This document shows positions 1 through 49,688 of a stretch of DNA of 49,688 bases, one piece after another. The translations under genes and the position numbers were made by a program. The stretch is from Rhodovulum sp. PH10. GTDB taxonomy: Bacteria; Pseudomonadota; Alphaproteobacteria; Rhizobiales; Xanthobacteraceae. Position 1 is the stretch's first letter. The number at the start of each line of letters is the position of its first letter. The stretch spans positions 1 through 49,688 of the forward strand of contig NZ_AKZI01000035.1 in assembly GCF_000293785.1 (NCBI RefSeq), in the 5' to 3' direction. The notes below the pieces were generated by a model that saw nothing but the letters and a program-made list of their open reading frames with translations, made no database searches and had not been told where the DNA came from.

Positions 1-62
1 AAGCGGCTCCGGCGCAGCCCCGTCGGAGTTCCCAAACGGGCTCTGAGCGGGTTCGACCTCCG

Positions 63-878
63 TCAAAGCCCGGCGAGCGGCAGCGCCGAACCCTCGCGCA
101 AGACCGCGTCGGTCTCGGCGGTCGGGCGCCCGTCGGCGTCGGCCAGCTGCAGGGCGGGCAGGAGGGCGAGCGGTCCGCGCGCACTCCTGGTCGCCCGCAC
201 GAGCACCCGCACCGCCGGCGCGTCCGGCTTGCCGTGCACCGGCAAGATCGCGACCGACCCGAATCTTTTCTCCGACAGCACCGCGAGCACCGCGCCGAGC
301 CGGTCGGCCGGGTAGATCAGCGAAAATGTTCCGCCCGGTCGCAGCAGGCGGGCGGCGGTGGCGCACCAGACGGCGAGCAGATCGTCGTCGCCGAGATGGG
401 CGGAGCGGCGTCCGGGATCGGGCGAGTGCGAGTGGCGGCCCGGCGCATGGAACGGCGGATTGGCAAGCACCCGGTCGATCGTGCCCGGCAGGAGGCCGGC
501 GGCGGCGAGCGTTCGGGAATCGCCGACATCGGCCGCGACCGCCCGGACCCGGTCGGACAGGCCGTTCTGGGTGGCGTTCCGTCCGGCCGCCTCGGCGAGC
601 GCCGGGTCGATCTCGACCAGTATCACGAGAAGGCCGGGCACCCGCCGGGCGAGCGCCAGCCCGGCCGCGCCGACGCCGGCGCCGAGCTCCACCGCCCGCT
701 CGCCGTCACTGCCCGGTGTGGAGGCTGCGAGCAAGATCGCGTCGTGGCCGAAGCGGTGGCCGCGGCGCGGCTGGAGCAGCCGCAAGCGGCCGTTCAGCAC
801 CGCGTCCTCGGTCCACTCGCCGGTCCGGGCGTCGATCGCGCCGGTCCCGGCGTCCGTGGCCGAGCGTTCAGCGGGCAT
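63..878 (-). CDS. tRNA1(Val) (adenine-N6)-methyltransferase-like protein (TrmN6/YfiC family)
   Basis: Class I SAM-dependent methyltransferase of 271 residues. The glycine-rich SAM-binding motif I (VELGAGVGAAGLALA) lies near residues 63-77, an acidic VEIDPA follows, and the N6-adenine signature NPPFHAPG lies near residues 139-146, which places it in the YfiC/TrmN6 group that modifies A37 of tRNA-Val. E. coli YfiC is slightly shorter; the extra residues are at the N-terminus. It starts at ATG 876-878 and overlaps the end of the upstream DUF2007 gene by 11 bases, so the two are almost certainly co-transcribed. The DUF2007-methyltransferase pair divergent from polyprenyl synthase is a common Rhizobiales order. 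The tRNA target is inferred from family only; other adenine methyltransferases share the NPPF motif. Confidence 0.85.
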   Translation of the reverse strand: MPAERSATDAGTGAIDARTGEWTEDAVLNGRLRLLQPRRGHRFGHDAILLAASTPGSDGERAVELGAGVGAAGLALARRVPGLLVILVEIDPALAEAAGRNATQNGLSDRVRAVAADVGDSRTLAAAGLLPGTIDRVLANPPFHAPGRHSHSPDPGRRSAHLGDDDLLAVWCATAARLLRPGGTFSLIYPADRLGAVLAVLSEKRFGSVAILPVHGKPDAPAVRVLVRATRSARGPLALLPALQLADADGRPTAETDAVLREGSALPLAGL

Positions 879-1098
879 GCGGCCGCAGCTCGTGGCCGAG
901 GCCGGCGTCGCGCAAGAGTTGCTGCGCCGCCGGGATGCGCTCTTCCGGCACCAGCACCCGGCGCGGCAGGATGCCGAGGGAGCCTTCGAGCACGCTCATG
1001 TTCTGGTCGAGCACCCAGTGGGTGATGCCGGCCCCGTCGAGCAGCGCGACGACGGCCGAGACCAGCACCGGGTCGTTGGTCCGCACGATCTCCTTCAC
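868..1098 (-). CDS. DUF2007 domain-containing protein
   Basis: Small soluble protein of about 76 residues starting V-KEIVRTNDPVLVSAVVALL, with the family pattern in which an early 'land DP' turn is followed by an amphipathic helix and a short beta-rich C-terminus. DUF2007 has a ferredoxin-like fold and is thought to be a signal-transducing or ligand-sensing domain, but no function is established. I chose the GTG at 1096-1098 because GGGAG sits about six bases upstream and because homologs begin at this point; the open frame continues to 1266 but that extension is not conserved-looking. It is followed, with overlap, by the methyltransferase. The 226-base gap to ispB is a divergent promoter region. 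Confidence 0.8.
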   Translation of the reverse strand: MKEIVRTNDPVLVSAVVALLDGAGITHWVLDQNMSVLEGSLGILPRRVLVPEERIPAAQQLLRDAGLGHELRPHAR

Positions 1099-1324
1099 AG
1101 GCGCTCCCTCACCCCGCGTGTCCATCGGCTCCGGCCGATCGCCCGTGCGCCGCGACGCTTGTTTTCCGGCGGTTTTCGTGGACCATGCGATCCGCTCGCC
1201 ACGGGTTTCCACCACCTCCGGCCGGTCGTCCGCGAGCGGCTCGCGGACCAGCGGCAAACAGCCCACTTGCCCGAGCAGCGTAGCATTTCTATTGTCGCGG
1301 GTCCTTGATTTCGGAGAATCGGCT

Positions 1325-2335
1325 TTGGCCGTCGTTATTCCTTTCGAATCTCATTCCGGCGCAACCGTCGACACCCTGGTGAACCACGTGTCCGCCGACA
1401 TGGAGCGGGTCAACGCCGCGATCCTGTCGTGCACCGGGTCCGAGGTCACCATGATCCCGGAGGTCGCCAATCATCTCATCACCTCGGGGGGCAAGCGGCT
1501 GCGGCCGATGCTCACCCTCGCGATGGCGCAGCTCTCGCGCTACGCGGGGGACGGGCACGTCAAGCTCGCCGCCTCGGTCGAGTTCATGCACACGGCGACG
1601 CTCCTGCACGACGACGTCGTGGACGAGAGCGACATGCGCCGCGGCAAGCTCGCCGCCCGCATGCTGTGGGGCAACGAGGCGAGCGTGCTGGTGGGCGACT
1701 TCCTGCTCGGCCAGGCGTTCAAGCTGATGGTCGAGGTCGGCAATCTGCGGGCTTTGGAAATCCTCTCCAATGCCGCGGCGGTGATCGCCGAGGGCGAGGT
1801 GCGCCAGCTCGGCACCGCCAAGAACACCGCCACCACCGAGGACGAGTATCTCGCCGTGGTGCGGGCCAAGACCGCCGAGCTGTTCGCCGCCGCCTGCGAG
1901 GTCGGGCCGGTGATCGCCGGGTTGCCCAAGGCCGAGCAGGCCGCGTGCCGCTCGTTCGGCATGAATCTCGGCATCGCCTTCCAGCTGGTCGACGACGTGC
2001 TCGACTACGGCGGCAAGGTCGCCAAGCTCGGCAAGAACGTCGGCGACGATTTCCGCGAGGGAAAGATCACGCTGCCGGTGGTGCTGGCGTTCCGGCGCGG
2101 CTCCGATTCCGAGCGCGAGTTCTGGCGTCGCACCCAGGAGACCGGCGAGGTGACCGACTCCGACCTCGAGCACGCGGTCTCGCTGATGGTCAAGCACCGC
2201 GCCCTCGAGGACACCGTGACCCGCGCCCGCCATTACGGCTCGATCGCCCGCGACGCGCTGGCGCTGTTTCCCGATGCGCCGATCAAGCAGGCGCTCGAGG
2301 AGGCGGTGGAGTTTTCCGTCAGCCGGACGCACTGA
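1325..2335 (+). CDS. ispB: Octaprenyl (polyprenyl) diphosphate synthase
   Basis: Trans-isoprenyl diphosphate synthase of 336 residues that makes the long side chain of ubiquinone from farnesyl diphosphate and isopentenyl diphosphate. Both aspartate-rich metal sites are present: HDDVVDESD (Asp96, Asp97, Asp100) and VDDVLDYGG (Asp223, Asp224, Asp227). The GGKRLRP substrate-binding motif is near residues 55-61. The open frame runs far upstream to 326, but homologs begin with a sequence like MAVIVPFE, which matches the TTG codon at 1325; GGAGAA lies just upstream at about 1314-1319, so TTG is the likely start. It is a single gene closed by the terminator at 2363-2399. Confidence 0.93.
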   Translation: MAVVIPFESHSGATVDTLVNHVSADMERVNAAILSCTGSEVTMIPEVANHLITSGGKRLRPMLTLAMAQLSRYAGDGHVKLAASVEFMHTATLLHDDVVDESDMRRGKLAARMLWGNEASVLVGDFLLGQAFKLMVEVGNLRALEILSNAAAVIAEGEVRQLGTAKNTATTEDEYLAVVRAKTAELFAAACEVGPVIAGLPKAEQAACRSFGMNLGIAFQLVDDVLDYGGKVAKLGKNVGDDFREGKITLPVVLAFRRGSDSEREFWRRTQETGEVTDSDLEHAVSLMVKHRALEDTVTRARHYGSIARDALALFPDAPIKQALEEAVEFSVSRTH

Positions 2336-2362
2336 CAGAGCGTCGGGATCCGCGATTGCAGG

Positions 2363-2399
2363 AGCCGCGGCCGTCGAGCGACGGTCGCGGCTTTTTCTG
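2363..2399 (+). terminator. Rho-independent terminator of ispB
   Basis: A 13-base-pair stem (2363-2375 with 2380-2392, one G-T pair) closes a four-base loop and runs into TTTTTCTGTT. It lies 28 bases after the ispB stop and before the Uma2 gene, so it should isolate ispB from the downstream gene. Confidence 0.88.
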
Positions 2400-2412
2400 T
2401 TATCCTGCCAGG

Positions 2413-3003
2413 ATGTCGGTTCACCCCCCCGTGCCCCGCACCACGACGGCCGCCGAAGGCTTGCCGCGCTGGCGATTCACGGTCGCCGAGATCGACCGGA
2501 TGACCGAGCTCGGCATCTTTCTCGAGGACGATCGGATCGAGCTGATCGGGGGGGAGATCGTTCCGATGGCGTCGAAGGGCCGGCACCACGAGATTCTCAA
2601 GACCGCTCTGACGTTTTTCTGGGTGCCACGAACACCCGGTGATCTGGTGTTCTCGACTGAAACCACCTTCCGTCTGTCGGTCGACACGTTCCTCGAGCCT
2701 GATTTCGTCTTCTATCCGAAGGCGGGCGGCTGGGCGGGGCTTTCCGCCGACACCGCGCGGCTGGTGGTCGAGGTGTCGGACTCGAGCCTCGGCTACGATC
2801 TCGGCCGCAAGTCGGTGCTCTATGCCGGCTTCGGGATCGGCGAGCTGTGGGTGATCGACGCGGTGCGGATGACCACCCGCATTCACCGCGACCCGACGCC
2901 GGAGGGCTATCGCAAAACCTCCGACCACGCGGCCGGCGACCGGCTGGTGCCGGAGAAAATCCCGGAGATCGCGTTCGCGCTGTCGGAGCTGGAGCTGCAC
3001 TGA
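2413..3003 (+). CDS. Uma2 family endonuclease (DUF820)
   Basis: Protein of 196 residues with the Uma2/DUF820 restriction-endonuclease-like fold. Visible family marks are the N-terminal helix with 'ELGIFLEDDRIELIGGEIV', a GRHHEIL helix, the catalytic strand FLEPDFVFYP (PD motif) and VVEVSDSSLGYDLGRKSVLYA (the ExD/K pair), then ELWVIDA. These correspond to the PD-(D/E)XK core. The family is abundant in cyanobacteria and scattered in alphaproteobacteria; its biological role is unclear. The ATG at 2413 is preceded by CAGG. It stands alone between the ispB terminator and a pair of REP-like palindromes, which suits a recently acquired single gene. Confidence 0.85.
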   Translation: MSVHPPVPRTTTAAEGLPRWRFTVAEIDRMTELGIFLEDDRIELIGGEIVPMASKGRHHEILKTALTFFWVPRTPGDLVFSTETTFRLSVDTFLEPDFVFYPKAGGWAGLSADTARLVVEVSDSSLGYDLGRKSVLYAGFGIGELWVIDAVRMTTRIHRDPTPEGYRKTSDHAAGDRLVPEKIPEIAFALSELELH

Positions 3004-3036
3004 AGTGCGTGTGAGTCGGGCATCGACAGAGACCGA

Positions 3037-3083
3037 CCTCGTCCAGAGGAGCACTCCGCAGGAGTGCGTCTCGAAGGACGAGG
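3037..3083. repeat. REP-like palindromic repeat, first of a facing pair
   Basis: Outer arms CCTCGTCC (3037-3044) and GGACGAGG (3076-3083) pair perfectly, and an inner perfect stem GCACTCC/GGAGTGC lies at 3051-3067. This is the dispersed extragenic palindrome type common in Rhizobiales genomes. It sits between the convergent Uma2 and ispE genes and may also stop transcription from both sides. Confidence 0.75.
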
Positions 3084-3107
3084 CCAAGGACGTGAGTCGG
3101 ACCCGGG

Positions 3108-3151
3108 CCTCATCCTTCGAGACGTCGCCTTCGGCGACCCTCGGGATGAGG
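3108..3151. repeat. REP-like palindromic repeat, second of a facing pair
   Basis: Outer arms CCTCATCC (3108-3115) and GGATGAGG (3144-3151) pair perfectly; the inner stem GTCGCC/GGCGAC (3124-3138) has a TTC loop. It is related to the element at 3037-3083 (shared CCTC-TCC arms, and a TTCGAGAC segment matching the reverse complement of GTCTCGAA there) and lies in inverted orientation to it, giving a BIME-like arrangement. Confidence 0.75.
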
Positions 3152-3214
3152 TCATAGCTCGTCGTCATTGGCATGAGCCAGCCGGGAACGCCCGGTGACC
3201 AGCCGCGAAAAGAA

Positions 3215-4105
3215 TCAGCAGGCGAGCGCCGAGGCCTGCACCCACCAGTCCGGATGCTTCGGCCCGAGCGCCAGCGCGGCGTCGGCCGCCTCGTGCGGGT
3301 CGTCGAACAGCGCGAAGCAGGTCGAGCCCGACCCCGACATCCTGGCGAGCCGGCAGCCGGACAGCCGGCGCAGCGTGTCGAGGAGATCGCCGACCGCAGG
3401 CGCGAGCGAGATCGCCGGCGCCTCGAGATCGTTGCCGTTGTCGGCGAGGTATTCGGAGAAGCCGTCCGGGTCGGCCGGCACCGCGTCGTCGCCGGGCCGG
3501 CCGCAGCGCTCGCCGGGCGTCAGGCCGAGCGCGCGAAACACGTCCTTGGTGGCGAGCGGAAAGCCGGGATTGACCAGCACCGCGTAGAGCGGCGGCAGCG
3601 AGAGCGGCGCCGACAGCTTCTCGCCGACGCCCCGCATCACCCGCGGTTTTCCGTCGAGGCACACCGGCACGTCGGCGCCGGTGGCGAGCGCCGCCGCCGC
3701 AAGCCGCGGGTCGTCGAGCGAGAGCCCGTTCTCGCGGGCGAGCAGGCGGAGCGCGGCCGCCGCGTCCGACGAGCCGCCGCCGAGCCCGCCGCCGGCCGGC
3801 AAACGCTTGACGAGATCGAAGGCGCCGGCCTTCAGTCCCGGCACCCGCGCGGCGAGGGCGCGGGCGGCCTTCAGCACCAGATTGTCGGCGGTCGGGCCTG
3901 CCTGTGGCGCGGTCGGGCCGGACACCGCGAGCCCGTTGGGCGCGTCGGGCGACAGCGTCAGCCGGTCGCCGGCGGTGGTGAAGGTGACCAGGCTTTCCAG
4001 CTCGTGATAGCCGTCGGCACGCTTGCCGAGCACCCGCAAGGTGAGGTTCACTTTTGCAGGCGCAGCGTCTTCCAGGAGACGGGGCGTAATCTCGGACACG
4101 CTCAT
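3215..4105 (-). CDS. ispE: 4-diphosphocytidyl-2-C-methyl-D-erythritol kinase
   Basis: GHMP kinase of 296 residues that phosphorylates the 2-hydroxyl of CDP-methylerythritol in the non-mevalonate isoprenoid pathway. The first GHMP motif is APAKVNLTLRVLGKRADGYHEL near residues 15-36, the ATP-binding loop LPAGGGLGGGSSDAAAALR is near residues 103-121, and the third motif ARMSGSGSTCFALF is near residues 258-271. Length fits the family. The start ATG (4103-4105) lies 34 bases after the stop of the TPR gene on the same strand, so the two may be co-transcribed; this ispE-TPR neighbourhood recurs in Rhizobiales. Confidence 0.94.
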   Translation of the reverse strand: MSVSEITPRLLEDAAPAKVNLTLRVLGKRADGYHELESLVTFTTAGDRLTLSPDAPNGLAVSGPTAPQAGPTADNLVLKAARALAARVPGLKAGAFDLVKRLPAGGGLGGGSSDAAAALRLLARENGLSLDDPRLAAAALATGADVPVCLDGKPRVMRGVGEKLSAPLSLPPLYAVLVNPGFPLATKDVFRALGLTPGERCGRPGDDAVPADPDGFSEYLADNGNDLEAPAISLAPAVGDLLDTLRRLSGCRLARMSGSGSTCFALFDDPHEAADAALALGPKHPDWWVQASALAC

Positions 4106-4139
4106 CGAAGCCGGCTCCGTGACGGAGATCGGGGCGGCC

Positions 4140-5945
4140 TCAGCCGCCGCTGTTGGTCGCGGCCGCGTCGGCCGGCTTCGGCTTGTCGGCGTCGGCCGCG
4201 GTCGAAGGCTCGCCGGCGAGCCCGTTCTTCAGCTTCTGCTCGATCTTGGCGAGATCGTCCGGCTCGGGCTTGAGGTCGCGGGCGTGGGTCCACTGGAACT
4301 TTGCCTCGAGCTGCCGCCCGGCCTTCCAGTAGGCGTCGCCGAGATGGTCGTTGATGGTCGGGTCCATCGGCTTCAGCTCGACCGCCCGCTCGAGATTCTT
4401 GATCGCCTCGTCGACATTGCCGATGCGGTAATAGGCCCAGCCGAGCGAGTCGACGATGTAGCCGTCGTCCGGACGCTGCTCGACCGCGCGGCGGATCAGA
4501 TCCATCGCCTCGTCGAGATTGACGCCCTGGTCGATCCACGAATAGCCGAGATAGTTCAGCACGTGCGGCTGGTCGGGCGACAGCTCGAGCGCCTTCTTCA
4601 GGTCGGCTTCCGCCTTCTTCCACTGCTTCGAGCGCTCGTAGCAGATGCCGCGGAAATAAAAGACCGTCCAGTTGGCGCGGGTCGGCTCGTCGATCCGCTC
4701 GATCGCCTTCGAGTAGGTGTCGGCGCACTCGGCGTACTTCTTGCGGTCGCGGAGAATGTTGCCGAGCGCGAGGATGGCTTCCACGTCGTCCGGATGCGCC
4801 TCGATCAGCTTGGAGAGGGTTTCGCGCGCCTCGTCGGTGCGGTCGAGCTGGTCGAGGTCGAGCGCCATCTGCACCTCGGCGTTCCGGTGCAGGACGGAGT
4901 CGGTCGGCACCTTCGCGTAGACGGCGATCGCCTGCTCGGGCTTCTTCATCGCCTCGTAGAGATCGGCGAGCGAGAGCAGCGCGAGCGGATGGTGCGGTTC
5001 GAGCCACAGCGCGAGCTGCAGATAGGCGAGGCCGCGGTTGGCGAGGCTCAGCTCCTCCTCGCGACGGGCGAGCGCCGCGCCGAGCCCGTACAGCGCCTCG
5101 GCGGCGCCGGCGCTCGGCGTGTCGACCAGCCGCGGCAGCGTCTCGCCCTTGCGCAGCTTGTCCATCGCGTCGCGCACCAGCGGGTGGCGCGGCAGCGACG
5201 AATCGAAGGTCTCCAAGACCTTCATCGCCTCGTCGGAGCGGCCGTTGCGCGACAGCCAGCTCGCATAGGCCTCGACCACCCGCAGCGCGGAGGAGTCGAG
5301 ATTGTAGGCGCGCTCGAAGCGCTTGCCGGCGTCGCGGCTGCGGCCGGCGACATCGAGGATCAGGCCGGCATGGAGGTCCTTGAAGATCTGGTACCAGTCC
5401 GGCCCGTTGAGGCGATCGAGCGCCTCGATCGCGCCGCGCCAGTTGCGCGAGCCCTCGTAGGCCCAGCCGGCGAGCAGCGTGGCGATCAGGTCGCTCACCG
5501 GGCCGCGGGTCGCGCGGGCGAGCTGGGTGCGGGCCTGGCCGTACTGCTTGCGCTCCAGCGCGCGCACGCCGAGCACCAGGCGGACGTTCGGATTGTGGGC
5601 GTTGCGGTCGGCCTTCAGGAGGCGCTCGCCGAGCTTCACCGCCTCCTCGATCTCGCCGTCGGCGAGCACCGCGTAGAAGGCGAGCTCGAGCAGATCAGGA
5701 TCGTTCGGGTCGGACTCGAGCGCGGCCTTGTAATAGGCGGAGGCGGAGGCCGAGTCGCGGCCGGCATTGGCGTGGCGCGCCGCGAGATAGTCGCCGGCGA
5801 AGCTCGATGCGGGCAGCTCGCGCACCGACTCCTTCTGGGAGGCGGGCGGCGCCGGGGACTGGGCGGCGATCGCGCTCGGCAGGCTCGTGACGATGACGGC
5901 GGCGGCGGCGAGAGCCACGGCTCGGAACGGCGGCAAGCGTCTCAC
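4140..5945 (-). CDS. Exported tetratricopeptide-repeat protein
   Basis: Protein of about 601 residues. A basic N-terminus followed by RAVALAAAAVIVTSLPSAIA is a signal peptide of about 29 residues, so the rest is probably periplasmic or outer-membrane associated. Multiple TPR units follow, for example those around ASAYYKAALESDPNDPDLL, ADTYSKAIERIDEPT, AEADLKKALELSPDQPHVL, AMDLIRRAVEQRPDDGYIV and AIKNLERAVELKPMDPTI. The C-terminus is a charged tail. I chose the GTG at 5943-5945 because it starts a good signal peptide and follows AGGGAG and GAAGAG sequences; the frame continues upstream without similarity. The partner is unknown; a scaffold role in envelope assembly is the family expectation only. 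Confidence 0.82.
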   Translation of the reverse strand: MRRLPPFRAVALAAAAVIVTSLPSAIAAQSPAPPASQKESVRELPASSFAGDYLAARHANAGRDSASASAYYKAALESDPNDPDLLELAFYAVLADGEIEEAVKLGERLLKADRNAHNPNVRLVLGVRALERKQYGQARTQLARATRGPVSDLIATLLAGWAYEGSRNWRGAIEALDRLNGPDWYQIFKDLHAGLILDVAGRSRDAGKRFERAYNLDSSALRVVEAYASWLSRNGRSDEAMKVLETFDSSLPRHPLVRDAMDKLRKGETLPRLVDTPSAGAAEALYGLGAALARREEELSLANRGLAYLQLALWLEPHHPLALLSLADLYEAMKKPEQAIAVYAKVPTDSVLHRNAEVQMALDLDQLDRTDEARETLSKLIEAHPDDVEAILALGNILRDRKKYAECADTYSKAIERIDEPTRANWTVFYFRGICYERSKQWKKAEADLKKALELSPDQPHVLNYLGYSWIDQGVNLDEAMDLIRRAVEQRPDDGYIVDSLGWAYYRIGNVDEAIKNLERAVELKPMDPTINDHLGDAYWKAGRQLEAKFQWTHARDLKPEPDDLAKIEQKLKNGLAGEPSTAADADKPKPADAAATNSGG

Positions 5946-6440
5946 GAGTGACTCTTCTCCCTGTGGACGAACGGGTCGCCGTGCAGCGGCGTATGCCCCC
6001 GACGAGCGGGCTGCCGGCGGATGGGTTCTAGAACGGTCGGCGAACATCGACAATGACCGGTTTGCCCGACGGCTGCAAGCGAGGGAACCGGCCGCTCGAA
6101 TGAGCGCGCGAAGGCGGCGGTTTGGCGGCGCGCCGATGGCGCCGCGATGTCCTCGCGAAAAAGCGTCGCAGGCCGCTTTTTCCTTTCGTGCGGCACCCGT
6201 CACATGCACGCGAGGGTGGTGCCACGCGGCCTCCGGCCGGGTCCCGCAACTGTCCGGAAGCGCACGGAGGGAATTGCCGCGCGCACCCATGCGCGCACCC
6301 ATGCACGCGCCCGGTGCGAGACCGGCTCCCACCCCGGTACCCGCAGGCGGCAGAACGTGCTTTGGAACGGTCGTCGCGCGGGCCGCGCCTTCGCCGGACG
6401 AACGGCGGGGGGCGGTGCCGGGCGACACCGGGAGAGCACC
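5946..6440. other. Divergent intergenic region, TPR gene / GntR regulator
   Basis: 495 bases between divergently transcribed genes. Three near-identical copies of GCGCACCCAT lie close together around 6280-6305. Open frames on both strands here have no recognisable product. The region presumably carries promoters for both genes and operator sites for the GntR protein, but no clear TTGACA/TATAAT pair is visible. Confidence 0.5.
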
Positions 6441-7112
6441 GTGAATCCGACGCCCGTCACCGGCAAGACCGCGACCGTCTATCAGGCGCTGCGGGTGGAG
6501 ATACTCGACTGCCGGCTGGCGCCCGGCGTGCAGATTTTCGAGCAGGACCTCGCCGAGCGATTCGGCGTGTCGAAGTCGCCGGTGCGCGAGGCGCTGCTGC
6601 GGCTGTGCCAGGAGGATCTCGTCGAGGTCAAGGCGCGCAGCGGCTACCGGGTGGCGCCGATCTCGGCGAGCCAGGTCAACGAGATGTACGAGATGCGCAT
6701 CATGTACGAGACGACCTGCGCGTCGCTCGCGGTGGCGCACGCCTCCGACGACGACCTGCGCCGGCTCGAGGCCTGCCGGGTGCCGGCGGTGGACGCCGAC
6801 ATCGATGCCTGGATCGTCGCCAACCGGCGCTTCCACATGGCGCTCGCCTCGCTCTGCGGCAATGGCCGGCTCGGCAGGACGGCGGCCGAGTTCATCGACC
6901 AGTTCACCCGCTTCACCCGGGTGAGCGCGACCCGGCTGCGCCGCACGCTGCCGCTCGAGCCTCTGGTCGACGAGCACGAGCAGGTGCTGGCCGCACTTCT
7001 GGCGCGCGACGCGGCGCGCGCCCGCGAGGTCCTCGCCGCCCATATCGACAGCGCCCGCAGCCGCATTCTCGATGCGCTGTCGTGCCAGTCGATCTTTCGC
7101 GATTTTCCGTGA
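6441..7112 (+). CDS. GntR family transcriptional regulator, FCD domain
   Basis: Protein of 223 residues with an N-terminal winged helix-turn-helix of the GntR type: ILDCRLAPGVQIFEQDLAERF, then GVSKSPVREALLRL, where the recognition helix lies near residues 43-55. The rest is an all-helical FCD effector domain with the metal-binding histidines expected in the family (RRFHMAL, DEHEQVLAAL, AAHIDSAR). FCD regulators respond to small organic acids. The GTG at 6441 follows GGAGAG by four bases; an in-frame extension back to 6147 lacks similarity. There is no metabolic gene next to it, so its regulon cannot be inferred; the divergent TPR gene is the only close candidate target. Confidence 0.87.
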   Translation: MNPTPVTGKTATVYQALRVEILDCRLAPGVQIFEQDLAERFGVSKSPVREALLRLCQEDLVEVKARSGYRVAPISASQVNEMYEMRIMYETTCASLAVAHASDDDLRRLEACRVPAVDADIDAWIVANRRFHMALASLCGNGRLGRTAAEFIDQFTRFTRVSATRLRRTLPLEPLVDEHEQVLAALLARDAARAREVLAAHIDSARSRILDALSCQSIFRDFP

Positions 7113-7142
7113 GGCCCGGCGGAAGGCGCGGCCGGAAAAAAA

Positions 7143-7355
7143 TCAGTCGTGGTGGTTGTTGGTGCGAGAATTGTCGCGGATCGCCAACAGCCCGTCCTTG
7201 ATGGCGTTGCGGATGCCTTCCTCGATCAGCGTGCGGGCGACGCCGGGCACGCTGGTGCCGTGCGTGCCCTGCCGCACCAAACGCTCCAGATAGCCGATCG
7301 TCGCCAGCGAGAGCGTGATCGGGATTCTGTCGGTCTCGGCTTTCTCGGTGGCCAT
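7143..7355 (-). CDS. Small ribbon-helix-helix (CopG-like) protein
   Basis: A 70-residue protein. After a short charged N-terminus the strand [17 protein letters not shown] and the helices [22 protein letters not shown] fit a ribbon-helix-helix DNA-binding fold, in which the beta strand pairs in a dimer. The tail is Asn/His-rich. Such proteins are often antitoxins or small repressors, but no toxin-like gene adjoins it: the next gene upstream on the strand is an Hsp70 ending 7453 further right, and the GntR gene is convergent. The start ATG (7353-7355) has only a weak ribosome site. The palindrome GTTAAC at 7365-7370 lies just upstream of the start and is a possible autoregulatory site. Confidence 0.7.
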
Positions 7356-7452
7356 GCCGGGAACGTTAACGCACCCGGAGAGGCACGGAAAAGACTCGAA
7401 AAGGAGTCGCTTTCGGTTTTTGCGGCCGTGCGGGGCGTCGGCGGTGGCCCGG

Positions 7453-8733
7453 TCAGCCGTAGCGGCGCTGCGCCTCGAGCGCCAGGCCGAGCCCGACCGC
7501 GCCGAACCGGTCGCCGTCGACCGGGCGGGCCTGTGGCACCGCCGCGAGCACCGCCCGCCGCACCGCGGGAACCAGGCTGGTGCCGCCGGTGAAGAACACC
7601 ACGTCGATCGCCTCCGGCGTCAGCCCGGCGCGGGCGACGCAGGCGAGCGCGGCGGCGCGCAGCCGCTCGTTCTGCCGGCCGGTGCTCTCCTCGAACGTTT
7701 CGCGCGAGGCGGTGACGGACAGGCCGGGCTCGATCCAGTCGAGCGCGAGCCGGGTCGTCGCCTGCTCGGTGAGGTCGATCTTGGCGGTCTCGACGTCGAT
7801 CAGGATGCTGTGGCCGCGACGGTGGTCGATCACCCGGATCAGCCGCTCCACCAGCTCCGGCCGGCGGGCGGCGCGGCGCACGTGCCGCAGCTCGGAGAGG
7901 ATCTTCGGGTCGTACAGCCGGTTGACGCTCGACCAGGTGGACAGGTCGAAATAGGGGCCGGACGGCACGTCGACGTCGCCACGGCTCATCGGCGTGCCGT
8001 AGCCGAGCGCCGGCATCACGCTCGCCATGCTGAGCGCCCGATCGTAGTCGGTGCCGCCGATCCGCGCGCCGTCGTTCGCCAGGATGTCGTTGCGGCGGTC
8101 GGGGCAGGTACGCCGGGCCGGGTCGAGCCGCACCACCGTGAAGTCGGAGGTGCCGCCGCCGATGTCGGCGATCAGCGCCAGCGTCTCGCCGGCGATCTCG
8201 CGCTCGAAGGCGAACGCCGCCGCCACCGGCTCGAACTGGAACGACACCTCCGCGAAGCCGACCGCCTTGGCGATCGCGGCGAGCGTCGTCTCGGCCGCCG
8301 CGTCGGCGGCCTGATCGTCGTCGACGAAATGCACCGGCCGGCCGAGCACCACGTGGTCGAGCGGCTCGCCGAGCTGCATCTCGGCGCGCGCCTTCAGCGT
8401 CCGGACATAGGTGCCGACGATCTCCTGGAACGAGATTCTTCGCCGCGCGATGCGGGTCGTCTCGTCGACCAGGGCGGTGCCGAGGATCGATTTCAGCGCC
8501 CGCATGAAGCGCCCGCCGACGCCGTCGACATAGGCGCCGATCGCGGCGCGGCCGATCAACAGGGCGTCGTGCTTGTCGAGCCCGAAAAAGACCGCGCTCG
8601 GCACCGTCGTGTTGGCGCCCTCGAGAAAGAGAAGCTCCGGCCCGTTCGCGCGAAACACGCCGAGGGTCGAGTTGGAGGTGCCGAAGTCGAGCCCGCAGGC
8701 GTGGGGCAATCGGCGAGGAACGGCGTGCGGCAT
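7453..8733 (-). CDS. Hsp70 family protein (YegD-like)
   Basis: Protein of 426 residues with the Hsp70/actin ATPase fold. The phosphate-1 motif is [14 protein letters not shown] near residues 14-27, the phosphate-2 motif [17 protein letters not shown] near residues 208-224, and the adenosine-binding [18 protein letters not shown] near residues 385-402. The length matches E. coli YegD, which lacks the C-terminal substrate-binding domain of DnaK. It is therefore an ATPase-domain-only Hsp70 relative and likely cytoplasmic. No J-protein or nucleotide-exchange factor is nearby. The gene appears monocistronic. Confidence 0.88.
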
Positions 8734-8904
8734 GACGCGGCGGCGGGCTCTGCTGTGGGGAAAGCGGGGGCCGGTTCAATAGGCCGGGCGGCCGGCGGTT
8801 TCAATGCCGCATTCTGCCGCTTCCGGTGTTTTCACGCATCGGTGTGCACGCAAAGGTACGTCGCGGCGGCCGAGAGCGTCGGCGGTGCCGGCCGGCGCGT
8901 CGGC

Positions 8905-9684
8905 TCAGAACAGCGAGCCCTGTCCGGAGCTCGACGGCTCCTCTCGCTTCGATTCGCGCTTTTGCGCTGGGCGCCGTGCGGTCGCCGCCTTCGCTGCGGG
9001 CCTTTCAGTGGCCGGCATCGGCCCGAGCGGGGCCAAGAGGTCGGGCGAATCGTTCGCCGTGCGGTTGACGGCGGCCGACACCTCGTAGGCTTCCAGGAGA
9101 TCGTCGGAGGCGGGGACGACCAGCTCCAGCGCGTCGCGCGGATCCTCACCGGCGCAGTCCAGCCAGCGCGGAAACGCCGCCTCCGGCACGATCACCGGCA
9201 TCCTGTCGTGCAGCGCGGCGAGCGTCGCGTTCGCCCGTGTGGTGACGATGCAGGCGGTCTCCAGCTCCTCGCCGTTCGGCCCTGTCCACGCCTCCCAAAT
9301 CCCGGCGAAGGCGAACGGCGCGCGGTCGCGGCGGCGGATGAAGAAGGGCTGCTTGATCTTCCCCTCCGCCTTCCACTCGAAGAAGCCGTCCGCCGGAACG
9401 AGGCAGCGGCGGCGCCTGATCGCATTGCGGAAGGCCGGCTTGTCGAGCAGCGTCTCGCCGCGGGCGTTGATCAGCAGCGAGAACGTCCGCGGGTCCTTCA
9501 CCCAGGACGGGATCAGCCCCCAGCGCATCAGCACGAATTCACGCGTGCCCCGGTCCTCGCGCACCACCGCGATCGGCTGGGTCGGTGCGATGTTGAATCG
9601 TGGCGGGAAATTCGGCCGCTCGGGGTAGCCGAATGCCGCCCGCAAAACCTCCGGCGTGCTGCCGAGGACGAACCGGCCACACAT
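8905..9684 (-). CDS. SOS response-associated peptidase (SRAP; YedK/HMCES family)
   Basis: Protein of 259 residues that in this family forms a stable thiazolidine crosslink with abasic sites in single-stranded DNA. The catalytic Cys2 is exposed after methionine removal (MCGRFV). Other active-site marks are present: [20 protein letters not shown] (Asn and Arg), DGFFEW (Glu) and LHDRMPVIV (His). A low-complexity basic tail of about 40 residues follows the domain. It is transcribed divergently from the gene at 9770, and a perfect CtrA-type site lies in the shared promoter region. No LexA box (GTTC-N7-GTTC) is visible upstream. Confidence 0.93.
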
Positions 9685-9706
9685 GAATCGCTCTCCTGTC
9701 GACGCT

Positions 9707-9721
9707 TTAATGCAGCCTTAA
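9707..9721. promoter_or_regulatory. Perfect TTAA-N7-TTAA (CtrA-type) site
   Basis: TTAA at 9707-9710 and TTAA at 9718-9721 are separated by exactly seven bases, the consensus for the cell-cycle regulator CtrA. It lies 22 bases upstream of the SRAP start and 48 bases upstream of the 9770 gene. TTAA is rare in this GC-rich window, so a chance match in this promoter is unlikely but not excluded. Confidence 0.6.
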
Positions 9722-9769
9722 CCGAGCCGGTCGAGTGTTTCCGAAAACCGTCGCACGCCATTCATCCTG

Positions 9770-10291
9770 ATGACCTCATCGCCGCCCACTGCCCCGCCCG
9801 ATTTGCGCGCCCAGGCGCGCGATCCGGCCGTGCTGGCGCGGGCGAACATCAATCCCGTGACCCGGCTGGCAACCGATTACCTCAACCACTACAACGAGGT
9901 GATCATGCTGCTCGAAATGCTGGAGTCGTGCCCGGAGTTCGTCCCGGACATCGTCGGCTGGCAGCCGCTGCGCTACGACGAGTACTTCGTCAAGTCGCGC
10001 TTCAAGGATCGCGAGCTGGCGCTGGTCGCCTGGGAGATCGCCGAGCCGAGCGCCCGCCAGGAGCTCGAGGCGCTGTCGGACCACATGAACGCGATTCTCG
10101 ACGCCACCCTCGATGCGCTGAAGCTCGAGCTGTCGGCGCGTGCGACCGCCCGGCTCGGCACCGAGGCGAGCGGCTGGCTCAAGCCGATCGTCGCGCGGGC
10201 GGGCTCGGTGATCAATGGCGAGCACCTCGCCGGCGCCACCGAGGACGAGCACCAGGCGATGGTCGACGTCGTGTTCGGACGCAACGGATGA
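9770..10291 (+). CDS. Conserved hypothetical alpha-helical protein
   Basis: A 173-residue acidic, mostly helical soluble protein without signal peptide or membrane segment. Recognisable blocks are [23 protein letters not shown], a central [22 protein letters not shown] and a C-terminal [23 protein letters not shown] region, none of which I can tie to a named family. Its stop overlaps the start of the NUDIX gene (ATGA at 10288-10291), so the two are translationally coupled. The upstream CtrA-type site could make it cell-cycle regulated. Function unknown. Confidence 0.75.
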
Positions 10292-10740
10292 GCGCCCCCG
10301 TGGCCGGTTCCGAGGCCCGTCGCTATCCGGCACGGCCGTGGCTCGCGGTCAGCGCCGCGATTTTTCGCGATGGCCGGGTGTTGCTGGTGCGCCGAGCACG
10401 GGAACCGGCGCGCGGCACCTGGACGCTGCCGGGCGGCGGGGTCGAGCTCGGCGAGACGCTGCTGGAGGCGGTGCGGCGCGAGGTGGCCGAGGAGACCGGG
10501 CTCGCGATCGACCCGATCGGCATCGCCGGCCATCGCGACGTAATCGTCCACGACGGGAAGGGGCGGGTGGAGCGGCATTTCGTGGTGCTCGCCTTCGCCG
10601 CCCGCTCGGCCTCCGGCGAGCCGGTGCTCGACGCCGAGCTCGACGCGTTCGGCTGGCACGACCCGGCGGCGCTCGACGCCCTCTCGACCACCGACGGCCT
10701 CGCCGCCATCGTCGTCGCCGCCGAGGGCATGATCGGCTGA
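10288..10740 (+). CDS. NUDIX hydrolase
   Basis: Protein of 150 residues with a complete Nudix box: a glycine in [21 protein letters not shown] followed by TGLAI (pattern G-x5-E-x7-REU-x-EE-x-G-U) near residues 50-72. The N-terminal strand [19 protein letters not shown] and the TWTLPGG turn are typical of ADP-ribose or nucleotide-sugar pyrophosphatases. The substrate cannot be told from sequence; similar short alphaproteobacterial members are annotated as ADP-ribose pyrophosphatase. The start overlaps the stop of the upstream gene. Confidence 0.9.
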
Positions 10741-10822
10741 CGCGGTCCCGGCTGCCGACGGGCGCCTTGCGGTCGACGCGATTGCGTCGCAGACAGGGGC
10801 GTCTCGAACCGGTTCTCGCCCG

Positions 10823-11236
10823 ATGCCTCGTCTCGCCCGCCGTCTCGCCCGCCGCTTCACCGGCCCGTTGGCCGTCCTCGCTCTGGTCGCCTGCGTGCTC
10901 GCCGCGCCGCTTTCGGCCCGGGCGGAGGAGCACACCGTGCCGTTCGACGACGACCTGCGGCGGCTGTCGGAAATCCTCGGGGCGCTGCATTACCTGCGCG
11001 ACGTGTGCGGCGCCGACGAGGGCCAGAAATGGCGCACCGAGATGCAGCATCTGGTCGACGCCGAGGCGCCGAGCGGGCTGCGCCGCGCCCAGATGATCGC
11101 GAGCTTCAACCGCGGCTACCGCGTCTATCGCCAGAGCTACCGGACCTGCACCCCGTCGGCCGCCACCGCGATCCGCCGCTACCTCGAGGAGGGCTCCAAG
11201 ATCGCCCGCGAGGTGACGGCCCGCTACGCCAACTGA
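10823..11236 (+). CDS. TIGR02301 family periplasmic protein
   Basis: A 137-residue exported protein. The basic start and GPLAVLALVACVLAAPLSARA form a signal peptide with cleavage near residue 35. The mature part carries the family pattern: LRRLSEILGALHYLRDVCG, then KWRTEMQHLVD, RRAQMIASFNRGYRVYRQSY and RTCTPSA. Two cysteines (in DVCG and RTCT) could form a disulfide. TIGR02301 is restricted to alphaproteobacteria and has no known function. It often sits beside a NUDIX gene, as it does here, 82 bases downstream. Confidence 0.87.
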   Translation: MPRLARRLARRFTGPLAVLALVACVLAAPLSARAEEHTVPFDDDLRRLSEILGALHYLRDVCGADEGQKWRTEMQHLVDAEAPSGLRRAQMIASFNRGYRVYRQSYRTCTPSAATAIRRYLEEGSKIAREVTARYAN

Positions 11237-11286
11237 CCGGCCGGCGGCCGCCGAAAGCTCGTCCACCGAAAAATCGACCCGTCGCG

Positions 11287-11308
11287 TTAACCGTTCTTAA
11301 AGGAACGG
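11287..11308. promoter_or_regulatory. Short hairpin with TTAA motifs upstream of the 11393 gene
   Basis: CCGTTC (11291-11296) and GAACGG (11303-11308) form a perfect six-base inverted repeat. TTAA occurs at 11287 and 11297, but separated by six rather than seven bases, so it is not a canonical CtrA site. No T-run follows, so a terminator is unlikely. It may be an operator for the downstream gene. Confidence 0.3.
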
Positions 11309-11392
11309 CTGGCCGCCCCCGACTCGCATGCTAAGACTTTCGACGGACGCTCGATTCGGGGCACGCGAAGCGAACACGTGGTGGGACTGGGA

Positions 11393-11668
11393 ATGTCGAT
11401 GGAGAATGCCGTACGCGACACGTCCGAGGACGACGAGGTGTATGCGGATCAGGAGCAGAAGCGGGCGGCGCTCGGCCATCTCAAGGAGGCGTGGGCGGAT
11501 GCCTGGGCCGAGGGGATCGACGGCGACTGCCTCGCGCAGGCGTCGCTGTTCGTCGCGTTGACCGAGCTGGTCTCGACCTATGGCGAGGACGCCACCGCGC
11601 GGTTCGCGGAAAGCCTGCCGCGCCGGATCGCCGCCGGCGAGTTCTCCGTGATTCTGTCGCGCCAGTGA
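11393..11668 (+). CDS. Small conserved hypothetical protein
   Basis: About 91 residues: an acidic N-terminus rich in Asp/Glu, then a helical body (KRAALGHLKEAWADAWAEGI, then CLAQASLFVALTELVSTYGED) ending in AGEFSVIL. There is no signal peptide or membrane segment. I prefer the ATG at 11393 because GGGACTGGG lies directly upstream; an ATG at 11378 in frame would add five residues. Rhizobiales genomes carry similar unnamed small acidic proteins. Function unknown. Confidence 0.6.
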   Translation: MSMENAVRDTSEDDEVYADQEQKRAALGHLKEAWADAWAEGIDGDCLAQASLFVALTELVSTYGEDATARFAESLPRRIAAGEFSVILSRQ

Positions 11669-11720
11669 GCCGGCGATTCGCGCTCCCCTCCGGCCCACGG
11701 GCCGGGCGGACGGCGGCGGC

Positions 11721-12188
11721 ATGAGGGCGGGCGACGAGGGGCGGTCGGTGGCCGCCGGCGAGCCCGCGGGGGCTGCGCCGTTCGTCCACCGCGTCACCGT
11801 CGGCTGGGGCGACTGCGATCCCGCCGAGATCGCCTATACGCCGCGCATTCCGGCCTGGGCGCTCGAGGCGCTGGAGGCGTTCTGGACGCAGCGGATCGGG
11901 GTATCGTGGTACGCGCTGCACGCCGAGCGCGGGCTGCAGACGCCGTTCGCCCATCTCGCCTTCGACTTCCGCGCACCGGTGACGCCGCGCCTCCCGCTCG
12001 ACTGCGAGGTGGTGCCGACGCGGCTCGGCGAGCATTCGATCACCTATCGGGTGCGCGGCCGGCAGGACGGCCGGCTGTGCTTCGAGGGCGAGCTGGTCTC
12101 GGTGTTCGTCGCCTCCGGCGGCATGGTCCCGCACCGGCCGCCCGACGATCTCGCGCAAAAAATCCGGGACTTCATTCCGTCGGCCTGA
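11721..12188 (+). CDS. Acyl-CoA thioesterase, 4-hydroxybenzoyl-CoA thioesterase type
   Basis: Hot-dog fold protein of 155 residues. The catalytic segment VGWGDCDPAEIAYTPRIPAWALEA matches the Pseudomonas 4-hydroxybenzoyl-CoA thioesterase active site, with the aspartate of GDCDPA as nucleophile or base. It is followed by the FDFRAPVTPRLPLDCEV strand and by ITYRVRGRQDGRLCFEGELVSVFV. The natural substrate is not clear; no aromatic degradation genes are next to it. It starts 52 bases after the previous gene and converges on the phasin-like gene, with a terminator between. Confidence 0.87.
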   Translation: MRAGDEGRSVAAGEPAGAAPFVHRVTVGWGDCDPAEIAYTPRIPAWALEALEAFWTQRIGVSWYALHAERGLQTPFAHLAFDFRAPVTPRLPLDCEVVPTRLGEHSITYRVRGRQDGRLCFEGELVSVFVASGGMVPHRPPDDLAQKIRDFIPSA

Positions 12189-12221
12189 GCCGTGGGCCGG
12201 CGACGACGAAAGCGCGTGACG

Positions 12222-12251
12222 AAAAAATCCCCGCCCCGAGGGGGCGAGGAT
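12222..12251 (-). terminator. Rho-independent terminator of the phasin-like gene
   Basis: Read on the minus strand, a GC-rich 11-base stem with one mismatch (12227-12237 with 12241-12251) runs into a TTTTTT tract (complement of 12222-12227), 37 bases after the stop at 12288. A TATTTT stretch on the other side may let it also serve the convergent thioesterase gene. Confidence 0.82.
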
Positions 12252-12287
12252 CGGTATTTTCGAATTCAAGATGGGCGCGAGCGTCGC

Positions 12288-12692
12288 TCAGGCCGACTTC
12301 ACGCTGTCGACCGTGGTCTTCCACTTCGACATGCTCTCGGCGATGATCCGCGTCGAGGTCATGGCGGCCTGGTTGAGCTGGGTGTAGCCGGCCAGCTCGC
12401 GCTGGACCCGCTCGCCCTCGCTGGTGATGTAGTCGCGCAGCGCCGTCAGCTCGCCGATCAGGTTCTCGATCTCGGCGAGCGAGGTGCCGGCCACCCGTTG
12501 CACCAGTGTGCCGATGTTGTTGGCGGCGAACTCGCCGCTGTTCGGATCGGTGTTGCGGCGCACCGGCGCAAAATCGCGCCGGACGAACTCGCGGATCTCG
12601 CCTTCGAAGTTGGTGGCCGCCGTCTCCACGTCGAGGCGCTCGTCGATGTGGTCCTCCAGGCGAGCCTCGTCGTGGGTCTCGTTCGTCGTCAC
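12288..12692 (-). CDS. Phasin-like coiled-coil hypothetical protein
   Basis: About 134 residues, predicted almost entirely helical and without a membrane segment. The body, from LAEIENLIGELTALRDYI through VQRELAGYTQLNQAAMTSTRI to a C-terminal SKWKTTVDSVKSA, resembles the amphipathic helices of phasin-type granule proteins but I cannot confirm the family. The GTG at 12690-12692 follows AAGGGG at a good distance; the TTG two codons upstream is an alternative. It is a single gene with its own terminator, transcribed divergently from the secreted protein at 13132. Confidence 0.65.
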   Translation of the reverse strand: MTTNETHDEARLEDHIDERLDVETAATNFEGEIREFVRRDFAPVRRNTDPNSGEFAANNIGTLVQRVAGTSLAEIENLIGELTALRDYITSEGERVQRELAGYTQLNQAAMTSTRIIAESMSKWKTTVDSVKSA

Positions 12693-12972
12693 GGTCAAAT
12701 CCCCTTTTCCCGTTGCGGGACCGTCCGGCCTCGAAGGCGGATGGTCTGCTTCCCCACTGGCCGGCCGGCGTGCTCGCCGGGACCGGATTGGCGCGTCGAC
12801 CGCAGTACACCCGAACATTGGGGCCGGGGCACGGCGATCCTGCGGCACTTTCGTCCAAATTGTCTAGGAACCGTAAAGGTTTCGTTGACGCGCCGGGAGG
12901 GTGGGGAGGAATCCCGGCCAAAGCTCCCGCACCGCGAGCGGCAATTCGGTGCGGCGGCCGCCTGCGGAACCC

Positions 12973-13061
12973 GTCCGTCACGCGAGCCTCCGTGACGCGA
13001 GCGTCACGCGAGCCTCCGTGACGCGATCCTCCGTGACGCGAGCGTCCGTCACGCGAGCGTG
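12973..13061. repeat. Array of alternating GTGACG / CGTCAC repeats
   Basis: About six copies of an 11-15-base unit, consensus CCTCCGTGACGCGAG, in which GTGACG and its complement CGTCAC alternate. GTGACG-CGAG-CGTCAC forms a perfect hairpin. The array lies in the divergent promoter region between the phasin-like gene and the secreted protein gene, ending 70 bases before the latter's start. It may be a multi-site operator or a slippage-grown repeat. Confidence 0.75.
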
Positions 13062-13131
13062 TCGGCGGGTGGCGGAACCGGTCCGGCAGCGGCCGGTTGG
13101 CGGCCGGGGAGGGAAAGATCCGGAGGACGTC

Positions 13132-13788
13132 ATGACACGCCTGCTCGCGCTCGGCCTCGCGCTCGTCTCGGGGACCGCCGTCGCCAACGCCCAGACCGTG
13201 ATCTCGCGCGAGGTCGCCAACGAGCCGGTCGAGACCATCATCGCCCGCGGCCCGGACGGCCTGACGGTGATCCGCCGGCCGCTGCAGACCATGGCGCCGC
13301 CGATCGTCTCGACCACCCCGGTCTATCCGACCTGGGGCTTCGGGCAGCCCGGCTGGGGCACCCCGAACTACGCCTCGGGCTGGGTCGCCCTGCCGGCGCC
13401 GCCGCCGCCCGCCGGCACGGTGACGGTCGAGCCCTACGCGCCCGCCGACACGGTGACGACCACGGTGGTCGAGCAGGAGCCGGTCGAGGAAATGGCGCCG
13501 CCGCCACGCACGCTGCGCGGTGGCCGGCCGCCGATCATGGCGCGCGCCGTCGAGCCCGATCCCGACGCCCGTCCGGCCCGCGCCACCCGGGTGAGCCGCA
13601 CCGCCACCCGCCGCGCCGCCATGCGCCGTGCGAGCGCCGCGGCGCCGCTGCCGCGCGCCGCCCCGGCCGAGCGCGAGGTGGTCTATCGCACCCTCGTGCA
13701 GGAGCAGACCTACGACCCGGCGCTGCTGCCGCGGGTCGCCCCGGCCAGGGGCTACGACTGGAACGGCGACTGGACACGGCGGTGGTGA
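13132..13788 (+). CDS. Proline-rich secreted hypothetical protein
   Basis: A 218-residue exported protein: signal peptide of about 20 residues (LLALGLALVSGTAVANA), a small conserved-looking N-domain (TVISREVANEPVETIIARGP), a Pro/Gly/Tyr-rich centre, an Arg/Ala/Pro-rich basic stretch, and an aromatic C-terminus (REVVYRTLVQEQ, then GYDWNGDWTRRW). GGAGG at 13122-13126 supports the ATG at 13132. The composition suggests a cell-wall or outer-membrane associated structural protein, but no family is recognised. Confidence 0.7.
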   Translation: MTRLLALGLALVSGTAVANAQTVISREVANEPVETIIARGPDGLTVIRRPLQTMAPPIVSTTPVYPTWGFGQPGWGTPNYASGWVALPAPPPPAGTVTVEPYAPADTVTTTVVEQEPVEEMAPPPRTLRGGRPPIMARAVEPDPDARPARATRVSRTATRRAAMRRASAAAPLPRAAPAEREVVYRTLVQEQTYDPALLPRVAPARGYDWNGDWTRRW

Positions 13789-13933
13789 GCGACCGCCGTA
13801 TCCGAACGAAGGGCGTGAACTAGATCGCGTCCGCCCGCGTTTTCGGTTCGAGCGACGGCGTCGCGGCGAGGGTTCGTCGCGTCGCCGTTCATCCCGTCGC
13901 ACGGTCGACCCTCGCACGGAGCCGGATTTCACC

Positions 13934-14497
13934 ATGACCTCGAGCTTCTCGTCCTCGCACTCCTCGTCCCGTTCGCTTCCCGGCACCCCGCAACGTGCGC
14001 GGCGGATGACCGACGCCGAGATCAATGCCGCGATCGATCGCAAGATCGAGCGCAACGTTCTGTTCTATGCCGACCATCTCGACGAGATCCCGCAGCGCCT
14101 GCGCGAGCTCGACGCCGAATGGGACCTCGAGCGCGCGCTGCAGGCGAACGCCGCCACCATCACTGTGCTCGGCTCGCTGCTCACCCTCACCCGCGGCGCC
14201 CGCTACATGCTGCTGCCGGCGGTGGTCGGCGGCTTTCTGCTCCAGCACGCGACCCAGGGCTGGTGCCCGCCGCTGCCGATCATGCGGCGGCTCGGCTTCC
14301 GCACGTCGCGCGAGATCGAGGTGGAGCGCAACGCGCTGAAGGCGCTGCGCGGCGACTATGGCGACGTGCCGAAGGACGGTGAGGCGTCCGCCCGTGCCCG
14401 CGCGGCGCTGAAGGCGGCGCAGATGGATTCGGTCGGCCATTCGCCGGGCGCGATCCGCTCCACCGTGTCGCCGCCGACCGTTCCGCACCCGGTGTGA
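13934..14497 (+). CDS. YgaP-like (DUF2892) inner-membrane protein
   Basis: A 187-residue protein. A Ser-rich start leads to a helical stretch (AEINAAIDRKIERNVLFYA, then RLRELDAEWDLERALQA) and then two membrane helices (TITVLGSLLTLTRGARYMLL and PAVVGGFLLQHATQGWCPP). The GWCPPLPIMRRLGFR motif after the second helix matches the GxCP signature of DUF2892/YgaP-type membrane domains. A polar cytoplasmic tail follows. No rhodanese domain is fused, unlike E. coli YgaP. Role unknown; the gene is upstream of the NfeD-slipin operon on the same strand, separated by 87 bases. Confidence 0.75.
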   Translation: MTSSFSSSHSSSRSLPGTPQRARRMTDAEINAAIDRKIERNVLFYADHLDEIPQRLRELDAEWDLERALQANAATITVLGSLLTLTRGARYMLLPAVVGGFLLQHATQGWCPPLPIMRRLGFRTSREIEVERNALKALRGDYGDVPKDGEASARARAALKAAQMDSVGHSPGAIRSTVSPPTVPHPV

Positions 14498-14584
14498 ACT
14501 GACGACTTCGATGCCGCTAAGGAGCGGCCGGTGATCGCGCCGGCCGATACGGGCCGCACGGCGCGTCGCACGGGAAGGACGGCG

Positions 14585-15997
14585 ATGGCACGATCCGTCC
14601 TCGTTGTTCTCGCGCTCGCCGTGGCGCTCGTCGCTCTGCTCGGCCCCGCGGCGGCGCAGCCGCGCGCGACGTCCGCCGCGGCGGACGGGCAGGGCACCGC
14701 GCTTTTGATCGACGTGGCGGGCCCGATCGGTCCGGCGGCGGCCGCCCACGTTACGCACGGTCTCGCCGAGGCCGAGGCGCGCGGCGCCGCCGTGCTGGTG
14801 CTGCGGCTCGACACGCCGGGCGGCCTCGCCTCCTCGATGCGCGAGATCGTCCAGGCGATCCTGCGCGCGCCGCTGCCGGTGATCGCCTTCGTCGGGCCGA
14901 GCGGCGTGCGGGCGGCGAGCGCCGGCACCCATATCGTCTATGCCTCGCATCTCGCGGCGATGGCGCCGAGCACGCATCTCGGGGCGGCGACCCCGGTGTC
15001 GCTCGGCGGCGGCGGCCTGCTCGGCAGCGGCGACGAAGAGAAGACGAAAGACGAGGCGAAGAACGGCGAGACGCCGAAGGACGCGCACACGGCCAAGGCG
15101 GTGAACGATGCGGTGGCGGCGATCCGCGGCCTCGCCGAGCTGCGCGGCCGCAACGCCGACTGGGCCGAGCGCGCGGTGCGGGGCGCAGAAACGCTCACCG
15201 CCGCCGCCGCCGCGAAGGAGCGGCAGGTGATCGAGATCGTCGCCCGCGACGTGCCCGACCTGCTGGCGCAGGCCGACGGCCGCACCGTGCGGCTCGGCGA
15301 TCGCGACGTGACGCTGGCGACCCGTGGGCTCGCGGTGGTGCCGCTGTCGCCCGACTGGCGCACCCGTCTGCTCGGCGTGATCACCGACCCGAACATCGCT
15401 TATGTGCTGCTGCTGATCGGCCTGTACGGGCTGCTGTTCGAGGCGCTGTCGCCGGGCGCCGCGTTTCCCGGCGTGATCGGCGGCATCTCGCTGCTGGTCG
15501 CGCTCTATGCGCTCGACCTCTTGCCGATCTCCTATGCCGGCGCCGGCCTTCTGCTGCTCGGCGTCGCGCTGATGGTGGCGGAGGCTTTTTTGCCGTCGTT
15601 CGGCGCGCTCGGCATCGGCGGCGTCGTCGCCTTCGCGGCCGGCTCGCTCTTTCTGTTCGATCCGGCGCCGGGCGTGGAGGTGGGCCTCTCGTGGCCGGTG
15701 GTCGCCGTCGCCACGCTCGCCACCGCCGGCTTCCTGACGATCGCGCTCGCCGCCGCCTGGCGCGCGCACCGCCGCGCGGTGGTGACCGGCGAGCAGGAGC
15801 TGATCGGCGCGACCGCCGAAGTTTTGCGCTGGGAGACCGACCACGGCGACGTCCACGTGCACGGCGAGATTTGGCGTGCGCTGTCGGCGACGCCGGCGCC
15901 GCTCGCGGCCGGCGCAAAAGTCCGGATCACCGGCCGCACCGGGCTGACGCTGCGGGTCGAGCCCGCTCCGCCGGCCTCCCGCGCCGTACCACCGTGA
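14585..15997 (+). CDS. NfeD family membrane serine protease (ClpP-class)
   Basis: About 470 residues: signal peptide, a ClpP-like serine protease domain, four or five membrane helices, and a C-terminal OB-fold NfeD domain. The catalytic serine lies in [14 protein letters not shown]; the general-base lysine is probably that of [22 protein letters not shown]. The [15 protein letters not shown] strand-loop is the family marker. The C-terminal domain starts near [10 protein letters not shown]. The ATG at 14585 begins a clean signal peptide after GGAAGG; an upstream in-frame ATG at 14531 adds 18 non-conserved residues. Long-form NfeD partners with slipin, encoded 19 bases downstream, and is thought to cleave slipin-type proteins in membrane microdomains. 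Confidence 0.92.
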
Positions 15998-16016
15998 CGC
16001 CGTGAAGGAGACGACC

Positions 16017-16853
16017 ATGCAGGGGTTTCTGGGCAGCGTTCCTTATCTCGTCGTTCTCGTCCTGGTGCTGGCGGTCGTTCTCGCCTCGATCCGCATCATG
16101 CGCGAGTACGAGCGCGGCGTGGTGTTCACGCTCGGCCGCTTCTCCGGCGTCAAGGGGCCGGGCCTGATCTTTCTGATCCCGATCGTGCAGCAGATGGTGC
16201 GGGTCGATCTCCGCACGCTGGTGCTCGACGTGCCGACCCAGGACGTGATCACCCGCGACAACGTCTCGGTGAAGGTGAATGCGGTGCTGTATTTCCGCGT
16301 GGTCGATCCGGACAAGGCGGTGATCCAGGTCGAGAACTTCATGGCGGCGACCAGCCAGCTCGCCCAGACCACGCTGCGCTCGGTGCTCGGCAAGCACGAG
16401 CTCGACGAGCTGTTGGCCGAGCGCGACAAGCTCAACCGCGACATCCAGGAGATTCTCGACAGCCAGACCGACGCCTGGGGCATCAAGGTGGCGAACGTCG
16501 AGATCAAGCACGTCGACATCGACGAGAGCATGGTGCGGGCGATCGCCCGCCAGGCGGAGGCCGAGCGCTACCGGCGGGCCCGCATCATCGGCGCGGAGGC
16601 CGAGCACCAAGCGGCCGAGAAACTGGTCGAGGCCGGCGAGATGCTGGCGCGCCGGCCGGAATCGATGCAGCTGCGCTATCTCTCGACGCTGCAGGACATC
16701 GCCGGCGAGAAGAACTCGACCATCGTGTTTCCGGTGCCGGTCGATCTGATCCAGTCGCTGCTCGAGCGCGTGACGGCGGGCGGCGCGCCGCCGTCCGCCT
16801 CGCCCGGCGGCCCGGCCCGCAGCGGACGCAGCAAGGCGCCGCCGCCGGCGTGA
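16017..16853 (+). CDS. Slipin (SPFH/Band 7, stomatin-like) membrane protein
   Basis: A 278-residue stomatin relative. One N-terminal membrane hairpin ([20 protein letters not shown]) is followed by the SPFH domain: [41 protein letters not shown], and the coiled-coil [23 protein letters not shown]. The Pro/Gly-rich C-terminus is unstructured. AAGGAG at 16004-16009 fixes the ATG at 16017; the GTG at 16002 overlaps that site and is unlikely. It is co-transcribed with the upstream NfeD protease, its usual partner in membrane quality control. Confidence 0.93.
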
Positions 16854-16869
16854 GGCTCGCGCGCCGGCA

Positions 16870-17784
16870 TCACGGATCGGTCCGGCCGTCGCCGAGCGTC
16901 TCGAGGTTTCGGCGCAGCGCCGGGTCGAGCCCGAGACGCGCGGCGAGATCGTCGAGCCACGCGCGCTCGATCGCGGTGTCGGCATCGATCGCGAGATAGG
17001 CGGCGAGATAAACCTTGGCCGCCTCCTCCGGCGAGCCGGCATCGGCGGCGAGCGAGCCCGGCGTGTCGGGCCGCGCGATCAGCGCCTCGAGCATGGTCCG
17101 CTCCTCGGTCGAGAGCGCGCTTCCCTCGACCTTGTCGATCAGCCGGCCGCGCTCGACCTCGTCGATCCGCCCGTCCGCCATCGCTGCGCCGATCATCGCC
17201 CGCAGCAACAGGAGCGCCGAGGGATCGGCGACCTCCGCGCCGGTGAGCCCGGCGCCGCCGAAGCCTCCGGCGCCGGCGGTCTCGCGGGGTGCGTCGCGGG
17301 CGGGGCCGCCCTCGCTCTGCGGCAGCATCTCGCGGATCGCGTCGGTGACGCCCTGCGGCAGCACCGGACGGCCGGCGCGGTAGTTCTGATACGCCTTGTA
17401 GGCGAGGCCGCCGATCACCGCCGCGGCGCCGATCTTCAGCGCCGTGCCGGCATATTTGCGCGCGTGCTTGGAGCCGAGCAGCACACCGGCGAGCCCGCCG
17501 GCCAGCGTGCCGCCGAGCACCCCGCCGCCGCTGCCGCCGAGCAGGTCGCCGAGCCCGCCGCCGCCGGCGCCGCCACTCCGTCCGCCGAGAAAGCTCGCCG
17601 GCTGGTCGGCGCCGCCGACCCCGGGCGTCTCCAGCCCCGGCGTGACGGAACCCGGCGGGCTGCGGCCCGGCTCGAAGGCGCGCCCGAGCCGGTCGGGCAC
17701 GCCGGCGGCCTCGCGCGGGTCGCGCCGCGCGCCCGGCTGGTCACCGGCGAGCACGGCAGTGAGAATCTTGTTCACGTCGATCAT
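16870..17784 (-). CDS. DUF533/TerB-like protein
   Basis: About 304 residues. The N-terminus MIDVNKILTAVL leads into a long Gly/Pro-rich linker, a glycine-zipper hydrophobic stretch (GGGVLGGTLAGGLAGVLLG) and then VIGGLAYKAYQNYRAG, as in YebE/DUF533 proteins. The C-terminal half is a TerB-like helical domain: LLRAMIGAAMADGRIDEVER, LSTEERTMLEALIARP and AAYLAIDADTAIERAWLDDLAARLGL. GAGGAGG just upstream supports ATG 17784. It lies 41 bases downstream of terC on the same strand, so the two form an operon; TerB-like and TerC proteins are often linked functionally in membrane metal stress. Confidence 0.87.
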   Translation of the reverse strand: MIDVNKILTAVLAGDQPGARRDPREAAGVPDRLGRAFEPGRSPPGSVTPGLETPGVGGADQPASFLGGRSGGAGGGGLGDLLGGSGGGVLGGTLAGGLAGVLLGSKHARKYAGTALKIGAAAVIGGLAYKAYQNYRAGRPVLPQGVTDAIREMLPQSEGGPARDAPRETAGAGGFGGAGLTGAEVADPSALLLLRAMIGAAMADGRIDEVERGRLIDKVEGSALSTEERTMLEALIARPDTPGSLAADAGSPEEAAKVYLAAYLAIDADTAIERAWLDDLAARLGLDPALRRNLETLGDGRTDP

Positions 17785-17825
17785 GATCGCCTCCTCGTGG
17801 GCGGGTTTTTCTTTGGTCGGCGCGG

Positions 17826-18845
17826 TCAGCCCGCGCGGTCCGGCGCGGCCCTGGCCTCGTCCGGCGTCGACGCCTCGTCCCGCCGTGTCTTCCACATCGA
17901 GAACAGGATGCCCGCCGCCAGCATCGCTGCCGTCGTGCCGAGCGCGACCAGCGGGTCGACCTTGCCGACGAAGTGGCCCCAGAAGATCTTTGCGCCGATG
18001 AAGATCAGCACCGCCGCCAGCGCGTATTTGAGGTAGCGGAACCGCTGAACCGAGGCGGCGAGCGCGAAATAGAGCGCGCGCAGGCCGAGCACCGCGAAGA
18101 TGTTGGACGTGTAGACGATGTAGGGATCGGTCGTGATGCCGAAGATCGCCGGCACGCTGTCGACCGCGAAGACGATGTCGGCGATCTCGATCAGGATCAG
18201 CGCCACCATCAGCGGCGTCGCCAGCAGCACCGGCTTGCCGCCCTCCTCGGTCGGCTCGCGCACGAAGAAGGCGGTGCCGTGCGTCTTCTCGGTCATCGGC
18301 AGCCAGCGGCCGAGAATCTGCCGGATCCGCCCGCCGGCGATGCCGGGGCCGTCGTCCATCGAGGTCACCATCCGGATGCCGGTGACGATCAGGAGCGCGC
18401 CGAACGCGAGCAGCACCCACTCGAACTGCGACACCAGCGCCGCGCCGAGCCCGATCATGACGCCGCGCAGCAGCACCACGCCGAGAATGCCGTAGAACAG
18501 CACACGGTGCTGCAGCTTCGGCGGGATCGCCAGGGTGGTGAAGATCAGCGAGATGACGAAGATGTTGTCGAGCGCCAGCGTCTTCTCGAGCAGATAGCCG
18601 GTGTACCAGGTGACGCCGGCTTCCGAGCCGAGCCGGAACCAGACGAAGCCGCCATAGACGAGTGCCACCGCGATGTAGCCGGCCGACAGGAGCAGACTTT
18701 CGCGGGCCGATATTTCGTGAGGCTTGCGGTGGAGGACGCCGAGGTCGAAGGCGAGCAGCGCGACGACGATCACGGCGAACAGGAGCCACACCCAGACGGT
18801 GTGACCGAGCCAAGAATCAAACAGGAAGCCGGGCAAAAACTCCAT
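17826..18845 (-). CDS. TerC family integral membrane protein (Alx-like)
   Basis: A 339-residue polytopic protein with about eight to nine membrane helices. Signature acidic residues sit inside helices: AFDLGVLHRKPHEIS, LEKTLALDNIFVISLIF and LIEIADIVFAVDSVPAIFGIT. These are the DN and DS motifs of the TerC/Alx family, which includes manganese exporters. The C-terminus is cytoplasmic and charged. GGAGGATGCG precedes the ATG at 18845. First gene of a two-gene operon with the DUF533 protein. I looked for a yybP-ykoY manganese riboswitch in the 515-base upstream region and did not find its conserved core. Confidence 0.93.
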   Translation of the reverse strand: MEFLPGFLFDSWLGHTVWVWLLFAVIVVALLAFDLGVLHRKPHEISARESLLLSAGYIAVALVYGGFVWFRLGSEAGVTWYTGYLLEKTLALDNIFVISLIFTTLAIPPKLQHRVLFYGILGVVLLRGVMIGLGAALVSQFEWVLLAFGALLIVTGIRMVTSMDDGPGIAGGRIRQILGRWLPMTEKTHGTAFFVREPTEEGGKPVLLATPLMVALILIEIADIVFAVDSVPAIFGITTDPYIVYTSNIFAVLGLRALYFALAASVQRFRYLKYALAAVLIFIGAKIFWGHFVGKVDPLVALGTTAAMLAAGILFSMWKTRRDEASTPDEARAAPDRAG

Positions 18846-19361
18846 CGCATCCTCCAGTGACGGCGCGGCCGCGTCGCAGTGAAAGATCCGACATCACGGC
18901 CCGTGCGGGACAACGCACGAAAAGCCGCCAGAGGGGCCCGGATCGAACGAACTCGACCGATATAGGCGGCGCAGCGCGACGATCCAGACGGCACGCGACG
19001 CCGGCTTTTGCGCCAAAGTGCCGCACGGGGCGGCCGATCACGACCTCGCGAAGCGGGCTATCCGACCGCCCCGCGCTCGGGCAGACTTTTGCGTCGTGTC
19101 GATCGCCGGCCGGCAGCGACCGGGAGGCCGTGTGGGTGCGAGCGATCGTCGCGCCGCGGCGATTTTCGGGCTCGGCGCCGGATCGTTCGGTGGGCCCGCC
19201 GCGTTGCGTTGCCGGCGTCGCCGATCGCCGATCGGTCGGAAGCTCGACCGATCACGAGAAGCGTTACCGATCACGAGCGGCAGCGCCGACCTCCGAGCCG
19301 TTGCTCTTTCGTCTCGAACCGCGGTTTCGTCTCGAACCCGAGACCCATCAGGAGAACGACC
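18846..19361. other. Long divergent intergenic region with short direct repeats
   Basis: 516 bases between terC and the small secreted protein. Visible elements: CCGATCACGAG twice (19248-19258 and 19267-19277, 19 bases apart start to start); TTTCGTCTCGAACC twice (19307-19320 and 19325-19338, 18 bases apart). Both pairs lie just upstream of the 19362 gene and look like operator half-sites on one face of the helix. No plausible coding region. Confidence 0.55.
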
Positions 19362-19733
19362 ATGAAGACCCTCGGCATCGTCGTCTGCACCGCCGTCTCC
19401 CTCGGCCTCGTCGGCACCGCCTCGGCGTGCGGCGCGAGCGCGTCGGCATCCTCGAAGTTCCAGCGTTTCGCCCAATCGTCGTCCGGCGCGGCGGTCGAGC
19501 AGTCGCCGGGCGAGGCGCGCGAGCAAACCCTCGACGCGACGCGGCCCGCGGCTCCGGGCGGGGCGGTCGGCCCCGCCACCACCGGCTCCGGCGCGATGCA
19601 CGACGGCATGCCGGCCGGCGGGACGCGCGGCGACGGGGTGCGGGGTGACGGGATGCGCGGCGATGCCGCAACCCCCGGCCACACCACGATGCCGGGCAGC
19701 GGCACCGCTCCCGGCGGCGCGACGGCGCGCTGA
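19362..19733 (+). CDS. Small secreted Gly/Ala-rich hypothetical protein
   Basis: A 123-residue exported protein. The signal peptide (MKTLGIVVCTAVSLGLVGTASA) is followed by a cysteine and a Ser/Ala-rich region; the remainder is low complexity, including the repeated GDGVRGDGMRGDA. The cysteine right at the cleavage site hints at a lipoprotein, but the -3 residue is Ala rather than Leu, so this is uncertain. CAGGAGAA precedes the ATG. No known family; it could be a stress-induced surface protein given its regulatory-looking upstream repeats. Confidence 0.65.
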   Translation: MKTLGIVVCTAVSLGLVGTASACGASASASSKFQRFAQSSSGAAVEQSPGEAREQTLDATRPAAPGGAVGPATTGSGAMHDGMPAGGTRGDGVRGDGMRGDAATPGHTTMPGSGTAPGGATAR

Positions 19734-19768
19734 CCGCGCGTCGCACGTTCTTGCTTTTCCAGGAGGGC

Positions 19769-19789
19769 GGGCGTCCGGCGCGGACGCCC
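19769..19789. terminator. Hairpin between convergent genes
   Basis: GGGCGTCC (19769-19776) and GGACGCCC (19782-19789) form a perfect eight-base stem with a five-base loop, between the convergent 19733 and 19821 stops. No T-run follows on either strand, so intrinsic termination is uncertain. Confidence 0.4.
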
Positions 19790-19820
19790 GTTCGGTCTCG
19801 GCCGGCGCGCCGGCCAGACG

Positions 19821-21881
19821 TCACGCGCCGGGCGCCGACTGCTCCAGCCCCGCGCTGACGAAGTTCACCGTCTGCGGCGCCGTGACGGCGGCGAGGATCT
19901 TTTCCATGATGCGCAGATAGCCGAGGTCGACGGTGCCTTCCGCGGTGCCCTCGACGGTGCCGGCCGGATCGCTCGGATCGAGCTCCAGGTCGAAGCCCTC
20001 GCCGGCATAGCGCACCCGCGACGCCAGCGTCCGGGTCTCCAGCCGCACCACCCGGCCCTTGAAGCGGCCGTGCATGCGTACGCCCGCGCTGGTCTTCTCC
20101 AGCACGAAGCCGTCGCGCTGCGGCGCCGCCTCGAACGCCTCGATGCTGCCGAAGAACATCGGCTTGACGAGATACGGCCCGCCGTCCTCAGGGCACAGCA
20201 CGTCGCAGGTGCCGCACTCGTTGCAGGCGTCGGCATAGGTGCCGATCTGCCGCGGTTTTTGGATCACCAGCGTGCCGGTCGGCTCGGTGAGCCAAGCGCC
20301 GCAGGTCTGCACCAGCCGCTCGATCGGCGTCTCGCCCTTCGGGATCACGAACGAGAAGTTGGCGTCGTTCGGGCAGACCGGAATGCACTTGTCGCAGGCG
20401 AGGCAGTCGAACAGCACGAGATTGCTGCCGACCTTTTTCGGCGGCGTCGCGTTCTCGTCGGCGTGATAGCGCGGATTGGTCGCGACCACGGCTGCGTAAG
20501 CCGCGGTGTTGGCGAGCTTTGCCGCCGACAGCCAGGCCGGAAACGACTCGGCTGCAGCCGCGCGTAAATCGCCGTCGCCGGCGAGCGCGGCGAGGCAGGC
20601 AGCCTCCCTGTCGGGTGCGAGCGCAAGGCTCTTCAGCGTCGTCTCGGCATTGCCGAACGATCTGATCACGAACGTGTCGATATCGGCCGCGCCGACCGCC
20701 GCCATCCGGGTCGCGAGCGAGGCGACGTAGCGGGAGCCGCGGCGATAGCCGCCGGGCCTGAGAAAGTTGGTGCACACCGTCACCGGCTGCACGCCGAGCG
20801 CCACCGTGTCGGCGAAATTGCCCTCGTCGATGCCGGCCGAGAAGGAGATCGGGAAGCGGTCGCCGAACTCCTTGCGGAACCGGTCCACCAGCGTGATGGC
20901 GATCGGGTGCAGCGGCGGGCCGGAGAGGTACATCACCTCCTCGGCGGCCGAGAAGAAGGTCTTGTGGTTTCTCACCACCAGCGTGTTGGAGAACTTCACG
21001 CCGAATTTCTTGCCGTGCCGCTCGGCGAGCCGGCCGAGCCGGTCGACGAAGGCGGTCACCTGGTGCCAGCTCGCGTCCTTGTCGAACGCGCTGTCGGGCA
21101 CCTCGATCTCGGTGTAGCCGAGCTTGCCGTGCAACAGCTCGGTCAGCGCCTCGCGCCCGAGCAGCGTCGGGTTGAGCTTGACGATCACGTCGAGCCCGAT
21201 CTCCTCGATCAGGAACGCGGCGATCGCCTCGATCTCGTCGGGCGGGCAGCCGTGGAAGGTCGACAGCGTGAGGGTGTCGGAGAGCTTTTTCGGGTAGGGC
21301 AGGTCGCGGTACGCCGCCCACGCGTCGGGGATCTCGGCGCGCAAGCGGTCGATGGTCGCCGAGGCGTCCATCATCCCGGCCATGAAGCCGCGCACTCTTG
21401 GCGAGCGGATGCCCTCGAGGTCGTAGCCGACGCTCATGTCGAACACGGTCTCGTCGAGGCCGGAGACGACGCCCGCCGCCTTCAGCATCTCGATCAGCAT
21501 CGCCGCCTTGACATACTCCTCGTGCGACTGCTCGAGCGTCAGCTCCTGCGACCATTCCACGTTGAAGCCGACGGTGGCGACGTCGATGCACGGGCGCGAC
21601 AGCGCGAGCCGGTCCTTGATCTGCACCGTCTTCAGCTCGATCACCCGGCCGCCCGCGAGCCAGGACGACACGATGTTCTGCGCCATCTGGGTGTGCGGGC
21701 CGGCGGCCGGGCCGAACGGGGTGGCGATGCGGCGTCCCTGGAAGGACGTGCCGATGTCGCGGCCGGGTGGCGGCTGCACGAAGAATTTTTCGGGGAGATC
21801 GAACGCCGAGTGCTTTTGCGCGAGCTCGCGGAACAGGCGTGTCACGAGCACGCCGAGCGGAATGGGGACCAGATCGACCAT
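19821..21881 (-). CDS. YgfK-like iron-sulfur oxidoreductase subunit without the central flavin domain
   Basis: About 686 residues. The N-terminal part is the dihydroorotate dehydrogenase-like domain of YgfK: IATPFGPAAGPHTQMAQNIV, GGRVIELKTVQIKDRL, FDMSVGYDLEGIRSP, STFHGCPPDEIEAI and VKLNPTLLGREALT. The C-terminal part carries two 4Fe-4S motifs, CLACDKCIPVCPNDA and CNECGTCDVLCPEDG. E. coli YgfK is about 1,030 residues and has a GltD-type FAD/NAD(P) domain between these parts; here the region after NFLRPGGYRRGSRY goes directly, via a helical linker, to the Fe-S cluster. Electrons must therefore come from another partner. The ATG at 21881 matches the YgfK start; the frame opens at 21917. YgfK is proposed to act in selenate reduction or purine metabolism, unproven. 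No xdhD-like gene adjoins. Confidence 0.85.
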   Translation of the reverse strand: MVDLVPIPLGVLVTRLFRELAQKHSAFDLPEKFFVQPPPGRDIGTSFQGRRIATPFGPAAGPHTQMAQNIVSSWLAGGRVIELKTVQIKDRLALSRPCIDVATVGFNVEWSQELTLEQSHEEYVKAAMLIEMLKAAGVVSGLDETVFDMSVGYDLEGIRSPRVRGFMAGMMDASATIDRLRAEIPDAWAAYRDLPYPKKLSDTLTLSTFHGCPPDEIEAIAAFLIEEIGLDVIVKLNPTLLGREALTELLHGKLGYTEIEVPDSAFDKDASWHQVTAFVDRLGRLAERHGKKFGVKFSNTLVVRNHKTFFSAAEEVMYLSGPPLHPIAITLVDRFRKEFGDRFPISFSAGIDEGNFADTVALGVQPVTVCTNFLRPGGYRRGSRYVASLATRMAAVGAADIDTFVIRSFGNAETTLKSLALAPDREAACLAALAGDGDLRAAAAESFPAWLSAAKLANTAAYAAVVATNPRYHADENATPPKKVGSNLVLFDCLACDKCIPVCPNDANFSFVIPKGETPIERLVQTCGAWLTEPTGTLVIQKPRQIGTYADACNECGTCDVLCPEDGGPYLVKPMFFGSIEAFEAAPQRDGFVLEKTSAGVRMHGRFKGRVVRLETRTLASRVRYAGEGFDLELDPSDPAGTVEGTAEGTVDLGYLRIMEKILAAVTAPQTVNFVSAGLEQSAPGA

Positions 21882-22046
21882 GGCCGGCAAGCTCGTCTGC
21901 GGGGGCAGCCGGTGCAATTCGGCGTATTACGGAGAAAGTTTGAAAACGAAGGTTTTTGCGACCACGACGCACGCGAACTCCCTCTCCCTCTCGTGGGGCG
22001 GGGTGAAGAGCGGCGCCGAAAAAATCCGAAATCCGAAACTTTCGCC

Positions 22047-22364
22047 TCAGCGGCTGCCGACCTTGGCGAGGCGCAGCACCAGCCAGATCGGGATCACCAG
22101 CACCGCGCCGAGCAGGAAGTAGCGCCACAGCCACAGAACCGCGTCGAAGCCCATGTTCCAGACATGGAGAAAGAGCCGCTCGACGCTGCGGAAGATGTCG
22201 CGCGGGTCGAGCCCGAGCGCCGACAGCACGACGCCGACCAGCACCGACAGGAGCACCAGCCGCAGCAGCACCGCCCCCGGCGAGCCGCCGAGAAACCGGT
22301 GCAGGCCCGACCGCCCCGTGCCGCCCTCGTACCGCACCCGTCGCGCCTCCGGTTCGTTGCTCAT
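22047..22364 (-). CDS. DUF6460-like small membrane protein
   Basis: A 105-residue protein with a charged N-terminus, the block FLGGSPGAVLLRLVLLSVLVGVVLSALG (membrane helix 1), a GLDPRDIF turn, and a second hydrophobic stretch LWRYFLLGAVLVIPIWLVLRL. This two-helix layout with 'GGSPxxVxxRLxxxSxxVG' matches the small alphaproteobacterial family DUF6460; function unknown. It lies 82 bases downstream of ptsH on the same strand and may be the last gene of that operon. Confidence 0.75.
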   Translation of the reverse strand: MSNEPEARRVRYEGGTGRSGLHRFLGGSPGAVLLRLVLLSVLVGVVLSALGLDPRDIFRSVERLFLHVWNMGFDAVLWLWRYFLLGAVLVIPIWLVLRLAKVGSR

Positions 22365-22446
22365 CGGATTTTTTCCCTGTCGACGCGCCGCCCGCCGGTC
22401 TGCCTGGTCGCGCTCGCCGGTGCCGGTGGGGCGGCGGGCCGCCGGG

Positions 22447-22779
22447 TCAGTCGTCCTCGCCGAAGCGGTTGCCGATCAGCTCCTGGAGCGCGGCGATCAC
22501 CGCGTCGGCATCGTCGCCCACCGCCTCGACCATGATCGAGGTGCCGGGCGCGGCGGCCAGCATCATCAGCCCCATGATCGAGTCGCCGCCGACCGTCTGG
22601 CCGCAGCGGGTGACGAACACCTCGGCCCGGAACCGCTCGACCGTCTGCACGAATTTCGCCGAGGCGCGCGCATGCAAGCCCTTTTGGTTGACGATCGGGA
22701 TGTGCCGCACCACCGCGCCCGGCCGGGGGGCGGGTTGGCCCTGGCCGGTGTCGTCGTCGGTGCGGAGGTCGTCGCTCAT
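22447..22779 (-). CDS. ptsH: HPr family phosphocarrier protein
   Basis: A 110-residue HPr. The phosphorylatable histidine is His36 in IVNQKGLHARASAKFV and the regulatory serine, target of HprK, is Ser67 in VGGDSIMGLMML; their spacing of 31 equals that of His15-Ser46 in canonical HPr. About 20 additional N-terminal residues precede the fold. Alphaproteobacteria use this HPr in a regulatory phosphotransferase system rather than for sugar import. It lies six bases after the EIIA gene, so they are co-transcribed. Enzyme I is not in this window. Confidence 0.94.
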   Translation of the reverse strand: MSDDLRTDDDTGQGQPAPRPGAVVRHIPIVNQKGLHARASAKFVQTVERFRAEVFVTRCGQTVGGDSIMGLMMLAAAPGTSIMVEAVGDDADAVIAALQELIGNRFGEDD

Positions 22780-22785
22780 CGCCGT

Positions 22786-23187
22786 TCACTTCCCGGCCAG
22801 GACCCGGCTGGCGATGGTGATGTATTTGCGGCCGGATTCTTGGGCCGCGGCGACCGATTCGGCGAGCGGGCACTCGCTGCGGATCTTTGCCAGCTTCACC
22901 AGCATCGGCAGGTTGATGCCGGCCAGCACCTCGACGTTCGGTAGGCTCATCACCGAGATCGCCAGGTTCGACGGGGTGCCGCCGAACATGTCGGTGAGGA
23001 TCGCCACGCCGTCGCCGGTGTCGACCCGGCCGACCGCGTCGATGATCTCCTTGCGACGCAGCTCGACATTGTCGCTCGGATCGATCGTCACGGTTTCGAT
23101 CTGGCTCTGCGGGCCCACCACATGCTCCAGCGCGGCACGGAACTCGACGGCGAGCCGACCGTGGGTGACGAGGACGAGGCCGATCAT
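22786..23187 (-). CDS. PTS EIIA component, mannose family (EIIA-Man)
   Basis: A 133-residue EIIA of the mannose family with the active-site His9 in MIGLVLVTHGRLAVEF. TDMFGGTPSNLAISV and VEVLAGINLPMLVKLA are family hallmarks. It accepts phosphate from HPr. There is no EIIB/C/D in the window, in line with a purely regulatory role in alphaproteobacteria, where EIIA-Man is encoded between hprK and ptsH. ptsH follows by six bases. A 308-base space separates it from hprK, more than usual for this operon. Confidence 0.94.
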   Translation of the reverse strand: MIGLVLVTHGRLAVEFRAALEHVVGPQSQIETVTIDPSDNVELRRKEIIDAVGRVDTGDGVAILTDMFGGTPSNLAISVMSLPNVEVLAGINLPMLVKLAKIRSECPLAESVAAAQESGRKYITIASRVLAGK

Positions 23188-23495
23188 GGGAACACCTCGC
23201 GGCGCGTGTGCGGCGCCGCACGAAAGACGAAATAATCATGACAGTCCGGGACGCGAGCGCAAGACCCTTCGCCCCGATGCCGCGCGGGAGTCATGCCGGC
23301 ACGGTTCGGCGGCCCGCGCGGCCGCCGCCCTCCGAGGCGCGAGCCCGAACGGGCCCGACCGGCCGTGAGGCTGCGCCATTGCCGCCACGAAACCCGCGCC
23401 GACGTCGGATCCTCTCAGAACATGCCACAAAAACAAGTCGTTGATTGTTATTATGCAGCCGTGACCGTTGCGTGAAGGGCATGCGACGCGCCGTC
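23188..23495. other. Intergenic region between hprK and the EIIA gene
   Basis: 308 bases without a credible gene. An AT-richer patch at about 23425-23462, containing TTGTTATTATGCAG, stands out; on the minus strand it could hold a promoter for EIIA-ptsH separate from hprK. No clear terminator. Confidence 0.45.
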
Positions 23496-23933
23496 TCAGG
23501 GGATGGGAGGCTCCGCGAGCGCCGACAGGACGCCGGGAAGGGGGTCGTGCCCCGGGTGTACTCCGAGCCGGCGGAGTTGGATACCCAGGATCGTCGCCAC
23601 CCGCCCGGCGGGCTCCGGCAGCCGTTCGGCGTCGGCCGTCGCGAGGTCGACGACGAGGCCGACCACCGCCACCGGCTCGTACGGCAGCGTGCGGATGCCG
23701 AGGCCGCGCACCTCGATCAGCCCGGCGAGCGGGTCGGCCGGGGCGGCGAGCAGCCGCCCGCCGGCGACGGCGATCGCGGTGCGGTCGTCGGCCACCAGAC
23801 GGACGAACGGCAGCCCCGGCGTCGCCTCCAGAAGCCGCAGCGCCAGCGTCGATTTTCCTGCGCCCGCGGCGCCGCGGATCAGCACCGCCCGCCGCCCGAC
23901 CAGAACCGTGGTCGCGTGGATGGTGGGGGTCAT
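23496..23933 (-). CDS. hprK: Short-form HPr kinase/phosphorylase
   Basis: About 145 residues, the truncated alphaproteobacterial HprK that consists of the kinase core only (the Gram-positive enzyme is about 310). The P-loop GAAGAGKST lies at residues 21-29 and the catalytic aspartates in LVADDRTAI near residue 46. GIRTLPYEPVAVVGLVVDL is the segment before the HPr-binding C-terminus. It phosphorylates the serine of HPr, and in related bacteria its activity is linked to the ChvG/ChvI system. The ATG at 23933 follows GGTGGAG; the frame opens a few codons earlier with GTG. Normally it adjoins chvG; here 688 bases of repeat-rich DNA separate them. Confidence 0.9.
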   Translation of the reverse strand: MTPTIHATTVLVGRRAVLIRGAAGAGKSTLALRLLEATPGLPFVRLVADDRTAIAVAGGRLLAAPADPLAGLIEVRGLGIRTLPYEPVAVVGLVVDLATADAERLPEPAGRVATILGIQLRRLGVHPGHDPLPGVLSALAEPPIP

Positions 23934-23995
23934 GCCGGGCTCCACCGAACGAGATGGACCGGTGCGCTCGGGGGCGTGTCACACTGCTTTGCTTC

Positions 23996-24234
23996 ACCTC
24001 TTCCCGCGAGCGGGCCATGGGATGCACACAAGAGCAAAAAGTGCGGTATTTCGATGAGAAAGGTGGCGCTCGCCGAGAACTCCGCCGTCATCGCCGGGCT
24101 TCGACCCGGCGATCCATCGCATTGAATTAAAAAATGTTTTTCGATTCTTGATGGATGCGCGGGTCGAGCCCGCGCATGACGGACGCATGAAGTCGAGGCG
24201 ATGTGCACACCTCCTGGCGCGAGCGGGAAGAGGT
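23996..24234. mobile_element. Putative MITE-like element with imperfect terminal inverted repeats
   Basis: ACCTCTTCCCGC (23996-24007) is exactly complementary to GCGGGAAGAGGT (24223-24234), and the match continues imperfectly inward to TGCAC at about 24027 and GTGCA at about 24203, giving arms of about 32 bases around a 239-base unit. The unit contains the long palindrome at 24085-24182 and no coding capacity. I see no flanking target duplication, so mobility is an inference. Confidence 0.45.
24085..24182. repeat. Composite palindromic repeat (CCGTCAT...ATGACGG)
   Basis: The left arm, CCGTCATCGCCGGGCTTCGA and onward to CGATCCATC (24085-24118), faces the right arm GATGGATGCGCGGGTCGAGC onward to GCATGACGG (24150-24182) around an AT-rich centre (AATTAAAAAATGTTTTTCGAT). 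Each arm is itself a short palindrome. This 'CCGTCATgCCCGGGCTTgaCCCGGGCATCC' type is one of the most common dispersed repeats in Bradyrhizobium-like genomes. Confidence 0.8.
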
Positions 24235-24323
24235 CGGAGTCCGAGCACGAGCGCGGGCTCCGGATGAGGGGGATTCGCCTTCTTGCTCGGAGTTCCCGCC
24301 CATCCGCCCGCCCCTCCGCCCGC

Positions 24324-24349
24324 CCCTCTCCTCGCCAGCGGGGAGAGGG
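24324..24349. repeat. Dispersed palindrome CCCTCTCC...GGAGAGGG
   Basis: CCCTCTCC (24324-24331) pairs with GGAGAGGG (24342-24349). It is preceded by three CCGCCC-rich copies (24297-24326). The 'CCCCTCTCC ccgcaagcgg GGAGAGGG' palindrome is widespread between genes in alphaproteobacteria. Confidence 0.65.
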
Positions 24350-24392
24350 AGCAGAGGCGTCGAGCATGGCGGGGCGCGCTGTTTTTGCCGCT

Positions 24393-24487
24393 CGTCCCCG
24401 CGACAGCGGGGACCCAGGTTTTTGAAAGCAGGAATTCCAGGAAGGCTGCGTTCGAAAGAGCTCGATTCCCGCTTGCGCGGGAATGAG
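24393..24487. repeat. Dispersed repeat pair CGTCCCCGCGACAGCGGGGAC / GATTCCCGCTTGCGCGGGAATGAG
   Basis: The unit at 24393-24418 and the unit at 24464-24487 each form a hairpin (CCCCGC/GCGGGG and ATTCCCGC/GCGGGAAT) and face each other across about 45 bases containing CAGGAATTCCAGG. This matches the common 'GTCATTCCCGCGAAAGCGGGAATCCAG' proteobacterial repeat in inverted pair form. It lies 135 bases downstream of the chvG stop. Confidence 0.75.
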
Positions 24488-24621
24488 CGGAGATTGGGGT
24501 GCTTGCCGGGATCGAGAGGGTGGGCCAGCCGTTCCGGCGGGCTCGGACACCCGCGCTCGGCGACTCGACGGTCGGGCCATGGTCGCGTCGTCGTCCGATG
24601 CCGAGATCGTCCGCATCGCCC

Positions 24622-26685
24622 TCACATCGCCGGCAAGCGGACGACGAAGCGGGCGCCCATCACCGGGGCGGGCTCGCCCTCGCCGGGGTCGGGCCCCATG
24701 CGGTTCTCGGCCCAGATGCGACCGCCGTGCGCCTCGACGATCTGCTTGGAGATCGAAAGACCCAGCCCGGAATTCTGCCCGAACCCCTGCTCGGGCCGGT
24801 CGGTGTAGAAGCGCTGAAACACCTTTTCGAGCGCGTCCGGGCGGATGCCGGGCCCCTCGTCGTCGACGTTGATCTCCAGCTCCTTGTCGTGCCGCCGGCA
24901 GGTCACCTTCACGGTGCCGCCGTCGGGCGAGAAGGACCGCGCATTGTCGACCAGGTTGTGCACCACCTGGCCGAGCCGTGAATCGTGGCCGGCGATCTGA
25001 AAGCTGCGCGGCCCGCCGCCCTCGAAGGCGAGCTTGACCGTGACGTTCTTGCCGCGCTTCACCTCGTTGGCGATCGCCACCACGGTGGTGAGCAGGCGGC
25101 GCAGGTCGACGGTGCCGGATTCGTTCCGCTGCAGCTCGGCGTCGAGCCGGCTCGCGTCGGAGATGTCGGAGATCAGCCGGTCGAGCCGCTTGACGTCGTG
25201 CTCGATCACCGCGAGCAGCCGCGCCTGGCTGTCCGGCGATTTCGCCCGCGGCAACGTCTCCGCCGCCGAGCGCAGCGAGGTCAGCGGGTTCTTCAGCTCG
25301 TGGGCGACGTCGGCGGCAAAGCTCTCGATCGCCTCGATGCGGCTGTAGAGCGCGTTGGTCATGTCGCGCAGCGCGCCGGACAAATGGCCGATCTCGTCCT
25401 TGCGGCGGGTGAAGTCGGGGATCTCGACCCGGCTCTTGATGCGCCGGCGCACCCGCTCGGCGGCGTCGGCGAGCCGGCGCACCGGCCCGGCGATGGTGCC
25501 GGCGAGCAGCAGCGACAGCACGAACATGATGCCGGCGGCGATGAGAAAGACCTTCATGATCGCCAGCCGCTCGGCCTCGACGATCTGGTCGATCTCGCCG
25601 CCTTGGGTGGAGAGCAGCAGCGCGCCGCGCACCACCCGCGAGCGCTGGATCGGCACTGCCACCGAGACGATCACGTTGCCGCGGCTGTCGATCCGCACGA
25701 CGCTCGCCTTCTGCCCGGCGAGCGCCTGGGCGACTTCCGGATAGGCGCGGCCGTTCTCCTCCGGCCCGAGCTCGCGGTAGCGCGGCAGGTCGCCGCGCCC
25801 GAGCCAGCGCCGGATCGCGGTGAAGCCGCGCTCGATCAGGCCGGGCTCCTCGGCGGTCGGCGGCGGCAGGTCGTAGCGCAGGACGTCGCCGCGGCCGATG
25901 AAGTTGCGGCTGTCCATGAACAGCACGCCCTCGCGGTCGTAGATGCGGGCGCGGATGTTGATCGGCGTCACCAGCCGGCGCAACAGCGGCGCCACCTGCT
26001 CGGGATTGAGCGGAAACTCGTAGCCGAACAAAACGTCGTCGGAGGGGCCGTAGCTCTCGCCCGCCTGCAGCTCGAGCAGGCGCTGCGGGTCGATGGTGAT
26101 GGTGTCCATGTCGACGGTCGCCGAGGAGGCGATCGCGCCGGAGATGATCTCGCCCTGCACCAACAGGCTGTGGACGCGCGCGTCGATCAGGCCGGCGCGG
26201 AACTGGGTGAGATAGAGGATGCCCAGCACCAGCGCGAGCAGGCCGGCGACATTGAGGAAGACGATGCGGCGGCTGAGGCTCGAGAAGGTCAGCCCGGTGA
26301 ACAGCGACCACACCGGCCACAGGAGCCGGCCGAGCCGGTTCAGCCCGAGCACGCGCGAGACCGGCACCGCGACGCGGGCGACGCCGCGGCCGACCGCCCG
26401 GCCGGCGTCGGCGATTTTTTGCCGGGTGCGCTGGTTCGCCTGCGTCAGCGGGCTCGTCCACACCCGCAGGCGCAACAGGCCGCGATGCGCGGTGCGGCGG
26501 ATGCGGGCGATGCGGCGCAGCCCGCCGATGCCGATCCGCGAGCCGGCGAGCCCGGCGCCGGCGGTGCCGCCCGGCCGGCCGGCCGGCTCGGAGGCCGACG
26601 CACGGGCGTCGTCGCTCGCCGCGTCGGTGGGCGCGGCGGTGTCGGGAGGGGCTTGGTCGTCGGTCTCGGCGGTTCGATCGAGCAC
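24622..26685 (-). CDS. chvG: Sensor histidine kinase of the ChvG/ExoS type
   Basis: A 687-residue membrane kinase. About 120 Pro/Ala/Arg-rich cytoplasmic residues precede membrane helix 1 (IVFLNVAGLLALVLGILYL, about 141-160); a periplasmic sensor domain of about 215 residues and helix 2 (VFLIAAGIMFVLSLLLAGTI) follow, then HAMP, DHp and ATPase domains. The phospho-accepting His462 lies in FAADVAHELKNPLTSLRSA; the N box is VVHNLVDNARSFSP, then DEGPGI, FTD-region and GLGLSISKQIVEAHGG. ChvG senses acid and envelope stress and phosphorylates ChvI. It follows chvI by 112 bases. The usual downstream hprK is displaced by repeats. Confidence 0.94.
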   Translation of the reverse strand: MLDRTAETDDQAPPDTAAPTDAASDDARASASEPAGRPGGTAGAGLAGSRIGIGGLRRIARIRRTAHRGLLRLRVWTSPLTQANQRTRQKIADAGRAVGRGVARVAVPVSRVLGLNRLGRLLWPVWSLFTGLTFSSLSRRIVFLNVAGLLALVLGILYLTQFRAGLIDARVHSLLVQGEIISGAIASSATVDMDTITIDPQRLLELQAGESYGPSDDVLFGYEFPLNPEQVAPLLRRLVTPINIRARIYDREGVLFMDSRNFIGRGDVLRYDLPPPTAEEPGLIERGFTAIRRWLGRGDLPRYRELGPEENGRAYPEVAQALAGQKASVVRIDSRGNVIVSVAVPIQRSRVVRGALLLSTQGGEIDQIVEAERLAIMKVFLIAAGIMFVLSLLLAGTIAGPVRRLADAAERVRRRIKSRVEIPDFTRRKDEIGHLSGALRDMTNALYSRIEAIESFAADVAHELKNPLTSLRSAAETLPRAKSPDSQARLLAVIEHDVKRLDRLISDISDASRLDAELQRNESGTVDLRRLLTTVVAIANEVKRGKNVTVKLAFEGGGPRSFQIAGHDSRLGQVVHNLVDNARSFSPDGGTVKVTCRRHDKELEINVDDEGPGIRPDALEKVFQRFYTDRPEQGFGQNSGLGLSISKQIVEAHGGRIWAENRMGPDPGEGEPAPVMGARFVVRLPAM

Positions 26686-26797
26686 GGCGGTGCGTCTCGT
26701 CCGTTCTGGCGTTCGGTCGGGCCGCGCCCGGCGGTTCCCGTCGTTCCCGCTCCTCGGTGGGCGACCGTGCCCGCCGCTCCGGCCGCCGGAAACGGTC

Positions 26798-27496
26798 CTA
26801 TTCCTTGAAGCGATAGCCGACGCCGTACAAGGTCTCGATCATGTCGAAGTCGTCGTCGGTCTGCTTGAATTTTTTCCGCAGCCGCTTGATGTGGCTGTCG
26901 ATGGTGCGGTCGTCGACATACACCTGGTCGTCGTAGGCGGCGTCCATCAGGGCGTTGCGGCTCTTCACCACCCCCGGCCGTTGCGCCAGCGCCTGGAGGA
27001 TCAAGAACTCGGTGACCGTGAGGGTGACCGGCTCGCCCTTCCACGTGCAGGTGTGGCGCTCCGGGTCCATCCGCAGCATGCCGCGCTCGAGCACCTTTGC
27101 CGAGTCGGTCTCCTTGATCGGAGAGCCGTCCTTCGGGCTCGCCCGCCGCAGCACCGCCTTCACCCGCTCGACCAGCAGGCGTTGCGAGAACGGCTTTCGG
27201 ATGAAGTCGTCGGCGCCCATCTTCAGGCCGAACAGCTCGTCGATCTCCTCGTCCTTGGAGGTGAGGAAGATCACCGGCACGTCGGACTTCTGGCGCAGGC
27301 GGCGGAGCGTCTCCATCCCGTCCATCCGCGGCATCTTGATGTCGAGAATGGCGAGGTCGGGCATCGACGTCTTGAAGCCGTCCAGCGCCGAGGCGCCGTC
27401 CGTGTAGGTCATGATGCGATAACCTTCGGCTTCGAGCGCGATCGAAATCGAGGTGAGAATGTTCCGGTCGTCGTCGACGAGCGCGATGGTGGGCAT
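26798..27496 (-). CDS. chvI: Response regulator ChvI (OmpR/PhoB family)
   Basis: A 232-residue regulator. The receiver domain has the acidic pocket VDDD at residues 7-10, the phospho-accepting Asp52 in LAILDIKMP, Thr in [10 protein letters not shown] and Lys in FIRKPFS. The C-terminal winged helix ends with the OmpR pattern [13 protein letters not shown] and [10 protein letters not shown]. In Rhizobiales ChvI controls exopolysaccharide, motility and envelope genes and is essential or important for symbiosis and virulence. It is the first gene of the chvI-chvG operon and is divergent from the HugZ-type gene, with 219 bases between. Confidence 0.96.
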
Positions 27497-27715
27497 GGGG
27501 CCTCTTCCCGTGAACGGGCAATCCCTTCGGGCCTTGAAGCCCGCAAAGCTGGGCCGAAATGTGACACCTCCCGGCCGGGCTCCGGCGGCCCGGGAGTGTC
27601 CCCCCGGCTGCCGAGTCTATCCATTCCCGGCGGCTTTCGCCATACCGGGAGCCGATTTGCGCGAATGCCGGGAGCCGGACGAAGATGCTCCCGAAATTGG
27701 ACCAGGAGAGACCGC

Positions 27716-28495
27716 GTGACGGACATCCAACGCCCTCTGCCCGGCAGCATGCCCGGGCGGCTTCCCGAAGGTGCCGCGCCGCCCGAGGACTTCGATCCCA
27801 TCACCACCGCCAAGACGCTGCTGCGCGCCACCCGCGCCGGCGCGCTCGCCACCAACGACCGCAACACCGGCCACCCGTTCGCCTCGCTGGTGAACGTCGC
27901 CACCGCCGCCGACGGCTCGCCGCTGATCCTGGTGTCCAGGCTTTCGACCCACACCGCCAATCTCGAGCGTGACGGCCGCGCCTCGGTGCTGCTCGCCGCC
28001 ACCGGCAAGGGCGATCCCTTGGCGCATCCCCGCCTCACCGTGCTCGGCGACTTCGTGCGCACCGACGATCCCGACGTGCGCCGCCGCTTTCTCGCCCGCC
28101 ACAGGAAGTCCGAGCTCTATGCCGGTTTTCCCGATTTCACCTTCTGGCGGATGATCGTGGTGTCGGCCCATCTCAACGGCGGGTTCGCCCGCGCCGCCGA
28201 CCTCGAGGCGAAGGACGTGCTGACGAGGCTCGAGGGCGCGGCCGAGCTGGTCGCGGCCGAGGAGGACGCCGTCGCCCACATGAACGAGGATCACGCCGAG
28301 GCGGTCGGCCTCTATGCCGAAAAGCTGCTCGGCGAGGCGGAGGGCGACTGGCGGGTGACCGGCGTCGATCCCGAAGGGCTCGACCTCGCCGCCGGCGATC
28401 GGGTCGCCCGCCTCGCTTTTCCCCACCGCGTCACCGCGGCGGCGCAGCTGCGCACCGTGCTGAAGGAGTTTGCCGACCAAGCGCGGGCGGGGTGA
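27716..28495 (+). CDS. HugZ-like pyridoxamine 5'-phosphate oxidase-fold protein with DUF2470 domain
   Basis: A 259-residue protein with a split-barrel flavin/heme-binding domain (ATRAGALATNDRNTGHPFASLV, then LILVSRLSTHTANLERDGRASVLL and DFTFWRMIVVSAHLNGGFARA) and a C-terminal DUF2470 domain (AVAHMNEDHAEAVGLYAE, then VTGVDPEGLDLAAG). This combination marks the HugZ/HutZ-related heme-utilisation and heme-binding group. No heme uptake genes are adjacent. The GTG at 27716 follows AGGAGAG by five bases; the long frame upstream of it is not coding. It is divergent from chvI, an order repeated in several Rhizobiales. Confidence 0.85.
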   Translation: MTDIQRPLPGSMPGRLPEGAAPPEDFDPITTAKTLLRATRAGALATNDRNTGHPFASLVNVATAADGSPLILVSRLSTHTANLERDGRASVLLAATGKGDPLAHPRLTVLGDFVRTDDPDVRRRFLARHRKSELYAGFPDFTFWRMIVVSAHLNGGFARAADLEAKDVLTRLEGAAELVAAEEDAVAHMNEDHAEAVGLYAEKLLGEAEGDWRVTGVDPEGLDLAAGDRVARLAFPHRVTAAAQLRTVLKEFADQARAG

Positions 28496-28534
28496 GGGCG
28501 GGGGCCGTCCCTCGCCCGCCCGGCGCGAAGACCC

Positions 28535-28999
28535 TCACTCGGTGAACGGCTCGCCCGACTTTTTGGTGTTGCGGGCGCCGTCGGCGTCGCGCACCGCGCG
28601 CATGTCGATGTCGGGATACTCCACCGTCTCGGTCGGCGCCTTGGTGCCGATCTCGAGCACCAGCGCGTCGCGGTCCGAGCGGTTGACGAGGCAGTGCCCG
28701 TTCGGCACGCCCGCCTTCCAGGCCGCCGCGTCGCCGGCGCGCAGAACCGTCTCGCCGCCGTCCTCGCACAGCACCACCTCGCCTTCGAGCACATAGACGA
28801 GCTCGTCCTCGTTGGCGTGCCAGTGGCGCTGCGAGGAGGCGACACCGGGCGGCAGCCGGCACAGATTGACGCCGAACTGGGTGAGGCCGGCGGCGGGGCC
28901 GAGCCGCTTGCGGGCACGCCCCTCGACGGCGGCCCGATAGGCGGCCGGATAGCGGCTCGCCGTGTCGAGCGGCAGGGCGGCGACGTCGATCTTCGGCAT
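28535..28999 (-). CDS. Cupin domain-containing protein
   Basis: A 154-residue single-domain cupin. Motif 1, RHWHANEDELVYVLEGEV, supplies His, His and Glu metal ligands; motif 2, GVPNGHCLVN, supplies the last His. GDAAAWKAG lies between. It resembles cupins annotated as transcriptional-regulator-like or sugar-binding proteins of the 'cupin_2' class; the reaction is unknown. The ATG (28997-28999) follows CGGAG. It is the downstream gene after the FlK-type thioesterase on the same strand (62 bases), so it may share its transcript. Confidence 0.83.
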   Translation of the reverse strand: MPKIDVAALPLDTASRYPAAYRAAVEGRARKRLGPAAGLTQFGVNLCRLPPGVASSQRHWHANEDELVYVLEGEVVLCEDGGETVLRAGDAAAWKAGVPNGHCLVNRSDRDALVLEIGTKAPTETVEYPDIDMRAVRDADGARNTKKSGEPFTE

Positions 29000-29061
29000 G
29001 TCTTTGCGCTCCGGGGTTGGCCGCATGGGGATGCGACGAGGCGAAAAGAGACGGACGGCGG

Positions 29062-29469
29062 TCAGCGGGCCTGGGTTTTTCGCGCGAGGCGCTGGAGGAA
29101 GCGGGCGCCCTCCACCACCACCCGGACATGGGTGCCGGCGCCGATCGTCTCGACCGCGTCGCGCGCCTCGACCCGGAAGGTGAGGGTGCGGCCGTCGATC
29201 GCGGTCAGCTCGGCCTCCGCCTCGACCCGCATGCCGACCGGGGTCGCCGCGGTGTGGGCGACGTCGAGCTTGACGCCCAGGCTGTGGTGTCCCTCCGGCA
29301 GCGAATCCTCGACGGCGTCGAGGGCTGCGGCCTCCATCAGCCGGATCATCACCGGGGTCGCCAGCACCGCGATGGTGCCGCTGCCGATCCTCGGCGCGCT
29401 CTCGGCCTCCGTTACCGTCAGCGCCGCGTGACCCTTGGCCCCGATCACCAGGCGAGCCGTCTCGCTCAT
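29062..29469 (-). CDS. Thioesterase of the FlK (fluoroacetyl-CoA thioesterase-like) family
   Basis: A 135-residue hot-dog protein. The FlK-type catalytic residues appear as Thr in VLATPVMIRLMEAAAL, Glu in the same helix, and His in LDVAHTAATPVGMRV; GHHSLGVKLDV and IDGRTLTFRVEARD complete the fold. Members outside Streptomyces are general acyl-CoA or unknown thioesterases, so fluoroacetate detoxification should not be assumed. The start ATG lies at 29467-29469. Divergent from the PodJ-like gene across 264 bases. Confidence 0.87.
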   Translation of the reverse strand: MSETARLVIGAKGHAALTVTEAESAPRIGSGTIAVLATPVMIRLMEAAALDAVEDSLPEGHHSLGVKLDVAHTAATPVGMRVEAEAELTAIDGRTLTFRVEARDAVETIGAGTHVRVVVEGARFLQRLARKTQAR

Positions 29470-29590
29470 CGTCGTTCTCCCGTCGTCGTTTTCCGGCCGG
29501 GGCCGGCGCCGCCCGGACGCCGCCCGGCGGTCGCCGCGCACCATGGCGGCGGCGCCGCAGGGCCGAGAAATCGCCCGCCGGCCGGCACGG

Positions 29591-29605
29591 TTTAACCCCT
29601 TCTTT
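29591..29605. promoter_or_regulatory. CtrA-like site TTAA-N7-TTTA upstream of the PodJ-like gene
   Basis: TTAA at 29591-29594 and TTTA at 29602-29605 are separated by seven bases, one mismatch from the CtrA consensus. It lies about 130 bases before the PodJ-like start. A GAGTC (GANTC, CcrM-type) site lies at 29652-29656 between them. podJ is cell-cycle controlled in Caulobacter, which makes the match worth noting. Confidence 0.4.
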
Positions 29606-29733
29606 ACCCTGCTCCGTGGAAAGTCGGTGCGAGGTCTGCGGGGGAGGTCGGGAGTCCATCGTTCCTTAACGATGGGGGGTCCGGACGCCGCCCGCGGCTT
29701 CGGGGGGTCGAGGGTGCAAGCCGGACAATCCAC

Positions 29734-32700
29734 ATGACAGGCGCGCCAGGGTACGTCAAAGGGGGTCGACGCGGGTCGCCGGACACGGCGGTCGACGCGC
29801 CTCGTCAGGCCGGCGCGTCGTTCCGGAAATGGTTCGGATCGATGGCTCCCGAATCGACGGCGACCGCCGAGGTCGTGCCGGACGGCACCGACGCGGCCGA
29901 TTCGCCGGCGCCGCCGCCGCGCCGCCAGGCCGGAGCCGGAACCGGAACCGGCAATGGGGCGGGTGCGCTGCGGGCGACCCCCGACCGCGACATCGCCGCC
30001 CTGTGCGACCGCTTCGAGACCATCACCCGCCACCTCGAGCGCGTTCTCGAATCGACGCTGGAGGAGCCGGCGGAGACCGCCGCCGTGCGTCCCGCAAAAG
30101 CCCGCCGGACCATGCCCGACGCATCCTCGCTCGACCGGGTGATCGCCGAGATCGCCGAGCGTCAGCGCGCGCTCGACGGCGGCGGGCCGCCGGTGCCGAG
30201 CATGTTCGCGCCGGTGCTGCCGGCGGAGCAGGCGGACGGCGCCGAGCCGCCGCTCGACCTGTCGCGGCTCGAGGCGCAGCTCAAGGCGATCACGCTGCAG
30301 CTGGAGACCCTGCGCTCGCCCTGCCGGGCGGAGGAGCTGGTCTCGGAGTTGCGCGAAGAGCTGCGCGAGATCGGCCGGGCGGTGCACGATCAGGTGCCGC
30401 GCAACGCCTTCGAGGCGCTCGAAACCGAGGTCCGGGCGCTCGCCGAGCGGCTCGACGCCACCCGCGGTGCCGGGCCCGACGCCGCCACGCTGGCGCCGAT
30501 CGAGCAGGGGCTCGCCGAGGTGCGCGAGGCGGTCGCCTCGCTCGCGCCGGTCGAGCTCGCCGGCTCGATCAACACGCTGTTCCACAAGATCGATCAGGTC
30601 TCGACCGAGGGCTTCGACCCGACCGTCGTGCAGCAGCTCGAGGAGGCGGTCGGCACGCTGCGCGGCATCGTCGCCCAGGTCGCCTCGGGCGACGTGCTGG
30701 CGGCGCTGGTGCAGGAGGTGCGCGGGCTCGCCGAGAAGGTCGAGCGCCACGTCCCGGCCGGCGAGCCGGTCGAGCCGGCGGTTTTGGCCAATCTCGAGCG
30801 GCAGATCAGCGGCATCGCGGAAACGCTCGCCCGCGGCGCGCCGGTGGCCGAGGGGCCGCCGATGGCGGTGCCCATGCCGGCGCCGCTTCCGGAGCCGCGC
30901 CCGATCGAGCCGCTGATGGCGTCGCTGGTCGAAAAGCTCGAGCGGTTCGACCTGATGGCGCCGCGCGACGACGAGGCGGTCTTCCGCCCGCTCGAGGCGC
31001 GCCTGACCGATCTCGGCGACAAGATCGAGAAGATCGTCGGCACCGATCCGGCCGCGATCGCCCAGATCGAGGAGCGGATCATCGCGCTCGCCGACAAGCT
31101 CGAGCGCCTCGAAGGTTTTTCGCGCGAGCACCCGGAGGTCGGGCCGATCGAGGGGCGGCTCGCCCAGCTGGTCGAGAAGATCGAGGCTTCCGAGTCCCGG
31201 CTCGAGATGCTGCCGGCGCTGGAGCGCGGCATGGCCGAGCTGCTCGCCCATGTCGAGGGCTTGCAGAAGGCGCGGACCGAGACGCCCTCCGTCGAGCCGG
31301 TGCTGAAGGCGCTCGCCCGCGACGTCGAGGGCATCCGTCTGACCCAGGAGGACAGCGACCGCCGGACCCGCGAATCGCTCGAGGCCGCGCACGGCACCAT
31401 CGGCCGGGTGGTCGACCGGCTCGCCGCGATCGAGACCGACCTGCGCTCGGCCCGGACCTCCGAGCCGCGGACCTCCGAGGCGCGAGCGCCCGAGCCGCGG
31501 GCGCCCGAGGCGCGAGCGCCCGTTCCGCCGCCGACCGACCGCCGGCCGGCCGGCGAGCTTTTGCGCGCAAACCTCGGCGCGCCGCTGCGCCCCGACGAGG
31601 CGCCGGCCACGGCCGGTGTCGCCGGCCCGGCGCTTTCCGCCGAGGCGCGGAGCCCCGACCCGCGCACTGGAGACGCCCGCACTGGAGACGCCCGCGCCGC
31701 CGAGGCGCGGCCGGGCGACACCCGGCTGCCGCCCGACGCGCCGATCGAGCCCGGCTCCGGCCCGCCCTGGTTCCGCGGCGGCCGCAGCGCCGCAGACCGG
31801 ATCGCCGCCTCGCAGGCCGCCCTCGGCTCCGCCGCGGCCGAGCCCGCCGCCGGCGCGCGCCCCAACTTCATCATGGCCGCCCGCCGCGCCGCCCAGGCGG
31901 CGAGCGAGCAGCAGGCGCAGGCCCAGGCCGCCGCCGGCATCGCGCCGGACGGCAATGCCCGCTCGCGAAAGCTGTCCGACCGGGTGAAGTCGCTGTTCGT
32001 CACCACCAGCGTCATCGTGATCGGCCTCGCGCTGCTGCCGATCGGCGTCGCCACCCTGAGCGGGTCCGGTGGCGGGTCGTCGGTGCAGGTCGCCGGCAAT
32101 CGCGCGCCGCAGCCGCAGGCTCCGGCCACCGTGCCGGCGGCGACCGCCTCGGCCGACCCGGCCGCCGCGAGCGCGCCGGCGCTGGTGCCGCCGAGCGACC
32201 TCGCCGCGATCGAGCGCAAGATCGCCTCCGCCTCGCCGAGCGCCAAGGCGCTGCTCGAGCGCCATTTCGGGCGCGCCGGGCAAGCCGAGCCGACCCAGCA
32301 GGCGACCACGGCGCCGCCCGCCCCCTATCTCGACGTCACCGGCTCGCTGCCGGCGCATCCGGGCGTCGCCGCCGCGACCCCGCTCGCCGCGCCGCCCGCC
32401 GGCGCCGGCACCGACATGGACGAGGACGACGCGGCCGCCGAGGACGCCCAGGCGAACGGCAGCACGGCCGACGGCAGCGCGGCGCTGGTCACCGCCGAGC
32501 CGTGGCCCGACGCGCTGCCGCAGGGGATCTCCAGCCGCGCGCTCGCCGCCGGCGTGGTGGCACGCGATCCGGCCGCCGCCTTCGAGATCGGCATGCGCTA
32601 CGCCGAGGGGCGCGGCGTGCCGGTCGACCTGCCGGCGGCCGCGAGCTGGTTCGGCCGCGCCGCCGCCCAGGGGCTCGCCCCGGCCGCGTTCCGGCTCGGC

Positions 32701-33216
32701 AGCCTGTACGAGAAGGGCCGCGGCGTGAAGAAGGACCTGTCCGAGGCGCGCCGGCTCTATCTGGCGGCGGCCGAGAGGGGCAACGCCAACGCCATGCACA
32801 ACATCGCCGTGCTCTATGCCGAGGGAATCGACGGGCGGCCGGACTTCGCCAAGGCGGCGGAGTGGTTCGTCAAGGCGGCCCGCTACGGCGTCGCCGACAG
32901 CCAGTTCAACCTGGCGATCCTCTATGCGCGCGGGATCGGCGTCCAGGCGAACCTCGCCGAGGCCTACAAGTGGTTCGCGATCGCCGCCCAGAACGGCGAC
33001 CGCGACGCCGGCCGCAAGCGCGACGAGGTGGGCGCGAAGCTCGATCAGCAGTCGCTCACCGCGGCTCGCCTCGCGGCCCAGACTTTCGTCGCGATGTCGC
33101 CGCCCGAAGGCGCGATGACGGTGAAGCCGCCGCCCGGCGGCTGGGAGGATGCGACCGCCGGCGAGGGCAAGACGAAGCCGCGCCGGGCGCCGCACGCCCA
33201 GTCGGCCCGGCTGTGA
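29734..33216 (+). CDS. PodJ-like polarity protein with C-terminal Sel1 repeats
   Basis: An 1160-residue single-pass membrane protein. The N-terminus is a divergent form of the PodJ motif 'PWSVKGIEPEAREAAKDAARRAG...W' (here PGYVKGG and QAGASFRKWF at the same spacing). Residues about 85-600 form long acidic coiled coils; then a Pro/Ala/Arg linker with short repeats (RTSEARAPEPRAPEA; two perfect copies of CGCACTGGAGACGCC at 31669-31698), one membrane helix (VTTSVIVIGLALLPIGVATL, about 757-776), and a periplasmic part with Sel1 repeats (FEIGMRYAEGRGVPVDLPAA, AFRLGSLYEKGRGVKKDLSE, AMHNIAVLYAEGIDGRPDFA, SQFNLAILYARGIGVQANLA). In Caulobacter PodJ marks the flagellar pole and recruits PleC and pili factors. 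No terminal peptidoglycan-binding domain is seen. A long minus-strand frame across it is a shadow. Confidence 0.88.
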   Translation: MTGAPGYVKGGRRGSPDTAVDAPRQAGASFRKWFGSMAPESTATAEVVPDGTDAADSPAPPPRRQAGAGTGTGNGAGALRATPDRDIAALCDRFETITRHLERVLESTLEEPAETAAVRPAKARRTMPDASSLDRVIAEIAERQRALDGGGPPVPSMFAPVLPAEQADGAEPPLDLSRLEAQLKAITLQLETLRSPCRAEELVSELREELREIGRAVHDQVPRNAFEALETEVRALAERLDATRGAGPDAATLAPIEQGLAEVREAVASLAPVELAGSINTLFHKIDQVSTEGFDPTVVQQLEEAVGTLRGIVAQVASGDVLAALVQEVRGLAEKVERHVPAGEPVEPAVLANLERQISGIAETLARGAPVAEGPPMAVPMPAPLPEPRPIEPLMASLVEKLERFDLMAPRDDEAVFRPLEARLTDLGDKIEKIVGTDPAAIAQIEERIIALADKLERLEGFSREHPEVGPIEGRLAQLVEKIEASESRLEMLPALERGMAELLAHVEGLQKARTETPSVEPVLKALARDVEGIRLTQEDSDRRTRESLEAAHGTIGRVVDRLAAIETDLRSARTSEPRTSEARAPEPRAPEARAPVPPPTDRRPAGELLRANLGAPLRPDEAPATAGVAGPALSAEARSPDPRTGDARTGDARAAEARPGDTRLPPDAPIEPGSGPPWFRGGRSAADRIAASQAALGSAAAEPAAGARPNFIMAARRAAQAASEQQAQAQAAAGIAPDGNARSRKLSDRVKSLFVTTSVIVIGLALLPIGVATLSGSGGGSSVQVAGNRAPQPQAPATVPAATASADPAAASAPALVPPSDLAAIERKIASASPSAKALLERHFGRAGQAEPTQQATTAPPAPYLDVTGSLPAHPGVAAATPLAAPPAGAGTDMDEDDAAAEDAQANGSTADGSAALVTAEPWPDALPQGISSRALAAGVVARDPAAAFEIGMRYAEGRGVPVDLPAAASWFGRAAAQGLAPAAFRLGSLYEKGRGVKKDLSEARRLYLAAAERGNANAMHNIAVLYAEGIDGRPDFAKAAEWFVKAARYGVADSQFNLAILYARGIGVQANLAEAYKWFAIAAQNGDRDAGRKRDEVGAKLDQQSLTAARLAAQTFVAMSPPEGAMTVKPPPGGWEDATAGEGKTKPRRAPHAQSARL

Positions 33217-33495
33217 CGGTTCCTCGCGGACGGCCGCGCACCCGCGCGGCCGCCGCCCGGAGACGATATTTCACTTGAGTTTGCAGGACGAGCCTGTACG
33301 CCTGCGGTGATCGCGGCGTCGTCGCCGGCGCGCGCGGGTCCCCCGCGGCCGTCCTTCGAGAACCCGACCCCGATGCCGGGGGCGGGCGGAGCGGCCGTTT
33401 CCGCTCGGGCGGTCCGGCGCAGCACGGTGACGGCGCGGCCGCGACTCCTTCGAGGCCCGGCGGCCGGGGGCCGCCTGCAACGGATCCGCCGCGCC

Positions 33496-34428
33496 GTGGA
33501 CATCTACCTGCCGATCGCCGACCTGCCGGTCAACGTCTTCCTCGTCTTCGCGATGGGGACGGCGGTGGGCTTCATCTCCGGCATGTTCGGCATCGGCGGC
33601 GGGTTTTTGATGACGCCGCTGTTGATCTTCATCGGCGTGTCGCCGGCGGTGTCGGTCGCCACCGTGGCCGCGCACATCACCGCCTCCTCCTTCTCCGGTG
33701 CGCTGACCTACTGGCGGCGCCGCGCGATCGACCTGCCGCTCGCCTTCGTGCTGCTGATCGGCGGCCTCACCGGCACCGCGATCGGCGTCTGGCTGTTCGG
33801 CGTGCTGCGCGCGCTCGGCCAGCTCGATCTGTTCATCGCGCTCGCTTATGTCGTGCTGCTGTGCTCGGTCGGCGGGCTGATGGTCGCCGAGAGCGTGCGG
33901 GCGACGCTGCGCGCCCACCGCGATCGCAACAAGACCGTGCCGGCCCGTCCGCCCGGCGGCCACACCTGGGTGCACGGGCTGCCGCTCAAGGCGCGCTTCA
34001 AGCAGTCGCGGCTCTATGTCTCGATCCTGCCGGTGCTGGCGATCGGCGGCACCATGGGCTTTCTCGGCGCGGTGATGGGCATCGGCGGCGGCTTCATCCT
34101 GGTGCCGATGCTGATCTACATCCTGCACGTGCCGACCAATGTGGTGATCGGCACCTCGATGGTGCTCACGCTGGTGACGATGGGCGGCGCCACCATCATG
34201 CACGCGGCGACCAACCATCTGGTCGACGCGCTCCTGGCGCTGCTGCTGATGGTCGGCGGGGTGATCGGCGCGCAGTTCGGCGCCCAGGCCGGCCAGAAAA
34301 TGCGGTCGGAGTGGCTGCGGCTGCTGCTCGGCCTTCTCGTGCTCGCGGTCGGGCTGCGGTTCGCCGTCAACCTGTTCGTGACGCCGGGCGAGATCTTCTC
34401 CTTCCGGGTGATGGAGGGCGGCCGATGA
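33496..34428 (+). CDS. TauE/SafE (TSUP) family anion permease
   Basis: About 310 residues with eight hydrophobic segments and the duplicated TSUP signature: VGFISGMFGIGGGFLMTPLL in the first half and MGFLGAVMGIGGGFILVPML in the second. These proteins export sulfite, sulfoacetate or related small anions. The long frame opens at 33307, but homologs begin with a sequence like MQIYLPIADLPVNVF, which corresponds to the GTG at 33496. The stop overlaps the start of the TIGR02186 gene (ATGA at 34425-34428), so both form one operon; this pair is conserved in Rhizobiales. Confidence 0.9.
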   Translation: MDIYLPIADLPVNVFLVFAMGTAVGFISGMFGIGGGFLMTPLLIFIGVSPAVSVATVAAHITASSFSGALTYWRRRAIDLPLAFVLLIGGLTGTAIGVWLFGVLRALGQLDLFIALAYVVLLCSVGGLMVAESVRATLRAHRDRNKTVPARPPGGHTWVHGLPLKARFKQSRLYVSILPVLAIGGTMGFLGAVMGIGGGFILVPMLIYILHVPTNVVIGTSMVLTLVTMGGATIMHAATNHLVDALLALLLMVGGVIGAQFGAQAGQKMRSEWLRLLLGLLVLAVGLRFAVNLFVTPGEIFSFRVMEGGR

Positions 34429-35231
34429 GCCTCGCCCGCCGTCTCCTCCTCTCGGTGCTCGTGCCGCTCGCCGCCGGGCTGGCTCTCGTGATCGCCGGTG
34501 CCGGCGAGGCGGGCGCCGCCGAGCGGCTGGTGACCTCGCTGTCGATGCACCGCGTGCTGATCAACTCGGTGTTCACCGGCACCGAGGTGGTGCTGTTCGG
34601 CGCGATCGAGCCGGACGGCACGGCCCCGCTCGAGCGGCGCCGCTACGACATCATCGCCACCGTGATCGGCCCGCGCCAAACGCTCAAGACGCTGCGCAAG
34701 GAGCGCGCGCTCGGCATCTGGCTCAACACGGAATCGCGCACCTTCATCGACGTGCCGTCCTATCTCGCCGTGCTCGGCACCCGGCCGTTCGACCAGATTC
34801 TCCCGCCCGACCGCCTGCGCCGCCAGAGAATCGGCTTCGATTACATGGTGCTGCCGCAGCAGATCGGGCCCGACATCGCCGACGTGGTGCCGGACGACGC
34901 CTTTCGCAGGGCGTTCCTGCGGCTGAAGACCGAGCGCGGCCTCTATATCGAGGACCCGGTGGCGGTGACCATGCTGTCGCCGACGCTGTTCCAGGCGTCG
35001 ATCACGCTGCCGGCCGAGTCGCCGGTCGGCATCTACGAGGTCGACGTGAAGCTGTTCGCCGACGGCGCGCTGGTGACCGGCTCGCGCTCGGCCTTCGAGA
35101 TCGTCAAGGTCGGCTTCGAGCGCTTCGTCGCCACCGCCGCGCAGGAGCACGGGCTGCTCTACGGCATCCTCACCGCGATGATGGCGCTCGCCACCGGCTG
35201 GCTCGCCTCGATCGTGTTTCGGCGGGATTGA
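34425..35231 (+). CDS. TIGR02186 family membrane protein
   Basis: A 268-residue protein with a signal peptide (SVLVPLAAGLALVIAGAGEAGA), a periplasmic body (AERLVTSLSMHRVLINSVFTG, TEVVLFGAIEP, DIIATVIGP, GIWLNTESRTFIDVPSYLAVL) and a single C-terminal membrane helix (LYGILTAMMALATGWLASIVF). TIGR02186 occurs only in alphaproteobacteria and nearly always follows a TSUP permease; it is thought to assist that transporter. Translationally coupled to the TauE gene by a four-base overlap. Confidence 0.9.
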   Translation: MSLARRLLLSVLVPLAAGLALVIAGAGEAGAAERLVTSLSMHRVLINSVFTGTEVVLFGAIEPDGTAPLERRRYDIIATVIGPRQTLKTLRKERALGIWLNTESRTFIDVPSYLAVLGTRPFDQILPPDRLRRQRIGFDYMVLPQQIGPDIADVVPDDAFRRAFLRLKTERGLYIEDPVAVTMLSPTLFQASITLPAESPVGIYEVDVKLFADGALVTGSRSAFEIVKVGFERFVATAAQEHGLLYGILTAMMALATGWLASIVFRRD

Positions 35232-35270
35232 TCGATCGGTCCGTTGGTCTTCCGGTGGTCGAGCGATGCC

Positions 35271-35299
35271 TTGACACGGAGCGGTAGACCTCCAACTAT
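35271..35299 (+). promoter_or_regulatory. Candidate sigma-70 promoter
   Basis: TTGACA at 35271-35276 is followed after 17 bases by AACTAT at 35294-35299, the best sigma-70-like match in the window apart from the tRNA promoter. Transcription would start near 35306 and run first into the hairpin at 35317-35352 and then the NYN gene. Confidence 0.55.
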
Positions 35300-35316
35300 G
35301 AGGATATCTATTTCTT

Positions 35317-35358
35317 CCCCGCCGGACCCGCCAGCAATGGCCTCCGGCGGGGTTATTG
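35317..35358 (+). terminator. Leader hairpin, terminator-like
   Basis: CCCCGCCGGA (35317-35326) pairs with TCCGGCGGGG (35343-35352) over ten bases around a 16-base loop, followed by TTATTGTTTG. The T-run is imperfect. It lies after the TIGR02186 stop and between the candidate promoter and the NYN gene, so it could end the TauE operon, attenuate NYN expression or close a transcript of about 50 bases. Confidence 0.55.
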
Positions 35359-35404
35359 TTTGCCGGCCATTTTTCAGCACGAACCACGATTCCGGACGCG
35401 GCAG

Positions 35405-36031
35405 ATGCCGACCGAGCCCGATCCGAAGCGAGCGATCGCGTTCTTCGACGGCCAGAACCTGTTTCACTGCGCCAAGGCGGCGTTCGGCTGCCGCTTTCCC
35501 GACTACGACCCGAAGGCGCTGGCCGAGGCCCTCTGTGCCCGGCAGGGATGGCTGTGCGCGGGCGTGCGCTTCTATACCGGCGTGCCGACTGTCGAGGACA
35601 ATCCCTTCTGGAACCATTTCTGGACGGCGAAGGGTGCCAAGATGGGACGCGACGGCGTGACCGTCGTCACCCGGCCGCTGCGTTATCGGAACAAGCAGGT
35701 GCGTCTGCCGGACGGCACGGTTCACACGTTTCTCGATGGCGACGAGAAGGGGATCGACGTCCGCATCGCGCTCGACGTGATCGGTCTCGCGCACCGGAGG
35801 GAATACGACGTCGCGCTGCTGTTCTGCCGGGACCAGGATTTGTCCGAGGCCGCGGTCGAGCTGCGGGAGATCGCCCGGCAACAGGGACGATGGGTCAAGA
35901 TTGCGTCGGCCTATCCGTCGAGCCCGGCGGTCAAGGTTCGAGGCATCGATCGGACGGACTGGATCCCGATCGATCGGGCGACTTACGAGGCCTGCATCGA
36001 CAAGCGTGACTACCGGCCGAAGCCGCGCTGA
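35405..36031 (+). CDS. NYN domain protein (PIN-like ribonuclease, LabA/DUF88 type)
   Basis: About 208 residues with the acidic NYN/PIN active site: IAFFDGQNLFH (first Asp, plus Asn), GDEKGIDVRIALDVI (Asp pair) and LLFCRDQDLSEAAVELREIA (Asp pair). Such proteins bind or cleave RNA; bacterial members are linked to small-RNA processing or defence. I prefer the ATG at 35405, just before DPKRAIAFFDGQN; the frame opens at 35360. It has a candidate promoter and hairpin of its own upstream, and converges on pdeM. Confidence 0.87.
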   Translation: MPTEPDPKRAIAFFDGQNLFHCAKAAFGCRFPDYDPKALAEALCARQGWLCAGVRFYTGVPTVEDNPFWNHFWTAKGAKMGRDGVTVVTRPLRYRNKQVRLPDGTVHTFLDGDEKGIDVRIALDVIGLAHRREYDVALLFCRDQDLSEAAVELREIARQQGRWVKIASAYPSSPAVKVRGIDRTDWIPIDRATYEACIDKRDYRPKPR

Positions 36032-36053
36032 GCCGGCCGCAACTCTTTCGCCT

Positions 36054-36797
36054 TCATCCCACGCAGCGTGCCGCCGGAAACGTGTAGAGCCGGCTGTCGC
36101 CGATCAGGTGGACCCGGAACGCGAGTCCGGCAAACACCGGGCGGAACGCCGGGTGGCGGACGTTCAGGCCGCCGGTGTAGGCGCCGAAGGCCGGCATCAC
36201 CAGCCGGGTGCCGTCGGTGGCGAAGCAGCGCCGGGTGACGCCGCGGCCGCGCTGGACCACGCAGGCGGACGGATGCAGGTGACCGGCGATCTCGCCGGTG
36301 CCGGGCGGGCAGGCGCCGCCCGGCCGGTGGCGAAACACCAGCGGGCCGAGAAAAATCTCCTCCGCCACCGTGCCGCCGAGCGAAACGTCGGGCTCCGGAT
36401 CGTGATTGCCGGCGATCCAGAGAAAATCCCGGCCGCGCCGAAGCGACGCCAGCGTCTCGCGGTCGGCCGGGCTCAGGCGGGCGGCGCCGTCGCCGTCGTG
36501 AAAGCTGTCGCCGAGCGTCATGATCGTGCGCGGGTTTTCGCGCGCGACCAGCCGCGCGAGGTTTTGCAGCGTTTGCGCGGTGTCGAACGGCGGCACCAGC
36601 TGGCCGCGCGCTGCGCAGGCGGACCCCTTTTCCAGATGCAGGTCGGCCACCACCAGCACCCGCTCGTCCGGCCACAAAAGCGCGCCCGAGAGATCGGCGA
36701 GGAGCGCCGCGCCGGCGACCTCGATCTCCGCCGCGGACACGGTGGGACGGTGCGGGCGAGGGGCGAAGCGGGTGCAGGCGGGGGTGCGCGCGTCCAT
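36054..36797 (-). CDS. pdeM: Ligase-associated DNA damage response metallophosphoesterase PdeM
   Basis: A 247-residue calcineurin-like phosphoesterase. The metal-binding motifs appear in order: VVADLHLEKGSA, TLGDSFHDGDG, WIAGNHDPEPD, and GHLHPSACV. The DLHLEKGS form is diagnostic for the PdeM subgroup, which in many bacteria is clustered with a DNA ligase (LigB type), a Lhr-like helicase and a Mbl-fold exonuclease. Here none of these partners is present within the window, so the gene stands apart, divergent from lepA across 230 bases. Confidence 0.92.
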   Translation of the reverse strand: MDARTPACTRFAPRPHRPTVSAAEIEVAGAALLADLSGALLWPDERVLVVADLHLEKGSACAARGQLVPPFDTAQTLQNLARLVARENPRTIMTLGDSFHDGDGAARLSPADRETLASLRRGRDFLWIAGNHDPEPDVSLGGTVAEEIFLGPLVFRHRPGGACPPGTGEIAGHLHPSACVVQRGRGVTRRCFATDGTRLVMPAFGAYTGGLNVRHPAFRPVFAGLAFRVHLIGDSRLYTFPAARCVG

Positions 36798-37027
36798 CAG
36801 GTGTTCCGAATCGACGCCCGAGCCTGCGGCAAATTTTTTCGCGAGTCATGCCCCTCGGCCGAGACCGGCGGGAGGCGACACGCCGACACCCGCTGGAGCG
36901 CCCGGTGTGGTAAAAAAGCACCGTATTGCGAGTGGCGGGCGGCGGCGAGGGACCTTTCCGCCGGCGAGCCCGGCCGAACCCTTCGCGGCGCTTTGATTGC
37001 GGACCGGCCGATGCTATCTCGCCGGCC

Positions 37028-38839
37028 ATGACCACCGCGCCCATCGACAACATCCGCAACTTCTCGATCGTCGCTCACATCGACCACGGGAAGTCGACCC
37101 TCGCCGACCGGCTGATCCAGCTCACCGGGGCGATGACGGCCCGTGAGATGCAGGGGCGCGAGCAGGTGCTCGACTCGATGGACATCGAGCGCGAGCGCGG
37201 CATCACCATCAAGGCGCAGACCGTGCGGCTCGCCTACAAGGCGAAGAACGGCGAGACCTACGTCCTCAACCTGATCGACACCCCCGGGCACGTCGACTTC
37301 GCCTACGAGGTGAACCGGTCGCTCGCCGCCTGCGAGGGCTCGCTCCTGGTGGTCGACGCCAGCCAGGGGGTGGAGGCGCAGACGCTCGCGAACGTCTACC
37401 AGGCGCTCGACAACGATCACGAGGTGGTTCCGGTCCTCAACAAGGTCGACCTGCCGGCCGCCGAGCCCGACAAGGTGAAGCAGCAGATCGAGGACGTGAT
37501 CGGGCTCGACGCCTCCGACGCGCTGATGATCTCGGCCAAGACCGGGCTCGGCGTCGAGGACGTGCTGGAGGCGATCGTCGCTCGGCTGCCGCCGCCCAAG
37601 GGCGACGCCGAGGCGCCGCTCAAGGCGCTTCTGGTCGACTCTTGGTACGACGCCTATCTCGGCGTGATCGTGCTGGTGCGCATCGTCGACGGGTCGATCG
37701 AGAAGGGCCAGCGCATCCGCATGCTGGGCACCGGGGCCGACTACGAGGTCGACCGGGTCGGCGTGTTCGCGCCGAAAATGGTGGAGAAGGGCTCGCTCGG
37801 GCCCGGCGAGATCGGCTTCATCACCGCCTCGATCAAGGAGGTGGCCGACACCCGCGTCGGCGACACCATCACCGACTACCGTAAGCCGACCGCGACCCCG
37901 CTGCCCGGCTTCCGCCCGGCGATCCCGGTGGTGTTCTGCGGCCTCTTTCCGGTCGACGCCGCCCAGTTCGAGGACCTTCGCGCTGCGATGGGCAAGCTGC
38001 GGCTCAACGACGCGAGCTTCTCCTTCGAGATGGAGACCTCGGCCGCGCTCGGCTTCGGCTTCCGCTGCGGCTTTCTCGGGCTTTTGCACCTCGAGATCAT
38101 CCAGGAGCGGCTCGAGCGCGAGTTCAATCTCGACCTGATCGCGACCGCGCCGAGCGTGATCTACAAGATCTTCATGACCGACGGCACCGCGATCGAGATC
38201 CACAATCCGGTCGACATGCCCGATGTCGTGAAGATCAAGGAGATCCACGAGCCGTGGATCCAGGCGACCATCATGACGCCGGACGAGTATCTCGGCGCCG
38301 TCTTGAAGCTGTGCCAGGACCGCCGCGGCGTGCAGACCGAGCTGACTTATGTCGGCAACCGCGCGATGGCGAAGTACGAGCTGCCGCTCAACGAGGTGGT
38401 GTTCGACTTCTACGATCGGCTGAAATCGGTGTCGAAGGGCTATGCCTCGTTCGACTACCACCTCACCGACTACCGCCCCGCCGACCTCGTGAAGATGTCG
38501 ATCCTGGTCAATGCCGAGCCGGTCGACGCTCTGTCGATGCTGGTCCACCGCACGCGGGCCGAGGGCCGGGGGCGGGCGATGTGCGAGAAGCTGAAGGAGC
38601 TGATCCCGCCGCACATGTTCCAGGTGCCGATCCAGGCGGCGATCGGCGCAAAGATCATCGCCCGCGAAACGGTGCGCGCCTTCCGCAAGGACGTGACCGC
38701 AAAGTGCTACGGCGGCGACGTCAGCCGCAAGCGCAAGCTGCTCGACAAGCAGAAGGAGGGCAAGAAGCGCATGCGCCAGTTCGGCAAGGTCGACATCCCG
38801 CAGGAAGCCTTCATTGCCGCGCTGAAGGTGGATGTGTGA
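37028..38839 (+). CDS. lepA: Elongation factor 4 (LepA)
   Basis: A 603-residue translational GTPase. G1 is [10 protein letters not shown]2 region RGITI, G3 DTPGH, G4 NKVD and G5 SAK in ISAKTGLG. The EF4-specific C-terminal domain is complete, ending with [20 protein letters not shown] and [15 protein letters not shown]. LepA binds the ribosome and influences translation and 30S biogenesis under stress. Length and start (ATG 37028) fit the family exactly; the frame extends upstream without similarity. Usually lepB follows in many bacteria, but here a DUF4258 gene follows after 20 bases. Confidence 0.98.
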
Positions 38840-38859
38840 GGTGAGGGCGACGCCGCGCC

Positions 38860-39123
38860 ATGCCCGAGCCGAAACCGCTGCGGTTTTCAAGACACGCCGA
38901 GGACGTTATTCTCGAACGTGAATTGGATCGAAGCTGGATCGAAAGAACGGTGAGGGATCCCGAATGGTCTCATCCCGATCCGAAGCGACCCGACCTTGAG
39001 CGGCGTTTTCGCCGATTTGTGGAAGCCGGGAATCGCGTTCTTCGCGTCGCTTGCGTCGAGACCGAGCATGAGATTCGGGTCGTGACGGCTTTCTTGGACA
39101 GGGACGCACGGAGGCCGTCATGA
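38860..39123 (+). CDS. DUF4258 protein, putative toxin of a toxin-antitoxin-like pair
   Basis: An 87-residue protein. RFSRHAEDVILERELDRSWIERTVRDPEWSH contains the family motif in which a histidine-starting helix is followed by 'I...V..P', then ERRFRRFVEAGNRVLRVACVE and EIRVVTAFLDR form beta strands. DUF4258 has a RelE/ParE-like small fold. The stop overlaps the start of the DUF2283 gene by four bases (ATGA at 39120-39123), so the pair is translationally coupled. These two domains occur together widely and are predicted, but not proven, to form a toxin-antitoxin module. Confidence 0.82.
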   Translation: MPEPKPLRFSRHAEDVILERELDRSWIERTVRDPEWSHPDPKRPDLERRFRRFVEAGNRVLRVACVETEHEIRVVTAFLDRDARRPS

Positions 39124-39314
39124 CGCCGACCGTCAAATATCGCTCCGAGGACAACGCGGCCTATATCCGCCTGTCGCAGCAGAAGATCGTCGACAGCGCT
39201 GAGGTCGCGCCGGATGTCGTGTTCGACTACGACGCCGAAGGGCGCATCGTCGGGATCGAGCTGCTCGACGCGAGACGCCAGCTGTCGCCGGAGCTTTTGG
39301 TGGAGGCGGCCTGA
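39120..39314 (+). CDS. DUF2283 protein, putative antitoxin partner
   Basis: A 64-residue protein. VKYRSEDNAAYIRLS at the start, then VVFDYDAEGRIVGIELLDARRQL, is the complete DUF2283 pattern (beta-rich, with the terminal GIEILdA strand). It is encoded directly after DUF4258 with overlap. DUF2283 proteins are small acidic partners of DUF4258 and BrnT-like genes. Repeats begin just after its stop. Confidence 0.85.
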   Translation: MTPTVKYRSEDNAAYIRLSQQKIVDSAEVAPDVVFDYDAEGRIVGIELLDARRQLSPELLVEAA

Positions 39315-39320
39315 CGAAAG

Positions 39321-39354
39321 TCGCGTAGCAAGCGTAGTCGCGTAGCAAGCGTAG
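39321..39354. repeat. Perfect 17-base tandem duplication
   Basis: TCGCGTAGCAAGCGTAG occurs twice in direct succession (39321-39337 and 39338-39354), leading straight into the dispersed palindrome that follows. Confidence 0.85.
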
Positions 39355-39442
39355 CCCGGATAGAGCGAAGCGAAATCCGGGGCTGCTCGATCCGGGCATC
39401 ATGCTCGTGGGTCCCGGGTTTCGCTGCGCTCACCCGGGCTAC
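39351..39442. repeat. Dispersed inverted repeat GTAGCCCGGATAGAGCGAAG...CGGGCTAC
   Basis: GTAGCCCGGATAGAGCGAAG, continuing CGAAATCCGGG (39351-39381), is the reverse partner of CCCGGGTTTCGCTGCGCTCA, continuing CCCGGGCTAC (about 39413-39442). This is a familiar intergenic repeat found in many proteobacteria. It separates the DUF4258/DUF2283 pair from the DUF2442 pseudogene. Confidence 0.82.
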
Positions 39443-39449
39443 CGAGCGG

Positions 39450-39722
39450 TCATTCCGCCGCTTCCACCGGCCGCAGCAGGCCGGCGGCATCCATCTCGTC
39501 GTGCAGCGCGATCAGGTCCCAATCGAAACCGTTCGGCCCAGTCGGCACGCCGTTCTCGACGAAGACGCGGCGGAAATAGCTCGGGTCCTTCAGCGGCTCC
39601 AGCATCGGGCCATTCTCCTCGCGGAGAAACGACAAGTCGCGCTAGCCGACCGTGTCGTCCGAGAACTCGACCGCGAGCCGGAACTCGCCCGTCACTCTGA
39701 TCCGTCTGACCTCGAGCGGCAT
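39450..39722 (-). pseudogene. DUF2442 protein gene interrupted by an in-frame stop
   Basis: Reading from ATG 39720-39722, the frame gives PLEVRRIRVTGEFRLAVEFS and DDTVG, a TAG stop (39636-39638 complement), then in the same frame RDLSFLREENGPMLEPLKDP and SYFRRVFVENGVPTGPNGFD. Joined across the stop this is a normal DUF2442 protein of about 90 residues (...LxVxFSDGtxGexDLS..L......L.pL.Dp..F..v.v..g...WpnG.D.d). DUF2442 genes are usually part of DUF4160/DUF2442 toxin-antitoxin-like pairs. A single-base change could restore it, so a sequencing error or recoding must be considered. Confidence 0.75.
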
Positions 39723-39732
39723 CGTCGTCCGG

Positions 39733-39837
39733 TCCCGGTATCCGTTCGAGCGGCTGATGGTTTTGCGCCCTCTCCCAGTTTGCCAGCAATGGCACCCTGC
39801 GCGCCACCATCCAGTGTCGAACGATCTCGTGACGGTC
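39733..39837 (-). pseudogene. C-terminal remnant of an unidentified gene, truncated next to vsr
   Basis: In another minus frame directly upstream of the DUF2442 pseudogene, DRHEIVRHWMVARR, then LLANWERAQNHQPLERIPG, looks like the helical C-terminus of a protein with natural composition. It has no start of its own; upstream the frame runs into the end of the vsr gene. It is probably the tail of the partner gene of DUF2442 lost when the dcm-vsr segment arrived. The family is not identified. Confidence 0.45.
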
Positions 39838-39870
39838 GGCGGCAGCCGGCCCTGGAGCAAGCGCCCATCT

Positions 39871-40299
39871 TCACTCCTTCAGCTCCTCCGCGAGCCTCCG
39901 CCGCAACCCCTCGGCATCCTTGGTCTCGCATTCCCACACCACGATCACCCCGAAACCCGCGGCCTCGAGGGCCGCGGTTTTGGCCGCGTCGCGGGCGACG
40001 TTCTGGTCGAACTTCTTCAGCCAAAACTCGCGGTTGCGGGTCGGCGTGGTGGTTTTGGGGCAGCCCGGATGGCGGTGCCAGAAGCAGCCATTGACGAAGA
40101 TCGCGAAGCGCCTCGCCTTGTTGGCGAAATCGGGCGAGCCCGGCAGCGAGCGCACGTTGCGGCGATAGAAGATGCCGAGGTCGCGCAGCACGACGGCGAC
40201 GGCGTCCTCGGGTGTCGTGCCGCGCTGGCGCACCCGGCGCATCAGGGCGGAGCGGGCCGGGTCGGTCGGGCAGGCGGGGCGCTGGCCCATCGGGCTCAT
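39871..40299 (-). CDS. vsr: Very short patch repair (Vsr) endonuclease
   Basis: A 142-residue Vsr-type endonuclease that nicks at T:G mismatches produced by deamination of 5-methylcytosine. Core motifs: TTPEDAVAVVLRDLGIFYR, GSPDF (catalytic Asp57), IFVNGCFWHRHPGC (His75, His77 and the zinc-site cysteines), then REFWLKKFDQNVARD and VIVVWECE. The start overlaps the stop of the cytosine methyltransferase (ATGA), so the two are translationally coupled, the classic dcm-vsr arrangement. Its 3' side ends abruptly next to a gene remnant. Confidence 0.93.
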   Translation of the reverse strand: MSPMGQRPACPTDPARSALMRRVRQRGTTPEDAVAVVLRDLGIFYRRNVRSLPGSPDFANKARRFAIFVNGCFWHRHPGCPKTTTPTRNREFWLKKFDQNVARDAAKTAALEAAGFGVIVVWECETKDAEGLRRRLAEELKE

Positions 40300-41498
40300 T
40301 CGGCGGCGAGCAGGCGCCGCGCCTCCCGCGATCTTTGCGGAGATTTTTCGCGCATGCGGGCGAGATGGGCGCGCACCCGCTCGTGAAAGCCGGGCACGAA
40401 GCGCAGCCGGCTGCGCTCGATCCGCGACAGGAAGCCGGCGGTGGCGCGCTCCGACAGCGGAACGCCGGGGTGGCTCAGAAACGCATGGAGCGAGGGGCGT
40501 GAAAGCCATACCGGAAACGCCGAGATCGCCACCGCCCGGCGCGCAAAACCGTCGAAGCGGGCGGCGCGCGGCCAGCGGGTGCCGGCCTCCAGCACCGCCC
40601 CGTCGCGGGCGAGATCGTAGCGTCCGGGCGCGGCGAGCCGCGTCCCGATCCAGGCCGCGACCGGCCGCGTGACGGCATTGCCGACCAGCGACCACCGCAG
40701 CGAGGCCCGCCCCGCCCGCGTCGCCGGCTCGGTCCAGCCGGCGGCAAAACCCTGCAAGCGCTCGGCGTCGCGGAGATCCGGCGTGACGATCGTGCCGTCC
40801 GGCAAGAGGATCGCCGGCGGGGAGGGAATGCCGACGGTCGAGCCGTTCTTCAGCGTCGGCACGCAGTCCGGCCCCCAGCCGAGCCCGCGAATGCCCTCGG
40901 TCCAGTAAAAGCCGTGGGCGTGGGTGTCGAGCGCGGTGTCCGGCAGCGTCGGCAGAGCCTCGTCGGCCAGCAAGACGTTTGCCGGGTCGTCGACCCGGCT
41001 CGCCAGCAAAAAAACCCGCTCGCGCCGCTGCGGCAGGAAGGCGAGCGAGTTCACCACCCGGTAGGCCCAGCGATAGCCGCGCGCCTCGAACGCCGTCACC
41101 AGCCGGTCCATCGCGCTGCCGCGGTCGAGCTGCAGCATGAAGGAGACGTTCTCCAGCAGCACGCGCGGCGGCCGGTCTTTGTCGAGCAGCCGAAACACGT
41201 GGTCGACCAGGCCCGATTTCTGCCCGCCGATGCCGGCGGTGCGGCCGGCCTGGCTCAAATCCTGGCAGGGAAAGCCGGCGGTGACCAGATCGATATCCTT
41301 CGGCAGCGCGTCCAGCGCGCCGATGTCGGCGACGCAACGGATGTCGGGGAAGCGTGCGGTGAGCACGGCGGCGGCCGGCGGCCAGATCTCGCACAACAAC
41401 GCGGTCTCGTGACCGGCCTCGTGCAGACCGGCCTCGAACCCCCCGATGCCCGCGAAAAGTCCGGCGATCCTCATCCGCACCCCGAATCGATCCTCCAT
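40296..41498 (-). CDS. DNA (cytosine-5-)-methyltransferase
   Basis: About 400 residues. C5-methyltransferase motifs in order: GLFAGIGGFEAGL (I), AGFPCQDLSQAG (IV, catalytic Cys78), LLENVSFMLQ (VI, Glu116), PQRRERVFLLA (VIII, 157-161) and VGNAVTRPVAAWIG (X). A basic C-terminal tail of about 100 residues follows motif X, longer than in Dcm. The start is uncertain: ATG 41498 (used), 41474 or 41552 are possible, none with a strong ribosome site. No restriction endonuclease gene adjoins, so with vsr it forms a solitary methylase-repair pair. The recognition sequence cannot be read from the target domain. Confidence 0.9.
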   Translation of the reverse strand: MEDRFGVRMRIAGLFAGIGGFEAGLHEAGHETALLCEIWPPAAAVLTARFPDIRCVADIGALDALPKDIDLVTAGFPCQDLSQAGRTAGIGGQKSGLVDHVFRLLDKDRPPRVLLENVSFMLQLDRGSAMDRLVTAFEARGYRWAYRVVNSLAFLPQRRERVFLLASRVDDPANVLLADEALPTLPDTALDTHAHGFYWTEGIRGLGWGPDCVPTLKNGSTVGIPSPPAILLPDGTIVTPDLRDAERLQGFAAGWTEPATRAGRASLRWSLVGNAVTRPVAAWIGTRLAAPGRYDLARDGAVLEAGTRWPRAARFDGFARRAVAISAFPVWLSRPSLHAFLSHPGVPLSERATAGFLSRIERSRLRFVPGFHERVRAHLARMREKSPQRSREARRLLAAE

Positions 41499-41677
41499 GG
41501 TCCCGACCCGCTCCGGCGACACAAGCGTTTCGGTGGCGTCGGCTCTCGCCATCACCGGAATTTTTCGGCGCGTGCGGCCCGCTTGCCCGCACAAGGCGCC
41601 TGGGCCACACTTTCCGCATTGTAGCGGGGGCGGGTGCGCGCGCGCCCCGTGTTCATTCATTGCAGGGGGGACGGATC

Positions 41678-42676
41678 ATGGCGGTGCAGACCTCTCCCGG
41701 CGGCATGCGGGCGTGGCGCTCGCTCGCCTTCGGCCGCGACGGGCTCGAGGTCGCGGAGATCCCGCGGCCGGCACCGGGACCCGGCGAGATGCTGGTGCGG
41801 GTCGAGGCGGCGGCGCTGAACTTCGCCGATCTCCTGATGCTCGACGACCGCTATCAGGTGCGCCCCGAGCGGCCCTTTACGCCCGGCCAAGAGCTCGCCG
41901 GCACGGTGATCGAGGCGGGCGCGGATGCGCCGTTCTCGGCCGGCACGCGGATCGCCGGCAAGGCGGAGACCGGCGGGTTCGCCGACTACGCCCTCGTGCG
42001 CGGTGACCATGCGCTCGCGGTGCCGCAGGATTTTGCCGCGGAAACCGCCGCGGCGCTGCCGGTCGCCTACACGACGGCGCTGGTGGCGCTCACCGAGAGC
42101 ACCGTGGTGAAGCCCGGCGAGCGGGTTCTCGTGCTGGCGGCGGCCGGCGGGGTGGGGCTCGCCTGCGTGGAGGTGGCAAAGCATCTCGGGGCGGAGGTGA
42201 TCGCCGCTGCCGGCGGCGCCGACAAATGCGCGCTCGCCCGTCGGCACGGCGCGGATGCGACCGTCGATTATCGCCACGGCAGCTTGGTCGAGCAGGTCAA
42301 GACGCTGACCAAAGGTCGGGGAGTGGACGTGGTGGTCGATTCGCTCGGCGGCGAGGCGACCCGCGACGCGCTGCGCCTGCTCGCCTGGGGCGGGCGGCTT
42401 CTGGTCACCGGCTTCTCCGGCGGGGCGATCCCGCAAATCCCGGCCAACAAGCTTTTGCTGAAACGCTTGTCGGCGATCGGCGTCTATTTCCACCCCGAGC
42501 ACGACGCGGCGATGCTGGTGCGGATCGGCCAAAAACTGTCGGAGATGGCGGCGGCCGGGGCGATCACCCCGCATGTCGGCGCCGTCTACGCCTTCGACGA
42601 GCTGCCACGCGCACTCGCCGCGCTCGCCGAGCGGGCCACCACCGGCAAGGTGATCTTGCGGGTGGCCGAGGAGTGA
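41678..42676 (+). CDS. NADPH:quinone oxidoreductase family zinc-independent alcohol dehydrogenase
   Basis: A 332-residue MDR-family protein. The N-terminal domain has GPGEMLVRVEAAALNFADLLMLDDRYQ and PGQELAGTVIEAG; the Rossmann fold nucleotide loop is LAAAGGVGLACVEVAKHLGA, followed by VVVDSLGGEATRDAL and GGRLLVTGFSGG. Zinc-binding cysteines are absent, as in quinone oxidoreductases. It uses NADPH to reduce quinones or enoyl compounds. The ATG at 41678 has a GGGGGGACGG ribosome site; an in-frame ATG at 41660 lies upstream of it. Divergent from dcm across about 180 bases. Confidence 0.92.
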   Translation: MAVQTSPGGMRAWRSLAFGRDGLEVAEIPRPAPGPGEMLVRVEAAALNFADLLMLDDRYQVRPERPFTPGQELAGTVIEAGADAPFSAGTRIAGKAETGGFADYALVRGDHALAVPQDFAAETAAALPVAYTTALVALTESTVVKPGERVLVLAAAGGVGLACVEVAKHLGAEVIAAAGGADKCALARRHGADATVDYRHGSLVEQVKTLTKGRGVDVVVDSLGGEATRDALRLLAWGGRLLVTGFSGGAIPQIPANKLLLKRLSAIGVYFHPEHDAAMLVRIGQKLSEMAAAGAITPHVGAVYAFDELPRALAALAERATTGKVILRVAEE

Positions 42677-42778
42677 GGGCGAGGGGAATCGGGCCGCGCG
42701 AGGCGCTGGCGTGCCAAGGCTAAAATTCCTATAGTGTGGCCGATGCCTCCCCGGGCCTCGATTCTCACCGGAGGTTTC

Positions 42779-43408
42779 ATGCTGACGCATGCGCAAATCT
42801 GGACGGCGCTCGACCGCCTGGCGGCGCGTGCCGGCCTGTCGGCCTCCGGGCTCGCCAAGCGGGCCGGGCTCGACCCGACCACCTTCAACAAGTCGAAGCG
42901 CATCACCCCGGACGGGCGGGCGCGCTGGCCCTCGACCGAGTCGGTGGCGAAATCGCTGGCGGCGACCGGCACGCCGATCGAGGACTTCGTCAAGCTGATC
43001 ACCGACGGCGGCGCGCCGGCCGAGCAGGCGGTGCCGCTGATCGGCCTCGCCGAGGCGGGATCGGGCGGCTATTTCGACGACGGCGGCTTCCCGGTCGGCA
43101 AGGGCTGGGACGAGATCGCCTTTCCGGCGGTCGAGGACGAGCACGCCTATGCGCTGGAAATCTCCGGCGATTCCATGCAGCCCGCCTATCGCGACGGCAC
43201 CGTGATCATCGTCTCGCCCTCGGCGCCGATCCGGCGCGGCGACCGCGTGGTGGTGAAGACCCGCGAGGGCGAGGTGATGGCGAAGGAGCTCAAGCGGAAG
43301 ACCTCGAAGACGCTCGAGCTGCGCTCGCTCAATCCCGAGCACCAGGACCGCACGCTCGGCACCGAGGAGGTTTTGTGGGTCGCCCGGATCGTGTGGGCGA
43401 GCCAGTAG
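42779..43408 (+). CDS. LexA/CI-like repressor with S24 peptidase domain
   Basis: A 209-residue regulator. N-terminal helix-turn-helix (ARAGLSASGLAKRAGLDPTTFNKSKR) followed by an S24 domain. The self-cleavage dyad is complete: Ser132 in SGDSMQPAYRDG and Lys169 in GEVMAKELKR, spaced 37 residues as in LexA. An Ala-Gly bond in GLAEAGSGG (residues 93-94) is a candidate cleavage site. GGAGG upstream supports ATG 42779. TATAGT at 42730-42735 may be the -10 box. Chromosomal relatives of this regulator are widespread in Rhizobiales; there are no phage genes around. Target genes unknown. Confidence 0.88.
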   Translation: MLTHAQIWTALDRLAARAGLSASGLAKRAGLDPTTFNKSKRITPDGRARWPSTESVAKSLAATGTPIEDFVKLITDGGAPAEQAVPLIGLAEAGSGGYFDDGGFPVGKGWDEIAFPAVEDEHAYALEISGDSMQPAYRDGTVIIVSPSAPIRRGDRVVVKTREGEVMAKELKRKTSKTLELRSLNPEHQDRTLGTEEVLWVARIVWASQ

Positions 43409-43876
43409 GCGGCGCGCCGCCGTCGCGGGTGCGCTCGAGGCGCATCGACGGCTCTCGGGCGCGGCGTCGTGCTCACCTCACTGGCGGGGCGTCGTCGGCG
43501 GGTCGTCGTCGGCAAACCGTCACGAAAGCCGGCTAGTCTCTTCATGTCGGCCCGCGGTGCTCGGTCCGGGCGGGGGGTTGGCAAGAGCGTTTGCGTCCCC
43601 ATATCCCGTATCGAGCGGCCTGTGCCGCACCCCTCTCACGCGCCGCCTGACCGCGGATGTACCGGCAGGTTCGCGCCGTGAGACGGGGACGCGGCGGGTC
43701 GCCGTCTTTCTTTTTCCGCCGAAAACACGCTGTTCCGCTGAAAAGTCGTTCGAGGAGGCGCCGACCGTTCCGGGCGTCGTCCGCGCCGGCTCGGGCATTT
43801 TCATGCCGGCTCGCACCACGACCGGCAGAGGAGACCCGCGGGTAAACAGGCCCACGCCCGAGCGGTCGCTTGCCGG
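43409..43876. other. Intergenic region before the tRNA
   Basis: 468 bases between the S24 regulator and the 3' end of the convergent tRNA. No credible gene: the open frames have no ribosome site or recognisable product. No T-tract terminator for either side was recognised. Confidence 0.5.
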
Positions 43877-43955
43877 TGGAGGCCCAGCCTGGACTCGAAC
43901 CAGGATTTGAAGGGCTTTGCGGGCACCTTCCGCGTCACCATTCCGCCACCGGGCC
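43877..43955 (-). tRNA. Unusual tRNA, tRNA-Cys(GCA)-like, with enlarged anticodon arm
   Basis: A 79-base cloverleaf with encoded CCA. On the minus strand: acceptor GGCCCGG pairs with CTGGGCC (one G-T); linker TG; D arm GCG-GAATGGTGA-CGC; G26; anticodon stem GAAGG/CCTTC; variable AAAT; T arm CCTGG-TTCGAGT-CCAGG; discriminator T73; CCA. The anticodon loop is TGCCCGCAAAGC, 12 bases instead of 7. It can be folded further with a bulged T and a GC/GC pair, leaving the seven-base loop CCGCAAA, which would place GCA (Cys) in the anticodon with C at position 33 instead of U. U73 and GCAAA fit cysteine identity. The amino acid is thus probable, not certain. It has its own promoter upstream. Confidence 0.75.
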
Positions 43956-43963
43956 ACGAGCGC

Positions 43964-43992
43964 ATCCTAGGAGGGGTGCCTGCGTAATGCAA
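43964..43992 (-). promoter_or_regulatory. Promoter of the unusual tRNA
   Basis: On the minus strand TTGCAT (complement of 43987-43992) and TAGGAT (complement of 43964-43969) are separated by 17 bases. Eight bases separate the -10 box from the mature tRNA 5' end, typical of a stable-RNA promoter. It shows that the tRNA gene is likely expressed. Confidence 0.75.
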
Positions 43993-44030
43993 CGTTGACA
44001 CCCCGTTAGGCTTAACGCACCGGTGCGGGC

Positions 44031-44144
44031 AAGCGGGTGCCCGGTCATCGGGCGTCGACAATGGGTGCCCGCCGATCGGGCGTCCGGCAAGAGCGCCCGG
44101 CAAGCGGGCGTCGGGCAAGAGCGCGCGGCAAGCGGGCGTCGGGC
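44031..44144. repeat. Four-copy tandem repeat of 28-29 bases
   Basis: Units at 44031-44059, 44060-44088, 44089-44116 and 44117-44144. The last two differ by one base; all share the ending GGGCGTC followed by C or G. It lies between the tRNA promoter and the coiled-coil gene. Confidence 0.8.
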
Positions 44145-44290
44145 TTGCGCTTCGCCCGACCCGCAGGGGCTCCGTGGCGGACTTCGGCGTGACGGCTGTT
44201 CGCGACGGACCGCGGCGATATCTCCTCGGACAAATCCTGCCCGAACCGGCGACGGTTCCGGGTCGAAGTGCTCGGAAGAGGCGACTGTCG

Positions 44291-45523
44291 CTACTGCGCC
44301 GCCGCCGGCGTCGGACCCGCCGCCACCCGTGCCTGCAGCGCCCGGATGCGGGCGACCAGGTCGCCCTGCGGCGCGCCGTTCGCGGTATTCGTGCCGGCGG
44401 CACCCGTGCCAGCGGCATTCGTGCCCGCGGACCCGGCCGGGGCGGGGGCGTCGCCCGAAAGCATCGCCTCGATCGGCGACTCCGGCCCTTCCAGCGCCCG
44501 CGTCAACCGTACCACCTCGGCGGCGATGTCGTTGATCCGCTCGCGCAGCAGCGCGCTCTCCAGCCGCTCGCTCTCCCACGAGCTTTCCGCGCCGACGCGA
44601 CCGGCGGCGATCTCGGCGCGCAGCCGGGTGTTTTCCTCGCGCAAGGCGTCGATCTCGCGCGTCTCGGCGGCCCGTTCGGCCCGCGCCGCCTGCGCCCGAT
44701 CGGCCAGCTCGCGGGCCCGCCGGGCCTCGTGCTCGCGTTCGACCAGCAGGCGTCCCTGCTCGGTCAGCCGCTCCTCCAGCTCGCGCACCCGCGCGCCGAG
44801 CCCCTCGGCCTCGGCGGCCTGCGCCGCGAGCTGCCGCTCGAGCTCGGCCCGGCGGCCGGCGATCGCCGCGCTGCGGCTCCGCTCGGCGGCCAGCTCCTCG
44901 CCGGCGGCGGCCGCCGCCTGCCGCTCCTGCTCCATCCGGGCGGCGACCTCGCGCACGTCCTTCTGGGCCTGGGCGAGCTGCGACTTCAGCGACTCGACCT
45001 GGGTGCGCAGCGTCGCGATCTCGATCCGCTGGCTGTCCGACACCGCGGTGCGCTCGTCGAGCGCCGCCACCAGCGTCGCCAGCTCGGTCTCCTTGGCGGC
45101 GAGCCGCTGCTCGACCGTCTGCGCCCGGTCGCTCTTGAGCGTGTACTCGTGCTCGGTGGTCTCCAGCTGGTCGCGCAGCGCCGCCTCACGCGCCTCGACC
45201 TGGCGGATCGTCGCCGATTTCTCCTCCAGCTCCTGCTGGAGCTTGCCGATCGCCATCGACTTCTTGCCGAGCTCGCCGAGCTGGCTCGCGGTCTTCGCCT
45301 TGAGCTGCTCGACGCTCATCTCGAGCCGGCGGGTCGACATCGCGAACTCGGCCCGCAGCTGGTCCTTCTCGGCCTGGATTTCCGCCATCGAGAACGGGGT
45401 CGCCGCCTCGAGCCGCTTCATCGTCAGCCGGACCGCGCGGTTGTGCACCAGCGGCACGAACAGCAGGTTGAACAGGCTCGCGACCAGAAAACCGATCCCG
45501 AACAGCATGATCTGCTCGACCAT
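44291..45523 (-). CDS. Membrane-anchored long coiled-coil protein
   Basis: About 410 residues. A single N-terminal membrane helix (MVEQIMLFGIGFLVASLFNL) is followed by VHNRAVRLTMKRLEAATPFS and then about 300 residues of heptad-rich coiled coil (AEIQAEKDQLRAEFAMSTRR onward), ending in a Gly/Ala/Thr-rich tail with AAGTGAAGTN-type repeats. The HNRAVRLTxRRLEAxxPxSmaEIQADKDQLRAEFAxSxRRLE block is a recurring Rhizobiales signature, seen in unnamed proteins. GGAGG eight bases upstream supports ATG 45523; the frame opens at 45559. A structural role at the inner membrane is likely; exact function unknown. Confidence 0.8.
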   Translation of the reverse strand: MVEQIMLFGIGFLVASLFNLLFVPLVHNRAVRLTMKRLEAATPFSMAEIQAEKDQLRAEFAMSTRRLEMSVEQLKAKTASQLGELGKKSMAIGKLQQELEEKSATIRQVEAREAALRDQLETTEHEYTLKSDRAQTVEQRLAAKETELATLVAALDERTAVSDSQRIEIATLRTQVESLKSQLAQAQKDVREVAARMEQERQAAAAAGEELAAERSRSAAIAGRRAELERQLAAQAAEAEGLGARVRELEERLTEQGRLLVEREHEARRARELADRAQAARAERAAETREIDALREENTRLRAEIAAGRVGAESSWESERLESALLRERINDIAAEVVRLTRALEGPESPIEAMLSGDAPAPAGSAGTNAAGTGAAGTNTANGAPQGDLVARIRALQARVAAGPTPAAAQ

Positions 45524-45730
45524 GGCGAGCGCCTCCGGCTTCGTGCGGGGCCGGGCCACCTTGCGCGGGTGTTGGCAGGTCTGCCGGCGACGGACGGATA
45601 TCGTGTCAAATGATCACCGTTCCCGGCCGGGAGCCAGTCGAAAACTCCGCCGATCACGCAACGGTGTGCCGCTCCGGCGTCGCGCCGAAGGGCGTCCGGA
45701 GGCGGAACGGGGAGGCGGAGCGCGGCCGGG

Positions 45731-46312
45731 TCAGAACGGATTCCAGGTCGATTGCGGCGTGAACTTCAGATAGCCGATGCTGGCGCCGAGCCGCAAGCCC
45801 ACGCCGGAGCGGATCGGCACCACCACGATGTTGTTGGAGGTGAGCGCCGTCATCCCCAGCCCGCCGACCAGATAGGCCGAGCCGTCGACGCCGGCGAAGC
45901 GCTGATAGATCGCCTGGGTGGAGGGCAGGTTGTAGACCAGCATCATGGTCCGCGCGCCCTCGCCGCCGATGTCCCAGCCGAACGAGGGGCCCTGCCAGTA
46001 GACCTTCAGGTCGCCGGCGTTCTTGGTGTAGAGCATGCCCTCGCCGTAGCGCAGGCCGCCGAAGATCGCGCCGCCGCCTTCCTCGCCGAGGATGTAGCCG
46101 TTCGGCAGGCCCCACTGGCTGGCCGCCCGCTCGACCAGCGTCGCGAGGCTGCGCGAGACGCCGCCGAAGAAGCGGTGGCCGGCGGCGACCACCTCCTCGG
46201 AGGAGTAGGTCGAGTGCGCCGGCGGCGGGGCGCCCTGGGCGCGTGCGGGCGCGGCGAAGGCGAGCCCCGTCAGCAGCAGCACGGCGGCGATCACACGCGA
46301 AGCTCCACCCAT
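45731..46312 (-). CDS. EipA-like periplasmic envelope protein (DUF1134)
   Basis: A 193-residue exported protein with signal peptide (VIAAVLLLTGLAFAAPARAQ). The body, with YSSEEVVAAGHRFFGGVSRSLA, NGYILGEEGGGAIFGGLRYG, GWDIGGEGARTMMLVYNLP and GVGLRLGASIGYLKFT, is DUF1134. In Brucella the DUF1134 protein EipA is a periplasmic protein needed for envelope integrity and under direct CtrA control. The ATG at 46312 is preceded by GAGGGG; the frame extends to 46591 without similarity. Divergent from the YHS gene. Confidence 0.9.
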   Translation of the reverse strand: MGGASRVIAAVLLLTGLAFAAPARAQGAPPPAHSTYSSEEVVAAGHRFFGGVSRSLATLVERAASQWGLPNGYILGEEGGGAIFGGLRYGEGMLYTKNAGDLKVYWQGPSFGWDIGGEGARTMMLVYNLPSTQAIYQRFAGVDGSAYLVGGLGMTALTSNNIVVVPIRSGVGLRLGASIGYLKFTPQSTWNPF

Positions 46313-46442
46313 CGGCACCACCCCTCGTTCCCGTTCGATCCCCACGATTCTGCGGATCGCGATAACCGGTCCGTTACGAAAACGCGTTATATCCGCGCGC
46401 GACGGCGATTCGATCCGAATCGCGATACCATCCGGCAGCACT

Positions 46443-46949
46443 ATGACCCGACCGCGGCAACTCCCGCAAACCACGCTCTTGCGCGTCGTTCTCCTCCTCG
46501 TCGGCGCGTTTCTCGCGCTCTCGGTGGGGCAGGCGGCCGATGTCGGCGCGGCGACCACCGAGCGGGTGGTGACCGACCGCTTCACCGGCATCGCGATCGA
46601 CGGCTACGACCCGGTCGCCTACTTCGTCGACAAGGCGCCGCAGCTCGGCCGGCCCGAGTTCGAGTACAGCTGGGCCGGGGTGGTGTGGCGGTTCGAGAAC
46701 GAAGGCAACCGGGCGGCGTTCGCGCAGGATCCGCGGGTCTATGCCCCGGTGTTCGGCGGCTACGACCCGGTCGGGGTGGCGCGCGGCATCTCGCGGCCGG
46801 GCAATCCGCTGGTGTTCGCCGTCTCCGAGGGCAGGCTGCTGCTGTTCTTCAGCGAGCGGGCCAAGGCGAAGTTCGCCGCCGACCCGGACGCCACCATGCG
46901 CGAGGCGCGCAGCCATTGGCCGAGCGTGCAGGCCGGGCTGATTCCCTGA
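46443..46949 (+). CDS. Exported YHS domain protein
   Basis: A 168-residue protein with an N-terminal signal or anchor (LLRVVLLLVGAFLALSVGQ) and a YHS domain: IAIDGYDPVAYFVDKAPQLG, FEYSWAGVVWRFENEGNRAAFAQDP, YAPVFGGYDPVGVARG. The YHS motif occurs in copper and metal-handling proteins, but the usual paired Cys residues are absent here. It is typical of the alphaproteobacterial 'YHS domain-containing (seleno)protein' group. Convergent with cysQ; a 13-base tandem repeat lies between. Confidence 0.87.
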   Translation: MTRPRQLPQTTLLRVVLLLVGAFLALSVGQAADVGAATTERVVTDRFTGIAIDGYDPVAYFVDKAPQLGRPEFEYSWAGVVWRFENEGNRAAFAQDPRVYAPVFGGYDPVGVARGISRPGNPLVFAVSEGRLLLFFSERAKAKFAADPDATMREARSHWPSVQAGLIP

Positions 46950-46950
46950 C

Positions 46951-47002
46951 GGCTCGTCCCGACCTCTCGTCCCGACCTCTCGTCCTGACGTATCGTTCTG
47001 AC
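46951..47002. repeat. Four-copy 13-base tandem repeat
   Basis: Units at 46951-46963, 46964-46976, 46977-46989 and 46990-47002, consensus CTCTCGTCCCGAC, with divergence rising toward the end. It begins two bases after the YHS stop, in the space between convergent genes. Confidence 0.85.
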
Positions 47003-47060
47003 GCCTCTCGCCCGCGGTCGCGCGGCGCCGCGCGGCCGCGGCATCGTCCGGCCGTCGCCG

Positions 47061-47864
47061 TCAGGCCGGCTGGCGCCCGTCCGGCGGCTCGCCCCAGGCG
47101 ACGAAGGCCGGCACCCGAAATCCCTCCTCGATCCGCCCGTAGGGCAGCGGCGATCCGTCCGGCCGCAGCACCGTGCCGCCGGCCGCCGCCAGCAGCGCGT
47201 GGCCGGCCGCGACGTCCCACTCGCAGGTCGGCGCGAGCCGCGGATAGACGTCGGCCGCCCCTTCGGCGATCAGCGCGAACTTGGCCGCCGAGCCGTAGGG
47301 GATGCGGGCCGCGACGCCGCGCGCGTCGAGGAAGCTCTTGGTCCGCTCGTCGAGGTGCGACCGGCTCACCGTCGCCACCATGCCGTCGGCCGGGCGGGGA
47401 CGGGCACGGATCGCCACCGGCTGGCCGGCCGGCTCGCCGACACGCAGCGCCAGCCGCTCGGCGCCGAGGCCGACCCGGCCGCGATAAAGGAGCCCGCGCA
47501 CCGGCAGGAAGACGAACCCGGCGACCGGCCGGTCGTTCTCCACCACCGCGACGTTGATCGTGTATTCCCCGGTGCCGCCGACGAACTCCTTGGTGCCGTC
47601 GAGCGGGTCGACCACCACATAGAGATCGCCGAGGCGGTCGGTCGCCGCGCCGCTCTCCTCCGAGACCACCGGCACGCCCGGCAGCAGCCGCTCGAGCCCC
47701 GGCAGCAGCAACGCCTCGGAGGCGAGGTCGGCCTCGGTCACCGGGCTGCCGTCCGCCTTGGTGCGCACCGCGAGCGGCGAGCACGCGACCTCCAGAACCG
47801 CACGGCCGGCCTGCGAGACGAGCGCCGTGAGGGCATCGGCGAGGCGGTGGTCGATCGGGTTCAT
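47061..47864 (-). CDS. cysQ: 3'(2'),5'-bisphosphate nucleotidase CysQ
   Basis: A 267-residue member of the inositol monophosphatase superfamily. Metal-binding motifs: VSEES (Glu), VVDPLDGTKEFVGGTGEYTINVAVVE and the C-terminal CEWDVAAGHALLAAAGG. The DGTKEF form is specific for CysQ rather than SuhB. It hydrolyses 3'-phosphoadenosine 5'-phosphate left from sulfate assimilation. The start ATG is at 47864. Stands alone, divergent from chpT across 119 bases. Confidence 0.94.
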   Translation of the reverse strand: MNPIDHRLADALTALVSQAGRAVLEVACSPLAVRTKADGSPVTEADLASEALLLPGLERLLPGVPVVSEESGAATDRLGDLYVVVDPLDGTKEFVGGTGEYTINVAVVENDRPVAGFVFLPVRGLLYRGRVGLGAERLALRVGEPAGQPVAIRARPRPADGMVATVSRSHLDERTKSFLDARGVAARIPYGSAAKFALIAEGAADVYPRLAPTCEWDVAAGHALLAAAGGTVLRPDGSPLPYGRIEEGFRVPAFVAWGEPPDGRQPA

Positions 47865-47983
47865 GACGCTGCCTGTTTCTCCTCGGTGGCCGGTTTGCGT
47901 TGGTCCGTCGCACCGGTGTATCACACGACACCTCCGTCCGGCGCGGTGCCGATTCGGGGACATCAACCGGAGGCTGCTCGTCG

Positions 47984-48667
47984 ATGTCCGGCGCCCTGAC
48001 GCTCGATTCTCTCGATCTGTCCGCCCTGCTGTGCTCGAAGGTCTGCCACGACCTGATCAGCCCGTCGGGCGCGATCGTGAACGGGCTCGAGGTGTTCGAG
48101 GACGCACGCGACGAGGAGACCAAGACGTTCGCGCTCGACCTCATCAAGAAGAGTGCCACACGGGTCTCGGCGCGTCTCCAGTTCTGCCGCCTCGCCTTCG
48201 GCGCCGCTGGCTCGGCCGGCGCGCAGATCGATCTCGGCGACGCCGAGAAGGTGGCGCGCGGCGTGCTCACCGAGGACAAGATCGAGCTCGCCTGGCGGCT
48301 GCCGCGGGTGCTGCTGCCGAAGACGCGGGTCAAGCTCCTGCTCAATCTCCTGCTGCTCGCCGGCCAGATCATTCCGCGCGGCGGCACCCTCGACGTCGAT
48401 CCGATCGGCGAGGGCGAGACCATGGGCTTCCGCATCACCGCGGTCGGCCGCGGGCTCAATGCCCGCATCCCGCAGCCGGTGCCGGCGCTGGTGGCCGGCA
48501 CGCCGGAGGACGGCGCGCTCGACGGCCATGCGATCCAGCCCTATTTCACCGGCCTGCTCGCCCGCACCTGCGGGCTCGAGGTGAGCTTCGCGCCGGACGG
48601 CGAGGCGATCGTCCTGACCGCGAGCCCGCGCGAGGCGCCCGAGACGGCCACCGCCGCCGCCGGCTGA
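47984..48667 (+). CDS. chpT: Histidine phosphotransferase ChpT
   Basis: A 227-residue DHp/ATPase-like phosphotransferase (DUF2328). The phosphorylated histidine is His22 in ALLCSKVCHDLISPSGAI. The second half is a degenerate Bergerat fold (LLLNLLLLAGQIIPRGGTL, then ALDGHAIQPYFTGLLARTCGL) that does not bind ATP. ChpT passes phosphate from CckA to CtrA and CpdR in the cell-cycle relay. GGAGG at 47969-47973 supports ATG 47984; the frame opens at 47900. The gene next to it on the strand is cheA, 582 bases downstream. Confidence 0.94.
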   Translation: MSGALTLDSLDLSALLCSKVCHDLISPSGAIVNGLEVFEDARDEETKTFALDLIKKSATRVSARLQFCRLAFGAAGSAGAQIDLGDAEKVARGVLTEDKIELAWRLPRVLLPKTRVKLLLNLLLLAGQIIPRGGTLDVDPIGEGETMGFRITAVGRGLNARIPQPVPALVAGTPEDGALDGHAIQPYFTGLLARTCGLEVSFAPDGEAIVLTASPREAPETATAAAG

Positions 48668-49249
48668 TTTTTTCTCTCCCTCCGCCTTTTTCTGCTGGTC
48701 TCGGCAGACCGGCCGGTGGCGGTTCGTCCGCCGCCGTCGGCTCCGCCCGATCGTATTCGCCGTCGGCTCGACTGAACGCGGCGAGAGAAACCGCACCCGC
48801 CGGCGGGTGTTCGCGCTGCCCGCGGCCGCCGCGGCGAGACGCCGGCTCGTAGCGGACCAATTCAGGCGCGCCCGAAAACCTCGCGACGACTTTCGCCGTG
48901 CCGTACCCGGTTGCGGAGCGGCGGGCGCCGCCGTGCGCCTCGCCGGCAGCCGGCCGGGGCGCCGGCCGGATCGCTCGCGACAGGCTTAACGGCGGGTTGA
49001 CGGCTGCCCGTTCCGCCGGCATTCGCTCGAATTTTCAACAATTCCTCGGTGACGCCACGGTGCGGTCGCCGCCCGGCGGCGGCATGCGGAAACCCGTCGG
49101 CGGCGCGCCCGGCGCGGTCCGGCCATGCGGAAAAACCCGGCCTCCGCGTTCGGGAACCATTTCCGCAACGAAACTTAAACGCTTTCCCAACAGACTGCCC
49201 GTGCTCCTGAATTACCGGGCTTTCCGTGCCCGTAACGCGAGTTTTTTCG
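48668..49249. other. Intergenic region between chpT and cheA
   Basis: 582 bases without a credible gene; minus-strand open frames here look like shadows. T-rich stretches just after the chpT stop (TTTTTTCTC near 48667 and TTTTTCTGC near 48688) lack a clear hairpin. A CtrA-like site lies at 48986-49000. The region presumably carries the cheA operon promoter. Confidence 0.5.
48986..49000. promoter_or_regulatory. CtrA-like site TTAA-N7-TTGA upstream of cheA
   Basis: TTAA at 48986-48989 and TTGA at 48997-49000, seven bases apart, one mismatch from TTAA-N7-TTAA. Located about 250 bases before the cheA start. Chemotaxis and flagellar genes are under CtrA control in many alphaproteobacteria. Confidence 0.35.
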
Positions 49250-49688
49250 ATGGACGACTTGCTGCGGGAATTCTTGACCGAGACGAGCGAGAGTCTCGAC
49301 GTGGTCGACGTCGAGCTCGTGCGGTTCGAGCAAGATCCGAACAACGCCAAAATCCTCGACAACATCTTCCGCCTCGTCCACACCATCAAGGGTACTTGCG
49401 GCTTCCTCGGATTGCCGCGCCTCGAGGCCTTGGCGCACGCCGCCGAGACGCTGATGGGCAAGTTCCGGGACGGCACCGCCGTCACCGGCGAGGCGGTGAC
49501 GCTGATCCTCTCGACCATCGATCGCATCAAGGCGATCCTGGACGAGCTGGAGCAGAGCCAGGAAGAGCCGGCCGGCGAGGACCGCGACCTGATCGACGAG
49601 CTGGAGCGCCTCGCGCTCGGTGCCGAGGCGCCGCCCGCCGCGAGCGCAGCGTCGCCGCCGGCCGCCGCCCCGGTCGCTGCCGCGCCCG
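49250..49688 (+). CDS. cheA: Chemotaxis histidine kinase CheA, 5' part
   Basis: The gene starts at ATG 49250 and runs off the window. The visible 146 residues are the P1 (Hpt) domain: MDDLLREFLTETSESLDVVD, then ILDNIFRLVHTIKGTCGFLG with phospho-accepting His44, then GLPRLEALAHAAETLMGKF. A Pro/Ala-rich linker (GAEAPPAASAASPPAAAPVA) begins at the window end. CheA phosphorylates CheY/CheB to control motility. Further chemotaxis genes are expected beyond 49688. Confidence 0.93.
   Translation, partial: MDDLLREFLTETSESLDVVDVELVRFEQDPNNAKILDNIFRLVHTIKGTCGFLGLPRLEALAHAAETLMGKFRDGTAVTGEAVTLILSTIDRIKAILDELEQSQEEPAGEDRDLIDELERLALGAEAPPAASAASPPAAAPVAAAP

Follow-up and report, generated by a model that had tools for sequence, protein, structure and literature searches.

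To our knowledge, the tRNAs known to work outside the ribosome are isolated examples, most of which retain an intact decoding arm. The tRNA-Gly that Staphylococcus aureus uses for peptidoglycan has a normal anticodon arm and known partner enzymes. It is non-proteinogenic and is presented as a dedicated paralogue for non-ribosomal transfer with changed T-stem pairs (PMC9976931). Bacillus cereus tRNA-Other, which its description judges to be tRNA-like, non-translational, regulated and dispensable, keeps a Trp anticodon, occurs in the B. cereus group and is part of larger transcripts (PMC3399842). The selC*-type tRNA-Cys and the allo-tRNAs depart from the canonical cloverleaf and have a longer anticodon stem; selC*, which has tRNA-Cys identity, is reported with an acceptor/T arm of 8/4, an anticodon that is GCA or UCA and, in some cases, a CysRS of its own (PMC7609411). 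Published accounts of tmRNA describe a tRNA-like domain in which the upper half of the tRNA is kept and the anticodon arm replaced, which takes alanine and is joined to an mRNA part.

The window, by which we mean the whole stretch of 49,688 nucleotides analysed, contains an RNA gene that, judged from its sequence, belongs to a conserved RNA family related to tRNA-Cys. The feature is real and conserved, and it is very probably functional. The gene and its parts are the following:

43877..43955, minus strand: predicted non-decoding tRNA-Cys-like RNA gene, 79 nt including the encoded CCA (ARAGORN, fold, covariance model R1)
43949..43955, minus strand: 5' acceptor strand GGCCCGG (sequence)
43909..43930, minus strand: remodelled anticodon arm, GAAGG, bulged T, GC / GC, CCTTC (fold, family arm shapes, covariation)
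43916-43922, minus strand: anticodon-arm loop CCGCAAA (fold)
43888..43904, minus strand: T arm CCTGG-TTCGAGT-CCAGG (column entropy in the paired set)
43877..43887, minus strand: 3' acceptor strand CTGGGCC, discriminator U73 and CCA (sequence)

The original prediction had placed a tRNA at 43877..43955, and ARAGORN returned the same coordinates, with the gene on the minus strand and the label tRNA-Cys(gca). RNA folding gave a cloverleaf as both the minimum-energy and the centroid structure, with an acceptor of 7 bp, a D arm of 3 bp, a T arm of 5 bp and a variable region of 4 nt; the predicted cloverleaf with a 7-bp acceptor, a 5-bp T arm and an encoded CCA was thereby reproduced by fold and sequence. 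The anticodon arm of this structure is a bulged 7-bp stem, GAAGG-(U bulge)-GC / GC-CCUUC, around the loop CCGCAAA with a C at position 33, which is the refolded arm that had been proposed, while the 12-base loop on GAAGG/CCTTC, also proposed, is obtained when the inner GC pairs are left out. The folding energy of the RNA is unremarkable (z -0.39; 61 of 200 shuffled sequences fold equally well). The argument that the structure is not due to chance rests instead on the conservation of homologues and on both-sided changes in all four helices.

The proposed check with tRNA models gave a divided answer: ARAGORN reports a tRNA-Cys(gca) and the Rfam tRNA model leaves the element out. At E<=0.001 this model finds 43 tRNAs in the genome itself, all scoring at least 51.7 bits, and the window element is not among them; nor is it matched at E<=1 in a local search over 42500-45500, and it fails the RF00005 gathering cut-off (29 bits). 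One of nine relatives' elements tested against the model was matched (L004, 46.1 bits). The discriminator U73 and the relatedness to tRNA-Cys bear out the cysteine-like identity that had been suggested. With U73 and the CCA end the element has the acceptor end of an elongator tRNA-Cys, and it lacks the 5-bp stem that closes a 7-nt loop containing U33 and GCA. The gene is not needed for cysteine codons: an ordinary tRNA-Cys, whose presence elsewhere in the genome was to be checked, lies on another contig (G000:C51:8081-8154).

Family members were further compared with ordinary tRNA-Cys in a paired set of 24 carrier genomes, each member being set beside the ordinary gene of its genome. An ordinary tRNA-Cys(GCA) is present in all 24; ARAGORN labels every one of these genes tRNA-Cys(gca), with the loop TGCAAAA or TGCAAAT, and distributes nine different labels over the 24 family members, including Val, Gly, Arg, His and Pro. 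Because of these nine labels, and of the one Rfam match in nine, automatic annotation would mislabel many members. U73 is found in 24/24 members and in 24/24 ordinary tRNA-Cys, the encoded CCA in 23/24 and 24/24, respectively, and the 5' acceptor strand GGCCCGG in 20 of the 24 members. The T arm has a mean column entropy of 0.15 bits in the family versus 0.47 bits in the ordinary tRNA-Cys of the same genomes, a difference that is a strong hint and not proof, because similarity searches with a model or query supplied both sets, and the selection by DNA similarity or model score biases the entropies toward conserved members. The acceptor stem of the family, at 0.26 against 0.11, is slightly more variable, which does not favour the reading, preferred below, of the RNA as a cysteine carrier or CysRS ligand.

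Support for the structure comes from covariation in 15 divergent members, which were aligned without reference to structure. Standard pairs fill 99.7% of cells and both-sided changes occur at 12 of 21 pairs; no shuffle out of 500 attains either figure, and slid structures stay well below them. The changes are present in all four helices, affecting all six pairs of the anticodon stem and four of the seven pairs of the acceptor. The original prediction had named missing copies in relatives and decaying stems as the marks of a pseudo-tRNA; for the family, the copies are conserved and the stems covary, and a pseudogene was rejected for the family on these two grounds.

The anticodon arm covaries but, as far as its sequences tell, is remodelled. 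Its shapes were read in 122 distinct family sequences picked by a regular expression on the acceptor and T arm, and the conservation of these two arms in the set, with U at T-stem position 51 in 122/122, is partly by construction because that expression selected it. A 6-nt loop is folded by 81 of these sequences, GUGCAA (43/122) and GUGCAU (23/122) being the commonest loops, and most family members have RUGCAW loops. GCA lies in the loop of 111 sequences and is missing in 11; the loop CUGCAAA (CTGCAAA in the DNA) occurs once, on a 6-bp stem. Within the window's genus, four of five members carry a CGACY loop that lacks GCA; in the genus g81, all five loci read (six were found) show a GGAA tetraloop on a 7-8-bp stem. 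The minimum-energy fold of one g81 RNA, L200, is not a cloverleaf, and the cloverleaf is preferred because the anticodon and D stems change in step among the g81 sequences (by inspection). Judging from these loops, a readable anticodon is evidently not needed in at least two genera, and a stable capped stem has taken the place of the loop. GG is found in the D loop of 23/122 sequences, and apart from UGCA the family sequences contain no conserved single-stranded seed.

These arm shapes bear on whether the RNA could still translate. Enlarged anticodon loops occur among frameshift suppressors, and an unusual translating tRNA whose enlarged loop (6 nt, with an extra closing pair) leads to frameshifting or recoding at cysteine codons would be in keeping with GCA in 111 of the 122 loops. 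Such a tRNA is nevertheless improbable, as a 6-bp stem with both-sided changes in its pairs closes the loop, as GCA is absent from 4/5 members of the window's genus and from the five g81 loci read, and as only 23/122 sequences have the D-loop GG. The CGACY and GGAA loops, together with the ordinary tRNA-Cys in 24/24 carriers, likewise go against the earlier suggestions that the RNA decodes cysteine poorly or reads another codon, although the members that keep GCA (111/122) might, strictly speaking, still decode. The further suggestion of a role outside translation gains support from the loss of the decoding loop in two genera and from the same 24 ordinary genes.

A DNA search of 60 relatives with the window element gave matches in 19; L015, L017, L019 and L021-L023 were set aside from the matches (ordinary tRNA-Cys, another tRNA and short matches). 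The covariance model R1 was built from 17 sequences, one of which is the window copy with its score of 83.7 bits. By a manual count of the matches to this model, 95 of the 198 genomes sampled from its taxonomic family carry the RNA at >=76 bits, seven of the 95 having two or three such matches. Two copies stand in tandem between a methyltransferase gene and carB in G109 (L209), two of the three copies of G148 are located elsewhere (L206-L208), and the extra copies of L207 and L212 lie directly before what we take to be another tRNA gene (GGTGGCYGAGTGGCTTAAGGC..., serine-type). Matches taken as ordinary tRNA-Cys score at most 73.7 bits (40 genomes, with more candidates scored), and the cut at 76 bits is conservative, as diverged copies exist below it. 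The stretch behind the methyltransferase gene in 20 genomes below the cut contains a weaker or diverged copy in four (73.3, 72.4, 63.5 and 48 bits) and no RNA copy in 16, so the RNA is dispensable. One strongly diverged copy, L231 (G065, 2109-2182, minus strand, 48 bits), has a changed anticodon and T loop and is possibly decaying or on a new path, and the copy of L221 is without the encoded CCA. Degraded-looking copies such as these two and the 16 empty stretches of 20 would be expected if the RNA were a functionless, dying duplicate of tRNA-Cys. There is hardly any chance that this is the right account of the family, against which stand the both-sided changes in all four helices, a T arm less variable than that of working tRNA-Cys, a promoter element common to the family and members in three families.

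Beyond its own taxonomic family, the RNA was matched at E<=1e-15 in 17 of 297 genomes sampled from the order, namely ten of the own family, six of the genus g81 (family f35) and one of the family f6. A class sample of 385 genomes, which includes some of the order, gave no match outside the order, and at E<=3e-15 only the window genome and one family member were found. An exact-pattern search of named genomes returned at least 119 stretches; among the 80 matches listed by name most are from Bradyrhizobium, and Rhodopseudomonas, Nitrobacter, Afipia, Tardiphaga and a Pseudolabrys MAG are also represented. The family RNAs span 73-81 nt. An origin from a mobile element was rejected, one member (L018) with short flanks giving no match to plasmid and phage records at E<=1e-5. 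A description of the family was not found in the literature searched. Ten Bradyrhizobium sRNAs have been reported, and for one of them, BjsR1, homologues in Rhodopseudomonas are given (PMC5082802).

Upstream of the RNA, three promoter-like features can be recognized:

43964..43969, minus strand: -10-like box TAGGAT with 4/6 consensus matches, ending 8 nt before the mature 5' end (sequence, by-eye genus comparison)
43987..43992, minus strand: -35-like box TTGCAT, separated from the -10-like box by 17 nt (sequence, by-eye genus comparison)
44005..44016, no strand assigned: promoter element, GTTAGGCTTAAC on the plus strand (TTAR-N2-TTAA type, at about -58), with TTAGGCTTAA on the opposite strand at 44006-44015 (sequence, family promoters)

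The original prediction of an own promoter held, as TTGCGR-N17-TANCNT stands at the same place in four relatives of the window's genus (by eye); its description of the -35/-10 boxes as near ideal did not, since a sigma-70 scan requiring 9/12 matches failed to find those of the window. Among 107 distinct upstream regions of the family, TTAA is present within -75..-45 in 97, versus 1.5% of control windows, and ordinary tRNA-Cys genes have it there in 0/24. TTAR[GC]NTTA was found within -90..-40 in 53 of the 107, mostly at -58, compared with 0.4% in the control (both strands counted). Alignment of 52 regions on this element reveals, by eye, a -35-like RTGGC and a -10-like AATGAT, the latter ending, in the most frequent spacing, 6 nt ahead of the mature 5' end. 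Because the -10-like boxes end 6 or 8 nt before the RNA and are accompanied by the promoter element, transcription likely starts at or beside nucleotide 1. The element presumably resembles the TTAA-N7-TTAA sites of the cell-cycle regulator CtrA. At the other end, a hairpin-plus-T site lies no more than 90 nt away in nine of 121 members, against 4.3% of control windows, so that no general enrichment is clear; the five g81 loci account for five of these nine.

A regulon marked by TTAGGGTTAAY is not claimed, 18 sites in eight genomes standing against 17 for a reversed-pattern control, and three of the 18 are the RNA's own promoters. As a separate observation, several genomes have TTAGGGTTAAY in corresponding intergenic positions (L241-L258), some of them with TTAA-N7-TTAA nearby; the neighbouring genes are a TPR lipoprotein / M17 peptidase pair, a FeeM-type synthase and a Poly_export (polysaccharide export) gene.

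A promoter element that is absent from 24/24 ordinary tRNA-Cys genes would also suit an uncharged tRNA mimic made on demand from a regulated promoter, which might act as a decoy or competitive ligand of CysRS, of a tRNA-modifying enzyme or of a tRNA-cutting toxin, or as a regulatory sRNA with a tRNA body. The conservation of the acceptor and T arm and not of the decoding end agrees with such a mimic, and the absence of the RNA from many relatives fits an accessory regulator. A parallel is offered by the pseudo-tRNA tRNA-Other of B. cereus, for which poor charging and regulatory effects are reported (PMC3399842). On the other hand, a decoy does not clearly need the U73 kept by 24/24 members or the CCA kept by 23/24, and neither a target or partner nor, UGCA apart, a conserved seed was found. 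An uncharged mimic is a real possibility, although we would put it clearly short of even.

The surroundings of the gene vary between groups. The gene upstream in the window is:

44291..45559, minus strand: coiled-coil protein gene, upstream on the same strand as the RNA (syntenic in four genus relatives; weak Pfam UPF0242 match below cut-off)

This gene, a neighbour of the RNA by position, ends 335 nt before it in the window species, where the interval 43956-44290 is missing the DUF2927 gene that four relatives of the genus (L038-L041; Pfam run on one) have directly upstream of the RNA, at 55-95 nt. Outside the genus, a class I methyltransferase gene (Pfam) lies directly upstream in 10 of the first 12 loci, at 54-124 nt, and the large downstream gene reads to us as carB. 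Seven later loci have what we take to be the order methyltransferase, RNA, carB, greA, six of them with a presumed carA a few kb upstream; the other carriers in that set of later loci have none of the methyltransferase, carB, greA and carA markers. The RNA of the five g81 loci is found 81-260 nt behind a gene that we read as gyrA, and no neighbouring gene is common to all families that carry the RNA. Such frequent proximity to an upstream gene on the same strand (methyltransferase, DUF2927 or presumed gyrA) might suggest that the element is a processing mark at the 3' end of the upstream mRNA, a tRNA-like structure cut by RNase P with no free RNA. We consider this unlikely, given that the promoter element and the -10/-35-like boxes stand between the upstream gene and the RNA, that the upstream gene differs between groups and that the coiled-coil gene of the window species ends as far as 335 nt away.

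Other features of the window and its relatives were noted in passing. A match to the alphaproteobacterial sRNA ar35 at 43573-43712 (plus strand; 23.3 bits, below the cut-off of 45) converges with the tRNA-like gene. A relative from the same genus has a better ar35 match of 36.4 bits, also below the cut-off, at the corresponding position (L003, 1985-2135, minus strand), and another (L009) has none at E<=0.5. From the translation alone, the open frame at 40296-41660 (minus strand) presumably encodes a DNA cytosine methyltransferase, and the downstream part of 39871-41619 (minus strand), which follows it, what we take to be a Vsr-type mismatch endonuclease.

Three candidate partners were considered and rejected. 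The class I methyltransferase is not an obligate partner: 163 of the 198 own-family genomes have its gene, including many in which the RNA does not reach 76 bits, and the window genome has it on another contig. A second CysRS was looked for in 40 genomes, and all 40 have one match over the cut-off; G425 has in addition a weak, partial match of 41.8 bits. Enzymes of the MprF/LPG-synthase type (PF09924) are not shared by carriers, being present in 3/3 g81 genomes (G231, G272 and G425) and in none of the other 37 tested. PF09924 is absent from 20/20 own-family carriers tested and from G321, and also from 16 presumed non-carriers, one of which (G065) has the strongly diverged RNA copy.

A role outside normal protein synthesis is probable on this evidence. 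Our preferred reading, held tentatively and at somewhat under an even chance, is a dedicated non-decoding tRNA that serves as a cysteine carrier or CysRS ligand. The RNA would be transcribed from its own promoter with an upstream activator-type element, starting at or next to nucleotide 1, and little or no 5' trimming would therefore be needed. The one CysRS of the cell would charge it with cysteine through the U73 acceptor end, in a way that depends on the anticodon only in part or not at all. Outside the ribosome, the RNA would then act in its charged form or as a ligand of CysRS or EF-Tu, most likely donating the amino acid to a putative transferase. Charging that does without the anticodon is plausible, if perhaps weak, since U73 alone gives minihelices cysteine identity and GCA in the anticodon ranks among the major determinants for CysRS (PMC9976931). 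It is possibly weak or absent in the 11 of 122 sequences in which GCA is missing. That GCA is kept in 111/122 and dropped in two genera suggests that the contact between anticodon and CysRS mattered and could be lost; it also counts against a purely anticodon-independent role, which does not require GCA. Further points against the preferred reading are the single CysRS per genome, the absence of PF09924 from the own-family carriers tested, the lack of a common neighbouring gene and the dispensability of the RNA.

A more specific form of the preferred reading is rather doubtful: an anticodon-free cysteine carrier of Bradyrhizobium, Rhodopseudomonas and relatives, charged through U73 only, leaderless, made from a separate, possibly cell-cycle type promoter and delivering cysteine for non-ribosomal use. 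The family as such, present in many genomes of well-studied soil and plant-associated bacteria, predicts a user of a cysteine-type tRNA body. It also offers a direct test case of whether CysRS charges a natural tRNA without an anticodon.

Compared with the known systems, the family is, from its sequences, probably a non-translational tRNA. The window RNA shares with ordinary bacterial tRNA-Cys(GCA) the GGCC start, the D-stem sequence, U73 and CCA, and its copy has 75% identity to a relative's tRNA-Cys; ordinary tRNA-Cys is therefore the likely ancestor. Where the ordinary genes have TGCAAA loops, the family has 6-nt, CCGCAAA, CGACY or GGAA loops, and it differs further by a longer stem, an own promoter element and U51 in the T stem. 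By sequence it resembles a pseudo-tRNA in that a conserved tRNA body, with decoding lost, is present in addition to an ordinary tRNA, with the qualification that 111/122 members keep GCA. To B. cereus tRNA-Other it is akin in being tRNA-like, probably non-translational, apparently regulated and dispensable, but that RNA, as described, is not cysteine-type (PMC3399842). The peptidoglycan tRNA-Gly of S. aureus, likewise a dedicated paralogue with changes in the T stem, carries glycine. The cysteine identity, the unusual cloverleaf and the longer anticodon stem recall selC*; in place of its 8/4 acceptor/T arm and longer variable arm, the family has 7/5 arms (a 7-bp acceptor and a 5-bp T stem) and a 4-nt variable region, with no readable anticodon in two genera and one CysRS. 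As in the tRNA-like domain of tmRNA, the upper half of the tRNA is kept and the anticodon arm is altered, but the family consists of predicted free cysteine-type RNAs of 73-81 nt, in which the contrast is between an anticodon arm remodelled in nearly every member and a T arm less variable than in working tRNA-Cys.
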